Shown one piece after another: positions 1 to 64,000 of a stretch of DNA of 64,000 nucleotides (within the stretch, counting starts at the first letter, position 1; each line of letters starts with the position of its first letter). The stretch is from positions 1 through 64,000 of the forward strand of contig NZ_LDQC01000022.1 in the NCBI RefSeq assembly GCF_001475545.1, given 5' to 3'. Under the pieces are notes generated by a model that saw only the letters and a program-made list of their open reading frames with translations, was not told where the DNA came from and did no database searches. The position numbers were made by a program, and so were the translations under genes. The DNA comes from Curtobacterium luteum (lineage in GTDB: Bacteria; Actinomycetota; Actinomycetes; Actinomycetales; Microbacteriaceae).

Positions 1-705
1 GCGTTCGTCGAGCGCGTCGACGACCTCGAGCGGGCACTGCAGGCCAACGGCCTCACGGCACCGTCCGGTCACGTCGCCGTGATCGACGCCGAGGACACCG
101 CTCCGATCTGGGACGCGGCGAAGCGCCTCGGCATCCGGACCGTCATCGACCCGTTCATCCCGACCGACCGCTGGCAGACCGCCGACGACGTGAAGAAGAT
201 CGCGGACCGCGTCAACGAGCTCACCGCCGAGGCGGCCGGCCACGGCCTGCAGTTCGGCTACCACAACCACCAGTGGGAGTTCACGAACAAGGTCGACGGC
301 CGCACCGTGTACGACCTGTTCGTCGAGCAGCTCGCGCCGGAGACCGTCCTCGAGGTCGACACGTTCTGGGCGACCGTCGGTGGTGCGGACGCCCCCGCGG
401 TGCTCCGCTCCCTCGGTGACCGCGTCGTCGCGATCCACGTGAAGGACGGCAAGGTCGACGGTGACATCCTCACCGCCCTCCCCTCCGCCGAGAGCGCCCT
501 GATCGTCCCCGAGGCGCTCCAGCGCGCGTTCGAGAACCAGAAGCCGGCCGGCCAGGGTGACGTCGACGTCGCGGGCATCCTCGCCGCCGCGCCGCAGGCC
601 ATCCGCGTCGTCGAGTTCGACGCCTACGCCGGCGACGTCTTCGAGGGCATCACCGAGTCGCTGCAGTGGCTGCGCGAGAACGACACCGCCGGGAGCGCCG
701 CGTGA
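1..705 (+). CDS. Sugar phosphate isomerase/epimerase, TIM-barrel (5' partial)
   Basis: The reading frame is open from the first base of the window, so the N-terminus lies outside it; about 234 residues are present. The sequence fits the xylose-isomerase-like TIM-barrel family (AP endonuclease 2 fold), which isomerises or epimerises sugars and inositol derivatives with a divalent metal. Visible family marks are the YHNHQWEF stretch (the usual YHNH-x-EF metal/substrate segment), an EVDTFW segment and IHVKDG near the C-terminus. The stop overlaps the GTG start of the next gene by three bases, so the two are coupled. Pairing with a Gfo/Idh/MocA oxidoreductase is common in inositol and keto-sugar catabolism. 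The exact substrate cannot be told. Confidence 0.85.
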   Translation, partial: AFVERVDDLERALQANGLTAPSGHVAVIDAEDTAPIWDAAKRLGIRTVIDPFIPTDRWQTADDVKKIADRVNELTAEAAGHGLQFGYHNHQWEFTNKVDGRTVYDLFVEQLAPETVLEVDTFWATVGGADAPAVLRSLGDRVVAIHVKDGKVDGDILTALPSAESALIVPEALQRAFENQKPAGQGDVDVAGILAAAPQAIRVVEFDAYAGDVFEGITESLQWLRENDTAGSAA

Positions 706-1817
706 GCCGCGTCGGTGTCGGCATCATCGGTGCCGGCAACATCTCCGACCAGTACCTGACCAACCTCACGCAGTTCGCCGACGTCGAGGTCCTGTTCGTC
801 GCCGACCTCATCCAGGAGCGCGCGAAGTCCCAGGCCGAGAAGTACGGCGTCCCGTCGTACGGCACGGTCGAGGAGCTGCTCGCCCGTGACGACATCTCGA
901 TCGTGGTGAACATCACGATCCCGGCCGAGCACGCCAGGGTCGGCCAGCAGATCATCGCCGCCGGCAAGCACACCTGGAGCGAGAAGCCGGTCGCGACCAC
1001 GGCCGAGGACGCGCAGGACCTGCTCGCCTCCGCCGAGGCCGCGGGCGTCCGCTACGCCACCGCACCGGACACCGTGCTCGGCGCGGGCATCCAGACCGCG
1101 ATCCGCGCCATCGCCCGCGGGGACATCGGCACGCCGCTCACCGCGACGACGATGTTCCACGTGCCCGGCCCGGACCAGTGGCACCCGGACCCCGAGTTCC
1201 TGTACGCGCAGGGCGCCGGCCCGCTGTTCGACATCGGCCCGTACTACGTCACGACCCTGCTCCACGCGTTCGGTTCCGCCTCGCGCGTGCAGGCCGTGTC
1301 GTCGAAGTCGCGCGAGACCCGCGTGATCGGATCGGGCCCCCGTGCCGGCACCGAGTTCCCGGTCGAGGTGCCCACGCACCATGCCGCGCTCATCTCGTTC
1401 GCCGACGGCCAGTCCGCGCAGACGACGCTGTCGTTCCAGCACGCCCTGCCCCGCAACGGCTTCGTCGAGATCAACGGCTCCGAGGGCACGATCGTGCTCC
1501 CGGACCCGAACGTCTTCGACGGCGACAGCACGCTGTGGACGCTCGGCAAGGACGAGCCGACGACCCTCGAGCACAAGGGCTCGACCTGGGGCCGGGGCAC
1601 GGGCGTCGTCGAGATGGCCCGCGCGATCGCCGAGGGCCGCCCGGAGCGCGCCTCCGGTGCCGTCGCGTCGCACGCGCTCGACGTCATGCTCGGCATCCGC
1701 GACGCAGCCGAGTCCGGCCAGGCTGTCGAGATCGCCTCGCGCATCGCGAAGCCGGAGCCGCTGCCCGAGGACTTCGACCCCGCGGCCGCGGTCCTCGCCG
1801 AGGGCGTGAACGCCTAG
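702..1817 (+). CDS. Gfo/Idh/MocA family NAD(P)-dependent oxidoreductase
   Basis: About 371 residues with the two-domain Gfo/Idh/MocA plan. An N-terminal Rossmann fold opens with GIIGAGN, and the EKP motif (EKPVATT) sits near residue 95. The C-terminal half carries the substrate-domain pattern GPLFDIGPYYVT. The family oxidises sugars, inositols or their derivatives using NAD or NADP. I chose GTG at 702 because it overlaps the upstream stop (GTGA) and puts the Rossmann glycines a few residues from the start; an in-frame ATG at 666 lies inside the previous gene. It forms an operon with the TIM-barrel isomerase and is followed by a strong hairpin. Substrate unknown. Confidence 0.88.
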   Translation: MSRVGVGIIGAGNISDQYLTNLTQFADVEVLFVADLIQERAKSQAEKYGVPSYGTVEELLARDDISIVVNITIPAEHARVGQQIIAAGKHTWSEKPVATTAEDAQDLLASAEAAGVRYATAPDTVLGAGIQTAIRAIARGDIGTPLTATTMFHVPGPDQWHPDPEFLYAQGAGPLFDIGPYYVTTLLHAFGSASRVQAVSSKSRETRVIGSGPRAGTEFPVEVPTHHAALISFADGQSAQTTLSFQHALPRNGFVEINGSEGTIVLPDPNVFDGDSTLWTLGKDEPTTLEHKGSTWGRGTGVVEMARAIAEGRPERASGAVASHALDVMLGIRDAAESGQAVEIASRIAKPEPLPEDFDPAAAVLAEGVNA

Positions 1818-1830
1818 TCGCACACGCGAG

Positions 1831-1862
1831 GAGGGGCCGGTTCCGTCAGGGACCGGCCCCTC
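1831..1862 (+). terminator. Rho-independent-type hairpin after the oxidoreductase
   Basis: Two perfect 11-base arms, GAGGGGCCGGT and ACCGGCCCCTC, enclose a 10-base loop and start 13 bases after the stop codon. There is no long T-tract, as is usual in GC-rich actinobacteria. The sequence is unrelated to the ACGGACGGGAGGC palindrome family seen elsewhere in the window. Confidence 0.75.
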
Positions 1863-1984
1863 CGTCGTGTCCGCCGTCCGGCGTGACCAGCCGGGAGGCA
1901 CGGCTCGCCTCCGCCGGGTCGCCGGCGTCCGCAGCCAAGATGGAGGGACGCCGCCGGCCGGCGGTCGAGCAGGAGGACGCGACC

Positions 1985-2857
1985 ATGGCAGTACCGACGA
2001 CCGACACGGAGGTCACCTACCCCGCGGGCGCCCTGACGAGCGAGGGGACCGTGGTGCACGTCGAACCCGCGGGCGCGGACCGGTGGGCCGTGTTCCTCGA
2101 CCGCACGGCCGCGCACCCGGTCGACACCGCCTGGCCGGACCAGCCCGCCGACCGGGTGACCCTCCGGACGCCCGACGCCACGTACGAGACGGTCGAGGTG
2201 CGCGTCGCCGGCTTCCACGACGGGAGCGTGCACATCGGCGACGCCCTGCCCGTGCGGACCGGCACCGAGGGGTGGGTCTTCGGCGTCGCGCACGTCGTCG
2301 TCGGGCCCCCGCCGCAGATCGGCGGACCCGTCACGGTCACCGTCGACCCGGACTTCCGCGTCGCCCTCAGCGTCGCGCACAGCACCTGCCACCTCGCCGC
2401 CCTGGCGCTCGACGCCGTCCTCGCCGAGCACTGGTCGAAGCCGGGGTCGACGGATGCGCTCGGCCACCCGGCGTTCGACTCGCTCGCGATCGTCCGGTCC
2501 TCGATCCACGAGTACCGCTCCGAGGACGAGTACCGGATCGGGAAGTCCCTCCGGAAGAAGGGCTTCGACCCGGCCGCGTTCGACGACGCCGACGCGGTCG
2601 CCGCCCGCGTGACGGAGCAGCTCCGCGCCTGGACCGCCAGCGGGGGCCCGATCCACGTCGAGGCCGAGGGGCCCGGCCTCTCCGCGCGGCGGCAGTGGAC
2701 GTGCGCGTTGCCCGAGGGGACCGCGGCGATCCCCTGCGGCGGCACGCACCCCCGGTCCCTCGCCGACCTCGTCGACCCGGCGGTCACGATCGCCGTCGAG
2801 GACGTCCCCGGGGCGCGGCTGGTCACGATGACGACGACGGTCGTCGCACACCGCTGA
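1985..2857 (+). CDS. AlaX-like alanyl-tRNA editing/metal-dependent hydrolase
   Basis: A 290-residue protein with the two zinc motifs of the alanyl/threonyl-tRNA synthetase editing domain: HSTCH (HxxxH) near residues 132-136 and CGGTH (CxxxH) at about residues 251-255. Family members hydrolyse mis-charged tRNA, for example Ser- or Gly-tRNA(Ala), in trans. There is no synthetase catalytic domain, so it is a free-standing editing factor. The N-terminal half is a beta-barrel-like lead-in as in AlaX-L and AlaX-M proteins. ATG at 1985 follows a purine-rich AGGAGGACG ribosome site; upstream in-frame codons read through the preceding gene and terminator and are rejected. It appears monocistronic and convergent with the TetR gene. 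Whether the real substrate is tRNA is inference. Confidence 0.75.
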   Translation: MAVPTTDTEVTYPAGALTSEGTVVHVEPAGADRWAVFLDRTAAHPVDTAWPDQPADRVTLRTPDATYETVEVRVAGFHDGSVHIGDALPVRTGTEGWVFGVAHVVVGPPPQIGGPVTVTVDPDFRVALSVAHSTCHLAALALDAVLAEHWSKPGSTDALGHPAFDSLAIVRSSIHEYRSEDEYRIGKSLRKKGFDPAAFDDADAVAARVTEQLRAWTASGGPIHVEAEGPGLSARRQWTCALPEGTAAIPCGGTHPRSLADLVDPAVTIAVEDVPGARLVTMTTTVVAHR

Positions 2858-2869
2858 TCCGGCCGCTCG

Positions 2870-3478
2870 TCAGCCCGCGGGCGGCAGGAGTCCCTCGAGC
2901 ATCCGGAGCACTCGCTCACCGTCGACGGCGTCCGGGTCGAGCAACCACTGCACCTGGAGGCCGTCCGACGCCGCGATCCCGAGGCTCGCGAGGTCCACCG
3001 GGTCGAGGTCGTCGCGGATGCGCCCGGCCGCCTGGTCCGCCCGGATCCACTCCGCGAGCTCGGCGCGCAGGGACGCGAACCGCTCGCGCATGAAGTCCCG
3101 CGTCGCCGGGTGCCCCTCCTGGACCGCGTCGGCCGACAGGGTCGTGTAGAGCTGCACGAGCCCGGGGACCGCTCGGTTCCGCACGGCGCTGTCCCGCATG
3201 TCGCCGACCGCCGACTTGACGCGTTCAGGATCGGCCTGCGACCGGACCTCGTGCTCGTGGTAGACCGCGAGCAGCAGTTCGTCGCGGCTCGGGAAGTAGT
3301 GCCGGAGCGCCGCGTGGGTGATCCCGAGGGCGTCGGCGACCGACCGGAGCGACGACGCGTCGACCCCCTGCGCCGCGACCATGCGGATCATCTCGTCGAG
3401 GATCTGCGCCCGCCGCTCAGCGCCCTTGCGGTACCCGCGTCGCTGCGGGACCGTGTCGTCGTCGGCCGGGGAGGTCAC
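2870..3478 (-). CDS. TetR family transcriptional regulator
   Basis: This 202-residue protein has an N-terminal TetR helix-turn-helix (about residues 20-65), with the SLRSVADALGITHAALRHYF recognition region. It is followed by an all-helical ligand-binding domain of the TetR C-terminal type. It lies convergent to the AlaX-like gene and upstream of nothing obvious that it would control, so its target is unknown. The 91 bases to the next gene (3479-3569) should hold its promoter; no clear palindrome was seen there. Confidence 0.88.
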   Translation of the reverse strand: MTSPADDDTVPQRRGYRKGAERRAQILDEMIRMVAAQGVDASSLRSVADALGITHAALRHYFPSRDELLLAVYHEHEVRSQADPERVKSAVGDMRDSAVRNRAVPGLVQLYTTLSADAVQEGHPATRDFMRERFASLRAELAEWIRADQAAGRIRDDLDPVDLASLGIAASDGLQVQWLLDPDAVDGERVLRMLEGLLPPAG

Positions 3479-3569
3479 GCCGCCAACTTACCGCTGGAAG
3501 GTTTTCTGCGCGACCAGTCGTGGACGCGGGTCGGCCCGGGATCACACGCAGCTCCTCGCGTCCGGCTGT

Positions 3570-4109
3570 TCAGTCCGCGTCGGCAGGGACCGTGTACTCG
3601 TCGACCGGCGCGGGCGATCCGTTCGCGAGCGCGTCCACGATCGCCGAGAGGGTGGTGGTGAGCACCTCGTTCTCGTCGTCGGACAGGCCGTCCAGCACGC
3701 GCACCACGGCTTCGTGGAACGAAGCGTAGGACGCCCCGATCTTCGCAGCCGCCTGGTCGGTCGGCTCGAGGACCTGCTGCCGGCGGTCCGTCGGGTGCGC
3801 GGCTCGTACCAGGTCGCCCGACGCGACGAGCCCGTCGACGAGCTTGGTGACGGAGGCGTTGGACACCGACAGCATCACCGCGAGGTCCTTCGGTCCCATC
3901 GGACGCTGGTCGCGGTGCGCCTGCAGGAGGTACCGGAGCGCGAGTGACTCGTTCTTCGTCAGACCGGTCTCGACCCGTGCCGCCTCGATCTGCTGCTCCT
4001 CGGCGTGCTGCAGGCGCAGCAGCGCGTCGACAGCGGTCTTCGCAGCGGCCGAGCGGGGCTGGCGGGCGTAGAGGTGGGCGTGCTCGCGGCGGACGACGGT
4101 CAACGGCAT
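3570..4109 (-). CDS. MarR family transcriptional regulator
   Basis: A 179-residue winged-helix protein of MarR type. The central part carries the helix-turn-helix (DLAVMLSVSNASVTKLVDGL, about residues 78-97) and the basic wing RAAHPTDRRQQ. MarR proteins are dimeric repressors relieved by small phenolic or oxidant signals. It lies 18 bases behind a small ORF in the same direction, so both probably share the promoter region 4311-4466. That region contains several inverted repeats that could be its own operator. Confidence 0.88.
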   Translation of the reverse strand: MPLTVVRREHAHLYARQPRSAAAKTAVDALLRLQHAEEQQIEAARVETGLTKNESLALRYLLQAHRDQRPMGPKDLAVMLSVSNASVTKLVDGLVASGDLVRAAHPTDRRQQVLEPTDQAAAKIGASYASFHEAVVRVLDGLSDDENEVLTTTLSAIVDALANGSPAPVDEYTVPADAD

Positions 4110-4127
4110 GCGGTCATTCGCTCCTGG

Positions 4128-4310
4128 TCAGACGAGGGGTGCCGAGAAGAAGTCGGCGTAGGACGGTTCGGTCTGCTTCGAGAGCAGCGACGGGTCCTCG
4201 ATCCGCCGCTGGACGAAGGCGTCGATCACTGCCGGGTCCGTGAGGCCCACGCGAGGGTGGCTCCGGCCGCTGGCTGCGAGTCGCGGCATCCCCGTGTACG
4301 TGCTGCGCAT
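4128..4310 (-). CDS. Small 60-residue protein of unknown function, first gene before marR
   Basis: The frame encodes 60 residues starting MRSTYTGMPRLAASGR and ending FFSAPLV. A good ribosome site (AGGAAGG about 10 bases upstream) precedes the ATG. The gene stops 18 bases before the MarR gene, consistent with a two-gene operon. There is no membrane segment or signal peptide, and I do not recognise a family. The leader-proximal place and the strong ribosome site argue that it is translated, but homology would have to confirm it. Confidence 0.5.
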   Translation of the reverse strand: MRSTYTGMPRLAASGRSHPRVGLTDPAVIDAFVQRRIEDPSLLSKQTEPSYADFFSAPLV

Positions 4311-4339
4311 GTCTGATCCCGCCTTCCTGCTGTGACCGA

Positions 4340-4407
4340 GGTGTCCGGTGCGGACACCCGAACTGTTTCACGACGTGAACGGTTTGTGCAACGAACAGTT
4401 TGTGTTC
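4340..4407. promoter_or_regulatory. Cluster of inverted repeats in the marR/hsp20 divergent region
   Basis: Three separate inverted repeats lie within 68 bases. GGTGTCCG-GTG-CGGACACC is at 4340-4358, TTCACG-A-CGTGAA at 4367-4379, and GAACA-N5-TGTTC at 4393-4407. The last two are also linked by a direct repeat, GAAC-G/A-GTTTGTG, at 4377 and 4393. The region lies upstream of the small ORF and marR and is AT-richer than its surroundings. It is a plausible promoter/operator region for MarR autoregulation. Confidence 0.5.
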
Positions 4408-4466
4408 TGGACGATTCGCGCACTGAACCAACTGGACGGTGCCCCCAGGGATCTCCGAGCGCACTG

Positions 4467-4493
4467 TTGGCACTCTCTGGGTTCGAGTGCTAA
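4467..4493 (+). promoter_or_regulatory. CIRCE operator (HrcA-type) upstream of hsp20
   Basis: The arms TTGGCACTC and GAGTGCTAA are separated by exactly nine bases. This matches the CIRCE consensus (TTAGCACTC-N9-GAGTGCTAA) except for one base in the left arm. It lies 60 bases before the hsp20 start. CIRCE is the binding site of the heat-shock repressor HrcA. Confidence 0.85.
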
Positions 4494-4552
4494 AACGGAT
4501 GGCAGTTGAGTCGAGGGGACTCAACGGAGATCACCTGAAGGAGTTGACGACG

Positions 4553-4993
4553 ATGACGATGAACTTCGACCCGTTCCGCGAGCTCGACCGCCTCGCCGGC
4601 TCCCTGCTCGGGAGCGCCGGCGGACCGCGTTCGATGCCGATGGACCTGTACCGCACCGGGGACCACTACGTCCTCGACGTCGACCTGCCGGGCATCGACC
4701 CGGGCAGCGTCGACGTCGACGTGGACGGCTCGGTCCTCACGATCCGCGCCGAGCGGACCCTCGGCGCCCCCGAGGGCTCGCAGTGGATCACGCGCGAGCG
4801 GCAGCCCGGCACCTTCGTCCGCCAGCTGACCCTCGGCGACCACCTCGATGCCGGACGCATCACCGCGACGTACGACAACGGCGTGCTGAGCATCACGATC
4901 CCGGTCAAGGAGTCGGCGAAGCCGCGCAAGATCGAGGTCGCCGTGGGCAGCGGCACGCAGCAGCTCGCCGTCGGTGGCGGGACCGCCGAGTAA
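4553..4993 (+). CDS. hsp20: Hsp20/alpha-crystallin small heat-shock protein
   Basis: A 146-residue protein with a short N-terminal arm (MTMNFDPFRELDRL, the usual phenylalanine-rich start). An alpha-crystallin domain of about 90 residues follows (residues 38-130), with VDLPGIDPGSVDVDVDG, the beta strand LTIRAER and the motif YDNGVLSITIPVKE. Small heat-shock proteins are ATP-independent holdases forming large oligomers in the cytoplasm. GAAGGAG lies nine bases ahead of the ATG at 4553; the second ATG at 4559 is less well placed. Heat-shock control is indicated by the CIRCE element upstream. A small membrane protein gene follows 12 bases later. Confidence 0.93.
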   Translation: MTMNFDPFRELDRLAGSLLGSAGGPRSMPMDLYRTGDHYVLDVDLPGIDPGSVDVDVDGSVLTIRAERTLGAPEGSQWITRERQPGTFVRQLTLGDHLDAGRITATYDNGVLSITIPVKESAKPRKIEVAVGSGTQQLAVGGGTAE

Positions 4994-5005
4994 CCGGGAG
5001 GCGCG

Positions 5006-5305
5006 ATGGCAGCACTCCTGAACGCACTGCTCGCGATCGGGGCCGTGACCGCAGCGCTCACCGCGACGAGTCTGGACCGGCGGGTCGCCCTGGTGCTCGG
5101 GGCGACCGGCAGCACGGTCGGCGCGTTCCTCGCGTGGGTGGTCGCGCCGACTGCGTTCTCCGGGTTCCTCCCGTGGGTCGCCGCGGTCCTCGGGACGGCG
5201 GTGCTCACGGCCGGCTGGAGCGTCGTCCGGCTCTACGACGGGGTCTTCGCGCCGCCGCCGGAGCCGGCGGACGAGACCGGGACGCTCGCGACGATCGCGC
5301 GGTGA
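5006..5305 (+). CDS. Small integral membrane protein, function unknown
   Basis: A 99-residue protein with three predicted membrane segments (about residues 2-20, 27-46 and 54-74), then a short polar tail rich in proline and acidic residues. It starts 12 bases after hsp20 with GGGAGG as ribosome site, so it is probably transcribed with hsp20 and may be heat induced. I do not recognise a family. Transcription seems to end at the 46-base palindrome directly after the stop. Confidence 0.65.
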   Translation: MAALLNALLAIGAVTAALTATSLDRRVALVLGATGSTVGAFLAWVVAPTAFSGFLPWVAAVLGTAVLTAGWSVVRLYDGVFAPPPEPADETGTLATIAR

Positions 5306-5312
5306 CCGCACG

Positions 5313-5358
5313 ACGGACGGGAGGCACGGTGCCAGCTGGCACCGTGCCTCCCGTCCGT
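5313..5358. terminator. 46-bp perfect palindrome, terminator-like repeat family copy A
   Basis: A perfect 46-base palindrome: the outer arm is ACGGACGGGAGGC, the inner arm ACGGTGCCAG, and the second half is the exact reverse complement. It begins seven bases after the upstream stop and lies between two convergent genes, so it can end transcription from both sides. The same outer arm recurs after several other genes in this window. Confidence 0.8.
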
Positions 5359-5379
5359 TCGTCCGTTCCGTGCCGTGGA

Positions 5380-6261
5380 CTACTCCTTGTTGAGCTTGTC
5401 CTGCACCGTGCCGGCTGTCTTCTCGACGACGTTCGGGAGCTCGGTCGTGCCGTAGAAGCGGACGTCCGGGTGCGTGGGCGGGGGCATCGGGGACGTGGTC
5501 GTCGGCCCGTCGTGGTACGTGTACTCGCCCTTGCCGTCGAACGAGGGGCCGCTCGCCCACGGGCCGTTCGCCGCCTCCGTGCCGTCGGAGAAGTTGAGGT
5601 ACTGGTAGTTGACCTCCTGGTTCTCCTTCGCCTGCGGGAAGTTGCTCGGCACCGGGAAGTCCTCGATGCCCTTCTCGCGGAGCTCCGCGGCGGCCGTCGA
5701 CCACATGTTCTGGTGCATCGTGTCCCGCGCGAGCAGGAAGCTCAGCAGATCCCGGATGCCGTGGTCGTCGGTCATGTGGTACAGCCGGGCGACCTGCACC
5801 CGCCCCTGCATCTCGGCGTTCGCGTTCGCCGTGAAGTCGGCGAGCAGGTTGCCGCTCGCGGTGATGTACGAGCCCTGCCAGGGGTTCCCGTTGCTGTCGA
5901 CAGGGCGGGCACCGGCACCGGCGACGATGCCCTGCTGGACGTCCGTCCCGCCGACGATCGCCGCGACGGTCGGGTCGTCCTGCACGGCGTCCTCGGTGAT
6001 GCCGAGCGGGCTCTTCTCGAGCAGCTGCGCGATCATCGTGGCGAGCATCTCGACGTGGCCCATCTCCTCAGCGCCGATGCCGAACACCAGGTCGCGGTAC
6101 TTGCCGGGCATGTGCATGTTCCACGCCTGGAACTGGTACTGCAGGGCGACGGTGATCTCCCCGTACTGGCCGCCGAGCACCTCCTGCAGCTTGCGCGCGT
6201 ACACGGCGTCGGGCTTGTCGGGTGTGGACTTGAACTGGAGTTCCTGCTTGTGGAAGTACAA
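5380..6261 (-). CDS. Manganese catalase
   Basis: A 293-residue protein of the ferritin-like manganese catalase family, which disproportionates hydrogen peroxide with a dinuclear Mn centre. It begins YFHKQELQF as in the family. Metal ligands are visible in EITVALQYQ, AEEMGHVEM, and further on in ANAEMQGR and RDTMHQ. The best start is TTG at 6261, seven bases after AGGAG. The open frame continues upstream through the SDR gene in a different frame, so a fusion is not real. It is the second gene of an SDR-catalase operon (32-base gap). The C-terminal 80 residues are polar and proline-rich. The pairing with a general-stress SDR suggests oxidative or desiccation stress use. Confidence 0.92.
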   Translation of the reverse strand: MYFHKQELQFKSTPDKPDAVYARKLQEVLGGQYGEITVALQYQFQAWNMHMPGKYRDLVFGIGAEEMGHVEMLATMIAQLLEKSPLGITEDAVQDDPTVAAIVGGTDVQQGIVAGAGARPVDSNGNPWQGSYITASGNLLADFTANANAEMQGRVQVARLYHMTDDHGIRDLLSFLLARDTMHQNMWSTAAAELREKGIEDFPVPSNFPQAKENQEVNYQYLNFSDGTEAANGPWASGPSFDGKGEYTYHDGPTTTSPMPPPTHPDVRFYGTTELPNVVEKTAGTVQDKLNKE

Positions 6262-6293
6262 ATCGTGCTCCTGTCTTCGTTCGTCGGTTCGGT

Positions 6294-7127
6294 TCAGAGG
6301 ATCGGGGTGCCGCCGGTGACGGCGACGCGGGCGCCGGACACGTAGCTGCCGTCGTCGCTCGCGAGCAGCACGTAGACCGGGGCGAGCTCGGCGGGCTGCC
6401 CGGGACGGCCGAGCGGGGTCTGCTTCCCGAACTGCTCGACCTCCTCCGGAGGCATCGTCGACGGGATGAGTGGCGTCCAGATCGGCCCGGGCGCGACACT
6501 GTTGACGCGGATGCCACGCGGACCGAGCAACTGCGCCAGCGCTGCGGAGAGGTTCGCGACGCCCGCCTTCGTCACGTCGTACGGCGCGAGGTCGGGCTTC
6601 GGGTTGTCGGAGTTCACCGAGCTCGACCCGATGATCGCCGACCCCGGGCCGAGGTGTGGGAGCGCGGCCTTGACGAGGTGGAAGTAGGCGCTGAGGTTGG
6701 TCGCGAGCGTGTGGTCCCACTCCTCGTCGCTGATCTCCTCGATGGTCTCGTGCGTCATCTGGTACGCCGCGTTGTTCACGAGCACGTCGAGTCCGCCCAG
6801 CTGGTCGACCGCGGTGTCGATGACCGAACGGCAGTACGCCGGGTCGCTGACGTCGCCGGGCAGCAGGACGGCCCTCCGCCCCGCCTCCTCGATCCAGTGC
6901 TTCGTGTCCTGGGCGTCGTCCTCCTCGTCGGGGAGGTAGCTGATGAGCACGTCGGCACCCTCGCGGGCGAACGCGATCGCGACGGCCTTGCCGATGCCGC
7001 TGTCCCCGCCCGTGATGACCGCCCGCTTCCCCGTGAGCTTGCCGGACCCGCGGTACGACCGCTCTCCGTGGTCGGCCGTGGGGCTGAGCTCCTGGTCGCT
7101 GCCCGGGGGCTGCTGGTCGTCGGTCAT
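6294..7127 (-). CDS. SDR family oxidoreductase (general-stress type)
   Basis: A 277-residue short-chain dehydrogenase with an N-terminal polar extension (about 45 residues). The cofactor motif is GGDSGIGKAVA, followed by NNAA, the catalytic serine in GSSSVNS, and YDVTK (YxxxK). The long N-terminus and overall form match the YhdF/YghA-like stress SDRs. ATG at 7127 follows AGGAGGCGAC. It is first in an operon with manganese catalase. The true substrate is unknown in most members of this group. Confidence 0.9.
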   Translation of the reverse strand: MTDDQQPPGSDQELSPTADHGERSYRGSGKLTGKRAVITGGDSGIGKAVAIAFAREGADVLISYLPDEEDDAQDTKHWIEEAGRRAVLLPGDVSDPAYCRSVIDTAVDQLGGLDVLVNNAAYQMTHETIEEISDEEWDHTLATNLSAYFHLVKAALPHLGPGSAIIGSSSVNSDNPKPDLAPYDVTKAGVANLSAALAQLLGPRGIRVNSVAPGPIWTPLIPSTMPPEEVEQFGKQTPLGRPGQPAELAPVYVLLASDDGSYVSGARVAVTGGTPIL

Positions 7128-7297
7128 GTCGCCTCCTGATCGGTGGTCCGCGATCCGCCTCGTCCGCGGACCGCTCGGTCTGGCCGATGGTCGGCGTGCC
7201 GCTCTGGGCGGTCGTCCGGGAGTGGCCCGATCGCGCGGCGGACGTGGCCGGATCACGCGGGGCGCCGGCGCGGCGACCCGCGCGTAGCGTGGCCGGC

Positions 7298-7984
7298 ATG
7301 GACCTGCAGCTGTCGGATCGTGTCGCACTCGTCGTCGGGGGGAAGGGCTACATCGGCCGCGCCGTGGTCGACCGGCTCCGGGCAGAGGGGGCGACCGTCG
7401 TGGTGGCCTCCAGGAGCGCCGGGGACGACGAGGACAGCGTGTCGATGGACACCGCGTCGCAGGCGTCGGTGGACGCCGCTGTCGCGTCGGTGCTCGGGCG
7501 GCACGGACGGATCGACGTGCTGGTGGTGACCGCGGCTCCGAGCGCGCAGACCCTCGACCCGTCACGGAAGTCCGACCCTGAGCAGATCGCCGAGGCGATC
7601 GACGGCAAGGCACTCGGTTTCCTCCGGGTCGCGAACGCTGTCCTCCCCCACCAACGGGAGGCAGGGTTCGGCCGCGTCGTCGTGGTCAGCGGTCAGAACG
7701 CGTACATCTCCGGCAACATCACCGCCTCGCTCCGCAACACCGCCACCAACGTGGTCGCGAAGAACCTCGCCGACGAGTTCGCGGGGACCGGCGTCGGTGT
7801 GAACGTGGTCAACCCCGGGACCGTGACCGACGAGCCCTCGTCGGAGGTGCCGCACGGCGCCGGCGGCGAGTCGAGCCCGCAGCAGATCGCGGACCTCGTG
7901 GCGTTCCTGTCGTCGCCCCTGTCGGCGTTGAGCGGGGAGTCCGTCTCGATCGCGCACCGGATGCTCGGGACCGTCGTCGTCTGA
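7298..7984 (+). CDS. SDR-fold protein lacking the YxxxK motif
   Basis: A 228-residue Rossmann protein with a nucleotide-binding loop GGKGYIGRAV and clear SDR topology to the C-terminus. The position of the catalytic tyrosine and lysine, 13 and 17 residues after the serine in VVVSGQN, is occupied by Ser and Thr (SLRNT). The NNAG motif is also replaced (VTAAPS). It is therefore probably not a standard dehydrogenase. It may bind a nucleotide, act as a regulator, or use another chemistry. It is divergent from the stress SDR, with a 170-base shared upstream region. Confidence 0.8.
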   Translation: MDLQLSDRVALVVGGKGYIGRAVVDRLRAEGATVVVASRSAGDDEDSVSMDTASQASVDAAVASVLGRHGRIDVLVVTAAPSAQTLDPSRKSDPEQIAEAIDGKALGFLRVANAVLPHQREAGFGRVVVVSGQNAYISGNITASLRNTATNVVAKNLADEFAGTGVGVNVVNPGTVTDEPSSEVPHGAGGESSPQQIADLVAFLSSPLSALSGESVSIAHRMLGTVVV

Positions 7985-8003
7985 AGCCGCGTCGCGGCGG
8001 ACC

Positions 8004-8035
8004 GGAGGCACGTGGCGGACCCGACCCGTGCCTCC
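8004..8035. terminator. Degenerate member of the GGGAGGC palindrome family, copy B
   Basis: GGAGGCACG and CGTGCCTCC pair perfectly across a 14-base loop, 20 bases after the stop of the SDR-like gene. The outer part of the stem is imperfect compared with the other copies. It probably terminates the SDR-like gene. Confidence 0.6.
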
Positions 8036-8060
8036 CGCCCGTCCCGTGGCCCTCGGTACC

Positions 8061-8555
8061 ATGGCTGCCGTGGCGAAGGTGCTGATCACCGGGATGTCGG
8101 GGACGGGCAAGTCCTCGGCGCTGGAGCGGCTGGCGACGTTCGGGCACCGGGTCGTGGACACCGACGACCCGGGCTGGCGCGAGTACCGCCCTCACCCGCA
8201 CCCGACCGACGACGCACACCGCGGCGAGTGGCTCTGGGTCGAGGAGCGGATGACCGCGCTGCTCGACGAAGCGGACGGCCGGTCGCTCTTCGTGCAGGGC
8301 TGCGTCCGCAACCAGGGCCGCTGGTACGACCGCTTCGACGCGATCGTGCTCCTCAGCGCACCCCTCGACGTCCTGCTCGAGCGGGTCGCACGGCGGACGA
8401 CGAACCCCTACGGGAAGACCGCGGTGGAGCGGGCGATGATCGCGGCCGACCACGCCGAGGTGCTGCCGCTGCTCCGCGCCGGGTGCACGCACGAGCTCGA
8501 CGCGACCCGACCGCTGGACGACGTGGTCGCGGACCTGGACGCTCTCGCCCGCTGA
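8061..8555 (+). CDS. P-loop kinase-like NTPase (AAA/shikimate-kinase-like)
   Basis: A 164-residue single-domain protein with a Walker A motif, GMSGTGKSS, at residues 11-19. It has the compact size and layout of small nucleoside or shikimate-type kinases. A Walker-B-like strand (FDAIVLLSAP) is followed by a lid-like arginine-rich piece, ERVARRTTNPYGK. The substrate is not identifiable. The start could be ATG 8061 or GTG 8070; both precede the P-loop closely. Neighbours give no metabolic hint. Confidence 0.75.
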   Translation: MAAVAKVLITGMSGTGKSSALERLATFGHRVVDTDDPGWREYRPHPHPTDDAHRGEWLWVEERMTALLDEADGRSLFVQGCVRNQGRWYDRFDAIVLLSAPLDVLLERVARRTTNPYGKTAVERAMIAADHAEVLPLLRAGCTHELDATRPLDDVVADLDALAR

Positions 8556-8633
8556 GTCGTTCGTCCCGCAGGCCGATGCGCTTCAGCCGTCCGCCCGATG
8601 CCGTCCCGCCCCGGTTCGTCGAGGCTGAGGAAC

Positions 8634-8735
8634 ATGGACTCCTCGATCAAGCACGTCATCGCCACACTGTCGGTCTGCGCCGGGATCGTCGTCGTCACCG
8701 CCTGGGCGCTCATCGCGATGTCACCCGTGGCGTGA
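8634..8735 (+). CDS. Putative 33-residue single-span membrane protein
   Basis: An ATG preceded by GAGGCTGAGG opens a 33-codon frame. The product has a charged N-terminus (MDSSIKH) and one continuous hydrophobic stretch of about 24 residues. It lies in an otherwise empty 250-base gap before the histidine kinase. The form fits small regulatory membrane peptides, but only conservation could show that it is real. Confidence 0.35.
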   Translation: MDSSIKHVIATLSVCAGIVVVTAWALIAMSPVA

Positions 8736-8808
8736 GCCACCGGGCCGACCGCTCCTCCGGCCGCGGGTCCACCCCGACCCGCGGCAATGCGACGGACCCC
8801 TCCGTGCG

Positions 8809-10029
8809 ATGATCGGACCCGTGACGGAAGGGCGCACGTTCATCCGGCCGCTCCCCACGCGATCGATCGTTGTCGACGTGGTCTGGGCGGTCGTCGCGGC
8901 GCTCGCGTTCCTCGCTCCGGTCGACCTCGAACTCGAACACGCCAGTGTCCTCGCGGTCGTCGCAGCCGCCGGTGCGATCGCCGTGCGCCGCATCTCGCCC
9001 TCCGTCGCGATGGTCCTCATCGTCGCGCTCGGCTTCGTGCAGGTGGCGGGCGGCGAGCGTCCGTCCCTCGTCGACCTCGCGATCTTCGTCGTCATCGGCA
9101 CGACGGCGATCGTGGGGACCCGAGCCGAGGTGGTGCTCTCCGGACTGCTCGCGTTCTTCGCGGGCGTCGGCGCGACGCTCTACCTCACCGTCACCGGGTT
9201 CCGGTTCGCTGTGTTGGTGAACGGGCCGCGCGACCAGGCCTTCCTGGCGATGGCAGCACCCGCGGCAGCGCTCCTCGCGGTGTGGGCCGGCGGGCTGGCC
9301 GTCCGCGCGTTCCGTTCCCGCGACCGCGAGTCCGAGCGACGTGCCCACGCCGAGGCCGCCCGGTCCCGGGCAGAGGCCGTCGCCACCGAGGCCGAGGCCA
9401 CCGCCACGCGCGCCATCGACGTCGCGGAGTCCGAGCGGATCCGCGCGGCGATCGCTCGGGACGTGCACGACGTCGTCGGCCACTCCCTCGCCGTGATCAT
9501 CGCCCAGGCCGACTCGGTGCCGTTCCTCGCGGACGAGGCACGGGTCCGCGAGGTCAGCGCCACGATCGCCAGCACCGCGCGCAGTTCGCTCATGGAGGTC
9601 CGGCAGGTCCTCGGGCAGATCGACGGCACGGGTGACGCCGGTCCGGCGACGCTCGACGAGATCGTGCAGGGCATCCGCGACGCCGGCGTCACCGTGGACC
9701 ACACCGTCCGCGGCCTCCCGCGCGCCTTCGGTCCGGACGCGGGCACCGCGGCCCGACGGGTGCTGCAGGAGATGCTCACGAACGCACTCCGGCACGGCGC
9801 TCCGGGCATGCCCGTCACCGTCCGGGAGACCTGGCGTTCCGCAGACCTCGTGCTCGAGGTCGAGAACGTCGTCGGCGGTGGCGCCACCGGAGGCTCCGGC
9901 CGCGGGGTCGACGGCATGCGATCCCGGCTCGCCGCACTCGACGGCTCCTTCGACGCCGCGGTCCTCGACGACGTGTTCGTCGCCCGCGCCCGCATCCCGA
10001 TCGACATCCCAGGGGGGAACCACCGATGA
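8809..10029 (+). CDS. Two-component sensor histidine kinase (HisKA_3/NarL-type)
   Basis: About 406 residues. The N-terminal half holds five to six membrane segments (residues 15-170) without a large extracellular loop, suggesting sensing within or at the membrane. A short coiled stretch rich in Ala, Glu and Arg follows. The dimerisation/phosphoacceptor helix has RDVHDVVGHSLAVI (His near residue 220), typical of HisKA_3. The ATPase has the N-box LQEMLTNALRHG and the G-box GRGVDGMRSRL. The stop overlaps the response regulator start (ATGA). GTG at 8821 is an alternative start. The signal is unknown. Confidence 0.93.
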   Translation: MIGPVTEGRTFIRPLPTRSIVVDVVWAVVAALAFLAPVDLELEHASVLAVVAAAGAIAVRRISPSVAMVLIVALGFVQVAGGERPSLVDLAIFVVIGTTAIVGTRAEVVLSGLLAFFAGVGATLYLTVTGFRFAVLVNGPRDQAFLAMAAPAAALLAVWAGGLAVRAFRSRDRESERRAHAEAARSRAEAVATEAEATATRAIDVAESERIRAAIARDVHDVVGHSLAVIIAQADSVPFLADEARVREVSATIASTARSSLMEVRQVLGQIDGTGDAGPATLDEIVQGIRDAGVTVDHTVRGLPRAFGPDAGTAARRVLQEMLTNALRHGAPGMPVTVRETWRSADLVLEVENVVGGGATGGSGRGVDGMRSRLAALDGSFDAAVLDDVFVARARIPIDIPGGNHR

Positions 10030-10766
10030 CCGAGACGAACGACCACGCAGCCGCCGACCCGGCCAGCGGCGCGGCCGACACCGGCGCACGCGTCAGCGCC
10101 CCGATCCGCGTCCTGCTCACCGACGACCAGGCGCTCTTCCGTGCGGGACTCCGGGTCGTGCTCGACGCACAGGACGACATGGTCGTGGTGGGCGAGGCGT
10201 CCGACGGCGCGGAGGCCCTCGCCGCGATCCCCGCCGTCCGCCCCGACGTCATGCTGCTCGACATGCGGATGGCGGGCATGGACGGTGTGGAGACCGTGCG
10301 ACACCTGTTCTCCGGCGCGGTCGCGGGGCCGATCCCGCGCGTGATCGTCCTCACCACGTTCGGGCTCGACCCGGCAGCCGCGACGGCGATCCGGCTCGGC
10401 GCCAGCGGGTTCCTCCTCAAGGACACGACCCCGCCGTTCCTGTTCGCAGCCATCCGCGCCGTGCACGAGGGCAGCTCGGTCATCGCCCCGAATGACCTCG
10501 CGCAGCTCTTCGGTGCCGACGTCGAGCGCGCGCCGAAGCCGCAGCCGCACGAGTTCCAGACGCTCTCCGACCGCGAGCGCATCGTGTTCGGCTGGGCATC
10601 GCGTGGGCTGTCGAACGCGGAGATCGCCGCCAAGGAGTTCGTCACCGAGTCCACCGTGAAGACCCAGATCTCGAGCATCCTCGGCAAGCTCCAGCTCCGC
10701 GACCGGGTGCAGCTCGTCGTCTACGCGCACGACCACGGGCTCGCTGGCGCTCGGGACGACGGGTAG
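10026..10766 (+). CDS. LuxR/NarL-type response regulator
   Basis: A 246-residue protein with a receiver domain (about residues 25-150; acidic patch LTDDQ, phospho-Asp in MLLDMRM, Lys in LLKDT). A C-terminal LuxR helix-turn-helix follows (SDRERIVFGWASRGLSNAEIA through VKTQISSILGKL). It is the partner of the adjacent kinase, with overlapping genes. Targets are unknown; the following SDR gene starts 124 bases downstream and might be one. Confidence 0.93.
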   Translation: MTETNDHAAADPASGAADTGARVSAPIRVLLTDDQALFRAGLRVVLDAQDDMVVVGEASDGAEALAAIPAVRPDVMLLDMRMAGMDGVETVRHLFSGAVAGPIPRVIVLTTFGLDPAAATAIRLGASGFLLKDTTPPFLFAAIRAVHEGSSVIAPNDLAQLFGADVERAPKPQPHEFQTLSDRERIVFGWASRGLSNAEIAAKEFVTESTVKTQISSILGKLQLRDRVQLVVYAHDHGLAGARDDG

Positions 10767-10890
10767 GCGCAGCAGCGAGTGGTCGGCGCCGATGCCGCTG
10801 GCCGCGGACACCGGACGCCAGGCGGCAGCGGGTACCGTCCCGGACACCGACCGAACGACGCCCGGTGCGCCGGGCAGAGAGGGGCGATCG

Positions 10891-11646
10891 ATGACGATCG
10901 ACCAGACGACGACCGTGGCACGCGACCTGACGGACCGGACGGTGGTGGTGACCGGAGCGGCCGGGGGCATCGGCAAGGAGGTCGTCCGCCGCCTCCACGC
11001 GGCAGGCGCGCACGTGGTCGCCGTCGACCTCCGCGAACCGGGCGACGTCCCCGAGGGCGTGACGACGGGGACGGTCGACATCACGGACCCGGAGTCCGTG
11101 CGGGCGTTCGCGGACCGGGTCGCCGCCGAGCACCCCGGCCGCCTCGACCTGGTGAACGCGGCGGGCATCGTCGAGGACGACGTCGCCGCGGCGGAGATGT
11201 CCGCGGAGCAGTTCCGCGGGGTCCTCGACGTGAACCTCGTCGGAGTCTTCCTCACCTCCCAGGCCCTCCACCGGGTGATGGCGGAGCGCGGCGAGGCGGC
11301 GATCGTCAGCATCGCGTCGATGTCCGGCAACCACGTCGTGAACCACCCGCAGAAGCAGGTCGCGTACAACGTCTCGAAGGCGGGCGTCACCGCGCTCACG
11401 AAGACCCTCGCCGTCGAGTGGGGACCGGAGGGCATCCGCGTCAACTGCGTGTCACCGGGCTACGTGGACACCCCGCTCCTCGCGAAGAAGCACCACCAGT
11501 TCGACGAGTGGATGCGGGACATCGTCCCGGGACGCTTCGCGCAGCCGGCGGAGGTCGCGGCGGCGATCCACTTCCTGCTGAGCGACGCCGCCTCGTACTG
11601 CCACGGGACCGAGCTGCTGATGGACGGCGGTTACTCGCTGCGCTGA
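10891..11646 (+). CDS. SDR family oxidoreductase, polyol/sugar dehydrogenase-like
   Basis: A 251-residue classical short-chain dehydrogenase. It has GAAGGIGKEV for NAD(P) binding, the NAAG-type segment VNAAGIV, the active-site serine region SIASMSG and YNVSKAG (YxxxK). The C-terminal form ([12 protein letters not shown]) is that of sugar-alcohol or 3-oxoacyl-type SDRs. AGAGGGG precedes the ATG at 10891. It is convergent with, and overlaps by 16 bases, the TpiA-like gene of the sugar-acid cluster. I infer, from place only, that it serves the same pathway. Confidence 0.85.
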   Translation: MTIDQTTTVARDLTDRTVVVTGAAGGIGKEVVRRLHAAGAHVVAVDLREPGDVPEGVTTGTVDITDPESVRAFADRVAAEHPGRLDLVNAAGIVEDDVAAAEMSAEQFRGVLDVNLVGVFLTSQALHRVMAERGEAAIVSIASMSGNHVVNHPQKQVAYNVSKAGVTALTKTLAVEWGPEGIRVNCVSPGYVDTPLLAKKHHQFDEWMRDIVPGRFAQPAEVAAAIHFLLSDAASYCHGTELLMDGGYSLR

Positions 11647-12404
11647 CCGGGCAGCGACAGGACCTCGTCGAGGATGGTCTCGATCGCGGCCGGGTCGTGC
11701 GCGAACCGTCCGAGGAACAGTCCGCCGATGCGGCCCTGCCCGCGGGTCAGCAAGCCCGGTCCGGCACTGCCGCCGTAGATCACCGCGCTGCCTGCGAGTT
11801 CCGGACGCGTCGCCAGGTGCGCCTCGACCCCGGCGAGCACCTCCACGATGTGCTCGTCCGGCGCGGGCGCCGGTGCACCGATCGCCCACACCGGCTCGTA
11901 CGCCACGATCAGCGGCCCGGCGAGCCCGTCCGCGGTCGCGGTGCACAGGGACCGGTCCAGTTGCGCGGTCACCTCGGCCACGGCGTCCGCACCGGAGGAC
12001 CGGGTCGGCTCCCCGACGCACACCAGCGGCCGCAGGTGGTTGCGGAACGCCGCGTGCACCTTCCCCGCGACCTCGTCGTCGGTCTCGTGGAACAGGGAGC
12101 GCCGCTCCGCGTGCCCGATCTCGACGAGGTCGACCCCGATCTCACGCAGTTCCGCTCCGGAGACCTCACCGGTGAACGCCCCCGCGTCCGCCCACGACAG
12201 GTCCTGCGCACCCAGCAAGACCGACGACCCGTCCAGCAGCGACCGCACGGGGACGAGCGCCGGGAACGTCGGGACCACGAACAGCTCCGCGGCCCCGGAC
12301 CGCACGGCGGGGTGCCGCTCGGCGATGTCCACCACCCGCCGGACCCACGCGAGGGTCCGTGCGTGGGAGAAGTACATCTTGAGCGACACCCCGACGAGCG
12401 TCAT
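11631..12404 (-). CDS. TpiA-like isomerase, candidate L-erythrulose-1-phosphate isomerase
   Basis: A 257-residue TIM-barrel protein of the triose-phosphate isomerase family. It has Lys9 (GVSLKMYF), His98 (EIGHAERRS) and the catalytic Glu170 ([10 protein letters not shown]), plus the phosphate-binding YGGSAGP. The usual NWKMN start is altered to SLKMY, so it is a paralogue rather than the glycolytic enzyme. It is the last gene of a minus-strand operon after DhaK-DhaL and RpiB-like genes. This trio matches the known erythrulose branch, where a TpiA homologue (LerI/EryH) converts L-erythrulose 1-phosphate to D-erythrulose 4-phosphate. The start overlaps the RpiB-like stop (ATGA). Confidence 0.85.
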
Positions 12405-12895
12405 GCGCGGTCGGTCCCGTCCGCGTCGAGTCCCTCGGCCGCCGAACCGTCGTACCCGCAGATCGCCGCGACCTTCTCCGCACTGGCGGACGAGGTGTCG
12501 AACTCGTACCCGAGCCACTCCTTCGCGAGCCGTCGTGCGAGCTCCAGCCCGATCACGCGCTGCCCCATGCAGAGCACCTGCGCGTCGTTCGAGAGCACCG
12601 ACCGCTCGACGCTGTAACTGTCGTGTGCGGTCACGGCTCGGATGCCGGGGACCTTGTTGGCGCTGATCGCGACCCCGAGCCCGGTGCCGCAGACCAGGAT
12701 CGCCCGGTCGGCCTCGCCGTTCGCCACCATGCGAGCGGCGTCGACGGCGATGTGCGGGTACGCAGTGTGCCCGTCCGCGTCCACCCCGACGTCGGCGACG
12801 TCGGAGACCCGCTCGTCCGCGAGCAGGTCGGCCTTGATCGCCTCCTTGTACTCGAAGCCGGCATCGTCCGATCCGACCACCAGTCGCAGCGTCAT
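12401..12895 (-). CDS. RpiB/LacAB-like isomerase, candidate D-erythrulose-4-phosphate isomerase
   Basis: A 164-residue protein of the RpiB family. The catalytic cysteine is Cys69 in VCGTGLG, and the signature segment [22 protein letters not shown] follows. RpiB relatives interconvert aldose and ketose phosphates. In erythritol and erythrulose pathways the homologue EryI/DerI makes D-erythrose 4-phosphate. Overlapping start and stop codons with both neighbours show tight coupling to the kinase and the TpiA-like gene. True ribose-5-phosphate isomerase B is the alternative, but the context argues for the C4 role. Confidence 0.87.
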
Positions 12896-14619
12896 CGTGC
12901 TGCTCCTTCCTCGATGACCGAGGTCACCGTCTCGACGATCAACGCGAAGGACACCGCTCCGGGGTCCCTCGTCCCCACCGCCTGGCCGGCGTGGGTCTTG
13001 GCGCGTCCCTTGCGGGGCACGAGGTCCGCCGTGGCGTCCGCGGCCTCGCGGGCCGCACCCGCGGCCGTCCGCCAGGCATCGAGGGTCGACGCACCGCCCT
13101 CGACCGCGGACCCGAAGGCCTCGTCGAACGGCACGAGCGCGTCGACCATCGTCTTGTCCCCGGGTACGGCACCGAACGCCGTTACCGCCGTCGTCGCGGC
13201 GTGCACCGCCTCCGCGAGCCGCGCCGACGACGGACGCGACTCGTCCCCGATGACGCGACCCAGTGCCTCCAGGGCGGCTCCCCAGATCGCGCCGGAGGTG
13301 CCGCCGGCCTTGTCAGACCAGGCGTCCGCAGCGATCGCGAGGAGTCCACCCGCCCCGACCTCGCGACCCGCCGCAGCGGAGGCAGCCGCGTCCGCAGCGT
13401 GGACGCCGCGCTGCATGCCGATGCCGTGGTCGCCGTCGCCCGCCACCGCGTCCATCTCGCCCAGCTCGTCGACGTGCTCGTCGATGACCCGACGAGCCGC
13501 GGCGAGCGCTGCGGCCACCCGGGTCGCGACCTCCTGCGACTCCGTGGAACCGGTGCCGACCTCGATGCCGTCGGACGCCTCGAGCTCGGACTCCGGCAGG
13601 CGCTCGGCGCTGACCGCACCGCCCTTCCGGAACGCCGGGGTGTCGGCCGGCGCGGCCCAGAGCCGCTCGAGTTCGTCGTCGAGCCAGAACAACGTGAGGG
13701 AGACACCGGCCATGTCGAAGCTCGTGACGAGTTCCCCGACCTCGGGTTCGACGATGACGACGCCGGCGTCCTCGAGCAGGCGGGCGACCGAGCGGTAGAC
13801 GACGAAGAGTTCCTCGTACTTGACGCTGCCGAGGCCGTTGAGGATCGGCACGACCCGCGCGCCGGACACCGTGACGCCCGTCGGGAGCTCGTCGAGCAGT
13901 CGCGACACGAGGAGGGACGCGAGCCCCTCGGCCGTGGGCACCTCGGTCTCGTCGATGCCGCGTTCGCCGTGGATGCCCATGCCGATGGCCATCCGGCGCT
14001 CGGGCACCTCGAACAGCGGCTCGGCGGCACCGGGGAGGGAGCAGCCGGAGAACGCGACGCCGAACGAGCGCGTCCGGTCGTTCGCCCGCGACGCCACCGC
14101 GGTGACGTCGTCGAGGGTGCGACCTTCCTCGGCCGCGGCCCCGGCGACCTTGAACACGCAGAGGTCCCCCGCGATCCCGCGACGCTCGGCCGCGCGGTCG
14201 GCGGGCGCGGACACGACGTCGTCGGTGACCCGGACGGTCCGGACCGGGATGCCCTCGCTCTCGAGCGTTCGTGCGGCGGCGTCGAAGTTGAGGCAGTCGC
14301 CCGCGTAGTTGCCGTACGAGAAGAGCACCCCACCGCCGTGCTCGGCCGCGCGGGCGACCCCGGCGACCTGCTGCGCGGACGGGCTGGCGAACAGGTTGCC
14401 CATCGCCGCGCCGGCCGCGAGACCGTGCCCGACGAGCCCGCCGAACGCCGGGTAGTGGCCGGAGCCACCGCCGATCACGACCGCGACCGTGCCGTCCGGG
14501 CTGGTCGTGGCGCGGGCGACGCCGCCGTGCACCCGGCGGACCCACCGCTGGTTGGCGAGGACGAACCCGTCCGCCGCCTCGTCCGCGAAGTCCGCGGGGT
14601 CGTTGAAGAGCCTGGTCAT
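12892..14619 (-). CDS. DhaK-DhaL fused ketose kinase, candidate erythrulose kinase
   Basis: A 575-residue ATP-dependent kinase with a DhaK domain (residues 1-330) joined to a DhaL ATP-binding domain (about 370-575; [11 protein letters not shown] metal-binding aspartates). The substrate-binding histidine is His217 in GMGIHGERG. The glycine loop reads [10 protein letters not shown] rather than the GGGSGHEPAH of dihydroxyacetone kinases, so the substrate pocket differs. Together with the following RpiB- and TpiA-like genes this points to a four-carbon ketose, as in LerK/DerK erythrulose kinases of mycobacteria; that is inference. Overlaps the MFS gene (ATGA). Confidence 0.88.
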
Positions 14620-16004
14620 CGTGTCGTCTCCTTCGACGCACTCGTCGCCACGTGTGATGTGTCCAGCAGATCATCCGCCTTCGCACCTCGGAAGAACTTC
14701 GTGCAGAAGATCATCACGGCCGCCACGAACGCCAGGACACCGAGTGAGACGATGCCGAACGCGCCGCTGTCGGTCGGGACCACCTCGTTGATCGCGGTCC
14801 GCATGATCGGGGCCACGAAACCGCCGAGGTTGCCGAGCGAGTTGATGAGGCCGATGCCCGCGGCGGCTGCGGCACCGGTGAGGAACGCCGTCGGGTAGGC
14901 CCAGGTGATCGGGCCGACCGCGAGGAAGCTCGCGACGGCGAGGGTGATGAACAGGATGCCGAGGATCGGCTGCCCGTTCGCGCCCGCCCACGCCGACCCG
15001 AGGATCGACAGGCCGGTCGTGATGTAGAACATGGTGCCCCAGCGGCGACGGCGCCCGACGGTGTCCGCCTTCGAACCGACGAGGTAGCAGGCGACGAGGC
15101 CGACGAGCCACGGGATCGCGGCGACGAGGCCGACCTGCCAGCCGACGTCCTGCCCGAGGAGCGACGACACCTGCTGCGGGAGGTAGAACGTCGTGCCGTA
15201 CACGGCGACCTGCAGGCAGAAGTAGATGATCGTGAAGTACCAGACGCGGCCGCTGGCCATGGCCTTCCAGATGCCCTTCGGGCCGTCCTCGTTCCGGGCG
15301 TGGTCCTCGCGCGCCATCGCCGCCGTGAGGGACGCCTTCTGTCCGTCGTCGAGCCACTTCGCCTGCTGCGGGCTGTTCGTCAGGAAGAACAGGGCGGCGA
15401 CGCCCGCGAGCACCGCGAGGATGCCCTCGCCGAAGAACATGACCTGCCAGCCGTGGAACGGGGTCACCTGGTCGCCGACGCTGATGAGTCCGCCGGAGAG
15501 CGGTGCGCCGATCATCTGCGAGAACGGCTGGGCGAGGTAGAAGATCGCGAACATCCGCACGCGGACCTTGTTCGGGAACCACTCAGACAGGTACATGATC
15601 ACGCCCGGGAAGAGCCCGGCCTCGGTCACACCGAGCAGGAAGCGCAGGATGATGAACATCGTGTCGTTCGTCGTGAACGAGAACAGCGCGGCGACGATGC
15701 CCCACGTGACGGCGATGCGGGCGAGCCAGAAGCGGGCGCCGAACCGTTTGAGCAGCAGGTTCGACGGGATCTCGAAGATCGCGTAGCCGATGAAGAAGAT
15801 GCCGGCGCCGAGGGCGAAGGCGGCGTCGGAGATGTTCCGGTCGACGCTCAGGGCCTCTTCGGCGAACCCGACGTTCGTGCGGTCGAGGAAGGCGACGAAG
15901 TACAGGATGACGAGCATCGGCATGAGGTGCTTCGTCGCCTTGCCGATCGCCGACCGCAGGGCGGGATCGTGGGTGGACCCCAGGGCGGGGCTGGTTGCGG
16001 ACAC
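14616..16004 (-). CDS. MFS transporter, anion:cation symporter type (sugar-acid uptake)
   Basis: A 462-residue, 12-span major facilitator with the family mark LDRTNVGFAEEAL in the first loop. That mark is typical of the ACS group (phthalate, glucarate, galactonate and tartrate permeases). I chose GTG at 16004, which has GAAGGAG six bases upstream; the longer frame would add 23 unlikely residues. The transporter type suggests that the pathway substrate is an organic or sugar acid. It is the first gene after a 165-base gap from the SDR and overlaps the kinase gene downstream. Confidence 0.87.
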   Translation of the reverse strand: MSATSPALGSTHDPALRSAIGKATKHLMPMLVILYFVAFLDRTNVGFAEEALSVDRNISDAAFALGAGIFFIGYAIFEIPSNLLLKRFGARFWLARIAVTWGIVAALFSFTTNDTMFIILRFLLGVTEAGLFPGVIMYLSEWFPNKVRVRMFAIFYLAQPFSQMIGAPLSGGLISVGDQVTPFHGWQVMFFGEGILAVLAGVAALFFLTNSPQQAKWLDDGQKASLTAAMAREDHARNEDGPKGIWKAMASGRVWYFTIIYFCLQVAVYGTTFYLPQQVSSLLGQDVGWQVGLVAAIPWLVGLVACYLVGSKADTVGRRRRWGTMFYITTGLSILGSAWAGANGQPILGILFITLAVASFLAVGPITWAYPTAFLTGAAAAAGIGLINSLGNLGGFVAPIMRTAINEVVPTDSGAFGIVSLGVLAFVAAVMIFCTKFFRGAKADDLLDTSHVATSASKETTR

Positions 16005-16169
16005 GGTCGCTCCTTCGCGATCGGGTGGGTCGTGGGCCGGTGACGGCCTGGAGGCGCGGCACACGACGAGCACGTCGGCTCGCTGTGGTCGCGGGGCCGG
16101 TACAGGCCCGGTGCGCGTTCGCGCTGGCTCACGTGCTCTTGCGCTGGTGCGCGCGTGCGCTGTTCGCGC
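16005..16169 (-). other. 165-base leader before the MFS gene, rich in AGCGC repeats
   Basis: The only real gap in the catabolic operon. On the minus strand it contains a run of spaced AGCGC(G)AA/AGCGCA units (RC of 16100-16165) and a GGGCC/GGCCC stem near 16090-16110. It could be a second promoter, an attenuator or an mRNA processing site. No ORF with a ribosome site was found. Confidence 0.35.
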
Positions 16170-16931
16170 TCAGTGCATGTAGAGGCCGCCGTCGACGTTG
16201 AGGGTCTGCCCGGTGACGAACCCGGCGTCCTCGCTGATGAGGTAGGCGATCGCCGCCGCGATGTCGCGGGGGGTGCCGATGCGCGGCAGCACACCGTCGG
16301 CCGCCATCGCGGTCTTGCGTTCCTCGGAGAGCGTGCCGCCCATGATGTCGGTGTCGATCGGACCGGGCGCGATCGCGTTGACGGTGATGCCCCGCTGGCC
16401 GAGCTCGCGGGCCATCCCGCGGGTCAGCCCGATGACCCCGGCCTTCGCGACCGAGTACGGCGTCTTGCTGAACGTCCCACCGCCACGCTGGGCGGAGACC
16501 GACGACAGGTTGACGATGCGACCGTACCCGTGCTCGACCATGGACTGCGCGGCCCGGAGGCTCGCGAAGTGCACGCCGTCGAGGTTGATGCTCAGGACGC
16601 GGTGCCACTCCCCCTCGGGCAGATCGAGGTACTCGTGCGCGGACGAGACGCCCGCGAGGTTCACGAGCGCCGCGATCGGTGGCAGCGCGGCCTCGATCGT
16701 GTCGAACGCCGCGCGGACGGCGGCCTCGTCGGCGACGTTCGCTCCTGCCCCCGCTGCCTGGACGCCGTGCTGGTCGCGGATCTCGGCGGCGACCTGGTCG
16801 CTCGCGGCCTGGTCGAGGTCGATGATGCCGACGTTCCAGCCCTGCTCGGCGAGGTGGTGGGCGGTGGCGCGACCGATCCCCCGTGGGGATGCTGCGCCGG
16901 TGAGGACGACGGTCTGCTGTCCGGTGCTCAT
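16170..16931 (-). CDS. SDR family oxidoreductase
   Basis: A 253-residue short-chain dehydrogenase with a slightly extended cofactor loop, GAASPRGIGRA. It also has VNLAGVS, the serine in NLSSVSAQRGGG, and YSVAKAG (YxxxK). It ends LNVDGGLYMH. It lies 14 bases after the 3-hydroxyacyl-CoA-dehydrogenase-like gene in the sugar-acid operon. A likely task is oxidising or reducing a hydroxyl on the sugar acid or its precursor. Which step it catalyses cannot be read from the sequence. Confidence 0.85.
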   Translation of the reverse strand: MSTGQQTVVLTGAASPRGIGRATAHHLAEQGWNVGIIDLDQAASDQVAAEIRDQHGVQAAGAGANVADEAAVRAAFDTIEAALPPIAALVNLAGVSSAHEYLDLPEGEWHRVLSINLDGVHFASLRAAQSMVEHGYGRIVNLSSVSAQRGGGTFSKTPYSVAKAGVIGLTRGMARELGQRGITVNAIAPGPIDTDIMGGTLSEERKTAMAADGVLPRIGTPRDIAAAIAYLISEDAGFVTGQTLNVDGGLYMH

Positions 16932-16945
16932 GCTCGGTCCCCTCA

Positions 16946-17896
16946 GTGGATCGGCGCCGGGCCGAGCTCGTCGAGGAGCTTCTGCATCGCGACGTACGCC
17001 TTGTTGCGGTAGGCGACGAGCTCGGGCGTGCGGTCGGCGGGCACGTCGAGGTACCCGGCGCCGGACTTCGTGCCGAGCTCGCCGGCGTCGACGTGCTGCT
17101 GGAGCGACGGCGGCGTGGCGAAGCGCTCGGGCCAGCGGGTCTGGAGCGACTCGAAGCAGAACGCGTACACGTCGAGACCGGCCATGTCGGCGATCGCGAA
17201 CGGACCGAAGAACGGCAGGCGGAACCCGAAGGTGGTGCGGACGATGGTGTCGATGTCGTCCGGGCTCGCGATGCCCTCGTCCGCGATCTTCGTCGCCTCC
17301 TCGAACAGGGCGTACTGCAGCCGGTTGAGCACGAACCCCGTCGAGTCCTTCACCCGTGCGGACTGCTTGCCCGTGGCCGCGACGACGGTCTCGCCGACCG
17401 CGATCGCGCGCTCGTTCGTGGTCGGGTGCGGGATGAGCTCGACGCCCGGGATGAACGGCGCCGGGTTCGAGAAGTGCACGCCGAGGAACCGCTCGGGTCC
17501 GGTGACGGCCTCGGCCAGCGAGGCGATGAGGATGGTCGAGGTGTTCGAGCCGATGACGGCGTCCGGCCGGGCGGCCTCGCTGATCCGGCGGAGGGTGGCG
17601 TGCTTGATCTCGAGCTTCTCGGGCACGGCCTCCTCGATGAAGTCGGCCGTGGCGACCGCGTCCTCGATGGATTCCGCGGCGCTGAGGTGGGCGTCGACGC
17701 GCGCCACCGCGTCCGCGGGGAAGAGTCCGTCCGCGACGAACTGCCCGGTCTCGGCGATGAGCCGGGCACGGTTGGACGCGGCGATCTCGGCCGAGACGTC
17801 CGCGATCCGGACGGTGTGGCCGGCGAGGGCGAGGACCTGGGCGATCCCGCCGCCCATGTAGCCGGACCCGACGACGGCGATGTCGAGGGTGCTCAT
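16946..17896 (-). CDS. 3-hydroxyacyl-CoA dehydrogenase-like enzyme, candidate sugar-acid 3-dehydrogenase
   Basis: A 316-residue protein of the 3HCDH fold: a Rossmann start IAVVGSGYMGGGIAQ, the catalytic pair His141 (GVHFSNP) and Glu153, and a helical C-terminal domain from about residue 185 (DSTGFVLNRLQYALFEEA). At this length and in a sugar-acid setting it resembles L-gulonate 3-dehydrogenase more than fatty-acid enzymes, which usually lie with thiolases or crotonases; none is here. I infer oxidation of a sugar acid at C3, giving a beta-keto acid. The start overlaps the TIM-barrel stop (ATGA). Confidence 0.83.
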
Positions 17897-18897
17897 CGAG
17901 TTGCTCCTTGCTTCGTCGCCCCGACCACCGAGGTGGCGAGGACGGATCGGATGTACTGCTGGTTGGTCGCGCAGACGCCGAGGCTGTCCCCGCCGTACTG
18001 CTCGGTCATGACGATGCCGCGGAACCCGTCGGCGACGGCGTCCCGGAGCACCTGCCGGTAGTTGATGAGCCCGGTCTCCATGGTGCTCGGCGCACTCGTC
18101 GCCCAGCTGCCGTCGCCGGCCTCGTCCCGCGTGTAGTTCTTCACGTGGAGGTAGTTCGTGTACGGCATCGTCTTCGCGAACAGCTCCTTCCAGTCCTCGA
18201 CCGGCCGGTGCAGGCGGATGAGGTTCGCGACGTCCGCGTTCAGGCCGACCGTGTCCAGGCCGATCTCCTCGACCAGGCGGACCGCGCTGTCGGCGGTGCC
18301 GAGGTAGGTGTCCTCGTAGAGCTCGAGCGCCATCGGCAGTCCGACGCTCGCGGCGTGCTCGCCGAGCTCCCGGAGTCGCTTCACCGCGGCGTCCCACACC
18401 TCGGGGTCGTCGGGGTCCTTCGGGCCCTGGGCGGTCCAGAACCACAGCGCCCGCTTCTGGGCGTCGTTGAACGGCTGGTGCAGGCCCGTGGAGAAGACCT
18501 GCATGCCCCACTCGGCGGCGGCGTCGATGGTCCGGTGCGCGTACGCGAGGTTCTCCTCCTCGTGGCCGGGCTGGATGACGCTCTTCCGCTGCAGGTGCAC
18601 CGACGGGATGCCGACCCCGTGCGCCGAGGCGATCGCGAACAGCTCGTCGCGACGGGACCGCTCGAGGTCGGCGGGGCGGATGTGGCTGTCGGCGAGCTCG
18701 GCCAGCGAGAAGCCCGCGGCCGCGATCTGTGCGAACACGTCGTCCCACACCTCGGCGGGCGCGTCGTGGAACGCGGTCCCGTCACGGGTGACCTGGGCGA
18801 AGCCGTGCAGGCAGGCGGCGATCGGCCACGTCTCGTCGGTCCAGGTCGTCGGGTCCCAATCCTGGGTGACCCAGTCCTGTGGTGATGCCACGTGCAT
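17893..18897 (-). CDS. Xylose-isomerase-like TIM-barrel protein, candidate beta-keto sugar-acid decarboxylase/isomerase
   Basis: A 334-residue protein of the sugar phosphate isomerase/epimerase (AP endonuclease 2) fold. Probable metal ligands lie in ALELYEDTY, LNADVANLIR, YLHVKNYTRD and VMTEQYGGD. It is the first gene of the operon, 17 bases or less from coupled genes downstream, behind GAAGGAGC and the 18-base operator palindrome. A family member, OiaC, decarboxylates 3-oxo-isoapionate to L-erythrulose; the same chemistry here would link the C3-dehydrogenase with the C4-ketose kinase. That assignment is inference; a plain isomerase is possible. Confidence 0.75.
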   Translation of the reverse strand: MHVASPQDWVTQDWDPTTWTDETWPIAACLHGFAQVTRDGTAFHDAPAEVWDDVFAQIAAAGFSLAELADSHIRPADLERSRRDELFAIASAHGVGIPSVHLQRKSVIQPGHEEENLAYAHRTIDAAAEWGMQVFSTGLHQPFNDAQKRALWFWTAQGPKDPDDPEVWDAAVKRLRELGEHAASVGLPMALELYEDTYLGTADSAVRLVEEIGLDTVGLNADVANLIRLHRPVEDWKELFAKTMPYTNYLHVKNYTRDEAGDGSWATSAPSTMETGLINYRQVLRDAVADGFRGIVMTEQYGGDSLGVCATNQQYIRSVLATSVVGATKQGATR

Positions 18898-18931
18898 GCT
18901 CCTTCGCAGTCGTGCGGTTCAGCCTTGAACC

Positions 18932-18949
18932 TCTTTCCTATAGGAAAGA
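18932..18949. promoter_or_regulatory. 18-bp perfect palindrome, candidate GntR operator
   Basis: TCTTTCCTATAGGAAAGA is a perfect palindrome, 35 bases before the first gene of the sugar-acid operon and inside the AT-rich part of the gntR-operon gap. Size and symmetry fit a dimeric GntR-family regulator, and the adjacent gntR gene is the natural candidate. Confidence 0.75.
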
Positions 18950-19017
18950 TACTCGCAAACATGCAGAGCGCAACCCGACCCGCGGGATCGGGATCCGTAC
19001 CGCCCGGTGCTCGGCGA

Positions 19018-19734
19018 TCAGGCCCCGTGCGACGCGTCGGCGCGCGAACGGACCCGGACGGCGTCGATGTGCACGCGCATCGCCGACACCGCGGCCGACG
19101 GGCTGATCGCGAGCGCCTCCAGGATCGACCGGTGCTCCGCCACGGCACGCGAGGTGTCGTCGTCCCCGCCCCCGACGATCTGCCGCATCCGGTGCACCCG
19201 CGTGGTGATGATCTCGGACATCTCCTCGAGGAACGGGTTGTGCGTGGCGTCGAAGAGCACCTGGTGGAAGTCCCAGTCACTGCGGAAGAAGCGGGCCATG
19301 AGATCGTCGGGCACCGCCCCGACCTCGATCGCGGCGACTTCGGCGGCCACCTCGGACTGGACTGCGAGCGCCGCGTCGAGCCGGCTCCGGAGCGCCTCGA
19401 CGTCACCCCGAGCGGCGAGTTCGACAGCGCCGCTCTCGACGATGAGCCGAGCGTCGAACAGGGCCTCGAGCTGGTCGCCTGCGAGGGGCGGGGCCACGCG
19501 GTACCCCTTGTTCGCCTCTCGGGTGACCAGCCCGGTCCGCTCGAGCTGGACGAGCGCCTCGCGCACCGGGGTGGGCGAGACGCCGAGGGTCCGGGCGAGC
19601 CCGTCGATCGACAGGCGCATACCCGGCTCGACGTCGTGGCCCATCAGGAACTCGAGCACGCGGTCGTACACCCGGTCGCGCAGTCCGAGCTGCGTGATCC
19701 GCTCGTCGCCGAAGCCGGCCATGGTGCTCGTCAT
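19018..19734 (-). CDS. GntR family regulator (FadR/FCD subfamily)
   Basis: A 238-residue protein with an N-terminal winged helix (about residues 15-80; LSIDGLARTLGVSPTPVREAL is the recognition region) and an all-helical FCD domain. The metal-binding pattern is present as DARLIVESGAV, the Asp/His segment WDFHQVLFDATHN, and AVAEHRSIL. FCD regulators sense organic acids or sugar acids. It is upstream of and codirectional with the sugar-acid operon, from which it is separated by a 120-base gap holding a perfect palindrome. Likely local repressor induced by the pathway substrate. Confidence 0.9.
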   Translation of the reverse strand: MTSTMAGFGDERITQLGLRDRVYDRVLEFLMGHDVEPGMRLSIDGLARTLGVSPTPVREALVQLERTGLVTREANKGYRVAPPLAGDQLEALFDARLIVESGAVELAARGDVEALRSRLDAALAVQSEVAAEVAAIEVGAVPDDLMARFFRSDWDFHQVLFDATHNPFLEEMSEIITTRVHRMRQIVGGGDDDTSRAVAEHRSILEALAISPSAAVSAMRVHIDAVRVRSRADASHGA

Positions 19735-19778
19735 GCCCCGATCATAGAGAATCGAGGATCTCCCGGGGTGTCCGTCGG

Positions 19779-19824
19779 ACGGACGGGAGGCCCGTGGCGG
19801 CGCCGCCACGGGCCTCCCGTCCGT
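19779..19824. terminator. 46-bp perfect palindrome, terminator-like repeat family copy C
   Basis: A perfect 46-base palindrome with the outer arm ACGGACGGGAGGC and a different inner arm, CCGTGGCGGC; both halves change together so pairing is kept. It lies 12 bases past the stop of the acetyltransferase gene. Confidence 0.8.
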
Positions 19825-19835
19825 TCCGCGGTCTG

Positions 19836-20924
19836 TCAGACCGCCAGCCGCTGCGGCACCTGCGCGAAGCGGATCGCTCCGCGGTCCCGCAGGCGGAACC
19901 CGAGGTGCTCGTACAGGGCGATCGCACCCGTGTTGGTCGCCGCGGCGTGCAGCATCGGCGTCTCACCGCGTTGCCGGATGCCGTGCGCGACCGCGAGCAC
20001 GAGGCGCCGTCCGAGCCCCTGACCGCGGTACTCCGGCTCCGTGCACACCGCGCTGATCTCGGTCCAGCCCGGCGGGTGCAGGCGCTCCCCCGCCATCGCG
20101 ACGAGTCGGCCCTCCCGGCGGATGCCGAGGTACGTGCCGAGCTCGATCGTGCGCGGGAGGAACGGACCGGGCTTCGTGCGCGCCACCAGGTCGAGCATCG
20201 CGGGGACGTCCTCGGCAGTCAGCAGGACCGCCTCGGGATCGGGTCTGCCGAGGACGGCCTCGCCCGTGAGTTGCACGCCTCCGGCGCCCACCAGGTCGTG
20301 CCACCCGCGCGGCAGCACGGCGGACGGGTCCACGCGGAACCCGGCGCCGGGACCGAGGAGGGCAGCGATGTCCGCCCAGTCCTGCTCCGTCGGGTGCACC
20401 GGGACGCCGGTCCACACCGAGACGTCCGGCAGGTAGCGCACGATCTCGCCGCGACGTTCGGCGAAGCGGGCGTGGGCACCGTTGAGGGACGCGAGCGCGG
20501 GGTTGTCGAGCATCCGCGTCGGGGTGCCGTCGTCGGCGGTCGTCAGGTCGAGGGTGTGGACGGCGGTGCCGCGGGGATCGGGCACGAAGCCACGGTCCGC
20601 GAGCAGCCGTCGGGTGCCGTCCGCGAGTCCGGCCGCGCCGACCACGACCGCGGAGGCGTACCGGGTTGTGGCCGTCGCGACCACGGCGTCGACGAGCGCG
20701 GGGAGTGCTCCGTCGTCGCCGGGTCCGTCGTCCGCCCCGTCGTGGGTCACCCGCAGTTCGACCTCACCCGGACGCGTCAGCTCGCTGAGGTGCTCGCCGG
20801 GGGCGCTCGACTCGACGACGGCTCCGTGGTGTCCGTGATCGCTGTCGTGGTCGGCGGTCCAGCGTTCAGCGCGCGGGTCGGCGGCAGCTGTACGGCGGAC
20901 GGCGGTCACGGACGGGACGGTCAT
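19836..20924 (-). CDS. GNAT family N-acetyltransferase
   Basis: A 362-residue protein whose C-terminal 140 residues form a full GNAT domain. The acetyl-CoA loop is EYRGQGLGRRL, preceded by the strand ISAVCTEP, and the closing segment is NTGAIALYEHLGF. The N-terminal 200 residues contain a weaker GNAT-like end (GLADGTRRLLADRGF), so it may be a tandem GNAT with a decayed first domain. ATG at 20924 is the only start upstream of conserved-looking sequence; the open frame further up is read-through. The substrate is unknown. Confidence 0.83.
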   Translation of the reverse strand: MTVPSVTAVRRTAAADPRAERWTADHDSDHGHHGAVVESSAPGEHLSELTRPGEVELRVTHDGADDGPGDDGALPALVDAVVATATTRYASAVVVGAAGLADGTRRLLADRGFVPDPRGTAVHTLDLTTADDGTPTRMLDNPALASLNGAHARFAERRGEIVRYLPDVSVWTGVPVHPTEQDWADIAALLGPGAGFRVDPSAVLPRGWHDLVGAGGVQLTGEAVLGRPDPEAVLLTAEDVPAMLDLVARTKPGPFLPRTIELGTYLGIRREGRLVAMAGERLHPPGWTEISAVCTEPEYRGQGLGRRLVLAVAHGIRQRGETPMLHAAATNTGAIALYEHLGFRLRDRGAIRFAQVPQRLAV

Positions 20925-20993
20925 GCGTCCAGTCTCCGGCGGGATGGTGGTGTCCGACGCATCGTTGCGGTGCGTGACGGATACGCTGCTCCC

Positions 20994-21353
20994 GTGACCT
21001 CGCAACAGGCCCGTCCGCAGGTGGTGACGGTCTCGGTCGTGCTCTGGATCGTCTGGCTCGCGGGGTGCGTGCTCGCGTCGGTGATCGGCTTCGTGGAGTT
21101 CCCGGCGAGCGTGCTCGTGACCGTGATCTCCGTCGTGCTCTCGCTGGTGATCTGGGCGCTCGTGGCGTGGGCGGTACTGCGGGTGTGGCGAGGCTCGGCG
21201 ACCGCGCGCATCGTGCTGGTGGTGGTCGCGGCGGCGCGCGCGCTCCTGAGCATCGGCGACGGCGTGACGACGCTCCTGCTCGTCGCGTTGTCCGTGGTCG
21301 CTGCGGTCCTGCTGTTCGTGCCCGCAGCCCGGGCGTTCTTCACCCGGCGGTAG
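20994..21353 (+). CDS. Small integral membrane protein, function unknown
   Basis: A 119-residue protein with four predicted membrane segments and almost no loops, ending in the basic motif RAFFTRR. The GTG at 20994 is the first good start; it is divergent from the acetyltransferase. Its form resembles a second small membrane protein in the window (42522-42974), which likewise starts with a short polar N-terminus and ends in a basic tail. No recognised domain. Confidence 0.65.
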   Translation: MTSQQARPQVVTVSVVLWIVWLAGCVLASVIGFVEFPASVLVTVISVVLSLVIWALVAWAVLRVWRGSATARIVLVVVAAARALLSIGDGVTTLLLVALSVVAAVLLFVPAARAFFTRR

Positions 21354-21398
21354 CGCTCGCAACGGTAGCCGCAGGACCGTGTCTGCGAAACCACCTTG

Positions 21399-21446
21399 TG
21401 AAAGGTTGTGGCGTAACCTTTCACGCTGGAGATCCGAATGAAAGGT
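21399..21446 (+). promoter_or_regulatory. TGAAAGGT repeat cluster before the fic gene
   Basis: A perfect inverted repeat, TGAAAGGTT-GTGGCGT-AACCTTTCA, lies at 21399-21423, followed by a third direct copy, TGAAAGGT, at 21439-21446. The last copy ends nine bases before the fic start. The arrangement looks like an operator, possibly with autoregulation. Confidence 0.65.
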
Positions 21447-21454
21447 CCGTGGTG

Positions 21455-22639
21455 ATGCCGACGACACCCGGGTGGGAAGAGCGATGGCTCCCCAGCCCCG
21501 AGAACCCCGACTTCGACTCCCGACGGGTTCGTGCCCTGCGCAGGGAACCGTACCGTGCCGCCGTTCCACCGCCGATCGCGGCGGCCGACTTCCAGGTGTC
21601 TCCACGGTCGCTCTCCGACGCTGACGACGCCTCGCGGGCGATCGCGAGGTTCGACGCGGAGCACGCCTCGTTCCCCGCGCCGTTCGCATCCGTGCTGCTC
21701 CGGAGCGAGTCCGCGTCCAGCTCCGAGATCGAGCACCTCACTGCGGGCGCTCGCGCCGTCGCCGAGGCAGAGATCGACGAACGCGTGCAGGGCAACGCAC
21801 CCTTGATCGTCCGGAACGTCCGGGCGATGGAAGCCGCTGTCGCACTCGCGGACGACCTGAGCAACGCGACCATCATCGCGATGCACGCGGAACTCCTGCG
21901 CGATCAGACGCCCCACCTCGTCGGCGAGTTCCGCGATCAACAGGTGTGGATCGGCGGCGCCCTGCCGCATCTCGCCGCGTTCGTCCCACCACACCACGAA
22001 CTCGTCCCGGCGGCCATGGACGACCTGATCGCCTTCACGGAGCGGACGGACCTGCCGTTGCTCGTCCTGGCCGCCATCGCGCACGCACAGTTCGAGACCA
22101 TCCATCCCTTCCCCGACGGCAACGGCCGGATCGGGCGAGCTCTGGTGCAAGCCGTCTTGCGTCGCGGTGGGCTGCTGCGCCACCTCACCATCCCGGTGAG
22201 CAGCGGGATCCTGACAGACGTCGACGGCTACTTCGCGGCGCTCGATGCCTTCCGGGACGGCGACGTCGACCCGATCGTCGACGTCTTCTCCTCTGCCTCC
22301 TTGGCCGGACTCCAGAACGCGAGCACGTTGGCCGGTGACATCCGCACGCTGCAGGCGCAGTGGGACGAACGATTGTCGGGGCTCCGGTCCGACGCGACCG
22401 CGCGTCGCATCGCGAGACTCTCGATCGAGCACCCAGTGCTGAACGCACGTCTCGCGATCGAGCGGACGGGGGCGAGCGCCCCGGCCGTCGCGAACGGGTT
22501 CGCTCAGCTCGTCGAACGCGGCGTGCTCCGGCCGGCGAACTCGAAACAGCGGAACCGGGTCTGGGTCAACGACGAGGTCGTGGAGGCACTGGACTCGTTC
22601 GCGGAGCGGAGTGGGCGTCGGAAGGTCCCGCCGGTGTGA
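21455..22639 (+). CDS. Fic family protein with C-terminal winged helix (AMP-transferase)
   Basis: A 394-residue Fic protein. The core motif HPFPDGNGRIGR begins at His217, complete for transfer of AMP from ATP to a hydroxyl. Upstream, SSEIEH stands where class II Fic proteins have the inhibitory S/T-x-x-x-E-G/N helix; the glutamate is kept, the next residue is His. The C-terminal 80 residues look like a winged helix (NARLAIERTGASAPAVANGF), so it may bind DNA. No Doc/antitoxin partner is encoded nearby. The start could be GTG 21452 or ATG 21455. Operator-like repeats lie directly upstream. Confidence 0.9.
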   Translation: MPTTPGWEERWLPSPENPDFDSRRVRALRREPYRAAVPPPIAAADFQVSPRSLSDADDASRAIARFDAEHASFPAPFASVLLRSESASSSEIEHLTAGARAVAEAEIDERVQGNAPLIVRNVRAMEAAVALADDLSNATIIAMHAELLRDQTPHLVGEFRDQQVWIGGALPHLAAFVPPHHELVPAAMDDLIAFTERTDLPLLVLAAIAHAQFETIHPFPDGNGRIGRALVQAVLRRGGLLRHLTIPVSSGILTDVDGYFAALDAFRDGDVDPIVDVFSSASLAGLQNASTLAGDIRTLQAQWDERLSGLRSDATARRIARLSIEHPVLNARLAIERTGASAPAVANGFAQLVERGVLRPANSKQRNRVWVNDEVVEALDSFAERSGRRKVPPV

Positions 22640-22701
22640 GGCGCGCCCGGCCAGACGGAGCACGCCTCGATCGACACGTGCGACCTCGGGACGCGCCCGA
22701 C

Positions 22702-22729
22702 GTCGGGACGCGCGCTTCGCGTCCCCGAC
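22702..22729. terminator. Hairpin between convergent fic and ABC permease genes
   Basis: GTCGGGACGCG pairs with CGCGTCCCCGAC with one bulged base and a five-base loop. It lies exactly at the junction of two convergent genes, so it can serve both directions. Confidence 0.6.
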
Positions 22730-23617
22730 CTAGCCGCGGGTGCGCGCCAGTCGGCGGTTCAGTGCACCGTTCAGCAGGGCCACGAGCAGACCCACGGCGA
22801 ACACGAGCGTCCCGAAGCAGAGCACCTGCGGCGGCATCCCGGCCTTCGCGGCGCCGTACACGAACAGCGGGAACGTGACCGATGGCCCGGCGACGAACGA
22901 CGTGATGACGTAGTCGTCGATCGACATCGCGAGCGCCAACAGCCCCGCGGCGAGCATGCCCGGCGCCAGCAGCGGCAGGGTGACGAGCCGGAAGGCCTGG
23001 AACGGCGTCGCGCCGAGGTCTCCCGCGGCTTCCTCGAGCACCTTGGACGTCCCGGCGATCCGCGCTCGGAGGACCACCACCACGTAGGCGACGTCGAACG
23101 CCACGTGGGTGATGAGGATCGTCCAGAACCCGGTGCCGAGTCCGACGGACAGGAAGAACGACAGCGATGCCGACCCGACGACGATCGACGGTGCGGCGAT
23201 GTCCGCGAACACGATCGAGCTGACGATGCCCCGACCGGGGAACCGGTAGCGCTCGAGGGCGAGTGCGAGCGGCAGACCGATCGCCACCGAGACGACCGCC
23301 GCGAGGAACGCGACGAGCACCGACGTCCCGAAGGCCGCACCGAGCCCCGACACGTTCCAGAGGTTCTGGTACCAGTACGTCGTGAAGCCGTTCCACGCGA
23401 AGGTCAGGCGGTTGGTCGGGGCGTCGTTGAACGAGTACGCGACCATGGAGACGATCGGCACGAGGGTGATCGCGATGACGACCCAGTAGACGATCGCGAG
23501 CCACGGCCCGCGACGCTGGGCACCGCGACGACGGCGCTTCGATCGGGCAGCGGTGCCGGGCGAGACGGGTGACAGGGGAGCGGTCGACCCCGGACGGGTC
23601 GGTGTGACGGCGGTCAT
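22730..23617 (-). CDS. potC: Polyamine ABC transporter permease (PotC-like)
   Basis: A 295-residue inner-membrane permease with a basic N-terminal tail, six membrane segments and the ABC coupling motif EEAAGDLGATPFQAFRLVTLPLL (E-A-A...G motif, about residue 185). It is the last gene of the transporter operon and overlaps the preceding permease (ATGA). The membrane pair plus PotD-type binding protein and PotA-type ATPase import putrescine or spermidine; the surrounding putrescine-catabolic genes agree with that substrate. Confidence 0.9.
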   Translation of the reverse strand: MTAVTPTRPGSTAPLSPVSPGTAARSKRRRRGAQRRGPWLAIVYWVVIAITLVPIVSMVAYSFNDAPTNRLTFAWNGFTTYWYQNLWNVSGLGAAFGTSVLVAFLAAVVSVAIGLPLALALERYRFPGRGIVSSIVFADIAAPSIVVGSASLSFFLSVGLGTGFWTILITHVAFDVAYVVVVLRARIAGTSKVLEEAAGDLGATPFQAFRLVTLPLLAPGMLAAGLLALAMSIDDYVITSFVAGPSVTFPLFVYGAAKAGMPPQVLCFGTLVFAVGLLVALLNGALNRRLARTRG

Positions 23618-24528
23618 ACGAGGTCCTCGAGGTCGTCGGTGCCGGACACCCGGGCGTAGATGAACAGGATGATGCCGAGCACGACCATGAGCACGGTCGA
23701 GAGCGCGGCCGCGACGTTGTACTGCTGGTTGCCGGAGTAGGCGTCCTGGATCGCCTGACCGATCGTGTACGTGTTCGTCCCACCGAGGAGCGCCGAGTTC
23801 ACCGGGTCGCCCACGCAGTCGATGAACACGAGCAGCACCCCGGCGAAGATGCCCGAGCGGGACAGCGGGAGCGTGGTGTGCCAGAACGCGCGGAACTTCC
23901 CGGCGTACAGGTCGTTCGCGGCCTCGCCGAGCCGGGGGTCGATCCGTTCGAGGGCCGCGTAGATCGGCAGCACCATGAACGCGAGGTCGTTGTAGGCGTT
24001 GCCGAAGATCACCGCGCCCGAGGTGCCGAGGATGTGGAAGTCCTTGCCCGCGAGGCCGATCGCCTGCAGCGTCGTGACGACCGGCCCCTGCGACGCGAGG
24101 ACGAACGCCCACATGTCGGTGCGGATCACGAACGACACCAGGAAGCTGATGAACACGAGCATGAGCAGCGGGTTCTTCCAGCGCGGGGACACCCGGAACG
24201 CGATGAAGTACGCGACCGGGTACCCGACGAGGATCGTCACGATCGTCGCGGCGACGCCGTACCAGAGCGACCGGAGCAGGAACGTCAGGTACGGCACCTG
24301 CGGATCGATGAAGAGCGACGAGTAGATCCCGAAGTTCCACGTGAACGTGTAGCCGTCGTCCGGGTTGCCCGACATGAGCGAGACGATGAGCCCGGAGACG
24401 AGCGGGATGACGAAGAAGACGCAGAGGTAGGCGGTCCCGACGATGCCGAGCAGGAACGGCACCCGGAGCCGACGTCGCCCCGGCCCGGTGCCGACCCCCG
24501 CGATCGCGGCGGTCCCGACGGCGGTCAC
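23614..24528 (-). CDS. potB: Polyamine ABC transporter permease (PotB-like)
   Basis: A 304-residue permease with six predicted membrane segments and the coupling motif GEAANDLYAGKFRAFWHTTLPL. A GTG start at 24528 overlaps the stop of the binding-protein gene (GTGA). It pairs with the PotC-like permease to form the membrane channel. Confidence 0.9.
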   Translation of the reverse strand: MTAVGTAAIAGVGTGPGRRRLRVPFLLGIVGTAYLCVFFVIPLVSGLIVSLMSGNPDDGYTFTWNFGIYSSLFIDPQVPYLTFLLRSLWYGVAATIVTILVGYPVAYFIAFRVSPRWKNPLLMLVFISFLVSFVIRTDMWAFVLASQGPVVTTLQAIGLAGKDFHILGTSGAVIFGNAYNDLAFMVLPIYAALERIDPRLGEAANDLYAGKFRAFWHTTLPLSRSGIFAGVLLVFIDCVGDPVNSALLGGTNTYTIGQAIQDAYSGNQQYNVAAALSTVLMVVLGIILFIYARVSGTDDLEDLV

Positions 24529-25736
24529 GACTGCACCACCGCGTTGAAGATGCTGTTCCACTCCGAGTACTCGTCGTAGTTCTCGAACACCCGGAACTCG
24601 TGGGAGCGGCCCAGGACGTCCTCCGACGGGAACACGAGTGGGCTGTCCGCGACGGTGGGGTCGTCGAGGACGTCGCGCACGTAGTCCTCGGCTCCGGGGA
24701 CCGGGCACACGTAGTTGACGTAGTCCTCGACGATCCCGGCGATCTTCGGCGTGTAGTAGAAGTCCATCCACGCCAGCGCCGAGACCGGGTTGGCCGCCTG
24801 CCTTGGGATCATGAGGTTGTCGTGCCACATCATCTGGCCTTCCTCCGGCGTGACGAACTCCAGGTGCTCGAACCCGGACTGCTGCGCCTGGAAGACGTCG
24901 CCCGACCAGGCCTGCGTGATCCAGGTGTCGCCGTTCTCGAGCTTGTTGATGTAGCTCTGGTCGTAGAACCCGGTGACGCTCGGCCGGAGTTTCCGCAGCC
25001 AGTCCTGGGCCTTCCGCCAGTCCGACGGCGTGGAGGTCTCGGGGTTGATCCCGTTCGCCAGGAGCCCGAGCGACCCGAGCTCGGTGTTGTCGCTCATCAG
25101 CCCGACACGACCCCGGAAGGCCGGGTCGAGGAGGTCCTGGAAGGACGTGATCTCGCGGTCGATGTACTTCGGGTTGTAGGCGAGTCCGGTGAACCCGGTC
25201 TGCCACACCACGGAGTGCTTGTTGTCGGGGTCGTACGTCGGGTCCTTCACGGAGTCACCGGCGTACTTCGCGAAGTTCGGCAGTCGCGCGTGGTCGAGCT
25301 CGCACACGAACCCGTTCTTGATCATCTGCGTGAGCTCGAACCCGTTCGTCATGACGACGAGGTCGTAGCCGGTCGCACCCCGCGCGCGCAGGATCGGTGA
25401 GACGGTCGCGTAGAACGTCGCGTTGTCCTGGATCACCGCCTGGTAGTCCACCGAGATCCCGGTGGCCTGCTCGAAGAGCTGGATCGACTCGGACTTGCCC
25501 TTGTCGGAGTCGATGTAGAGCGGCCAGTTCGCGAAGTTCAGCTGCTTGGTCGCCTTCGCGTCGGCCCAGAACCGCTCCCAGTCCACTTCGGTGTCCGCGA
25601 CCGATGCGGCTGATCCCTTGATGCTGCACCCGGCGAGGAGCGCGGCGACCGCGGCGGCCCCGCCGCCGGCGAGGAACCCGCGCCGGCTGACACGCGCGGA
25701 CGTCAGTCCGCGGACGAGGTCGGGTCGGCTGCTCAC
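24525..25736 (-). CDS. potD: Polyamine ABC transporter substrate-binding lipoprotein (PotD-like)
   Basis: A 403-residue exported protein. The N-terminus holds a twin-arginine motif, SRRGFLAGG, and a lipobox LLAGC, so it is probably a Tat-exported lipoprotein anchored outside the membrane. The mature part is of the spermidine/putrescine-binding type (LNFANWPLYIDSD near the mature N-terminus; WITQAWSGD; LMIPRQAANP). The GTG start at 25736 overlaps the ATPase stop. Neighbouring catabolic genes suggest putrescine as the ligand. Confidence 0.9.
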   Translation of the reverse strand: MSSRPDLVRGLTSARVSRRGFLAGGGAAAVAALLAGCSIKGSAASVADTEVDWERFWADAKATKQLNFANWPLYIDSDKGKSESIQLFEQATGISVDYQAVIQDNATFYATVSPILRARGATGYDLVVMTNGFELTQMIKNGFVCELDHARLPNFAKYAGDSVKDPTYDPDNKHSVVWQTGFTGLAYNPKYIDREITSFQDLLDPAFRGRVGLMSDNTELGSLGLLANGINPETSTPSDWRKAQDWLRKLRPSVTGFYDQSYINKLENGDTWITQAWSGDVFQAQQSGFEHLEFVTPEEGQMMWHDNLMIPRQAANPVSALAWMDFYYTPKIAGIVEDYVNYVCPVPGAEDYVRDVLDDPTVADSPLVFPSEDVLGRSHEFRVFENYDEYSEWNSIFNAVVQS

Positions 25737-26920
25737 GCGACCGCTCCTGCGGTCGCCGGTGCGGACTGGAGGCCCGGATCGCCCTGGGCGGTGACGGTCG
25801 CGTCGGACGCGTGGTGCGCCTCCAGGCCGAACCCGTGGTCGACGCCCCACGTCAGCCAGACCTCGGTGCCGGTGGCGATCCGGGGCCCACCCTTCGAGTT
25901 CTGCGCGAAGACGGACACCTGCCCGGCGCCGGGCACGTGCACGAGGTACTGCGTGCTCACGCCGGAGAACGAGACGTCCACGACCCGTCCGGGGCCGAGG
26001 ATGTTCCGGCCGGCCTCCGGGGAGGGCTCCGCCGTGCGGATCTTGAGCTTCTCGGGGCGGACGCCGACGACCACGCGCCCGGAGGTCGCGACGGCGCGCG
26101 CGGTCGGGACCGCGAGGGTGCCGGCCTCGGTCGCCACGACCAGGAGCTCGCCGTCGGTGCCCCGGACCTCGCCCTCGAGCAGGTTCGACTGACCGAGGAA
26201 GTTCGCGACGAACGCGGTGCGCGGGAGTTCGTAGAGCTCCTGGGGGCTGCCCATCTGCTCGATGCGCCCGCCGTTCATGACGGCGACCGTGTCGGCCATC
26301 GTCATCGCCTCTTCTTGATCGTGGGTGACGTGCAGGAAGGTGAGCCCCACCTCGGCCTGGATCGACTTCAGCTCGAACTGCATCTGGTGGCGGAGCTTGA
26401 GGTCGAGCGCGCCGAGCGGCTCGTCGAGGAGCAGGAGCGCGGGACGGTTCACGATGGCGCGGGCGAGGGCGACGCGCTGCTGCATGCCTCCGGACAGCTG
26501 CGCGGGACGCTTCGACGCGGAGCCCTCGAGCTCGACGAGCCGGAGCGCCTCGGTCGCCTTCGTCATCGGGTCCGGGATGCGCCGGCGCTTCAGGCCGAAC
26601 GCGACGTTCTCGAGCACGCTCATGTGCGGGAAGAGCGCGTAGTTCTGGAACACCGTGTTGACCGGCCGCTGGTAGGGCTTCGTGTCGGTGACGTCCTTCC
26701 CGCCGATCGTGATCGTGCCGCTCGTGGGTTCCTCGAGTCCGGCGACGAGCCGCAGCGTGGTGGTCTTGCCGCAGCCGGACGGTCCGAGCAGGGCGAAGAA
26801 CGACCCGGCGGGCACCGTGAGGTCGAGCGAGTCGACCGCGGTGTGACCCGGGAAGGCCTTGGTGATCCGGTCGAGCCGCAGATCGGCCCCCGATTCGGCG
26901 AACGTGCCGGTCATTGCCAT
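25733..26920 (-). CDS. potA: Polyamine ABC transporter ATPase (PotA-like)
   Basis: A 395-residue ATPase: Walker A GPSGCGKTT, Q-loop (VFQNYALFPHM), signature LSGGMQQR, Walker B LLLLDEPLGALD and switch histidine HVTHDQEEA. A C-terminal TOBE-type regulatory domain runs from about residue 280. AGGAGG lies ahead of the ATG at 26920; a second ATG at 26914 is possible. It heads the transporter operon, 37 bases after the aldehyde dehydrogenase gene. Confidence 0.92.
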   Translation of the reverse strand: MAMTGTFAESGADLRLDRITKAFPGHTAVDSLDLTVPAGSFFALLGPSGCGKTTTLRLVAGLEEPTSGTITIGGKDVTDTKPYQRPVNTVFQNYALFPHMSVLENVAFGLKRRRIPDPMTKATEALRLVELEGSASKRPAQLSGGMQQRVALARAIVNRPALLLLDEPLGALDLKLRHQMQFELKSIQAEVGLTFLHVTHDQEEAMTMADTVAVMNGGRIEQMGSPQELYELPRTAFVANFLGQSNLLEGEVRGTDGELLVVATEAGTLAVPTARAVATSGRVVVGVRPEKLKIRTAEPSPEAGRNILGPGRVVDVSFSGVSTQYLVHVPGAGQVSVFAQNSKGGPRIATGTEVWLTWGVDHGFGLEAHHASDATVTAQGDPGLQSAPATAGAVA

Positions 26921-26957
26921 GGTGCCTCCTGCTGGTGCGCGGGTCGGGATCCGGTGG

Positions 26958-28403
26958 TCAGCCGGTGTAGGACATGACGTGCTTGATGCGGGTGTAGTCG
27001 TCGAACCCGTACTGGGACAGGTCCTTGCCGTAGCCGGAGTGCCGGAAGCCGCCGTGCGGCATCTCGGCGACGATCGGGATGTGCGTGTTGATCCACACGC
27101 AGCCGGAGTCGAGGTCGCGGGAGCACCGCATCGCCCGTGCGTGGTCGGTCGTCCACACCGAGCTCGCGAGACCGTACTCGACGTCGTTCGCGAGCTGCAG
27201 TGCTTCGTCCTCGGTCCGGAACCGCTGGACCGTCTGCACCGGACCGAACACCTCTTCCTGCACGATGCGGTCGTCCTGCCGGAGCCCGGACACGATCGTG
27301 GCCTCGTGGTGGAACCCGCGGTCGCCGATCCGGTGGCCACCCGTCTCCACCGTGGCGTGGTCGGGGAGGGAGTCGAGGAAGGAACGGACCTGGGCGAGCT
27401 GGCCGGCGTTGTTCACCGGGCCGAACGCGGGGTCGGCCAGGTCGGGGCCGGTGCGGGCGTTCGTGCGGGCCTCGGCGACGAGGGCCGCGACGAACTCGTC
27501 GTGGATGCCGTCCTGCACGAGCAGCCTCGTCGCCGCGGTGCAGTCCTGTCCGGCGTTGAAGAACCCCGCGGCGACGATCCCGGCGACGGCCGACGGGATG
27601 TCGGCGTCGTCGAACACGATGACCGGGGCCTTGCCGCCGAGTTCGAGGTGCGTGCGCTTGAGGTCGGCCGCGGCGGCGCGGGCGACCTGCACGCCGGCGC
27701 GGACCGAGCCGGTGATGCTCACGAGCTGGGGCGTCGGGTGGTCGATCATCGCGGCGCCGGTGGTCCGGTCGCCGAGCACGACGTTGAGCACGCCCGGCGG
27801 CAGGAACTCTGCCGCGACCTCGGCGAGCAGGAGCGTCGAGAGCGGCGTGGTGTCGCTCGGCTTGAGCACCGTGGTGTTCCCCGCGGCGATCGCCGGGGCG
27901 AACTTCCACACCGCCATGTTGAGCGGGTAGTTCCACGGCGTGACCTGAGCGACGACGCCGATCGGCTCGCGGCGGACGAACGACGTGTGGTCCGCCAGGT
28001 ACTCGCCGGCGCTCCGACCCTCGAGGTTCCGCGCGGCCCCGGCGAAGAAGCGGATCTGGTCGACCGACAGCAGGATCTCGTCCTGCACGAGGGTCGCTCG
28101 GGGCTTGCCGGTGTCGAGGGACTCGAGGTCGGCGAACTCCTCGGCACGCTGCTCCATCGCGTCGGCGATCCGGAACAGGGCGAGCTGGCGTTCGCCGGGG
28201 GTGGTGCGACGCCAGGTCGTGAAGGCTTCGCTCGCGGCGGCGAACGCGGTGTCGACGTCCTCGGCGGTGGAGACGGGCGAGGTGCCGTACACGTGCTCGT
28301 CGGTGGGCGCGACGAGGTCCATCGTCGCGTCGCCGCGGGGCGCGACCGGCTCGCCCCCGACGAAGTTCCGGAGCACCCGCGTCGCTGTGTCACTGTCCAG
28401 CAT
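26958..28403 (-). CDS. patD: Gamma-aminobutyraldehyde dehydrogenase (PatD/YdcW-like)
   Basis: A 481-residue NAD-dependent aldehyde dehydrogenase. Catalytic glutamate in LELGGKAPVIV and cysteine in NAGQDCTAATR; the C-terminal GGFRHSGYGKDLSQYGFDDYTR is typical of betaine- and aminobutyraldehyde dehydrogenases. I infer oxidation of 4-aminobutanal, made from putrescine, to GABA. It heads the operon with the PotABCD-type importer and is divergent from an AsnC/Lrp regulator. The ATG at 28403 is preferred over 23 extra upstream residues that overlap the promoter. Confidence 0.88.
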   Translation of the reverse strand: MLDSDTATRVLRNFVGGEPVAPRGDATMDLVAPTDEHVYGTSPVSTAEDVDTAFAAASEAFTTWRRTTPGERQLALFRIADAMEQRAEEFADLESLDTGKPRATLVQDEILLSVDQIRFFAGAARNLEGRSAGEYLADHTSFVRREPIGVVAQVTPWNYPLNMAVWKFAPAIAAGNTTVLKPSDTTPLSTLLLAEVAAEFLPPGVLNVVLGDRTTGAAMIDHPTPQLVSITGSVRAGVQVARAAAADLKRTHLELGGKAPVIVFDDADIPSAVAGIVAAGFFNAGQDCTAATRLLVQDGIHDEFVAALVAEARTNARTGPDLADPAFGPVNNAGQLAQVRSFLDSLPDHATVETGGHRIGDRGFHHEATIVSGLRQDDRIVQEEVFGPVQTVQRFRTEDEALQLANDVEYGLASSVWTTDHARAMRCSRDLDSGCVWINTHIPIVAEMPHGGFRHSGYGKDLSQYGFDDYTRIKHVMSYTG

Positions 28404-28536
28404 GGCGGCGATACTGGCACGGAATCCCCCGCTCCGGAAGAAGGATCCGCAGGTTGAGGAGAACCGTAACAACGGAAATCGTCGCGAAACATCGTGTTCA
28501 CAACGAAATCCCTTGCGTCACACGGAGCCCGCTGCC
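28404..28536. promoter_or_regulatory. Divergent promoter region, patD/pot operon and asnC operon
   Basis: 133 bases, clearly AT-richer than the flanks, between two divergent operons. The near-repeat AACAACGGAAATC (about 28468) and CACAACGAAATC (about 28499) occurs twice, 31 bases apart, which would suit an Lrp/AsnC multimer. No full palindrome was found. Confidence 0.5.
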
Positions 28537-29019
28537 ATGCTGTCCGGCATGGCGGCAGCACCACGACGTCCGGGACCGATCGACGAGACCTCGAAGCGGA
28601 TCATCGAGCAACTCCAGGCAGACGGACGCCGCCCGTACGGTGAGATCGGCAAGGCGGTCGGTCTCAGCGAGGCGGCGGTCCGCCAACGGGTGCAGAAGCT
28701 CACGGAGACCGGCGTCATGCAGATCGTCGCGGTCACGGATCCCCTGCAGTTGGGGTTCCACCGGCAGGCGATGATCGGCATCCGGGTCAGCGGTGACACC
28801 CGAACCGTCGCCGACGAACTCGAACGGCTCCCGGCGGTCGACTACCTCGTCATGACCGCCGGGAGCTTCGACCTCATGGTGGAGGTCGTCTGCGAGGACG
28901 ACGACGGCCTCATCGAACTGCTCAACGGCACGATCCGGGCGATCCCGGGCGTCGCCGAGACCGAGACCTTCGTCTACCTGCAACTCCGCAAACAGCTCTA
29001 CGACTGGGGAACGCGATGA
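28537..29019 (+). CDS. AsnC/Lrp family transcriptional regulator
   Basis: A 160-residue protein with an N-terminal helix-turn-helix (IDETSKRIIEQLQADGRRPY then GKAVGLSEAAVRQRVQKL) and a C-terminal RAM/AsnC effector domain with the pattern TAGSFDLMVEVV. These regulators form octamers and sense amino acids or amines. Position between the divergent patD-pot operon and the aminotransferase operon makes it the likely local regulator of putrescine use. ATG 28537 or 28549 could be the start. Overlaps the aminotransferase gene. Confidence 0.9.
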   Translation: MLSGMAAAPRRPGPIDETSKRIIEQLQADGRRPYGEIGKAVGLSEAAVRQRVQKLTETGVMQIVAVTDPLQLGFHRQAMIGIRVSGDTRTVADELERLPAVDYLVMTAGSFDLMVEVVCEDDDGLIELLNGTIRAIPGVAETETFVYLQLRKQLYDWGTR

Positions 29020-30446
29020 CCATCTCCGAACCACGTGCACGCCTGGGGTCCTACGACCCGTTCGCCCCGGTGGACGACGCCGCACTGCAGCAGAAGTCGC
29101 GCGACCACCTCTGGATGCACTTCGCCCGGCACGGCGCGAACCAGGCCGGTGCCGACGTCCCCATCATGGTCCGGGGCGAGGGGCACCACGTCTACGACAG
29201 CCACGGCAAGGAGTACATCGACGGGCTCTCCGGCCTGTTCGTCGTCGCCGCCGGGCACGGCCGCAAGCGTCTGGCCGAGATGGCCGCGAAGCAGGCCGAG
29301 ACCCTGTCGTTCTTCCCGATCTGGTCGTACGCGCACCCCGCCGCGATCGAGCTCGCCGACCGGCTGGCCGACCACGCCCCGGGCGACCTCAACAAGGTGT
29401 TCTTCTCGACCGGCGGCGGCGAGGCCGTCGAGACCGCGTTCAAGCTCGCGAAGTACTACTGGAAGCTCCGCGGCAAGCCGATGAAGCACAAGGTGATCTC
29501 GCGTGCGGTCGCGTACCACGGCACACCGCAGGGTGCCCTCGCGATCACCGGCATCCCCGCGATGAAGCAGATGTTCGAGCCGCTCACCCCCGGCGGCTTC
29601 CGGGTCCCGAACACCAACTACTACCGCGCCGAGGAGATGGGATTCGCCGGTGGCTCGGAGGAGGAGTTCGGCTTCTGGGCGGCCGAGCGCATCCGCGAGA
29701 TGATCGAGTTCGAGGGTCCCGACACCGTCGCCGCCGTCTTCCTCGAGCCGGTGCAGAACTCCGGTGGCTGCTTCACCCCGCCGCCCGGGTACTTCCAGCG
29801 CGTCCGCGAGATCTGCGACGAGTACGACGTGCTGCTCGTGTCCGACGAGGTCATCTGCGCGTTCGGCCGGATCGGCACCATGTTCGCGTGCGACACGTAC
29901 GACTTCGTCCCGGACATGATCACCTGCGCGAAGGCCATGACCTCGGGCTACTCCCCCATCGGCGCGACGATCATCAGCGACAAGCTCTTCGAGCCGTTCT
30001 CCACCGGTGACACGACCTTCTACCACGGCTACACGTTCGGCGGACACCCGGTGTCGGCGGCCGTCGCGATGGAGAACCTCGACATCTTCGAGGAAGAGGG
30101 GCTGCTGCAGAACGTCCAGCAGAACGCGCCGCTCTTCAAGGCCGAGCTCGACACGCTCCGCGACCTGCCGATCGTCGGTGACGTCCGCGGTGACGGGTAC
30201 TTCTACGGCATCGAGCTCGTGAAGGACAAGGCGACGAAGACGACCTTCGACGACGCCGAGTCGGAGCGCCTCCTGCGCGGCTTCCTGTCGAAGGCGCTGT
30301 TCGACGCGGGGCTGTACTGCCGCGCCGACGACCGCGGGGACCCCGTCGTGCAGCTCGCGCCGCCGCTGACCATCGGTCAGCCGGAGTTCCGCGAGATGAC
30401 GTCGATCCTGCGGAGCGTCCTGACCGAGGCCTGGACGAAGATCTGA
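29016..30446 (+). CDS. Class III aminotransferase, candidate putrescine/diamine:pyruvate transaminase
   Basis: A 476-residue PLP enzyme of the omega-aminotransferase family (N-terminal RDHLWMHFARHG type). The substrate/cofactor region is YHGTPQGALAITG and the Schiff-base lysine is in MITCAKAMTSGYSPIG. Bacterial relatives (SpuC-like) use putrescine or other diamines with pyruvate. Overlap with the AsnC regulator and direct contact with amine-oxidising genes support a polyamine role; GABA or beta-alanine as donor is the alternative. Confidence 0.88.
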   Translation: MTISEPRARLGSYDPFAPVDDAALQQKSRDHLWMHFARHGANQAGADVPIMVRGEGHHVYDSHGKEYIDGLSGLFVVAAGHGRKRLAEMAAKQAETLSFFPIWSYAHPAAIELADRLADHAPGDLNKVFFSTGGGEAVETAFKLAKYYWKLRGKPMKHKVISRAVAYHGTPQGALAITGIPAMKQMFEPLTPGGFRVPNTNYYRAEEMGFAGGSEEEFGFWAAERIREMIEFEGPDTVAAVFLEPVQNSGGCFTPPPGYFQRVREICDEYDVLLVSDEVICAFGRIGTMFACDTYDFVPDMITCAKAMTSGYSPIGATIISDKLFEPFSTGDTTFYHGYTFGGHPVSAAVAMENLDIFEEEGLLQNVQQNAPLFKAELDTLRDLPIVGDVRGDGYFYGIELVKDKATKTTFDDAESERLLRGFLSKALFDAGLYCRADDRGDPVVQLAPPLTIGQPEFREMTSILRSVLTEAWTKI

Positions 30447-30448
30447 CC

Positions 30449-31813
30449 ATGACGGGCTACCGGGGCGTCTCGTTCTGGCTCGACGCGCTCGTCACGAGCG
30501 GTCGCGACGACCTGACGCCCCGCCCCCCGCTCGACGGCGACACGACCGCCGACGTCTGCATCGTCGGTGCCGGACTGACGGGTCTCTGGACCGCGTGGTA
30601 CCTGCACCAAGCCGATCCGCGCCTCCGGATCGTCGTCGTGGAACGTGAGATCGCGGGGTTCGGCGCATCCGGCCGCAACGGCGGCTGGTGCTCGGCCCTG
30701 TTCCCGGCGTCCGCCTCGTCGATCGCGGAACGCCACGGGTGGGACGCGGCGAACGCCATGCGCGCGGCGATGCGCGACACCGTCGACGAGGTCGGACGCG
30801 CAGCGTCCGAAGCCGGGGTCGACTGCGACTTCGTCAAGGGCGGCACCGTCCTCTACGCACGCTCGGCCGTGCAGGAGCGCGCCGCCCGCGACGAGGTCGC
30901 GTCCTCCGCCGCGTGGGGCGACCACATGACCTACCGCGACGCGCGCCCCGGGGACGCCGCCGGCTCCGCGGGGGTCGCGTGGACGCCGGACTGCGCGCGG
31001 CTGCAGCCCGCCGCGCTGGTGCGTGGCCTGGCGGCCACCCTGGAGGCACGGGGCGTCCGGATCGCGGAGCACACGCCCGCCTCCTCCTGGGACCAGGGCC
31101 GCGTGGTCACCTCGCGCGGGACCGTCTCGGCCGGCGCCGTCGTCATCGCCGTCGAGGGCTACGGTGCACAGCTCGAGCAGACCCGACGGCGCGTCCTGCC
31201 CCTGTACTCGCTCATGATCGCGACGGCGCCGCTGCCCGCGGCCGTGTGGGACCGGATCGGGCTCGAGCACGGGCAGACGTTCTCGGACTACCGGCACCTG
31301 CTCGTGTACGGGCAGCGGACGGCCGACGACCGCATCGCCTTCGGCGGACGGGGTGCCCGCTACCACTGGGGCTCGTCGATCGAGCCGGGCCACGATCGGG
31401 TGCCGCGGGTGTTCGACCACCTCCGGAGATCGCTGATCGACCTGTTCCCCGCCGTCGCCGACGCTCCGGTCACGCACTCGTGGGGTGGGCCGCTCGGCGT
31501 CCCCCGCGACTGGTGTGCCTCGGTGACGTGGGACGGCCACGTGGGCTCCGCCGGCGGGTACGTGGGTGATGGTCTGTCGACGACGAACCTCGCGGGCCGG
31601 ACCCTCGCCGACCTCGTCCGCGGGGTCTCGTCGTCGCTCACCGTGCTGCCGTGGGTGAACCACCGCTCGCCGGACTGGGAGCCCGAGCCCCTGCGGTTCC
31701 TCGGAGCGAACGCCGGGCTCGTGGCGACCGACCTGGCGGACCGCGAGGAAGCACTGACCGGGCGGCCGAGCATCGCCGCACGGGTGATGGCACCACTGAC
31801 GGGAGGGCACTGA
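30449..31813 (+). CDS. FAD-dependent amine/amino-acid oxidoreductase (PuuB/DadA-like)
   Basis: A 454-residue flavoprotein of the DAO fold: VCIVGAGLTGLWTAWYL Rossmann motif and GFGASGRNGGWCSALFP, a segment typical of gamma-glutamylputrescine oxidase (PuuB)-like members. The C-terminal FAD motif reads AGGYVGDGLSTTNLAGRTLADL. It follows the aminotransferase by two bases and overlaps the amine oxidase. There is no gamma-glutamylputrescine synthetase in the window, so a direct amine oxidase is as likely as PuuB. Confidence 0.85.
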   Translation: MTGYRGVSFWLDALVTSGRDDLTPRPPLDGDTTADVCIVGAGLTGLWTAWYLHQADPRLRIVVVEREIAGFGASGRNGGWCSALFPASASSIAERHGWDAANAMRAAMRDTVDEVGRAASEAGVDCDFVKGGTVLYARSAVQERAARDEVASSAAWGDHMTYRDARPGDAAGSAGVAWTPDCARLQPAALVRGLAATLEARGVRIAEHTPASSWDQGRVVTSRGTVSAGAVVIAVEGYGAQLEQTRRRVLPLYSLMIATAPLPAAVWDRIGLEHGQTFSDYRHLLVYGQRTADDRIAFGGRGARYHWGSSIEPGHDRVPRVFDHLRRSLIDLFPAVADAPVTHSWGGPLGVPRDWCASVTWDGHVGSAGGYVGDGLSTTNLAGRTLADLVRGVSSSLTVLPWVNHRSPDWEPEPLRFLGANAGLVATDLADREEALTGRPSIAARVMAPLTGGH

Positions 31814-33165
31814 TGCCTGACGTTCCCGGTCCGGACGCCGACGTCGTGGTCGTCGGCGCCGGCGTCTCCGGTCTCGCCGCAGCGCGCGCCCTGGTGCAGG
31901 GCGGCAAGCGTGTCGTCGTGCTCGAGGCGCGGGACCGCATCGGCGGTCGGACGTGGACCGACGACGCACTCGGCGTCCCGGTCGACCTCGGCGCCTCGTG
32001 GATCCACGGCGTCGACGGCAACCCGCTGTGGGAGCTCGCGCCCGCGCTCGGCATCGACACCGTCGAGTTCACCGTCGGCAGCTTCCAGTTCGACGGTCGC
32101 CCGATCGGCTGGCACGCACCGTCCGGTCGCCGGCTCACCGGAGCCGAGGCCGCGTCGTTCGTCGCCGACCTGCACGCCCTCGACGCCGCGCTGCCCGAGG
32201 TGGTCGAGCACGCGCCGCCGCCCTCCACCTACGCCAGCGCCGTGAACGCCGTCCTGCGCGACCTGCGGATCGACGGGGACCGGGCCGCTCGCGTCCGGGA
32301 GTACACGGCGCACCGTTCCGAGGACCTCTGCGGCGCGCCCGTCACCGTGCTCGATGCACACGGCCTCGACGAGGAGCACGTACCCGGCGACGAGGTCGTC
32401 TTCCCCCGCGGCTACGGCCAGTACGCCCGTGCCCTCGCCGAGGGTCTCGACGTCCGGCCGTCCTCGGTGGTCCGGGCCGTGCGGCAGTCCCCGGACGGCG
32501 CGGTGGTCGAACTCGCGGACGGCCGGGTCACCACCGCCGCCGAGGTCGTCGTCACGGTCCCGCTCGGTGTCCTGCAGGCAGGTGCCGTCATCTTCGAGCC
32601 CCCGCTCGCCCCCGACGTCCTCGATGCGATGGGCCGGCTCGGGATGGGCGTCTACGACAAGGTGTTCCTCCGGTTCCCCGAGCGGTTCTGGGGCGACGAC
32701 TGGGTCGTCCGGCAGCAGGGACCGGCCGGGGTCGACTGGCACTCCTGGTACGACATGTCCCGGGTGACCGGCGAACCGGTGCTCGCGGCCCTCGTCGGTG
32801 GTGCCGGCGCCCGGCGGATCGAGTCGCTGCCGGACGCGCTCGTCGTCGACGAGGGGCTCGAGGCGCTCCGTCGGATGTTCGGGTCATCGGTCCCCGAGCC
32901 CGATGCCGTACGCATCACCCGCTGGGCGGCGGACCCGTTCGCGCGGGGCTCGTACTCGTACCTGCACGTCGGGGCGTCACCCGATGACCACGACCTGCTC
33001 GGCTCGCGGTGCGGCCGGGTGCAGCTCGCCGGGGAGGCCACGTGGGGCGACGACCCCGCGACCGTGCACGGGGCGCTGCTGTCCGGGCTGCGGGCGGCCG
33101 GGCGGTTGCTCGGCCACGAGGTCGAGCCGCTGTCCCTCGCCGAACCGCTCCCCGCCTCACGCTGA
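31813..33165 (+). CDS. FAD-dependent amine oxidase (monoamine/polyamine oxidase type)
   Basis: A 450-residue flavin amine oxidase with VVVVGAGVSGLAAARAL, the GG-doublet region DRIGGRTWTDDALGVPVDLGASW and a C-terminal FAD-binding WGDDPATVHGALLSG. Members oxidise primary amines or spermidine-type polyamines with release of peroxide. It closes the operon asnC-aminotransferase-oxidoreductase-oxidase, sharing one base with the previous stop. Distinct in sequence from the putrescine oxidase-like gene at 43248-44615. Confidence 0.9.
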   Translation: MPDVPGPDADVVVVGAGVSGLAAARALVQGGKRVVVLEARDRIGGRTWTDDALGVPVDLGASWIHGVDGNPLWELAPALGIDTVEFTVGSFQFDGRPIGWHAPSGRRLTGAEAASFVADLHALDAALPEVVEHAPPPSTYASAVNAVLRDLRIDGDRAARVREYTAHRSEDLCGAPVTVLDAHGLDEEHVPGDEVVFPRGYGQYARALAEGLDVRPSSVVRAVRQSPDGAVVELADGRVTTAAEVVVTVPLGVLQAGAVIFEPPLAPDVLDAMGRLGMGVYDKVFLRFPERFWGDDWVVRQQGPAGVDWHSWYDMSRVTGEPVLAALVGGAGARRIESLPDALVVDEGLEALRRMFGSSVPEPDAVRITRWAADPFARGSYSYLHVGASPDDHDLLGSRCGRVQLAGEATWGDDPATVHGALLSGLRAAGRLLGHEVEPLSLAEPLPASR

Positions 33166-33257
33166 GTTCCGGGTTCACGCTCGGCGGGGTCCTGCGCTGA
33201 GAGGGTCCGCACGGGTCGCACGGCCGCCGAGCCGGGTCGCGGTGCCACACTCGACCC

Positions 33258-33911
33258 GTGACGTCGACGCGGCCCCTCCACCAGCACGAGCACCGCGCAC
33301 CCGTCGCCGTCGCCGTGCTGGTCAACCTCGCGCTGAGCCTCCTCCTGCCCGACGAGGTGCTGTTCTTCCCCGCGTGGGTCGTGCCGCTGCTCGGTGTCCT
33401 GCTGCTCACCCCGCTCATCGTGTTCAACCCGCGGCGACTCACCCGTGAGACCACCTGGTCCCGCTGGCTGTCCACGGGCCTCGCGGTGCTGCTCACCGTG
33501 GCGAACCAGCTCACCGTCGTGAAGACGATCGACCAGCTCCTGCACGGACACCCCGACGGCGGGGCAGTGCTGCTCACGGCCCTGCAGGTGTGGGTGAGCA
33601 GCATCATCGCGTTCGGGCTCGTGTACTGGGAACTCGACCGCGGTGGGCCGGTGGCGCGTCGCCGACCGCAGCTCTGGGCGAGCGACGAGGCCGACTTCCT
33701 GTTCCCGCAGGAGTCCGATCCGACCAAGGCGTCGTGGCGACCCGTCTACCTCGACTACCTCTACGTGGCGATGACGAACATGGTGGCGTTCAGCCCGACC
33801 GACACGATGCCGCTGACCGTCCGGGCGAAGATGATCATGGCCTACCAGGCGATCGGCGGCTTCATCCTGCTCGCACTGGTCATCTCCCGCGCGGTCAACA
33901 TCATCTCCTGA
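33258..33911 (+). CDS. Integral membrane protein (DUF1345-like)
   Basis: A 217-residue protein with five to six predicted membrane segments. The last part (VAMTNMVAFSPTDTMPLTVRAKMIMAYQ), just before the final span, resembles the end of DUF1345 proteins and ion-channel pore turns. GTG at 33258 is used; no strong ribosome site. It lies alone between the amine oxidase and the aguB-aguA operon. No function can be assigned. Confidence 0.65.
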   Translation: MTSTRPLHQHEHRAPVAVAVLVNLALSLLLPDEVLFFPAWVVPLLGVLLLTPLIVFNPRRLTRETTWSRWLSTGLAVLLTVANQLTVVKTIDQLLHGHPDGGAVLLTALQVWVSSIIAFGLVYWELDRGGPVARRRPQLWASDEADFLFPQESDPTKASWRPVYLDYLYVAMTNMVAFSPTDTMPLTVRAKMIMAYQAIGGFILLALVISRAVNIIS

Positions 33912-33921
33912 CCCCTTGTGC

Positions 33922-33943
33922 TTGTTGATCGCATGGTCAACAA
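33922..33943. promoter_or_regulatory. TTGTTGA-N8-TCAACAA inverted repeat before aguB
   Basis: A perfect 7-base inverted repeat eight bases apart, ending seven bases before the chosen aguB start. It is AT-rich within GC-rich surroundings. Its position implies control of the agmatine genes and argues against the longer GTG start at 33918. Confidence 0.65.
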
Positions 33944-33950
33944 TGACGGC

Positions 33951-35003
33951 ATGGACGTGATCACCGCCGCAGACCAGCCGTCTCCCCTCCGCGAGGACGC
34001 CGGATCCGCCCGTCGCCGGGTCCGCGTCGCCCTCGTCCAGACCCGCTGGCACGAGGACCCCGACGAGCACGAGCGTGCACTCGCCGACGGGATCGCCTCC
34101 GCGGCGGCGAACGGAGCCGCCGCCGTCTTCCTGCAGGAGCTCACGCTCTCCCGGTACCCCGGTGACGTGCCGGCCGACGGAGTGCCGAAGGACGGGGCGG
34201 AGTCGCTCGTGGACGGTCCGACCGTGACCTTCGCCCGCGACCAGGCCCGGCGCCACGGCGTGTTCGTGCACGCATCGCTGTACGAGCGACCTGCCGACGA
34301 CGACCAGCCGGACGACCCCCGCGGCTACAACACAGCGGTGCTCGTCGGCCCCGACGGCTCCCTCGTCGGACGGACGCGCAAGACCCACATCCCGATCAGC
34401 GCCGGCTACCACGAAGACACCTACTTCCGGCCGGGCCCCGCCGATGACGCGTTCCCCGTGTACGACCCCGAAGGCCTCGGCGTGCGGGTCGGTCTGCCGA
34501 CGTGCTGGGACGAGTGGTTCCCCGAGGTCGCGCGGTCCTACGGGCTCGCCGGCGCGGAGGTCCTCGCCTACCCGACCGCGATCGGCTCCGAGCCGACCTT
34601 CCCCGACTTCGACACCGCTCCGATCTGGCGGCAGGTCATCGTCGCGAACGGCATCACCGCCGGACAGTTCATGGTCGTGCCGAACCGCTGGGGCGACGAG
34701 GGCGCGATCACGTTCTACGGCTCGTCGTTCATCTCCGACCCCTTCGGCCGGGTGCTCGTCGAGGCTCCGCGCGACACGGACTCCGTGCTCGTGGCCGACC
34801 TCGACCTCGACGCCAGGACCGAGTGGCTGCGGCTCTTCCCGTTCTACGTGACCCGGCGCCCCGACCTCTACGCAGCCCTGACCGTACCCGTCGACCGCCT
34901 GCGCGACGGGTACGGCGCTGACGAGGCGATCCGTGCCTCCCTGGCGAACACCACTGCCCCGCACCGGGCCGACGGCCCGCAGACCGCGGCGGCACGCGCG
35001 TGA
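33951..35003 (+). CDS. aguB: N-carbamoylputrescine amidohydrolase
   Basis: A 350-residue nitrilase-family hydrolase. It has the catalytic triad glutamate in LQELTLSRYP, lysine in RTRKTHIPI and cysteine in PTCWDEWFPEVARS, followed by ILAYPTAIGSEP-like sequence (VLAYPTAIGSEP), which is characteristic of AguB. It hydrolyses N-carbamoylputrescine to putrescine, CO2 and ammonia. I prefer ATG at 33951 since the upstream in-frame codons (GTG 33918, ATG 33933) sit in the operator-like repeat. The stop overlaps the aguA start (GTGA). Confidence 0.93.
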   Translation: MDVITAADQPSPLREDAGSARRRVRVALVQTRWHEDPDEHERALADGIASAAANGAAAVFLQELTLSRYPGDVPADGVPKDGAESLVDGPTVTFARDQARRHGVFVHASLYERPADDDQPDDPRGYNTAVLVGPDGSLVGRTRKTHIPISAGYHEDTYFRPGPADDAFPVYDPEGLGVRVGLPTCWDEWFPEVARSYGLAGAEVLAYPTAIGSEPTFPDFDTAPIWRQVIVANGITAGQFMVVPNRWGDEGAITFYGSSFISDPFGRVLVEAPRDTDSVLVADLDLDARTEWLRLFPFYVTRRPDLYAALTVPVDRLRDGYGADEAIRASLANTTAPHRADGPQTAAARA

Positions 35004-36016
35004 CCTGGCGGATGCCGGCGGAGACGGCACCACAGGACCGCACCTGGATGGCGTTCCCCCGGCCGGGCTCGACCCTCGGCGACGACGCGGCGAGCGCCGA
35101 GGCTGCTCGCACCGCGTGGGCGACGACGGCGAACACCATCGCGGAGCACCAGCCCGTCACGGTCGTCGTCGACCCGGTCGCCCGGGCGGACGCCGCACGC
35201 CTGCTCTCGAGAGAGGTCGACGTCCTCGAGGCGCCGCTCGACGACTTCTGGATGCGGGACATCGGGCCGACGTTCGTGCGCGACGACGACGGACGACTCG
35301 GTGCGGTGGACTGGGTGTTCAACGGATGGGGCGCGAACGCGTGGTCGACCTGGACCCGTGATTCGCAGATCGCCGCCACGGTCGCCGAGGCCGCCGGGGC
35401 CGAACGGATCCCGTCGCTCCTCGTGAACGAGGGCGGGGCGATCCACGTCGACGGTCGGGGCACGGTGCTGGTGACCGAGACCGTGCAGCTCGATCCGCGG
35501 CGGAACCCGTACGCCGACCACGCCCGCGTCGAGGAGGAACTCGCACGGACCATCGGCGCGTCCGAGGTCGTGTGGCTCCCGCGTGGACTGACCCGCGACT
35601 ACGACGGGCTCGGGACCCGTGGACACGTGGACATGGTGGCGACCTTCGCTGCGCCGGACGTCCTGCTCCTGCACGCACAGCCGGATGCCGCCCACCCGGA
35701 CCACTTGGTCATGCCGCAGGTCCGGGCAGCGCTCGAACGCGTGACGGACGCCACGGTCGTCGAGCTCCCGGCCCCGGCGACGCTCGCCGACGACGACGGT
35801 CCGGTGGACTGGAACTACGTCAACCACGTCGTGGTGAACGGCGCCGTGATCGCGTGTTCCTTCGGTGAGCCCGCGGCCGACGACCGGGCCCGCGGGATCC
35901 TCGCGGACGTCTACCCGGGGCGGGAGGTGCGGTCGGTGGACGCGCGCGAGGTGTTCGCGCGCGGAGGCGGGCTGCACTGCATCACGCAGCAGCAGCCGAG
36001 CGCTGGCCCGCACTGA
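35000..36016 (+). CDS. aguA: Agmatine deiminase
   Basis: A 338-residue guanidine-modifying enzyme. Active-site parts visible: DFWMRDIGPTF, LVNEGGAIHVDG, GTRGHVDMVATF and the catalytic cysteine in GGGLHCITQQ. It converts agmatine to N-carbamoylputrescine, the AguB substrate, and together they make putrescine for the nearby oxidases and transaminase. The GTG start overlaps aguB. Convergent with the esterase gene; the 33-base gap repeats GGGCGCCGC twice. Confidence 0.94.
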   Translation: MTWRMPAETAPQDRTWMAFPRPGSTLGDDAASAEAARTAWATTANTIAEHQPVTVVVDPVARADAARLLSREVDVLEAPLDDFWMRDIGPTFVRDDDGRLGAVDWVFNGWGANAWSTWTRDSQIAATVAEAAGAERIPSLLVNEGGAIHVDGRGTVLVTETVQLDPRRNPYADHARVEEELARTIGASEVVWLPRGLTRDYDGLGTRGHVDMVATFAAPDVLLLHAQPDAAHPDHLVMPQVRAALERVTDATVVELPAPATLADDDGPVDWNYVNHVVVNGAVIACSFGEPAADDRARGILADVYPGREVRSVDAREVFARGGGLHCITQQQPSAGPH

Positions 36017-36049
36017 CGCGGCTGCACGTGGGCGCCGCGGGCGCCGCGG

Positions 36050-37198
36050 TCAGTCGCCGGACGGCGCCAGCCCGATCCGCGACTGCATCCACGCGAGCCC
36101 CGCGGCGAGCGCAGCCCGTGCGGTCGTCCAGTTGTGTCGGTCCCCCGGCACCTCCCACGTCGCGACGTGCATCCCGGCTGCCTTCGCCCGCGCGGCCTGG
36201 ACCGGCATGACCGGCCCGTACGTCGAGTCCAGTCGCCCGACCGCGAAGAACGCGTTCGTGTCCCGGTACGGTGCGTTCGCCCGCATCAGCGCCGACGGCT
36301 GCGCGGCCAGGTACGCGGCCCGGCTGCCCGCGAAGCCGTCAGCGATCGTCTTCGCCTCGCTGCCGAGCGTCGGGCCGTCCTCGCCGGAGACGTCGATGAT
36401 GTTGCCGAACCGCGCAGGGTCACCGGCACCGAGCTGGATCGCGCACGTCCCGCCCTGGGAGAACCCACCGATCGTCCACGCCGTCGCAGCGGTCTGCACC
36501 TTGAGGTGACTCGTGATCCAGGCGGGGACGTCCTTCGTCAGGTAGGTCCGGCTGTTCCCGAGCTTCCCGTCGACGCACATCGGGTTCGCTGACTGCGGGC
36601 CGAGCTGGTCGGGCACGACGACGATCGGCGCGAGCCCCCGGTCGACAGTGGCGAGGGCGTCCATCGTCTGCTCGACGTGCCCTCCGCTCTGCACGTCGTT
36701 CGGTCCCGCGCCCTTGGACTGCCCGGAGAGGAGCACGTCCACCGGCAGGTGCGGCGGGTCGGCGGTGAGGGCTGCCGGCGGCAGGTAGACCAGGGCCTGT
36801 CGGGCCGCGAAGTGTGACGTCGTCGCGGGGATCGTCTCGTGCAGCAGGCGCCCCTGGTCCGGCATGCCGGTGGGCGCCGTCCACGAGGTCGCGAGGTCGA
36901 CACTGCCCGGCGCGGTCGAGCCGCCGGGTGCCTCGCTGGCGGGGATGCCGAGCGACGAGGTCGGCACCGGGGTGTACGTGGGCACGGGTCGCGGGGAGGA
37001 CTGTGTCGACGTGGCCGACGCGCTCTGCCCACCAGCTGCTGCCGACGTTGCCTGCCCACCGGCCGCTGCCGTGGCGTGGCTCGCGCTCCACCCGCCGAGC
37101 CCTCCGACGACCAGTCCGACGACGAGTCCCCCCGCGAGTCCACCGGCGAGCAGGGCTCCACCGCGTCGTTGCCGGGGGGTGCTGGGTGTGCGTGCCAT
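36050..37198 (-). CDS. Secreted/membrane-anchored alpha/beta-hydrolase (esterase)
   Basis: A 382-residue protein with a basic N-terminus, one membrane segment or signal anchor (residues 15-37), a Ser/Thr/Pro linker of 60-70 residues and an extracellular esterase-D-type alpha/beta hydrolase domain. The nucleophile elbow is IGGFSQGGTCA, and a DRHNW segment near the C-terminus supplies the histidine. The fold is related to mycolyltransferases and feruloyl esterases. ATG at 37198. It may act on cell-envelope or plant-cell-wall esters; its place in the polyamine region seems incidental. Confidence 0.83.
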   Translation of the reverse strand: MARTPSTPRQRRGGALLAGGLAGGLVVGLVVGGLGGWSASHATAAAGGQATSAAAGGQSASATSTQSSPRPVPTYTPVPTSSLGIPASEAPGGSTAPGSVDLATSWTAPTGMPDQGRLLHETIPATTSHFAARQALVYLPPAALTADPPHLPVDVLLSGQSKGAGPNDVQSGGHVEQTMDALATVDRGLAPIVVVPDQLGPQSANPMCVDGKLGNSRTYLTKDVPAWITSHLKVQTAATAWTIGGFSQGGTCAIQLGAGDPARFGNIIDVSGEDGPTLGSEAKTIADGFAGSRAAYLAAQPSALMRANAPYRDTNAFFAVGRLDSTYGPVMPVQAARAKAAGMHVATWEVPGDRHNWTTARAALAAGLAWMQSRIGLAPSGD

Positions 37199-37532
37199 CG
37201 GTCGTCCTCGTCCTGCGTGCGCTCTCGTCGGAGGTGCTCTCCGGCCGCGAGCGTAGGGACCGGGTCCGGGAACTCGCTGCCGTCCGGCGCCGGTCGGCTG
37301 AGCGTCCTCCCCACCCGTCCACAGCGACCGTCGGGCGTCCTCTGTGCAAGCGACATGACGTACAACCGGTCTCGGATCCGTGTACTCCACGGCGAGTCCG
37401 GCGCGCTGGTGACCATCGGTATCGTCTGCGCACCGGCCCACCCGCACGGGTGTCCCGGTACCCGTACCGGTCGGGGCACCGTCGCCCTGGCCCCGGCCCC
37501 GCGGCAGTGCCGCGAGCAGGAGGGAACGACCC
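37199..37532. promoter_or_regulatory. 334-base divergent intergenic region, esterase and APC permease
   Basis: No convincing ORF with a ribosome site. It holds two small palindromes that could be operators: CCGTG-TACTC-CACGG at 37378-37392 and CCGGTAC-CC-GTACCGG at 37455-37470. AGGAGGG at 37518-37524 is the ribosome site of the permease gene. The rest shows nothing I can name. Confidence 0.5.
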
Positions 37533-38948
37533 TTGGCAACACCGACCCTCGCCACAGCGGCGTCCGGCACGACCCCTCGCGGCGGTTCCCTGAAGCGGAG
37601 CCTGGGCCTCTGGGCCATCGTCGGACTCGGGCTGGGCTACATGACCCCGACGGTCGTGTTCGACACGTTCGGCATCGTGTCCGACGAGACGAACGGTGCC
37701 GTGCCGAGCGCGTACGTCATCGCGCTCGTGATCATGCTCCTGACCGCGGTGAGCTACGGGAAGATGGTGCGGGTCTACCCGGCTGCCGGTTCGGCGTACA
37801 CGTACGTGCGCGAGTCGATCCATCCCAACGCCGGCTTCATGGTGGGCTGGGCCTCCCTGCTCGACTACCTGCTGCTGCCGATGGTCAACGCGCTCATCAT
37901 CCGGCTGTACCTCGAGCAGGTGTTCCCCGCGCTGCCGGCTTGGGTGACGGTCGTCGTGTACACGGTCTTCGTCACGACCGTGATCTGCCTGTCCATGCGC
38001 GGCACCTCGAACCTCAACATGGTCCTGCTCGTCGGCGCGATCCTCGCGATGATCGCGTTCGTCGTGTTCGCGGTGATCGAGCTCGTGCGCGGGGCCGGCG
38101 CGGGCACGGTCGTCAGCACCGAACCGTTCGTGCACGACGGTGTGACGATGACCGCGCTGCTCACAGGGGCCACCGTCGTCTGCTTCTCCTTCATCGGGTT
38201 CGACGCCGTGACGATGTACACGGAGGAGGCGAAGAGCATCCGGATCATGCCGAAGGCGATCCTGCTCACGGTCCTGCTCGGCGGCCTGATCTTCCTGGTG
38301 TCCGCGTACTTCGCACAGCTCCGCTTCCCGACGAACGCGCCGTTCGGGGAGTTCACCGACGACCCGCTGCCGCAGATCGGCCTGCTCGTGGGCGGTCCGG
38401 TCTTCCAGGCGATCCTCGTCGCCGCGGGCTTCGTCGCCGCCCTGGCGTCCGGCCTGGCATCCCACGCGAGCGTCGCACGCATGCTGCTCGTGATGGGCCG
38501 CAACAACGTCCTGCCGAAGAGGGTCTTCGGCTACGTCAGCCCGAAGACGCGCACGCCGATCCCGAACATCGTCATCGTCGGCGCGGTCACGCTCCTCGCG
38601 ATGACCTTCTCGCTCGACACGATCTCGGCCTACATCAACTTCGGCGCCCTCATCGCGTTCACCTTCGTCAACCTGACCGTCATCGTGCACTTCGCCTGGC
38701 GCCAGGGCCGTCGGCACACCGCCCGCGACCGCTTCGCCTACATCGTGCTGCCAGGTGTCGCGATGCTCCTGACGGGTGTTCTCTGGTCTCAGCTGCACGC
38801 CGACGCGCTCATCGCCGGCGGGGTGTGGGCCGCGATCGGGTTCGTGTACCTGCTGGTCATCACGAAGGGGTTCCGGATCCAGCCCAGGGGCTTCGACGAG
38901 AACCAGCCCGTGACCGGCGTCAACAAGCAGCTGACCGACCAGGTCTGA
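37533..38948 (+). CDS. APC family amino acid/polyamine permease (PuuP-like)
   Basis: A 471-residue transporter with 12 predicted membrane segments and the APC start LKRSLGLWAIVGLGLGYMTPTVVFDTFG. The glutamate/phenylalanine-rich region FSFIGFDAVTMYTEEAKSIRIMPKAI is the conserved APC loop. TTG at 37533 follows AGGAGGG by ten bases; the frame is open far upstream but through unrelated intergenic sequence. Coupled to a semialdehyde dehydrogenase gene (17-base gap), so putrescine or GABA is a likely substrate. Confidence 0.87.
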   Translation: MATPTLATAASGTTPRGGSLKRSLGLWAIVGLGLGYMTPTVVFDTFGIVSDETNGAVPSAYVIALVIMLLTAVSYGKMVRVYPAAGSAYTYVRESIHPNAGFMVGWASLLDYLLLPMVNALIIRLYLEQVFPALPAWVTVVVYTVFVTTVICLSMRGTSNLNMVLLVGAILAMIAFVVFAVIELVRGAGAGTVVSTEPFVHDGVTMTALLTGATVVCFSFIGFDAVTMYTEEAKSIRIMPKAILLTVLLGGLIFLVSAYFAQLRFPTNAPFGEFTDDPLPQIGLLVGGPVFQAILVAAGFVAALASGLASHASVARMLLVMGRNNVLPKRVFGYVSPKTRTPIPNIVIVGAVTLLAMTFSLDTISAYINFGALIAFTFVNLTVIVHFAWRQGRRHTARDRFAYIVLPGVAMLLTGVLWSQLHADALIAGGVWAAIGFVYLLVITKGFRIQPRGFDENQPVTGVNKQLTDQV

Positions 38949-38965
38949 ACCACACAGGAGACACG

Positions 38966-40348
38966 ATGAACGACACGGCCACCGTCTACGCGGTCACCGA
39001 CCCGGCCACCGGGAAGACCCTCGCCACGTTCCCGACCATCACCGACGACGAGCTCCGGCAGGCGATCACGACGGCCGACGAGACGCACGCGACCTGGGCC
39101 GGGTCCACCACCGTGGCCGACCGAGCCGCACTCCTGCACCGCGTCGCCGAGCTCTACCGGGAACGCCGCGAGGACCTGGCGACGACGATCGTCCGCGAGA
39201 TGGCGAAACCGATCGACCAGGCCTACGGCGAGGTGGACTTCTGCGCCGACATCTACGACTACTACGCGGAGCACGCGGAGGAGTTCCTCGCCGACGAGCC
39301 GATCACCCTGGCGGAGGGCAGCGAGGGCAGCGCCTTCGTCCGCAAGTCCTCCGTCGGCGTGCTGCTCGGCATCATGCCGTGGAACTTCCCGGCGTACCAG
39401 ATCGCCCGGTTCGCCGGCCCGAACCTCGTCATCGGCAACACGGTCCTGCTGAAGCACGCCCCGCAGTGCCCGGAGTCCGCGCTCGCGATCGAGGCGGTCT
39501 TCCACGACGCCGGGTTCCCCGCGGGCGCCTACACGAACGTCTTCGCCACGAACGAGCAGGTCGCCGAAGTCATCGCCGACCCGCGCGTGCAGGGGGTGTC
39601 CCTCACGGGCTCCGCCCGGGCCGGCGCCGCCGTCGCGGAGATCGCAGGCCGCAACCTCACGAAGGTCGTGCTCGAACTCGGCGGGTCGGACCCGTTCATC
39701 CTGCTCTCCACCGACGACCTCGACACCGTGGTCGAGTCCGCCGTCGCGACCCGCCTGGAGGGCAACGGCCAGGTCTGCAACGCCGCGAAGCGCTTCCTCG
39801 TGGCCGACCACCTGTACGACGACTTCCTCGCGAAGTTCACCGCTGCGATGTCCGCCGTCGAGCCGACCGACCCGAGCGTCTCCGGCGCCGAGCTCGGCCC
39901 GCTGTCCTCCCCGACCGCGGCCGACCGGCTCGAGGCGCAGCTGGCGGCCGCGAAGGAGCAGGGCGCGACGGTCGTCACCGGCGGGGAGCGCCGCGGCAAC
40001 GCCTTCACGCCGACCGTGCTGACGGACGTCACGCCGGAGAACGACGCCTACCGCGAGGAGTTCTTCGGCCCCGTCGCGGCCGTGTACCGCGTCGCCGACG
40101 AGGACGCCGCGATCGAGCTCGCGAACGACACCCCGTTCGGCCTCGGCTCGTACCTCTTCACGACCGACCCGGACCAGGCGCTCCGGGTCGCCGACCGGAT
40201 CGAGGCCGGCATGGTCTACGTCAACATCGTCGGCGCGGACAGCCCCGAGCTCCCGTTCGGCGGCGTCAAGGCGAGCGGCTTCGGGCGCGAGCTCGGCCCC
40301 TTCGGGGCCGACGAGTTCGTCAACAAGAAGCTCATCCGCATCGGCTGA
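38966..40348 (+). CDS. NAD(P)-dependent succinate-semialdehyde-type dehydrogenase
   Basis: A 460-residue aldehyde dehydrogenase: GIMPWNFPAYQ, catalytic glutamate VLELGGSDPFIL and cysteine NGQVCNAAKRF, C-terminal PFGGVKASGFGRELG. Length and motifs suit the short SSADH group (Sad/YneI-like). GGAG precedes the ATG. It follows the APC permease in a two-gene operon and probably oxidises succinate or related semialdehyde arising from GABA. A second SSADH-type gene lies at 44612-46156. Confidence 0.88.
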   Translation: MNDTATVYAVTDPATGKTLATFPTITDDELRQAITTADETHATWAGSTTVADRAALLHRVAELYRERREDLATTIVREMAKPIDQAYGEVDFCADIYDYYAEHAEEFLADEPITLAEGSEGSAFVRKSSVGVLLGIMPWNFPAYQIARFAGPNLVIGNTVLLKHAPQCPESALAIEAVFHDAGFPAGAYTNVFATNEQVAEVIADPRVQGVSLTGSARAGAAVAEIAGRNLTKVVLELGGSDPFILLSTDDLDTVVESAVATRLEGNGQVCNAAKRFLVADHLYDDFLAKFTAAMSAVEPTDPSVSGAELGPLSSPTAADRLEAQLAAAKEQGATVVTGGERRGNAFTPTVLTDVTPENDAYREEFFGPVAAVYRVADEDAAIELANDTPFGLGSYLFTTDPDQALRVADRIEAGMVYVNIVGADSPELPFGGVKASGFGRELGPFGADEFVNKKLIRIG

Positions 40349-40367
40349 CGGTCCGACCGGACCAGCA

Positions 40368-40413
40368 ACGGACGGGAGGCGCGGTGCCAGCCGGCACCGC
40401 GCCTCCCGTCCGT
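40368..40413. terminator. 46-bp near-perfect palindrome, repeat family copy D
   Basis: Outer arms ACGGACGGGAGGC and GCCTCCCGTCCGT pair perfectly; the inner part pairs except for one base pair at the loop. It lies between the convergent dehydrogenase and glgX genes, ending eight bases before the glgX stop. Confidence 0.8.
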
Positions 40414-40421
40414 CGTCCGGT

Positions 40422-42440
<2,019 letters not shown>

Positions 42441-42521
42441 GTCGTCCTTGTACCGGTCGGCCGCTGTGACCCGGGTCGGACGTCGTACCCCGGGCGCGTC
42501 GGCCGGCCCTAGGATCGGCTC

Positions 42522-42974
42522 GTGACCACCGGCGATCCTCGCTCCCGCCCCACCGTCGTGACCGCTGCAGTCGTGCTCTGGCTGGTGGTGTTCGCCGTGC
42601 AGACCGTTGCCCACACCGTCCGGATCGGCGCCGAGGCCCGCGGGTTCGGCCCCTGGTCCGTGGTGCCGATCGTCCTCGGGTTCGCCGTGCTCGGCTTCTT
42701 CGCCTTCGGGGCGCTGCGGCTCGCCCGCGGGTCGGGTCGTGCTCGCTTCTGGTTGGCCGTCCTCGGCGCGGTCTCCCTCATCGGGTCCTTCGCACCGCCG
42801 TACGGACTGACCACGGCCGAGGGGATCGCCTCCACCATCGCCGCTGTGCTCCCGTACCTGCCGGGCGCACGCGGTTGGTTCCCGCCGCGGGTCCGCCGCG
42901 TCTCGCGACCCGCTCAGCCACGGGTGGTCGGCTGGGACCCGGAGACCGGGGAACCGATCCGGGCGAGCGAGTGA
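42522..42974 (+). CDS. Small integral membrane protein, function unknown
   Basis: A 150-residue protein with four predicted membrane segments (about residues 10-30, 45-65, 78-95, 98-115) and a basic C-terminal tail of about 35 residues (RGWFPPRVRRVSRP then acidic end). GTG at 42522 gives a short N-terminus. It is divergent from glgX. No domain recognised; it has the same general plan as the protein at 20994-21353. Confidence 0.65.
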   Translation: MTTGDPRSRPTVVTAAVVLWLVVFAVQTVAHTVRIGAEARGFGPWSVVPIVLGFAVLGFFAFGALRLARGSGRARFWLAVLGAVSLIGSFAPPYGLTTAEGIASTIAAVLPYLPGARGWFPPRVRRVSRPAQPRVVGWDPETGEPIRASE

Positions 42975-42978
42975 CCGA

Positions 42979-43134
42979 CTAGACCGACTGCGGGTCCTCG
43001 GGCTCACCGCCCGAATCGTGGTCGCTGTCCTGCGACGGGTCCTCGGTCGCATCGCCCGACGGCGACCCGTCCGGCAGGTCCTCGGTGTACTCGCGCTCGG
43101 CGTCGGACGGCTGGCTGCTGCTCGTGTCGCTCAT
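42979..43134 (-). CDS. Small acidic, probably disordered protein
   Basis: A 51-residue frame composed almost wholly of Ser, Asp, Glu, Gly and Pro (MSDTSSSQPSDAEREY start), with no hydrophobic core. It ends four bases from the converging membrane protein gene. The ribosome site is weak. Such short acidic proteins occur in many actinobacteria; without homology its reality is moderately likely only. Confidence 0.42.
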   Translation of the reverse strand: MSDTSSSQPSDAEREYTEDLPDGSPSGDATEDPSQDSDHDSGGEPEDPQSV

Positions 43135-43184
43135 GGCCGGGACGCTACGCGCGGCCTTCGCCGCGTCCGTCCAGGTGACCGGGA

Positions 43185-43232
43185 GACGGCCGGGAGGCGC
43201 GTTGCGGGCCCGCACCGCGCCTCCCGGCCGTC
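43185..43232. terminator. 48-bp near-perfect palindrome, repeat family copy E
   Basis: Outer arms GACGGCCGGGAGGC and GCCTCCCGGCCGTC with one mismatch further in (T facing C). Compared with the other copies the A-T pair in ACGGA-CGGG has become C-G on both sides, so pairing is kept. It lies 15 bases after the putrescine oxidase stop. Confidence 0.78.
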
Positions 43233-43247
43233 ATCCGGTCCCGTCTC

Positions 43248-44615
43248 CTACGCCACCGGCTGCGGCAGTGCCGCGAGGATGTCGGCGGCCGCCTCGCGGC
43301 CCATCCGGACCGCACCGTCGACGTGCTGGTACCCGTGCCCGGCGAGGTCGCTCGACGCGAACCGCAGCGGGCCGACCGCCGCACGCTGGTCGGCGCCGTA
43401 CCGGACGAGTCCACCGAGGTCGAAGCTCGCGGCGTAGGCGCCGCGGGTCCACTCCTCGGTCCCCCAGTCGCTCTCGTAGTAGACGACCGGGCGTCGCGCC
43501 TCGTCCCCGTAGTAGTGCGCGAGCGATTCGAGGACGCGGGCCTTGCGCTCCTCGGCCGACAGGGCGAAGACGTCGTCCGCGTGCTGGTCGGAGACGAAGC
43601 CGACGAGCGTGCCCTGCTCGGAGCCGTGCATCGAGTTGTCGTACGCCTCGTGCACGAGCTCGTACGGGCTGAACGCCGTGCCGGACAGTCCGGCGCCGCG
43701 CCAGAACGGCCGGTCGTAGACGGCGTGCACCTTGATGACGAAACCCATCGAGAGGTGCTGGTGGAGCTGGTGCTGCCGTCGGGGCAGCGGCGGCTCGTAG
43801 GAGATCCGGGAGTACAGGGGCGGCGGCACGGCCACGAGGGCCTGCCTCGCGCGGACCTCGACGCCGCCGTCGGCGATCGCGAGGACGCCTTCGTCGTCCC
43901 AGCGGAGGGTCCGGACCGGCGCGTTCAGGTGCACGTCGTCGCCGAGCTTCGCCGCGAGCCGTTCGGAGACCTGCTGCATCCCTCCGACGACGCGCTTGTC
44001 GAGGATGAAGTCGGCGTCGACCAGGTTCGAGAAGCTCCCCGCCGAGGCCGCCATGAGCAGGGCCTGCAGCGCGGAGAAGGTGTGCGCAGGCTTCGTCAGC
44101 ATGGCGCCGGCGATGAAGAGCTCGACGTTCTCGGTCGCGACCCGGTCGTCGCTGAGCCGCCGGAGCCATCCACGGAAGGACACCTCGTCGAGCGCGGCGG
44201 CGTCGGGGGTCTCCCACGGCCGCGAGGGGTCGACCTTCGCGACGTACTCGTCCACGACCGCCACGAGCCGCTCGATCTCGGTCGCGGTGGCCTCGGGCAG
44301 CGGGAAGATGTCGCCCGTGTACTCGGTGCGGGAGCCGTGCTGGTCGATGTAGACGCTCGAGCCCTCGCGGTACCGGTCGTAGGTTGCGAGCCCGAGCTCG
44401 TCAAGGGTCTCGAGCAGGGCCGTCTGGTCCGGGGAGACCCACTGCCCGCCGATCTCGAGCGTGACGCCCTCGATGTCGTTCGTCCACGTCCGACCGCCCA
44501 CGCGGTCGCGGGCCTCGAGCACGGCGACGCTCCGGCCCTGCGCGACGAGGCGGTTCGCGGCGACGAGGCCGGTCACCCCGGCGCCGATGACGACGACGTC
44601 CTTCTCGATGGTCAT
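43248..44615 (-). CDS. puo: Putrescine oxidase (flavin amine oxidase)
   Basis: A 455-residue flavin amine oxidase: VVVIGAGVTGLVAANRL and DRVGGRTWTNDIEGVTLEIGGQW form the FAD site. The N-terminal and active-site stretches GQWVSPDQTALL and GSFSNLVDADFILD agree with actinobacterial putrescine oxidase, which makes 4-aminobutanal, ammonia and hydrogen peroxide. It is last in the operon gabT-gabD-puo with overlapping starts and stops. The three genes together give putrescine to GABA to succinate once an aminobutyraldehyde dehydrogenase (26958-28403) acts. Confidence 0.9.
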   Translation of the reverse strand: MTIEKDVVVIGAGVTGLVAANRLVAQGRSVAVLEARDRVGGRTWTNDIEGVTLEIGGQWVSPDQTALLETLDELGLATYDRYREGSSVYIDQHGSRTEYTGDIFPLPEATATEIERLVAVVDEYVAKVDPSRPWETPDAAALDEVSFRGWLRRLSDDRVATENVELFIAGAMLTKPAHTFSALQALLMAASAGSFSNLVDADFILDKRVVGGMQQVSERLAAKLGDDVHLNAPVRTLRWDDEGVLAIADGGVEVRARQALVAVPPPLYSRISYEPPLPRRQHQLHQHLSMGFVIKVHAVYDRPFWRGAGLSGTAFSPYELVHEAYDNSMHGSEQGTLVGFVSDQHADDVFALSAEERKARVLESLAHYYGDEARRPVVYYESDWGTEEWTRGAYAASFDLGGLVRYGADQRAAVGPLRFASSDLAGHGYQHVDGAVRMGREAAADILAALPQPVA

Positions 44616-46156
44616 CGCTGCGTTCCCTTCGTGCGCCCGAACGGGTCGGGCGTCAGTGTGTACATGGTCTCGAGGTACTCGTGCAGGCCCTCGCCGCCGC
44701 CCTCGCGCCCGAGGCCGGACTGCTTGACGCCGCCGAACGGTGCGGACGCGTTCGACACGATGCCGGTGTTCAGTCCGAGCATGCCGGTCTCGAGCCGCTC
44801 CATGAGTCGCTGCCCGCGGGCGGGGTCCTCGGTGAAGGCGTACCCGACGAGGCCGTACTCGGTGTCGTTCGCCGCTGCGATGCCCTCGTCCTCGGAGGAG
44901 AACGTGCGGATCGCGAGGACCGGGCCGAAGATCTCGTCGCGGAGCAGGTCGCTCCCGGGCTGCACGTCCGTGATGACGGTCGGCGCGTAGAACGTCCCGG
45001 GGCCCTCGACGGGCTGCCCACCGGTGCACAGGGTGGCACCCCGGTCGAGGGCGTCGGTCACGAGCCGGTGCGCCTTGTCGACCGCGCGCTGGTCGATGAG
45101 CGGTCCGATCGCGACACCGTCCTCGGTCCCGCGGCCGACGGTCATCGCCCCGACGCGTTCCGTGAGACGCCGGGCGAACTCCTCGGCCACCGACTCCTGC
45201 ACGATGAACCGGTTCGCCGCGGTGCACGCCTGTCCGGTGTTGCGGAACTTCGCCGCGAGGGCGCCCTCCACCGCGAGGTCGAGGTCGGCGTCCTCGAACA
45301 CGAGGAACGGCGCGTTGCCGCCGAGTTCCATGCTCGTGCGGAGGACGTTCTGCGCGGCCTGCGCGAGGAGCGTCCGGCCGACGGGGGTCGACCCCGTGAA
45401 CGACAGCTTCCGGAGCCGGGGGTCGCTGATGATCGGTTCCGACAGCGCTCCCGCGTGGCTCGTCGGGACGACGTTCACGACCCCGGCGGGCACCCCGGCT
45501 TCGAGCAGGAGGTCCGCGAACAGCAGGGTCGTGAGCGGGGTGAGCTCGGCCGGCTTCACGACCGCGGTGCACCCGGCGGCGAGCGCGGGGGCGATCTTGC
45601 GTGTCGCCATCGCGAGCGGGAAGTTCCAGGGGGTGATGAGGAACGTCGGCCCGACGGGCTTGTGCGTCACGATCGCTCGGCCGGAACCCTCGGGGTTGGT
45701 GCCGTAGGAGCCACCGATCCGGACGGCCTCCTCGGAGAACCACCGGAGGAACTCGCCCCCGTAGGTGACCTCGCCGTTCGCCTCGGCGAGGGGCTTGCCC
45801 ATCTCGAGCGTCATGAGGAGCGCGAAGTCCGCGCGTCGCTCCTGGAGCAGGTCGAACGCCTTCCGGAGCACCTCGGCGCGCTGCCGCGGCGGGGTGGCAG
45901 CCCACGCCTGCTGGGCGGCCGCGGCGGCGTCCAGGGCGCGGACACCGTCCTCGGGGGTCGCATCAGCGATCTCGAGGAGCGTCTCCCCCGTCGACGGGTC
46001 CACGACGGGGAACGTCGCGCCGTCGGCCGCCTGCTGCCACGTACCGTCGACCAGGAGGCCCGTGGGGACCTTCGCGAGCAGCTCGCGTTCGGCGTCGGTG
46101 CGGCCGGCGGGCTGCCGGGTGTCGGTCGTGCTGTGGTCGGTCCGGGTGTCGGTCAT
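44612..46156 (-). CDS. gabD: NAD(P)-dependent succinate-semialdehyde dehydrogenase
   Basis: A 514-residue aldehyde dehydrogenase with TPWNFPLAMATRKIAPALAAGCT, the glutamate MELGGNAPFLVFED and cysteine NTGQACTAANRF, all typical of GabD. The N-terminal 25 residues are Thr/Asp-rich and extra. ATG at 46156 overlaps the gabT stop. It oxidises succinate semialdehyde from GabT to succinate for the citric acid cycle. Confidence 0.93.
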   Translation of the reverse strand: MTDTRTDHSTTDTRQPAGRTDAERELLAKVPTGLLVDGTWQQAADGATFPVVDPSTGETLLEIADATPEDGVRALDAAAAAQQAWAATPPRQRAEVLRKAFDLLQERRADFALLMTLEMGKPLAEANGEVTYGGEFLRWFSEEAVRIGGSYGTNPEGSGRAIVTHKPVGPTFLITPWNFPLAMATRKIAPALAAGCTAVVKPAELTPLTTLLFADLLLEAGVPAGVVNVVPTSHAGALSEPIISDPRLRKLSFTGSTPVGRTLLAQAAQNVLRTSMELGGNAPFLVFEDADLDLAVEGALAAKFRNTGQACTAANRFIVQESVAEEFARRLTERVGAMTVGRGTEDGVAIGPLIDQRAVDKAHRLVTDALDRGATLCTGGQPVEGPGTFYAPTVITDVQPGSDLLRDEIFGPVLAIRTFSSEDEGIAAANDTEYGLVGYAFTEDPARGQRLMERLETGMLGLNTGIVSNASAPFGGVKQSGLGREGGGEGLHEYLETMYTLTPDPFGRTKGTQR

Positions 46157-47517
46157 GCTGCGGCGAGTCCTTCCAGGACGACGTCCAGGCCTTCGCCGAG
46201 GAGTGCGTCGTCGATCGCGAGCGGGGGGAGGAAGCGGAGGACGTTGCCGTACGTCCCCGCGGTGAGCGCGATCACGCCGTGCTCGTACGCGTACTTGACC
46301 ACACGACCGGTGAGCGCGGCGTCGGGTTCGCCGGTCTCCGGGTCGACGAGCTCGATCGCGACCATGGCACCGCGGCCGCGGACGTCGCCGATGCGGGGGT
46401 CCTCGGCCTGTGCAGCACGGAGGCGACCGAGCAGGAGGTCGCCGATGGCCGCGGCACGCTCCACGAGCCCGTCGTGCTCGAAGGCGTCGATCGCGGCGAG
46501 CGCTGCGGCGCACGCGACGGGGTTGCCGCCGTACGTCCCGCCGAGGCCGCCGACGTGGGCTGAGTCCATGATCTCGGCCCGCCCGGTCACTGCGGAGAGC
46601 GGCATGCCGCCGGCCATCCCCTTCGCGGTCGTGACGAGGTCGGGGACGACGCCCTCGTGCTCGCTGGCGAACATCGCACCGGTGCGCGCGAACCCGGTCT
46701 GGACCTCGTCGGCGATGAAGACGACGCCGTTCGCCGTCGCCCACTCGGACAGGGCGGACAGGAAGCCGGGCGCAGGGACGACGAAGCCGCCCTCGCCCTG
46801 GATGGGCTCGATGAGGAGCGCGGCCGTGTTCTCGGCGCCGACCTGCTTCTCGATCTGGGTGATCGCGCGCTTCGCGGCCTCGGCCCCGGTCAGGCCGCCG
46901 TCGCGGAAGGGGTATGACATCGGGACGCGGTACACCTCGGGGGCGAACGGTCCGAAGCCGTTCTTGTACGGCTGGTTCTTCGCCGTCAGCGCCATCGTGA
47001 GGTTCGTCCGGCCGTGGTACGCGTGGTCGAACACGACGATCGCCTGCTTGCCGGTGTGCTTCCGGGCGATCTTCACCGCGTTCTCGACGGCCTCCGCACC
47101 GGAGTTGAACAGGGCCGTGCGCTTCTCGTGGTCGCCGGGCGTCAGTCGGTTCAGCGCCTCCGCGACCTCGACGTACCCGTCGTAGGCGGCGATCGTGAAG
47201 CACGTGTGCGTGAACGACGCGACCTGCTGCTGCACGGCCTCGACCACGCGGGGGTGGGCGTTGCCCACGCTCGTGACGGCGATGCCGGACCCCAGGTCGA
47301 CGAAGGAGTTGCCGTCCGCGTCGACGACCACGCCGCCGCCGGCAGCGACGACCGCGATCGGCACCGCGACCCCGACGCCGGCGGCCACCGCGGCGCGCTT
47401 GCGGTCCATGAGCTCCCGGGAGCGGGGACCCGGCACCTCGGTGACGAGCCGGCGCTCCTGCGGCAGCGAGGGGCCACCCGTGGCGGCGCTGGTCGAGGGT
47501 GCGACGGTGGAGGTCAT
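46153..47517 (-). CDS. gabT: 4-aminobutyrate aminotransferase
   Basis: A 454-residue class III aminotransferase: FNSGAEAVENAVKIAR, DHAYHGRTNLTMALT, IEPIQGEGGF, IADEVQTGFARTG and the PLP lysine in TTAKGMAGGMPLS. This matches actinobacterial GabT closely. It transfers the amino group of GABA to 2-oxoglutarate. The ATG at 47517 is preferred to an ATG 12 codons upstream in the promoter. First gene of gabT-gabD-puo and divergent from a PucR regulator. Confidence 0.94.
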   Translation of the reverse strand: MTSTVAPSTSAATGGPSLPQERRLVTEVPGPRSRELMDRKRAAVAAGVGVAVPIAVVAAGGGVVVDADGNSFVDLGSGIAVTSVGNAHPRVVEAVQQQVASFTHTCFTIAAYDGYVEVAEALNRLTPGDHEKRTALFNSGAEAVENAVKIARKHTGKQAIVVFDHAYHGRTNLTMALTAKNQPYKNGFGPFAPEVYRVPMSYPFRDGGLTGAEAAKRAITQIEKQVGAENTAALLIEPIQGEGGFVVPAPGFLSALSEWATANGVVFIADEVQTGFARTGAMFASEHEGVVPDLVTTAKGMAGGMPLSAVTGRAEIMDSAHVGGLGGTYGGNPVACAAALAAIDAFEHDGLVERAAAIGDLLLGRLRAAQAEDPRIGDVRGRGAMVAIELVDPETGEPDAALTGRVVKYAYEHGVIALTAGTYGNVLRFLPPLAIDDALLGEGLDVVLEGLAAA

Positions 47518-47609
47518 GCGGCGATCGTAGGAGCCTCGCGCCGGGAGCCCCACCGTCCACGGCGTACACCCGGTCCGCTCCCCTTCGCCACAGCGGATAG
47601 CATCCGTCC

Positions 47610-49223
47610 ATGCCCGCCACGCTGCGCTCCCTGCTCCACCGCGCCGACCTCCGGCTCCGGCTGCTCACGAGCGACGATGCACCCGACCTGGACGCCCCGC
47701 TGTCCTGGCTGCACAGCTCGGACCTCGAGGACCCGACGCCGTTCCTCGCCGACGGACAGGGCCTCCTCACGACGGGCACGCAGTTCGGGGACGCCGAGGT
47801 GGGAGCGGAGATCGCCGAGGCCTACGTCGACCGGCTCCGGCGGCGCGGTGTGGTCGCGCTCGGGTTCGGCACGGAGGTCGTCCGGGCCGGCACCCCGGCG
47901 TCGCTGGTCGAGGCCTGCGACGCGCACGGTCTGCCGCTCTTCGAGGTGCCCTACGAGACGTCGTTCATCGCCGTCGCGCAGGCGAACGCCGACGCGGTGT
48001 CGCGCGAGGCCAACGCCCGGAACGCGTGGGCACTCGCGGCGCAGCGGGCGATCTCACTCGCGGCGATGCGACCGGACGGGCTCGGTGCGACGATCGCCGA
48101 GCTCTCCCGGCAGCTCGACGGGTGGGTCGGGCTGTTCGACCTGACGGGCAGGCTCGACCGCGGGTTCCCCGACCGTGCCGTCCCGGACGCCGACCTCGAC
48201 GTGCTGCGGTCCGAGACGCTCCGACTGCTCCGGGCGGGGCAGCGGGCGAGCCTGCCGGTCACCACCGAGCACCGCACCGGGTACACGCTCCAGACCCTCG
48301 GCAGCGGTGGGCACCTCGCCGGGGTGCTGGCGATCCAGAACGGCGGCGCGCTCGACCGGGCAGGGCGCGAGGTCGTCACCGCCGTCATCGCCCTCGCCGG
48401 ACTCGCCCTGCAGCAGAACCGCGAGCTCGCCCGGGCCCGGGGACTCCTGCGCACCGGGCTCCTCACGATGCTGTCGGTCGGCGACCCGGCCGTGGTGGAC
48501 TCGACCTCGCGCGAGGTGTGGGGACCACTCCCACCGGAGCCGGTGCGGATCGCCGCCGTCGACGTGGCCGACCAGGACCTCGACGCCGTCGTCGACCTGC
48601 TCGAGCTGTGGGTGCAGGACCGTCCCGGCCGGTTGTTCTTCGCCGTCGACGACGCGCTCTTCCTCTGCGTCGGCGCGGAGGACACGGCCGTGGTCGAGGA
48701 GCTCGTCGACCGGTTCGAGCTGCACGCCGGACTCTCCGACGGAGCCTCGTACCGGTACTTCGGCCGCGCCCGCACCGAGGCCGTGCAGGCGCTCGACCGC
48801 CGCCGCGAGGGACGCCCCGGCACCACCGAGTTCGGGGACCTCGCCCGCGAGGGGGTGCTCGCCCACCTCGCCCACGTCGACGTCGACGCCGGGGCCGTGG
48901 CCCGCGCGTTCCTCGCCCCGCTCCTCGACCACGACCGCGCTTCCGGCACCGCACTCACCCGCACGGTCCGCACCTGGCTCGAGCAGAACTGCGAGTACGA
49001 CCGCACCGCCCAGGCCCTCGGCGTCCACCGGCACACCGCTCGCGCCCGGGTGGAGCACGCCGGTCGGCTGCTCGACCGCGACCTCTCCGCCTTCGCGACC
49101 CGCGCCGACCTCTGGGCCGCGTTCGTCGTCGACGGCAGCAGCGGCCCGACCGGCGTCGACGGCCCGACCGGCGTCGACGGCCCGACCGGAGCCACCGGCA
49201 CCGGCCGGGTGGCCGCCGTCTAG
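47610..49223 (+). CDS. PucR family transcriptional regulator with collagen-like tail
   Basis: A 537-residue regulator: an N-terminal PucR domain (residues 5-125), a central GAF/GGDEF-like sensing region, and a C-terminal PucR helix-turn-helix (VRTWLEQNCEYDRTAQALGVHRHTARARV). Divergent transcription from gabT is the classical place of a GABA-responsive activator in this family. The last 25 residues are unusual: Gly-Pro-Thr-Gly-Val-Asp repeats created by an 18-base tandem duplication. ATG at 47610 lies 92 bases from gabT, so the promoters overlap. Confidence 0.9.
   Translation: MPATLRSLLHRADLRLRLLTSDDAPDLDAPLSWLHSSDLEDPTPFLADGQGLLTTGTQFGDAEVGAEIAEAYVDRLRRRGVVALGFGTEVVRAGTPASLVEACDAHGLPLFEVPYETSFIAVAQANADAVSREANARNAWALAAQRAISLAAMRPDGLGATIAELSRQLDGWVGLFDLTGRLDRGFPDRAVPDADLDVLRSETLRLLRAGQRASLPVTTEHRTGYTLQTLGSGGHLAGVLAIQNGGALDRAGREVVTAVIALAGLALQQNRELARARGLLRTGLLTMLSVGDPAVVDSTSREVWGPLPPEPVRIAAVDVADQDLDAVVDLLELWVQDRPGRLFFAVDDALFLCVGAEDTAVVEELVDRFELHAGLSDGASYRYFGRARTEAVQALDRRREGRPGTTEFGDLAREGVLAHLAHVDVDAGAVARAFLAPLLDHDRASGTALTRTVRTWLEQNCEYDRTAQALGVHRHTARARVEHAGRLLDRDLSAFATRADLWAAFVVDGSSGPTGVDGPTGVDGPTGATGTGRVAAV
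49143..49189 (+). repeat. 18-bp tandem repeat at the 3' end of the pucR gene
   Basis: GGCCCGACCGGCGTCGAC occurs twice in full (49143-49160, 49161-49178) plus an 11-base partial third copy. In frame it encodes Gly-Pro-Thr-Gly-Val-Asp units, a collagen-like pattern. Confidence 0.9.
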
Positions 49224-49226
49224 GCT

Positions 49227-49865
49227 GTGCGCGTGCCGACCACACCGGCCCGCCGGCGCCTCAGCCCGGCCGAGCGGGAGGCCCAGATCACCGAGGCTGC
49301 CATCGCGCTCGCGCGGGCTGACGGACTGACCGCCGTCACGCTGCGCGGGACCGCGGCCTCGGTCGGTGTCGCGCCGTCGCTCGTGGCGCACTACTTCCCC
49401 GCGATGGAGGACCTCGTCGGCGACACGTTCCGGGCGATCGCGTCCGACGAGGTCGCCGAGGTGACCCGGCTCGTGGCCCGTGAGTCCGACCCCGTCGCGC
49501 AGTTGTCCGTCCTGCTCGCCGCCGTCACCGATCCCGCCCGCGACGACGTCGCCGTCCTCTGGGCCGACGCCTGGAGCCTCGGCCGGACGAACGACGTGCT
49601 CGCCGCTGCCGCGCGCGACGTCATGGACGAGTGGCAGCGACTCGCGACCGGTGTCGTCGAGGCCGGGGTGAGCGCCGGGGTCATGCACACCGAGGACCCT
49701 GCAGCCGTCGGCCGGCTGCTCTTCGCCCTCGTCGACGCCACGAACGGCTACGCCCTCGTCGACCACCTCGACCGATCGACGCGCGACGACCTCGTCCGGA
49801 GCACGACCGCCCGCGCCGTCGGCCTCGACGCAGCCGCCCTCGGAGCGAGTCAGCTCAACGGATGA
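49227..49865 (+). CDS. TetR family transcriptional regulator
   Basis: A 212-residue regulator with an N-terminal helix-turn-helix (REAQITEAAIALARADG, then LRGTAASVGVAPSLVAHYFP) and a helical ligand domain. It begins three bases after the PucR stop, so the two may be cotranscribed. This suggests a second regulator of polyamine or GABA genes. GTG 49227 or GTG 49233 could be the start. The 3' end overlaps by 11 bases the converging membrane protein gene. Confidence 0.87.
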   Translation: MRVPTTPARRRLSPAEREAQITEAAIALARADGLTAVTLRGTAASVGVAPSLVAHYFPAMEDLVGDTFRAIASDEVAEVTRLVARESDPVAQLSVLLAAVTDPARDDVAVLWADAWSLGRTNDVLAAAARDVMDEWQRLATGVVEAGVSAGVMHTEDPAAVGRLLFALVDATNGYALVDHLDRSTRDDLVRSTTARAVGLDAAALGASQLNG

Positions 49866-50406
49866 ACACCCAGTTGATCGCCGCGAACACCGCTGCGGCA
49901 CAGAGCGACAGGTTTCCGAGTCGTTCGTACGACGCAGCGGCCGCCGACCGCGCCGAACCGAGTTCGCGCGCATCACGCCGCACGGCCTCACGGTGGTCGC
50001 GTCGGAGCGCATGACGGAGGCGACGGGACGCATCATCCAGCTCAGCGATCTCGGACGCCGAGGGAATCGGGTCCCAGCGAGCCTCCTTGCGAAACGCTCG
50101 TTGTTCGGATCGCGACCGCGATCGCGTCCGCATCGCGAGAGTGATGAGCGTCGCACCGATCAGGCCCAGGAACACGGGAAAGCCGTTGAAGACCGAGAGG
50201 ACGCCGGCAAGGTCGCGTTGCTGCGCAGCCTCTGCGAAGCGTTCCACGATTCCCCAGAGCATCGCACAGACAGCGACGATGAGAAGCAGGGTCGGGGTGA
50301 CCTGGATCATCTGCAGCCGGAACCATCCCGGGCCGCTCCGACTCGGGCGGGGGGCCATCACCCGACCACTTCCGGACTCCTCGTTCTCTGCCCGCTGAAC
50401 TGTCAT
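49855..50406 (-). CDS. Predicted membrane protein with cytoplasmic helical domain, unknown
   Basis: A 183-residue protein with two N-terminal membrane segments (about residues 34-52 and 70-90), an Arg/Glu/Ala-rich helical region (residues 95-155, likely coiled coil) and a C-terminal hydrophobic segment. GAAGGG precedes the ATG at 50406. No family recognised. The base composition is somewhat lower in GC and codon use less biased than its neighbours, which may point to a gene of outside origin. Confidence 0.6.
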   Translation of the reverse strand: MTVQRAENEESGSGRVMAPRPSRSGPGWFRLQMIQVTPTLLLIVAVCAMLWGIVERFAEAAQQRDLAGVLSVFNGFPVFLGLIGATLITLAMRTRSRSRSEQRAFRKEARWDPIPSASEIAELDDASRRLRHALRRDHREAVRRDARELGSARSAAAASYERLGNLSLCAAAVFAAINWVFIR

Positions 50407-50557
50407 GCGCACCCTTCGTGGACCCGGCGATCGCCGGATTGAGAATTGATCATGTCATATCGGTGATGACCTCAACTCGGCCACTCCTGCGAGCGCCCAG
50501 CGGCGCGGCAGAAGCGCGCCGCCCACTGACGCGGTGCGACCTCGCCGTGACCCCACG
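50407..50557. promoter_or_regulatory. AT-rich upstream region of the unknown membrane protein
   Basis: Contains the perfect palindrome CCGGCGA-TCGCCGG at 50424-50437 and, further up, a low-GC stretch around 50440-50470. There GTCAT-ATCGGTG-ATGAC forms an inverted repeat and TATGACAT could be a minus-strand -10 region. Likely promoter with two candidate operators. Confidence 0.5.
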
Positions 50558-50603
50558 ACGGACGGGAGGCACGGTGTCAGCCGGTACCGTGCCTCCCGTC
50601 CGT
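50558..50603. terminator. 46-bp palindrome, repeat family copy F
   Basis: Outer arms ACGGACGGGAGGC/GCCTCCCGTCCGT are identical to copies A, C and D; the inner stem has two mismatches near the loop. It lies 32 bases past the stop of the sugar-binding lipoprotein gene. Confidence 0.78.
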
Positions 50604-50635
50604 CAGCGCGTCAGCGCCTCAGCCCGTCAGGGCGT

Positions 50636-51973
50636 TCAGCCCTTGACCGGGATCGACTGCGCCTTGAGCGCCGCGACGGTCTTGGACTGCCCCGACCGGA
50701 GCGCCTCGAGGAGCGTGCCGTTCCCGGACGCCGCCTGGCCGAACCCGTCGGACACGTCCGAGTAGGTCTGCGTCATGGTCGGACCCCAGGTGAAGGGCTG
50801 GATGTCCTTCGCCGCGGTCGCGAACTCCTCGTAGATCTTCTGGTTGCCGTAGAAGGGGAGCCCCTCGGTCAGCGCGGGGAGGTCGGCACCGGTGGTGGAC
50901 GCCGGGTAGAGGTTGGCCTCCTTGTTCAGGGCGGCGAGCGCCTCCTCCGACGTGTTCAGCCACACCAGGAACTTCGACGCCTCGGCCGGGTGCTTGCTGC
51001 CCGTGAAGACGACGTTGGACGAGCCACCCCAGGCAGCGGACTTGGTCTCACCCGCGGTCCACTGCGGCATCGGCGCGACGGCCCACTTGCCCGAGGTCGA
51101 GGGCGCACCGCTCGAGATGGTGTTCGCACCCCAGACGGCCGAGACCCAGGTCCAGTCCTGACCCTTGTCGTACGCGTTGTTCCACTGGTCGGTGAAGCTC
51201 GGCAGGGTGTTGACGAGCTTCTTGTCGATGAGGTCCTGCCAGTAGTCGGCGACCTTCTTCGACGCGCTGTCGGTGAGGTTCACCGTCCAGTCCGAGCCGG
51301 AGTTCGAGAACCACTGGCCGCCGGCCTGCGAGACGAGCCCGGCGAACTGGTTGACGTCGCCCTTGGCGAAGTTGGTGATGTTGCCGCCCATCGCCTTGAT
51401 CTTGACGGCGTCCTCGGCGTACTCGTCCCAGGTCTTCGGCACGTCGAGGCCGGCCTTCTCGAAGAGGTCCTTGCGGTAGTACAGCGCCATCGGGCCGGAG
51501 TCCTGCGGCACGGCGTAGACCGACTTCGACTCGCCGAACGTGACCTGGTTCCAGAGGCCGGACGAGAAGTCCTTCTTCGCGTCGCTGATGCCGGCACAGG
51601 CACCGATGTCCTCGAGGCCGCCCTGCACCCGGAACGCCGGCAGGGTGTCGTACTCGACCTGGCCGATGTCCGGCGCCTGCTTCGCCTTGAGCTGGTTGAA
51701 GAAGTTCTGGTACGTCCCGCTGTTGCCGTTCGCGACGATGGAGACCTTGACCTGGATGTCCGGGTTCTCCTTGTTCCAGATCGCCACGACCTTGTCCATG
51801 TTGGGGACCCAGGTGGTGAAGTCGAGCGTGACCTTGCCGCTCGACGGCTTGCAGCTCGCGGCCGCGGTGTCGGAACCGCTCCCGGAGCCGCTGCCGCCGG
51901 CGCTGCAGCCGGCGAGGGCCACGGTCGCGGCGACCGCCACGGCGGCGACGCTGAGGAACTTCGTTGTCTTCAT
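50636..51973 (-). CDS. Sugar ABC transporter substrate-binding lipoprotein
   Basis: A 445-residue exported lipoprotein: signal peptide and lipobox LAGC (cysteine at residue 23), a Gly/Ser linker, then a family 1 solute-binding fold (TTWVPNMDKVVAIWNKENPDI; GPMALYYRKDLFEKAGL). It is the last gene of the operon lacking its own ATPase, as usual for CUT1 systems that share an MsiK-type ATPase. The GH42 gene at the operon head suggests galactosides as ligands. An 88-base gap separates it from the permease gene. Confidence 0.91.
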   Translation of the reverse strand: MKTTKFLSVAAVAVAATVALAGCSAGGSGSGSGSDTAAASCKPSSGKVTLDFTTWVPNMDKVVAIWNKENPDIQVKVSIVANGNSGTYQNFFNQLKAKQAPDIGQVEYDTLPAFRVQGGLEDIGACAGISDAKKDFSSGLWNQVTFGESKSVYAVPQDSGPMALYYRKDLFEKAGLDVPKTWDEYAEDAVKIKAMGGNITNFAKGDVNQFAGLVSQAGGQWFSNSGSDWTVNLTDSASKKVADYWQDLIDKKLVNTLPSFTDQWNNAYDKGQDWTWVSAVWGANTISSGAPSTSGKWAVAPMPQWTAGETKSAAWGGSSNVVFTGSKHPAEASKFLVWLNTSEEALAALNKEANLYPASTTGADLPALTEGLPFYGNQKIYEEFATAAKDIQPFTWGPTMTQTYSDVSDGFGQAASGNGTLLEALRSGQSKTVAALKAQSIPVKG

Positions 51974-52061
51974 GCTGTTTCCGTTCGGATGTGGGTGGAG
52001 GGTCGAAGGTTCTGGTGGAGGCTGTCGCGGCCGGGAGGTCACCGCCGCGACGGGGTCGCTG

Positions 52062-53012
52062 CTACTTGAGGCCGCCGGCTCCGAGGCCGGACCGCCAGAA
52101 GCGCTGGAGGGAGAGGAACGCGACGAGCAGCGGGATGATCGAGACGAACGACCCGATGAGCACGAGGGTCCGGAGGTCCGGGTACTGGTTCACGCTCGAG
52201 TTCCACGTGTAGAGGCCGAGGGTGACGGGGAACAGCGACGAGTCGCGGAGCATCACGAGCGGCAGGAAGAAGTTGTTCCAGATCGCGACGAACTGGAACA
52301 GGAAGATCGTCACGAGCGCGGGCGACATGAGCCGCACGGCCACGGTGAAGAACGTGCGGACCTCACCGGAGCCGTCGATGCGCGCGGCCTCGATGATCTC
52401 GTCGGGCACGCTCGACGCCGCGAACAGACGCGACAGGTACACGCCGAACGGGCTGACGATGCTCGGCAGGAACACCGACCAGAACGTGTCGGTCAGGTCC
52501 ACCTGGCTGAAGATGAGGAACAGCGGGAGGGCCAGTGCGGTCGCCGGGACGAGCACGCCGCCGAGGAACACGTTGAAGAGGGCCTCGCGGCCGCGGAACC
52601 GGTACTTCGCGAGCGCGTAGCCGCACATCGCGGAGAGCACGGTGCCGAGGAGCCCGGCGACGCCGGCGTAGGCGATGCTGTTGAGCATCCACCGGACGTA
52701 GACGCCGTCCTGGTACGTGAACAGCCGGCCGAGGTTGCCGACGAAGTCCTGCACGGACGAGGCGCTGAACCAGAGCGAGAACGTCGTGTTGAAGTTCGCG
52801 GTCGTCTTCGTCGACGAGACCAGCAGCCAGAAGATCGGCAGCAGGAAGTAGACGGTGAAGACGCCCATGACGAGCATCGCCGCGCCGCGCGAGATGACGC
52901 TCTCGCGTGGTCCCCGCGCTCCACGCTGGTGCGGCCTGGAGGCACGGTTCGGGTCGAGCGGACGGCCTGCGTCCGCCACGAGGTCACGTCGGGAGGGTGC
53001 GTTGACGGTCAC
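52062..53012 (-). CDS. Sugar ABC transporter permease (MalG-like, CUT1)
   Basis: A 316-residue permease with a 40-residue polar N-terminus, six membrane segments and the coupling motif EAARIDGSGEVRTFFTVAVRLMSP. GTG at 53012 overlaps the preceding permease gene. It forms the channel with the MalF-like partner for uptake of the galactoside bound by the lipoprotein. Confidence 0.9.
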   Translation of the reverse strand: MTVNAPSRRDLVADAGRPLDPNRASRPHQRGARGPRESVISRGAAMLVMGVFTVYFLLPIFWLLVSSTKTTANFNTTFSLWFSASSVQDFVGNLGRLFTYQDGVYVRWMLNSIAYAGVAGLLGTVLSAMCGYALAKYRFRGREALFNVFLGGVLVPATALALPLFLIFSQVDLTDTFWSVFLPSIVSPFGVYLSRLFAASSVPDEIIEAARIDGSGEVRTFFTVAVRLMSPALVTIFLFQFVAIWNNFFLPLVMLRDSSLFPVTLGLYTWNSSVNQYPDLRTLVLIGSFVSIIPLLVAFLSLQRFWRSGLGAGGLK

Positions 53013-53923
53013 TGGGCGGCCTTCCGCTGGGTCAGTCGGAGGAACCCGATCGACAGGACGAACGTGGCGACGGCGAGGACGACCGAGAACGCCGCGGCGA
53101 GGTTGAAGTTCGGCACCGAGGAGGTCGAGTAGACGAGCATGTTCGGCGTGAAGGTCGACGAGATCGTCGAGGTGAACTGCCGGAACACGGTCGGCTCGGT
53201 CAGGAGCTGCAGGGTGCCGATGATCGAGAACACGGCGGTCAGGACGATCGCGGGGATCACCATCGGGATCTTGATGGACCAGGCGATCCGGAACTGCGAC
53301 GCACCGTCGAGCTTGGCGGCCTCGTAGATCTCGGTCGGGATCGCGAGGAGCGACGAGTAGATGATCAGCATGTTGTAGCCGACGTAGACCCACGTGACGA
53401 CGTTCGCGACGGCCCAGAGCACGGTCCCGGACCCGAGGAGGTCGACCTTCGACGTGACGGCGGAGAACGGCGAGAGGTTCGGCGCGTAGAGGTAGCCCCA
53501 CATGATCGCCGCGATGACCCCGGGGACGGCGTAGGGCGCGAAGAAGGCCAGGCGGAAGAACCGCTTGCCGCGCAGGAGCGGGGAGTCGAGCAGGAGCGCG
53601 AAGACCAGGGCGAGCGCGAGCATCACGGGGACCTGCACGACGCCGAACAGCAGCACGCGGAGGATCGAGCCCCAGAACTCGCTGTTCTGGAAGACGAGCA
53701 CGTACTGGCTGAGGCCGCCGAACACCTGCGTCGGGGCGCCGAACGTGCCCTGGCGCTCGATCTTCAGCAGTGACTGCCACACCGCGTAGAGGATCGGGAC
53801 GAGGTAGAACGCGGTGAAGAGCACGGCGAACGGCGTGACGAAGACCGCGATCGCGCGACGGTACCGGAAGCCCCCGCCGCGTCGACGTCGGGCGACCCGG
53901 GGTCGCTGGGCTGTGGTGGTCAT
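53009..53923 (-). CDS. Sugar ABC transporter permease (MalF-like, CUT1)
   Basis: A 304-residue permease: basic N-terminus (RRRRGGGFRYRR), six membrane segments and the coupling motif YEAAKLDGASQFRIAWSIKIPM. The start overlaps the beta-galactosidase stop by four bases (ATGA), so uptake and hydrolysis are coupled. Confidence 0.9.
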   Translation of the reverse strand: MTTTAQRPRVARRRRGGGFRYRRAIAVFVTPFAVLFTAFYLVPILYAVWQSLLKIERQGTFGAPTQVFGGLSQYVLVFQNSEFWGSILRVLLFGVVQVPVMLALALVFALLLDSPLLRGKRFFRLAFFAPYAVPGVIAAIMWGYLYAPNLSPFSAVTSKVDLLGSGTVLWAVANVVTWVYVGYNMLIIYSSLLAIPTEIYEAAKLDGASQFRIAWSIKIPMVIPAIVLTAVFSIIGTLQLLTEPTVFRQFTSTISSTFTPNMLVYSTSSVPNFNLAAAFSVVLAVATFVLSIGFLRLTQRKAAQ

Positions 53924-55953
53924 GAACGCTTCCTGTCCGTGCGGATGATCTGGGTGCCACCGGGGGCGATGGTCGTGGTGCCGGCCACGGCGCGGTCGGC
54001 GACGAGCTCGTGGCCCGCCTCGTGGTGCTCGACCGCCCGGCCGGAGTGGTTGAGCAGGAACACCCACTCGTGCTGGTCATCACGGCGTCGGACGACCTCG
54101 AGGCCCGGCTGGGCGGCGGGGTCGGGGGTCACGCCGGCCTCGTCGAGCACCCGGCGGAGCAGGTCGGCCCGTGCTTCGTCGTCGAGGACGGTCGACACGT
54201 ACCAGGCGCTCCCGGCACCGTGCGTGTTGCGGGTGACCGCGGGCGAGCCGTCGAGCGGACCCTCCGCGTAGTGCGTGACGGCCTCGGCGCCGCGGAGCTC
54301 CACCGGTTCGGACCAGGTGTGCGCACGGGTGCCGTCGGAGAGCGCGAGGGTCTGGTCGGCGGCGAGCGGGAGGAACTCGTCGACCCGGACGCCGAGCAGG
54401 TCGCGGAAGGCGCCCGGGTAGCCGCCGACGCGGACCCGGTCGCGCTCGTCGACGATGCCGCTGAAGAAGGTGACGACCGCGCTGCGGCCGGCGGCGACGT
54501 GGTCGGCGATCGCGGCGGCGTGCTCGTCGCGGACGAGGTACAGCTCGGGGACCACAACGACCGCGTAGCCGTGGAGGGGGGCACCGGGGGCGACGACGTC
54601 CACCGTCACGCCGAGGTCCCACAGCGCGCCGTGGAACGCGTGGACCTGCTCGAGGTAGCGGAGCGCGGTGGTGGGGTGTGCCTCCAGGTCGGCCGCCCAC
54701 TGGTTCTCCCAGCTGAAGACGAGGGCGACGTCGGCGGCGACGCGGGAACCGCGGAGCTCGCCGAGCCGCTCGACGAGTGCGCCCAGGTCGACGACGTCCC
54801 GCCAGGTGCGGGACTCCGTGCCCGCGTGGGGCAGCAGCGCGGAGTGGAACTTCTCGCTGCCCTGCACGGACGCGCGCCACTGGAAGAAGCACACGCCGTC
54901 GGCGCCGCGGGCGATGTGCGCGGCGGTGTTCCGGAGCATCTCACCCGGGGCCTTCGCGACGTTGTGCGGCTGCCAGTTCACGGCACCCGTCGAGTGCTCC
55001 ATGAGCAGCCACGGGGCGCCACCGGCGAGGCCGCGCGTCGTGTCGGCGGCGAAGGCGAGCTCGACGTGCGGCCGAGGCAGGCGGTGGTCGAGGTAGTGGT
55101 CGTTCGCGATGACGTCCATGTCGCCCGTCCACGTCCAGTAGTCCATCGCGGTGATGTGCGCGGCGACCATGAAGTTCGTGGTGACGGGCTTGTCGCTCAG
55201 GCCGCGGAGGACCTCGGCCTCGGCGCGGTGGTGCGCGAGCAGTTCGTCGGACGAGAACCGGTCGAAGTCGAGCGTCTGACCGGGGTTGGTGAACGAGAGC
55301 GTGGCGCGCGGCGGCAGGACCTGCTCCCACGCGGAGTAGCGCTGGCTCCAGAACGCGGTGCCCCAGGCTGCGTTGAGCTCCTCGACCGTGCCGTAGCGGG
55401 CCCGGAGCCAGGTCCGGAACGCCTCGGCGGAGACGTCGCAGTAGCAGTGCGCGTTGTGGCAGCCGAGTTCGTTCGAGACGTGCCACAGCTTGACGGCCGG
55501 GTGGTCGCCGTACCGCTCGGCGGTGGCTCGGACGAGCGCGAGCGCGTGCTCGCGGTAGACCGGGCTGCTCGGGCAGAACGCCTGACGTCCTCCGGGCCAG
55601 CGGGTGGTCCCGTCGGCGACGACCGGCAGGACCTCGGGGTGTGCGGTGGTCAGCCACGGTGGGGTCGACGCGGTGCCGGTGCCGAGGTCGACCCCGATGT
55701 CGGCGCCGTGCAGCAGCTCGATGACGCGGTCGAGCGCGGTGAAGTCGTACTCTCCCTGGCGCGGCTCGACGTGCGACCACCCGAACACGTTGATCGCGAC
55801 GAGGTTGACGCCGGCCTCGCGCATGAGCCGGACGTCCTCGACCCAGACCTCGGGGTCCCACTGCTCGGGGTTGTAGTCGCACCCGAACGCCAGGCCGGTC
55901 GAGCCGAGGCCGAGCGCGCCGGTGGCGGCGGTCGGCTGGGTGGTGGTGGTCAC
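53920..55953 (-). CDS. Beta-galactosidase, GH42
   Basis: A 677-residue glycoside hydrolase of family 42: FGCDYNPEQWDPEVW at the N-terminus, acid/base glutamate in HVSNELGCHN, a zinc-type cysteine cluster nearby (CHNAHCYCD) and the nucleophile glutamate in LMEHSTGAVNW. It hydrolyses terminal beta-galactosides, probably after uptake of short galacto-oligosaccharides from plant polymers, since no signal peptide is seen. GTG at 55953 follows GAGGACG. First gene of its operon, downstream of twin LacI operators. Confidence 0.93.
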   Translation of the reverse strand: MTTTTQPTAATGALGLGSTGLAFGCDYNPEQWDPEVWVEDVRLMREAGVNLVAINVFGWSHVEPRQGEYDFTALDRVIELLHGADIGVDLGTGTASTPPWLTTAHPEVLPVVADGTTRWPGGRQAFCPSSPVYREHALALVRATAERYGDHPAVKLWHVSNELGCHNAHCYCDVSAEAFRTWLRARYGTVEELNAAWGTAFWSQRYSAWEQVLPPRATLSFTNPGQTLDFDRFSSDELLAHHRAEAEVLRGLSDKPVTTNFMVAAHITAMDYWTWTGDMDVIANDHYLDHRLPRPHVELAFAADTTRGLAGGAPWLLMEHSTGAVNWQPHNVAKAPGEMLRNTAAHIARGADGVCFFQWRASVQGSEKFHSALLPHAGTESRTWRDVVDLGALVERLGELRGSRVAADVALVFSWENQWAADLEAHPTTALRYLEQVHAFHGALWDLGVTVDVVAPGAPLHGYAVVVVPELYLVRDEHAAAIADHVAAGRSAVVTFFSGIVDERDRVRVGGYPGAFRDLLGVRVDEFLPLAADQTLALSDGTRAHTWSEPVELRGAEAVTHYAEGPLDGSPAVTRNTHGAGSAWYVSTVLDDEARADLLRRVLDEAGVTPDPAAQPGLEVVRRRDDQHEWVFLLNHSGRAVEHHEAGHELVADRAVAGTTTIAPGGTQIIRTDRKRS

Positions 55954-56030
55954 GGGCGTCCTCGCTGGTCGGGGCGGCCATGCCGTCCGGTCGCGTGCGA
56001 CCCCTTCGACGGCGAAGGTCACCCAGGATT

Positions 56031-56046
56031 CTGGGAGCGCTCCCAG
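56031..56046. promoter_or_regulatory. LacI-family operator, proximal to GH42
   Basis: The perfect palindrome CTGGGAGCGCTCCCAG with central CG, the standard LacI/GalR-type operator of actinobacterial sugar regulons. It lies 78 bases before the GH42 start. Confidence 0.9.
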
Positions 56047-56076
56047 CCCGCGGCGGACGAGCGGGTCCGAGTTGTT

Positions 56077-56092
56077 CTGGGAGCGCTCCCAG
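56077..56092. promoter_or_regulatory. LacI-family operator, proximal to lacI
   Basis: An identical copy of CTGGGAGCGCTCCCAG, 46 bases centre-to-centre from the first, between the divergent GH42 operon and lacI. Two sites suggest cooperative repression and autoregulation. Confidence 0.9.
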
Positions 56093-56166
56093 AGTGAACA
56101 CCAGCGCGCCGCCGATGTCAACACCGACCGGTCGTCCCCGCCGTCGCGGCCGGATACGCTTGCGGC

Positions 56167-57189
56167 ATGTCCGACGTCCGTGCCGCCCGTTCCCGCGCCA
56201 CGATCCAGGACGTCGCGGACGAAGCCGGCCTCTCCCGGGGCACGGTCTCCCGCGTCCTCAACGACGAACCGTACGTCTCACCGAAGGCCCGCGAAGCGGT
56301 GCAGGAAGCCGTCCGTCGCGTCGGGTACGTCCGCAGCGCCGCAGCTCGCAGCCTGGTCACCCGCCGCTCCGGAGCGGTGGCGCTCATCGTGCACGAGCCC
56401 TCGGTCCAGGTGCTCGACGACCCGAACATCGGGAACATCCTCATCGGCACGAACTCCGTGCTGTCCGAGGCCGACCAGCAGCTCGTGACGATCATGGTCG
56501 ACTCCGCCCGCGACAACGAGCGCGTGGTCGAGTACCTCCGCGGCGGGTTCGTCGACGGTGCGATCGTGCTCTCCGCCCGCGACGGCGACGCCGTGACCCG
56601 GGCCGTCGAGGAGATCGGGCTGCCCGCGTGCTTCGTCGGCCACCCGTCGGACGCGCCGAACACCTCGTACATCGCGATCGACAACCGCGCGGCCGCGTTC
56701 GAGATCACGAGTCGACTCGTGGAGACCGGACGGCGGCGGATCGGCATGCTCGCGTCCGGACTCGACCGCGACTCCGGGCAAGATCGTCTCGCGGGCTTCG
56801 AGGCCGCACTCGGCGACCGCTTCGACCCCGCGCTCGTCGCCCCGAACCCGCTCTTCAGCTACACCGCCGGCGTCGAGGGCATGCGCGAGCTGCTCGACCG
56901 GGCCCCCGACATCGACGGCGTGTTCGCCGCGTCGGACGCCGTCGCCGCGGGGGCGATGGATGTCCTGCAGCGTGCCGGGCGCTCGGTCCCGGGCGACGTC
57001 GGCGTGGTCGGGTTCGACGACAGCGCCTGGGCGCTCCGCTGCGACCCGCCGCTCTCCACCGTTCGGCAGCCGGCGAAGACCCTCGGCGAGCACGCGGCAC
57101 GCCAGGTCCTCGCGCAGATCTCCGGCACCGACGACGGTCCGCACGGACTGATCCTGCCGACCGAGGTCGTCTGGCGCGCGAGCGCCTGA
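56167..57189 (+). CDS. LacI family transcriptional repressor
   Basis: A 340-residue regulator: LacI helix-turn-helix at residues 12-55 (TIQDVADEAGLSRGTVSRVLN) and a periplasmic-binding-protein-like effector domain (RRRIGMLASGLD, GVFAASDAVAAGAMDVLQ, VGVVGFDDSAWA). Divergent from the GH42-transporter operon across two perfect operators, so it is the local repressor, probably released by galactose or a galactoside. Its last codons are re-used in a short tandem repeat downstream. Confidence 0.94.
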   Translation: MSDVRAARSRATIQDVADEAGLSRGTVSRVLNDEPYVSPKAREAVQEAVRRVGYVRSAAARSLVTRRSGAVALIVHEPSVQVLDDPNIGNILIGTNSVLSEADQQLVTIMVDSARDNERVVEYLRGGFVDGAIVLSARDGDAVTRAVEEIGLPACFVGHPSDAPNTSYIAIDNRAAAFEITSRLVETGRRRIGMLASGLDRDSGQDRLAGFEAALGDRFDPALVAPNPLFSYTAGVEGMRELLDRAPDIDGVFAASDAVAAGAMDVLQRAGRSVPGDVGVVGFDDSAWALRCDPPLSTVRQPAKTLGEHAARQVLAQISGTDDGPHGLILPTEVVWRASA

Positions 57190-57283
57190 CACGGCAGCGC
57201 CGAGGCACCGGGGTCGTCTGGCGCGCGAGCGCCGAGGCGGGGTCGTGTCCGGCGCGCGAGCCTGACACGGCACCGCCGAGGCG
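57165..57283 (+). repeat. Tandem repeats derived from the lacI 3' end
   Basis: Three degenerate units begin GGTCGT and contain GGCGCGCGAGC (57165-57206, 57212-57238, 57241-57283). Unit 1 includes the lacI stop; unit 2 lacks 15 bases between two GCGCC repeats; unit 3 keeps TGACACGGC. The following stretch to 57474 has no ORF with a ribosome site; GGAGGC-N7-GCCTCC at 57393-57411 could be the lacI terminator. Confidence 0.8.
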
Positions 57284-57474
57284 CCGTCCGCCCGGTCGTG
57301 TTCCCGCGCTGCTGGCGGTCCAACGGCCGTCACGGCGCCGGACGTCGTCCGCCGGAGCACGTGCCAGCCGTGGGCGCCGCGGCCAGCGGGGCGGAGGCGA
57401 GTCGTGCCTCCAGGCCGGGTCACGCGCCGCGCACGGACGGACACGGAGGGAATGCAACGGACGCGCGCGGATCG

Positions 57475-57508
57475 CAACAGGCCCCCGGATTCCTCCGGGG
57501 GCCTGTTG
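57475..57508 (-). terminator. Terminator of tRNA-Leu
   Basis: CAACAGGCCCCCGG and CCGGGGGCCTGTTG form a perfect 14-pair stem with a six-base loop, 20 bases past the 3' end of the minus-strand tRNA gene. It can also stop transcripts coming from lacI. Confidence 0.85.
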
Positions 57509-57528
57509 CCTGTCTGGTGTTCCCAGTC

Positions 57529-57615
57529 TGGTGCGCGAGGGGGGACTTGAACCCCCACGCCGTTTCCAGCACACGGACCTGAACCGTGCGCGTCTACCAA
57601 TTCCGCCACTCGCGC
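57529..57615 (-). tRNA. tRNA-Leu(CAG), CCA encoded
   Basis: An 87-base class II tRNA on the minus strand. Acceptor GCGCGAG pairs with CTCGCGC, the anticodon stem CACGG/CCGTG encloses the loop TTCAGGT (anticodon CAG), a long variable arm is present, and the T arm GGGGGTTCAAGTCCCCC is complete. The 3' CCA is encoded at 57531-57529. Confidence 0.95.
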
Positions 57616-57626
57616 CAGCCCCAGAA

Positions 57627-57671
57627 CACTACCATGCACAGACGCCCCCAGGTGCCAGCCACTACCATGCA
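57627..57671. promoter_or_regulatory. Duplicated CACTACCATGCA element between tRNA-Leu and fhaA
   Basis: The 12-mer CACTACCATGCA occurs at 57627-57638 and 57660-57671, 33 bases apart, in the divergent promoter region. Read on plus it contains TACCAT (TANNNT-type -10); read on minus TGGTAGTG gives an extended -10 for the tRNA. Two overlapping promoters are likely. Confidence 0.5.
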
Positions 57672-57701
57672 GGGGTCCCTGACCGAGAACACTGGAGACC
57701 C

Positions 57702-58382
57702 ATGGGCCTGTTGGACAGCTTCGAGCGGGGGTTGGAGCGCGCCGTGAACGGTGCGTTCGCCAAGACCTTCCGCTCCGGCGTGCAGCCCGTCGAGATCTCG
57801 AGCGCTCTCCGGCGCGAGCTCGACACGAAGGCCGCCGTCGTCTCGCGCGAGCGCATCCTCGTCCCCAACGAGTTCACCGTCCGGCTCGCGCCGCCGGACT
57901 GCACGCGCATGGCGGACATCGGGCAGCCGCTCATCGACGAGCTGCGGCAGATGGTGCAGCAGCACGCGGTGGCGCAGAACTACTCGTTCTCCGGCCCCGT
58001 GGCGATCACGCTCAAGCAGGACGGCACGCTGTCCACCGGGATCCTGCAGATCGACTCCTCGACCGTGCAGCGTGACGTGGCCTGGGTCGCGGTCCTCGAC
58101 ATCGGCAGCCAGCGGCACAAGCTGCAGCGCGGTCGCACGGTCATCGGGCGCGGCTCCGACGCCGACATCACCGTCGCGGACACCGGCACGAGCCGCAAGC
58201 ACGTCGAGGTGATCTGGGACGGCAAGCACGCCCAGGCCAACGACCTCGGGTCGACGAACGGCTCGAAGCTGAACGGTGAACGCTTCCAGCAGGCGATCGT
58301 GGAGCCGGACTCCACCATCGAGATCGGTCGTACCCGTATGGTGTTCCGGGTGATCCCGGAGAACGACGGAGGTGCTCGATGA
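57702..58382 (+). CDS. fhaA: FHA domain protein FhaA
   Basis: A 226-residue protein with the N-terminal FhaA-type domain (DUF3662, residues 1-120; MGLLDSFERGLERAVNGAF) and a C-terminal FHA domain (about 140-220) with RTVIGRGSDADI, SRKHVEV and DLGSTNGSKLNGE. It binds phosphothreonine proteins in cell-wall control (for example MviN/Wag31 partners in mycobacteria). First gene of the operon, start and stop overlapping fhaB. Confidence 0.95.
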   Translation: MGLLDSFERGLERAVNGAFAKTFRSGVQPVEISSALRRELDTKAAVVSRERILVPNEFTVRLAPPDCTRMADIGQPLIDELRQMVQQHAVAQNYSFSGPVAITLKQDGTLSTGILQIDSSTVQRDVAWVAVLDIGSQRHKLQRGRTVIGRGSDADITVADTGTSRKHVEVIWDGKHAQANDLGSTNGSKLNGERFQQAIVEPDSTIEIGRTRMVFRVIPENDGGAR

Positions 58383-58924
58383 CCACGGGGCTGACCCTGC
58401 TCGTCCTGCGCTTCGCGTTCCTCGCGGTGCTCTGGCTGTTCGTGTTCGTGATCGTCTTCGCCCTGCGGAGCGACCTGTTCGGCCAGCGCGTCCGCACGAT
58501 CCCGACCGACCCGAAGGCAGCGCCGTCCGGCCCGACCACCCCGTCGGTCCCGAGCGCCGCGATGACCGCCCCCGCCTCGGCCGGGGCGTTCACGGAACTC
58601 ATCGACCAGGGCGGCACCGCGTCGAACACCGCCGTCGCCACCCGACTCGTCATCACCGAGGGATCGCGCGAGGGCATGGAGATGCCACTCGGCGGTGGTC
58701 CGATCACCATCGGACGCTCGAGCGAGTCCAACGTCGTCATCCGTGACGACTACACGTCCACCAACCACGCCCGACTCGATCTGCGTGCCGAGGGATGGGT
58801 CGTCACCGACCTCGAGTCCACCAACGGCACGTTCGTCAACGGTCAGAAGGTGACCTCCCCGGTGCTCGTCGCCGAGGGGACGCCCATCACGATCGGGACG
58901 ACGACGTTCGAGCTGCGGCGGTAG
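58379..58924 (+). CDS. fhaB: FHA domain protein FhaB
   Basis: A 181-residue protein with one N-terminal membrane segment (residues 4-27), a variable linker and a C-terminal FHA domain with ITIGRSSESNVVI, STNHARLDL and DLESTNGTFVNG. It is the membrane-tethered FHA partner of the Ser/Thr kinases in this operon (FipA in mycobacteria). The ATG overlaps the fhaA stop. Confidence 0.95.
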   Translation: MTTGLTLLVLRFAFLAVLWLFVFVIVFALRSDLFGQRVRTIPTDPKAAPSGPTTPSVPSAAMTAPASAGAFTELIDQGGTASNTAVATRLVITEGSREGMEMPLGGGPITIGRSSESNVVIRDDYTSTNHARLDLRAEGWVVTDLESTNGTFVNGQKVTSPVLVAEGTPITIGTTTFELRR

Positions 58925-58930
58925 GCGCGG

Positions 58931-60283
58931 ATGACCGCACGGACGCTGAGTGCCGCTGTGTCCCACGTGGGGCGCATCCGCGCGAACAACCAGGACTCCG
59001 GCTACGCCGGGGCACACCTGTTCGCGGTGGCGGACGGCATGGGCGGGCACGCCGGCGGCGACGTCGCCTCGGCGATCGCGATCCGCCGCATCCGCGAGGT
59101 CGACCGCGAGTTCCCGTCCGCGCACGACGCGGAGTTCGCCCTGCAGTCGGCACTCATCGCGGCCAACCAGCTCATCACCGAGACGGTCTTCGAGCACCAG
59201 GAGCTCACCGGCATGGGCACCACGGTGTCCGCACTCATCCGGGTCGGCGACCAGATCGCGATCGCGCACATCGGCGACTCCCGCATCTACCGCTTCCGTG
59301 ACGGCGAGCTCCAGCAGATCACGTCCGACCACACCTTCGTGCAGCGCCTCGTCGACAGCGGACGCATCACCCCGGAGGAGGCCGCGGTCCACCCGCGACG
59401 CTCGGTGCTCATGCGAGTGCTCGGGGACGTCGACGCGGCGCCCGAGGTCGACACCGCGGTCATGGACATCCAGCCGGGCGACCGCTGGCTGCTCTGCTCC
59501 GACGGCCTGTCCTCCTACCTCGCCGAGGAGCGCATCCGACACGCGCTCGCGTCGAACATGGACGCGAACCAGGCCACCCAGCGCCTGGTCAAGGAGACGC
59601 TGGACCACGGTGCTCCGGACAACGTCACCGTCGTCGTGATGGACGTCACGGACGCCGACGTCGTCGACGAGGACGACGCCGCCACGACGGTCGGTTCGGC
59701 CGCTGCACCGCTGACGTTCGAGGCATCGACCGGCCGGAAGCCGATCCGCCTCCCCACGATCCTGCTGCACCCGCTCAAGGTCACCACGGCCCCGGAGGAC
59801 TCGCACTTCGAGCCCGAGTCGGACCAGTTCTTCGCCGAACTCATCGCGGAGGACCGCCGTCGCCGGGTCCGTCGCCGCGTGGCCTGGAGCATCGCACTCG
59901 TCGTCGCGATCGCAGCCCTCGTCGGCGCCGTGTTCCTCGGCTGGCGCATCACGCAGGACCACTACTACGTCGGGTCCGACCGCGGGACGGTGGCGATCTA
60001 CAAGGGCGTCCAGCAGTCGATCGGTCCGATCGCGCTCTCCGACGTCTACGAGGACACCGACATCAGCGTGAGCGGGCTGCCCGAGTACACGCGCGAGAAC
60101 GTCCGCTCGACCATCAACGCGCAGTCGCTCTCCGACGCCCGCGAGATCGTCGACCGGTTGCGGAAGGCCGCGGAGACCGGTCAGGACCAGGCGGGGACCG
60201 GCGGCTCGTCGCCGTCGGCGTCGCCCTCCGCGACCGGTTCCCCGACGCCGTCGCCGTCACCCACCCCCGGGAAGAAGCGATGA
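58931..60283 (+). CDS. pstP: PP2C-family Ser/Thr phosphatase PstP
   Basis: A 450-residue membrane phosphatase. The catalytic PP2C domain (residues 5-240) has NNQDSGYAG, VADGMGGHAGGD, HIGDSRIYRF and the closing GAPDNVTVVVM, giving the metal-binding aspartates. One membrane segment lies at about residues 316-338, followed by an extracellular part and a Ser/Pro-rich tail. It removes phosphates put on by PknA/PknB. Six bases after fhaB; overlaps rodA. Confidence 0.95.
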   Translation: MTARTLSAAVSHVGRIRANNQDSGYAGAHLFAVADGMGGHAGGDVASAIAIRRIREVDREFPSAHDAEFALQSALIAANQLITETVFEHQELTGMGTTVSALIRVGDQIAIAHIGDSRIYRFRDGELQQITSDHTFVQRLVDSGRITPEEAAVHPRRSVLMRVLGDVDAAPEVDTAVMDIQPGDRWLLCSDGLSSYLAEERIRHALASNMDANQATQRLVKETLDHGAPDNVTVVVMDVTDADVVDEDDAATTVGSAAAPLTFEASTGRKPIRLPTILLHPLKVTTAPEDSHFEPESDQFFAELIAEDRRRRVRRRVAWSIALVVAIAALVGAVFLGWRITQDHYYVGSDRGTVAIYKGVQQSIGPIALSDVYEDTDISVSGLPEYTRENVRSTINAQSLSDAREIVDRLRKAAETGQDQAGTGGSSPSASPSATGSPTPSPSPTPGKKR

Positions 60284-61716
60284 GCAACGCGACCGCCCAG
60301 TCCTTCACGCAGGCGATCACGATCAAGCTGCGCGAACCCGCGCGGGCCCGGAACCTCGAGCTCGTGCTGCTCGTCATCGCCTGCGGCATCTGCGCGGGCG
60401 CGATGGTGCTCGTGCAGCTCGGCACGAAGGGGCGGCTCTTCGACACCTCCGTGCTGTGGATCGGTGCGACCATCCTCGGTCTGGCGCTGATCATGCACGT
60501 CGTGCTGCGGGTCGTCGCGAAGAACGCCGACCCGTTCATCCTGCCGGTCGCCCTGGCCCTGAACGGCATCGGCATCGCCGAGATCTACCGCATCGACGTC
60601 CACAACGGTCTGACCGGCTGGGCGGCGATCGGCGTCAAGCAGATCGTCTGGACGATCCTGGCGATGGCGGTGGCGATCATCGTCCTGCTCGTCGTCCGCA
60701 ACCACCGGTTCCTGCAGCGGTACCGCTACATCTTCATGCTGCTGACGATCGTGCTGCTCCTGCTGCCGATGTTGCCGGTGATCGGGTACGCGCCGGGCGG
60801 CGCGCGCGTCTGGATCCGGCTCGGTCCGTTCTCCTTCCAGCCCGGCGAGCTCGCGAAGATCACCATGGCGCTGTTCTTCGCTGGCTACCTCGTCACGGCG
60901 CGCGACTCGTTGTCCATCGTGGGCAAGAAGTTCCTCGGCATGACACTCCCGCGGGCGCGGGACCTGGGCCCCATCCTCATCATCTGGGCCGCGGCGATGA
61001 GCGTCCTCGTCTTCCAGCGCGACCTCGGCACCGCGCTGCTCTACTTCGGCCTGTTCCTCGTGATGATCTACGTCGCGACGGCACGGCTCAGCTGGGTGCT
61101 CATCGGGCTCGTGCTGTTCGTCGGCGGCGCTCTGGTCGCGCAGTCCGTCCTCGTGTACGTGCACGGCCGCTTCGAGCAGTGGCTGAACCCCTTCGACAAC
61201 GCGATCTACAACGCCGACACCCAGGCCAGCTACCAACTCGTGCAGGGCCTGTTCGGATTCGCGAACGGTGGCATCACCGGCACGGGGCTCGGGCAGGGCC
61301 GGCCGTACATCACCCCGGTGGCGAACGCCGACTACATCATCGCGTCCCTCGGCGAGGAGCTCGGCTTGATCGGCGTCTTCGCGATCCTGGCCCTCTTCAT
61401 CATCTTCGCCTCGCGCGGCATCCGTGTCGGCTTCATGGCGCAGGACGACTTCGGCAAGCTCCTCGGCGTGGGTTTCGGCTTCACCATCGCCCTGCAGGTC
61501 TTCGTCGTCGTCGGTGGCATCACGCGCGTCATCCCCGTGACCGGCCTGACGACACCGTTCATGGCCGCCGGTGGTTCCTCGCTGATCGCGAACTGGATCA
61601 TCGCCGCGATGCTGCTGCGCCTGACGGACTCGATCCCAGCCGAACAGCGCGTGCAGCAGGGGTCGATCCCGGCTGCGCGCGGACGAGGGGCGAACCGGAA
61701 GGAGCGTGCCCGGTGA
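60280..61716 (+). CDS. rodA: SEDS peptidoglycan polymerase RodA/FtsW
   Basis: A 478-residue SEDS protein with ten or more membrane segments. Conserved pieces: the segment PGGARVWIRLGPFSFQPGELAKI, FQRDLGTALL and PFMAAGGSSLIANW. It polymerises glycan strands from lipid II and works with the transpeptidase encoded next. The C-terminal 30 residues are basic and cytoplasmic. Confidence 0.95.
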   Translation: MSNATAQSFTQAITIKLREPARARNLELVLLVIACGICAGAMVLVQLGTKGRLFDTSVLWIGATILGLALIMHVVLRVVAKNADPFILPVALALNGIGIAEIYRIDVHNGLTGWAAIGVKQIVWTILAMAVAIIVLLVVRNHRFLQRYRYIFMLLTIVLLLLPMLPVIGYAPGGARVWIRLGPFSFQPGELAKITMALFFAGYLVTARDSLSIVGKKFLGMTLPRARDLGPILIIWAAAMSVLVFQRDLGTALLYFGLFLVMIYVATARLSWVLIGLVLFVGGALVAQSVLVYVHGRFEQWLNPFDNAIYNADTQASYQLVQGLFGFANGGITGTGLGQGRPYITPVANADYIIASLGEELGLIGVFAILALFIIFASRGIRVGFMAQDDFGKLLGVGFGFTIALQVFVVVGGITRVIPVTGLTTPFMAAGGSSLIANWIIAAMLLRLTDSIPAEQRVQQGSIPAARGRGANRKERAR

Positions 61717-63170
61717 ACCGACAACTCCGCGGTGTGTCCACCGTCATCGTGCTCATGTTCGTCGCGCTCTTCGTGTCGACGACGTCGATCCAGTTCTTCT
61801 CGGCCGAACAGCTCCGCGCGGACCCCCGCAACTCCCGGACGATCCTCGCGAGCTACTCGACGAAGCGCGGTGCGATCCTCGTCGACGGCAGCCCGATCGC
61901 GGAGTCCTCGCCTTCGGACGACCAGTACCAGTACCAGCGGAAGTACACGAACGGCGAGCTCTACTCGGCGGTCACGGGGTACTTCACGATCGGTCAGGGC
62001 AACTCCGGCATCGAGAGCGCCGAGAACGGGGTGCTGTCGGGCAACTCCGACGCGTCGTTCTTCCAGAACCTCAACGCGATCCTCACCGGTCAGGACGTGC
62101 AGGGCGACAACGTCAACCTGACGATCGACCCGGACGTGCAGAAGGCCGCGTACGACGCCCTGGGCTCGAACACCGGCGCCGTGGTGGCGATCCAGCCGAA
62201 GACCGGCAAGATCCTGGCGATGGTGTCGAAGGAGTCGTACGACCCGAACGTCCTGACCTCGCACGACACCGCGGACGTCGTCGCGAAGTACAAGGCGCTC
62301 GAGCAGGCCGCCGGCCAGCCGCTGAAGAACCGTGCCATCGCGGGCGACCTCTACACGCCCGGCTCGGTGTTCAAGCTCATCGTGGCCTCGGCAGCGCTCG
62401 AGGGCGGCAAGTACACCCTCGACTCGACGTTCCCGAACCCGTCGCGTCTGCAGCTCCCCGGGACGAGCACGTACATCAACAACGCCGAGGGCGGCACGTG
62501 CGGGGGCGGCGACAAGGTCAAGCTCCGCACGGCGATCCAGTACTCGTGCAACATCCCGTTCGCTGAGCTCGGCCAGAAGCTCGGCTACGACGCGATCAAG
62601 AACATGGCGGACAAGTACGGGTTCGGCGACCAGATCGAGGTCCCGATGAAGGCCACCGCGAGCCAGTACCCCGACGTCAGCGACGACACGGCTCAGCTCA
62701 TGCTCAGCGCGTTCGGCCAGGCGAGCGTCCGAGTGACCCCGCTCCAGATGGCGATGGTGTCGGCCGGCATCGCGAACGGCGGTACGGTGATGCAGCCGAC
62801 GCTGATCGACTCGATCACGACGAGCGACCTCAAGACGGTCGAGTCGTTCTCGCCGAAGGAGTTCAGCAGCCCGCTGTCCTCCTCGGAGGCCGGGGACCTC
62901 ACCGAGGCGATGCAGAGCGTCGTCAACGCGGGGACCGGTACGAACGCGAAGATCCCTGGGGTCGACGTCGCAGGCAAGACCGGGACCGCCGAGGGCGGGA
63001 CCGGTGACCCCTACACGCTCTGGTTCACGGGCTTCGCTCCGGCGAAGGACCCGGAGGTCGCCGTCGCGGTCGTCGTCGGCAACGGCGGTGGTCTCGGGCA
63101 GTCCGGGGTCGGCAACACGGTCGCGGCCCCGGTCGCGAAGAAGGTCATGGAGGCGGTGCTGAACAAATGA
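61713..63170 (+). CDS. pbpA: Class B penicillin-binding protein PbpA (transpeptidase)
   Basis: A 485-residue protein with an N-terminal membrane anchor (residues 8-28), a short dimerisation module and the transpeptidase domain. Active-site motifs: SxxK in TPGSVFKLI, SxN in QYSCNIPFA and KTG in AGKTGTAEG. The GTG start at 61713 overlaps the rodA stop (GTGA). It crosslinks peptidoglycan made by RodA. No PASTA domains are present. Confidence 0.95.
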
Positions 63171-64000
63171 GACCCACCAGCGGGCTCACCTTCGGTGGGC
63201 GGTACCAGCTCTCGTCCCGCGTCGCGATCGGCGGCATGGGTGAGGTGTGGCAGGCGACCGATCTGGTCATCGGCCGCACCGTCGCGCTCAAGATCCTCAA
63301 GGACGAGTACCTCGGCGACCCCGGGTTCCTCGAGCGCTTCCGCGCCGAGGCCCGGCACGCGGCGCTCGTCAACCACGAGGGCATCGCGAACGTCTTCGAC
63401 TACGGCGAGGAGGACGGCAGCGCCTACCTCGTGATGGAGCTCGTCCCCGGCGAGGCCCTCTCCACCATGATCGAACGGGAGCACACCCTCCCGGTCGACA
63501 AGGTGCTCGACATCGTCGCCCAGACCGCGAACGCCCTGCAGGCCGCGCACGCCGTCGGTCTCGTGCACCGCGACATCAAGCCCGGCAACCTGCTCATCAC
63601 GCCCGACGGTCGCGTCAAGATCACCGACTTCGGCATCGCGCGCATCGCCGACCAGGTCCCCCTGACCGCGACCGGCCAGGTCATGGGCACGGTGCAGTAC
63701 CTCTCGCCGGAACAGGCGAGCGGGCACCCCGCGTCGCCGTCGACCGACATCTACTCGCTGGGCATCGTCGCGTACGAGTGCCTCGCAGGCCGGCGCCCCT
63801 TCACGGGCGAGTCGCAGGTCGCGATCGCGATGGCGCACATCAACGAGCAGCCCCCGGCACTCCCGGGCGACGTGCCGGAGCCGGTCTCCGCCCTCGTGAT
63901 GTCCTGCATCGCCAAGAAGCCGGCGGACCGTCCCGCGACCGCGGCCAACCTGGCCCGTGCCGCCCAGGCACTCCGCCGCGGTGACGTCGCGGCGGCCACG
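63167..64000 (+). CDS. pknA: Ser/Thr protein kinase PknA (3' partial)
   Basis: 278 codons are present before the window ends. The kinase domain is complete: glycine loop [12 protein letters not shown]-type lysine in VALKIL, catalytic loop [13 protein letters not shown] in ITDFGIAR and the activation-segment threonines around [18 protein letters not shown]. It overlaps pbpA by four bases (ATGA). In this operon the first kinase is PknA, with PknB expected next; the tail deciding between the two is outside the window. Confidence 0.92.

What the first reader, a model, noticed from the sequence alone, without database searches (positions are those of the whole stretch)
21399..21446. Triple TGAAAGGT site before a Fic gene with its own winged helix
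A perfect inverted repeat plus a third direct copy lies immediately upstream of a Fic enzyme that has a DNA-binding-like C-terminus. Autoregulation by an AMP-transferase would be noteworthy.
Basis: partly seen in the sequence, partly recalled or inferred. Interest (0 to 1): 0.5.

Follow-up and report, generated by a model that had tools for sequence, protein, structure and literature searches.

The report
Self-repressing Fic enzyme's operator array
The repeats in front of this AMP-transferring (Fic) enzyme gene look like the landing site of the enzyme's own DNA-binding tail: in related bacteria the site and the tail change together, so the enzyme very probably switches off its own gene.

Summary
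The repeats are real: GTGAAAGGTT-N7-AACCTTTCAC (21398-21424) plus a third TGAAAGGT (21439-21446), before a class II Fic gene (21455-22639) ending in a winged helix-turn-helix (wHTH). Actinobacterial orthologues show a family-wide operator: 14-bp inverted half-sites 19-20 bp apart, often with a third copy 40-41 bp from the first. Half-site letters diverge between lineages while the architecture stays. With clade-separated cross-validation 60 of 88 non-redundant fic upstreams score >=6 against 0 of 484 controls; 37 of 42 held-out orthologues do. Recognition-helix residue 347 predicts half-site bases 9-10: best of 306 columns, right for 38 of 44 held-out half-sites. Fic paralogues with a degenerate helix lack the operator (0 of 18). 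Where the pattern matched, it matched once per genome. Best reading: Fic binds and represses its own promoter. Autorepression by a Fic-HTH protein is already known (CccR, 2022), so this is a new variant: new operator geometry, family-wide, with a specificity code. Binding is not shown. The window's own site is a weak match to the family model, and its third copy overlaps the ribosome-binding site.

The parts
21395..21408 (+). Half-site A of the operator (CTTGTGAAAGGTTG); contains the first TGAAAGGT at 21399-21406
   Evidence: registered half-site; exact repeat
21414..21427 (-). Half-site B, inverted (reads AGCGTGAAAGGTTA on the - strand); with A forms the perfect 10-bp inverted repeat 21398-21407/21415-21424
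21435..21448 (+). Half-site C, 40 bp downstream of A in the same orientation (CGAATGAAAGGTCC, 9 of 14 identical to A); contains the third TGAAAGGT and overlaps the ribosome-binding site
   Evidence: displacement of 40-41 bp is family-wide; not significant alone
21414..21419 (+). Possible -10 promoter element TAACCT (TANNNT) inside half-site B
   Evidence: inference from sequence; TANNNT begins at the first base of the right half-site in 19 of 63 non-redundant loci; the sigma-70 consensus scan found no site
21440..21445 (+). Shine-Dalgarno-like GAAAGG, inside half-site C
   Evidence: sequence
21455..22639 (+). fic gene: class II Fic (Fic_N + Fic + C-terminal wHTH), 394 aa, SoFic-like
22103..22138 (+). 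Fic catalytic motif HPFPDGNGRIGR (residues 217-228)
   Evidence: H217, P218, G222, N223, G224, R225, G227 and R228 invariant in 61 sequences
22478..22516 (+). wHTH recognition helix, residues 342-354; residue N347 is encoded at 22493-22495, and the code reads AG at half-site bases 9-10, as in A, B and C

Best explanation
The repeats are the operator of the Fic protein itself. The C-terminal wHTH of two or more Fic subunits binds an array of alternating half-sites about two helical turns apart (A-B 19 bp, B-C 21 bp in the window) that covers the probable -10 region and, here, the ribosome-binding site. This shuts off transcription of the fic gene, for which no conserved partner gene was seen: a one-protein module of enzyme, built-in inhibitory helix and repressor. 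Shown here by computation: the operator, its family-wide architecture, its single occurrence in the genomes where it was matched, and the match between half-site bases and recognition-helix residue 347. Inferred: physical binding, repression rather than activation, cooperative occupation of three half-sites, and any coupling of DNA binding to AMPylation.
For: Inverted repeats of score >=10 lie upstream of 63 of 110 fic genes versus 33 of 554 mechanically called neighbour ORFs and 95 of 2178 random windows (Fisher p 8e-34). A registered 14-bp half-site model, trained without the tested clades, scores >=6 in 60 of 88 fic upstreams and 0 of 484 controls, AUC 0.92, and >=6 in 37 of 42 held-out orthologues. 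Extra half-sites peak strongly only at +-40 and +-41 bp within +-150 bp and again in held-out loci (9 of 37, against 33 of 66 in the training set). Residue 347 gives the top residue-base pair by mutual information and is the best of 306 columns. At 40-60% identity of the rest of the protein, pairs sharing residue 347 share bases 9-10 in 299 of 517 cases, pairs differing in it in 83 of 1290 (three bins summed). Arg347 goes with CA, Asn with xG, Pro with GA; the code is right for 38 of 44 held-out half-sites. Of 10 disjoint nearest pairs that differ at 347, the 6 that swap Arg for another residue all change the bases. Paralogues with a degenerate recognition helix: 0 of 18 have the operator. Own site single-copy in the genome; 6 of 8 consensus sites in 66 genus genomes lie directly at fic; 9 of 9 sites found in 13 other genomes lie at fic, 4 of the 13 giving no match (places compared). 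Precedent for the mechanism: CccR.
Against: No binding or expression data. The window's own operator is a weak member: cross-validated score 4.39 and 5.67 with the full model, below the threshold of 6, because the outer end of half-site B departs from the consensus; the genus consensus pattern does not match the window's own genome. 28 of 88 orthologues in cross-validation and 5 of 42 held-out ones have no site at score >=6. The third copy is individually significant (p 0.05 or less) in only 20 of 63 loci, and in this clade it is confounded with the Shine-Dalgarno sequence. Operator distance also correlates with the Fic core (partial r 0.146), and outside the genus the Fic domain does as well as the recognition helix (0.184 against 0.167), so shared ancestry contributes; residues A103 and E104 outside the HTH follow N347 in the mutual-information list. 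Held-out proteins are under 85% identical to training ones but not clade-separated. The control ORFs are mechanical, and some lie inside genes.
Confidence: 0.87

Rival explanations
1. The inverted repeat is the operator of another, unlinked transcription factor (a global or local regulator) that controls fic.
For: The window's site is a weak family member; some Fic-domain residues also co-vary with the operator.
Against: The half-site sequence differs between lineages in step with the Fic protein's own recognition helix; where matched, the site was found only at fic, unlike a regulon; 18 paralogous fic genes with a degenerate helix lack it; among the 12 largest groups of nearby ORFs no neighbour recurs in more than 8 of 79 loci, apart from ORFs overlapping fic.
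Confidence: 0.07
2. The repeat acts as an RNA hairpin (attenuator or translation control) in the fic leader rather than as a DNA operator.
For: Long perfect arms (up to 20 nt in L064) near the start codon; the third copy overlaps the ribosome-binding site.
Against: Base identity tracks an amino acid of the protein, which pairing alone would not demand; an evenly spaced third half-site in alternating orientation is not part of one hairpin; a TANNNT element begins at the right half-site in 19 of 63 loci, so there the left arm may not be transcribed; no terminator-like site.
Confidence: 0.03
3. Fic binds the site but activates its own gene, or uses the DNA mainly to tune its enzyme activity, with little effect on transcription.
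For: DNA stimulates CbFic2 and switches it towards deAMPylation (PMC10628234, abstract, passages and part of the discussion).
Against: The array covers the possible -10 element, a repressing position; the characterised relative CccR represses.
Confidence: 0.1
4. The three TGAAAGGT copies are chance plus a Shine-Dalgarno sequence.
For: The third copy alone is not significant (p 0.10) and lies in SD position.
Against: 0 of 100 shuffles of the window have three copies; an inverted repeat lies at the same place in Curtobacterium orthologues with changed letters and in distant families.
Confidence: 0.02

Closest known systems
CccR, Yersinia pseudotuberculosis (PMC9755527; passages read)
   Same: Class II Fic with C-terminal HTH; represses its own promoter through an inverted repeat near -35/-10; dimer needed
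   Different: CccR footprint is AGATAATCAT-N26-ATGATAATCT (half-sites about 36 bp apart, my arithmetic); here half-sites are 19-20 bp apart with a third at 40-41 bp. CccR is a type VI effector; secretion was not examined here. The two sequences were not compared directly
SoFic, Shewanella oneidensis (PDB 3eqx, 3zcn) and Sofic anti-phage systems (PADLOC PDLC03963)
   Same: Same full fold including the wHTH (3zcn Z 34.2 over 348 residues, rmsd 2.8); PADLOC SoFic profile E 3.5e-73
   Different: 20% identity; misses the NCBIfam SoFic equivalog cut-off (50.3 against 550 bits). The 2023 CbFic2 paper states that DNA binding of SoFic had not been shown. E. coli Sofic has a separate small downstream antitoxin AS1 (PMC12249575, passages); no conserved neighbour of 70 aa or more seen here
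CbFic2, Coxiella burnetii (PMC10628234; abstract, passages and part 1 of the discussion; PDB 8cil)
   Same: Fic with N-terminal domain and C-terminal wHTH; binds DNA
   Different: Specific site unknown there (random DNA used); acts on host histones; no operator in the passages seen. The paper says future work on a specific binding sequence would be of special interest
Fic-domain protein of Mycobacterium marinum (PDB 7cb8)
   Same: Closest solved structure: Z 42.6, 379 residues aligned over 1-388, E 2.2e-56 by sequence
   Different: Solved with CDP; one search listed no paper on its DNA binding
LacI-family local-regulation recognition code (PMC2978694; search listing and start of abstract only)
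   Same: Same kind of inference, amino acid to base associations from local regulation
   Different: Unrelated fold and regulators (recalled)

Membership tests
Class II Fic AMP-transferase | Catalytic motif HxFx(D/E)GN(G/K)R | tested here: met
   HPFPDGNGRIGR at residues 217-228; core residues invariant in 61 sequences; Pfam Fic 5.2e-21
Class II Fic AMP-transferase | N-terminal inhibitory helix motif (S/T)xxxE(G/N) | tested here: inconclusive
   S89-S-E-I-E93-H94: S89 and E93 invariant in 61 sequences, but the following G/N is H
Class II Fic AMP-transferase | AMPylation activity | not testable with these tools
   needs biochemistry
SoFic / Sofic | Whole-length fold: Fic_N, Fic, C-terminal wHTH | tested here: met
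   3zcn Z 34.2, 348 residues, rmsd 2.8, model range 6-382
SoFic / Sofic | NCBIfam equivalog NF046030 cut-off of 550 bits | tested here: not met
   50.3 bits; PADLOC SoFic profile 245 bits, no cut-off given there
SoFic / Sofic | Anti-phage activity | not testable with these tools
   no experiment
Autorepressing Fic-HTH protein (CccR type) | Inverted-repeat operator in own promoter | tested here: met
   (sequence evidence only; promoter inferred)
Autorepressing Fic-HTH protein (CccR type) | CccR operator geometry (10-bp halves, 26-bp spacer) | tested here: not met
   window spacer 7 nt between 10-bp arms; half-site gap 5-6 bp in 67 of 69 loci with at least 11 of 14 arm matches, among gaps of 4-8 tried
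Autorepressing Fic-HTH protein (CccR type) | Direct binding and repression by the protein | not testable with these tools
   needs gel shift, footprint and reporter
Type II toxin-antitoxin operon (phd-doc, ficTA) | Separate antitoxin gene in the operon | tested here: inconclusive
   12 largest groups of ORFs (70 aa or more) within 2.5 kb in 79 loci: apart from ORFs overlapping fic the largest group is in 8 loci and reads like an ABC transporter (named by eye); an antitoxin shorter than 70 aa would be missed

The most novel reading that the evidence does not exclude
The promoter DNA serves as the enzyme's second antitoxin: a chain of Fic subunits bound to the evenly spaced half-sites is held in an inhibited or deAMPylating state, so that one event (loss, damage, titration or occupation of the operator, for instance during phage infection) both switches the gene on and frees the enzyme. 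The sequence-private operators would then tie each Fic enzyme to the state of its own chromosome.
Probability: 0.1. Interest if true: 0.85.

Novelty: new variant of a known kind. Interest (0 to 1): 0.6.

Why it matters
Fic enzymes with a DNA-binding tail are found across bacteria and some defend against phages, but my searches of open-licence papers showed only single cases of DNA binding. The 2023 CbFic2 paper states that SoFic DNA binding had not been demonstrated and that a specific binding sequence for CbFic2 would be of special interest. This analysis supplies predicted operators for scores of such proteins, a geometry and a residue-to-base rule that one gel-shift series can test. It suggests that self-repression is common in this branch, and it offers many mutually different repressor-operator pairs.

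Tried and rejected
A sigma-70 promoter and terminator scan of 21300-21500 found nothing. An operator regulon was sought and not found: one site in the own genome. Two further consensus hits in one genus genome (G032, L112) are tandem palindromes between two convergent ORFs, terminator-like by eye, not at fic. Conserved neighbours: the largest non-overlapping group is in 8 of 79 loci, smaller ones in 5 or fewer (12 largest groups viewed). Unregistered distances gave only modest Mantel correlations, and outside the genus the Fic domain did as well as the HTH; registered half-sites were sharper, and matched-pair and held-out tests followed. In the Mantel test the wing (partial 0.458) beat the recognition helix (0.239), Fic_N and the Fic core kept 0.105 and 0.146, and the post-Fic stretch was negative. 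One search listed no paper on 7cb8 DNA binding. A 2026 AMPylation review (PMC12894286, passages) mentions CccR self-repression and has none of the terms SoFic, HTH or helix-turn-helix. The literature searches cover open-licence PubMed Central only. The sigma factor and the transcription start remain unknown.

Rows dropped before counts: L001 (same as L082), L003 (same recognition region as L087) and L111 (broken gene) from operator fitting; near-identical proteins (85% or more) for the non-redundant sets; five loci with near-identical upstreams; seven loci, the same five plus two (L021, L080) that I judged off-motif. One search aligned P0001 with 60 of the 67 references listed. In one search, 60 fetched loci (the best 30 of each of two searches) were reduced to 42 held-out ones, and half-sites of proteins with residues that had no prior rule (A, K, S, D, G, V, H; 30 half-sites) were left out of the 44; no held-out protein had Pro at 347. 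The 18 paralogues were chosen by me from the list.

Full report
WHAT IS IN THE WINDOW. The three TGAAAGGT copies are real and far from chance (3 against 0.18 expected, 0 of 100 shuffles). Copies one and two are the core of a perfect 10-bp inverted repeat (21398-21407/21415-21424), single-copy in the genome at up to 3 mismatches. The gene behind it starts at ATG 21455 and encodes 394 residues with Fic_N and Fic domains. The structure model (pLDDT 92.8) shows a C-terminal winged helix: helices 315-325, 331-338 and 342-354, wing 359-371. It matches the Mycobacterium marinum Fic protein 7cb8 (Z 42.6) and SoFic 3zcn (Z 34.2) over nearly the whole chain. The closest named relative in the first scan is 70% identical, from Curtobacterium sp. 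ZW137, so the genome is probably Curtobacterium (inference).

FAMILY-WIDE OPERATOR. I fetched 80 orthologous loci (the best 80 of 588) and 30 loci from genus genomes, the window's own among them. Many upstream regions held long perfect inverted repeats of quite different sequence. Score >=10 was reached in 63 of 110 fic upstreams, 33 of 554 upstreams of mechanically called neighbour ORFs and 95 of 2178 random windows. Iterative registration gave a common 14-bp half-site, roughly CTTAYYAACASTTA, with a gap of 6 bp in 45 and 5 bp in 22 of 69 well-paired loci (gaps 4-8 tried). Cross-validation that kept clades of 60% or more identity together gave score >=6 in 60 of 88 fic upstreams and 0 of 484 controls; at >=4 it was 66 of 88 and 1 of 484; AUC 0.92. 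The window scores 4.39 there and 5.67 with the full model: a degenerate but recognisable member.

THIRD HALF-SITE. Displacement of extra copies from the inverted pair has strong peaks only at +40, +41, -40 and -41 bp (counts 7, 14, 8 and 15 against 0.1-0.3 in shuffles; 58 loci; a minor count of 3 at -42). Taken locus by locus the best third copy is significant at p 0.05 in 20 of 63. With registered sites, 33 of 66 training operators and 9 of 37 held-out operators have a third half-site at 40-42 bp. Since A and B lie 19-20 bp apart, B and C lie about 21 bp apart: alternating half-sites about two turns of DNA apart, so one face of the helix could be occupied by a row of subunits (inference). In the window C is 40 bp from A. 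In this clade the half-site core AAAGG resembles a Shine-Dalgarno sequence, so C alone proves little here.

THE PROTEIN'S OWN HELIX READS IT. Over 63 non-redundant loci the strongest residue-base association among the variable columns of residues 46-394 is residue 347, in the recognition helix, with half-site positions 9 and 10 (z 15.2 and 14.6). Arg347 goes with CA (51 of 66 half-sites), Asn with AG, TG or GG (24 of 24), Pro with GA (15 of 16), Thr with AG (9 of 10). Residue 347 ranks first of 306 columns. In pairs matched for identity of the rest of the protein (40-45, 45-50 and 50-60%), the dinucleotide is shared in 9 of 13, 108 of 181 and 182 of 323 pairs with the same residue, against 2 of 40, 24 of 427 and 57 of 823 with different residues; at 60-85% it is 100 of 114 against 5 of 29. 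Among 10 disjoint nearest pairs that differ at 347, the 6 that swap Arg for another residue all change the bases; the 4 others keep AG. Against: shared ancestry contributes (Fic core partial r 0.146; equal to the HTH outside the genus), and 4 of 21 same-residue nearest pairs do not share bases.

HELD-OUT TEST. Sixty further loci reduced to 42 non-redundant orthologues, each under 85% identical to any training protein. 37 of 42 have an operator at score >=6. The code was right for 38 of 44 half-sites of proteins with R, N or T at 347 (18 of 24, 14 of 14 and 6 of 6). For residues without a prior rule (A, S, D, H, G, V, K), 19 of 30 half-sites read AG, so the main divide is Arg against the rest.

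NATURAL NEGATIVE CONTROL. Many Curtobacterium genomes carry a second Fic of about 35-46% identity with an intact catalytic motif but a degenerate, often acidic recognition helix (judged by eye). 0 of 18 examined have the operator (starts estimated by alignment; one unregistered repeat of score 10 is a GC-rich simple repeat).

PRIVATE SITE. A consensus pattern found 8 sites in 7 of 66 genus genomes (none in the window's own), 6 of them directly upstream of fic; the other two are terminator-like tandem palindromes in one genome. In 13 other genomes, 9 had exactly one site, each at fic, and 4 had none at up to 3 mismatches (positions compared).

MECHANISM. The array covers the possible -10 element (TANNNT starts at the first base of the right half-site in 19 of 63 loci; TAACCT in the window), so occupancy should block RNA polymerase. 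No neighbour gene recurs widely (at most 8 of 79 loci): the module looks like one gene with catalytic domain, built-in inhibitory helix (S89 and E93 invariant in 61 sequences) and own repressor domain. Shown: sequences, architecture, co-variation, privacy. Inferred: binding, repression, cooperativity. Unknown: the signal that releases it and whether DNA binding alters AMPylation.

COMPARISON WITH WHAT IS KNOWN. A 2009 survey already proposed that HTH domains fused to Fic may regulate fic expression (PMC2686095, passages). CccR was shown in 2022 to repress its own promoter through a 26-bp-spaced repeat (PMC9755527, passages). CbFic2 binds DNA and changes activity with it, with no specific site known, and its authors state that SoFic DNA binding had not been demonstrated (PMC10628234). 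I found no report of a family-wide Fic operator or recognition code in the listings (open-licence PubMed Central only). The window protein works like CccR as a probable autorepressor, but the operator geometry differs; and it is SoFic-like without meeting the NCBIfam SoFic equivalog cut-off.

VERDICT. A new variant of a known kind, made unusually testable by the code.

Noticed in passing
own genome G000:C126:1552-2604; L175-L192: A second Fic family in many Curtobacterium genomes keeps the catalytic motif and a winged-helix remnant, but its recognition helix is degenerate and the 18 genes examined lack the operator.
   Followed up: partly
L112:2104-2179 (G032:C79:96603-96678): Two tandem 35-bp palindromes resembling the fic operator consensus lie between two convergent ORFs; terminator-like by eye.
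   Followed up: partly
L111 (G010): One fic orthologue matches in three separate pieces in a genome rated 65% complete; perhaps an assembly or sequence error.
   Followed up: no
upstream regions of L093-L110: Other Curtobacterium fic genes (44-48% identical) have operators of other types (GAGTTCGACACTTA or GATTTTCTGAGATA), so one genus holds several differently addressed Fic proteins.
   Followed up: partly
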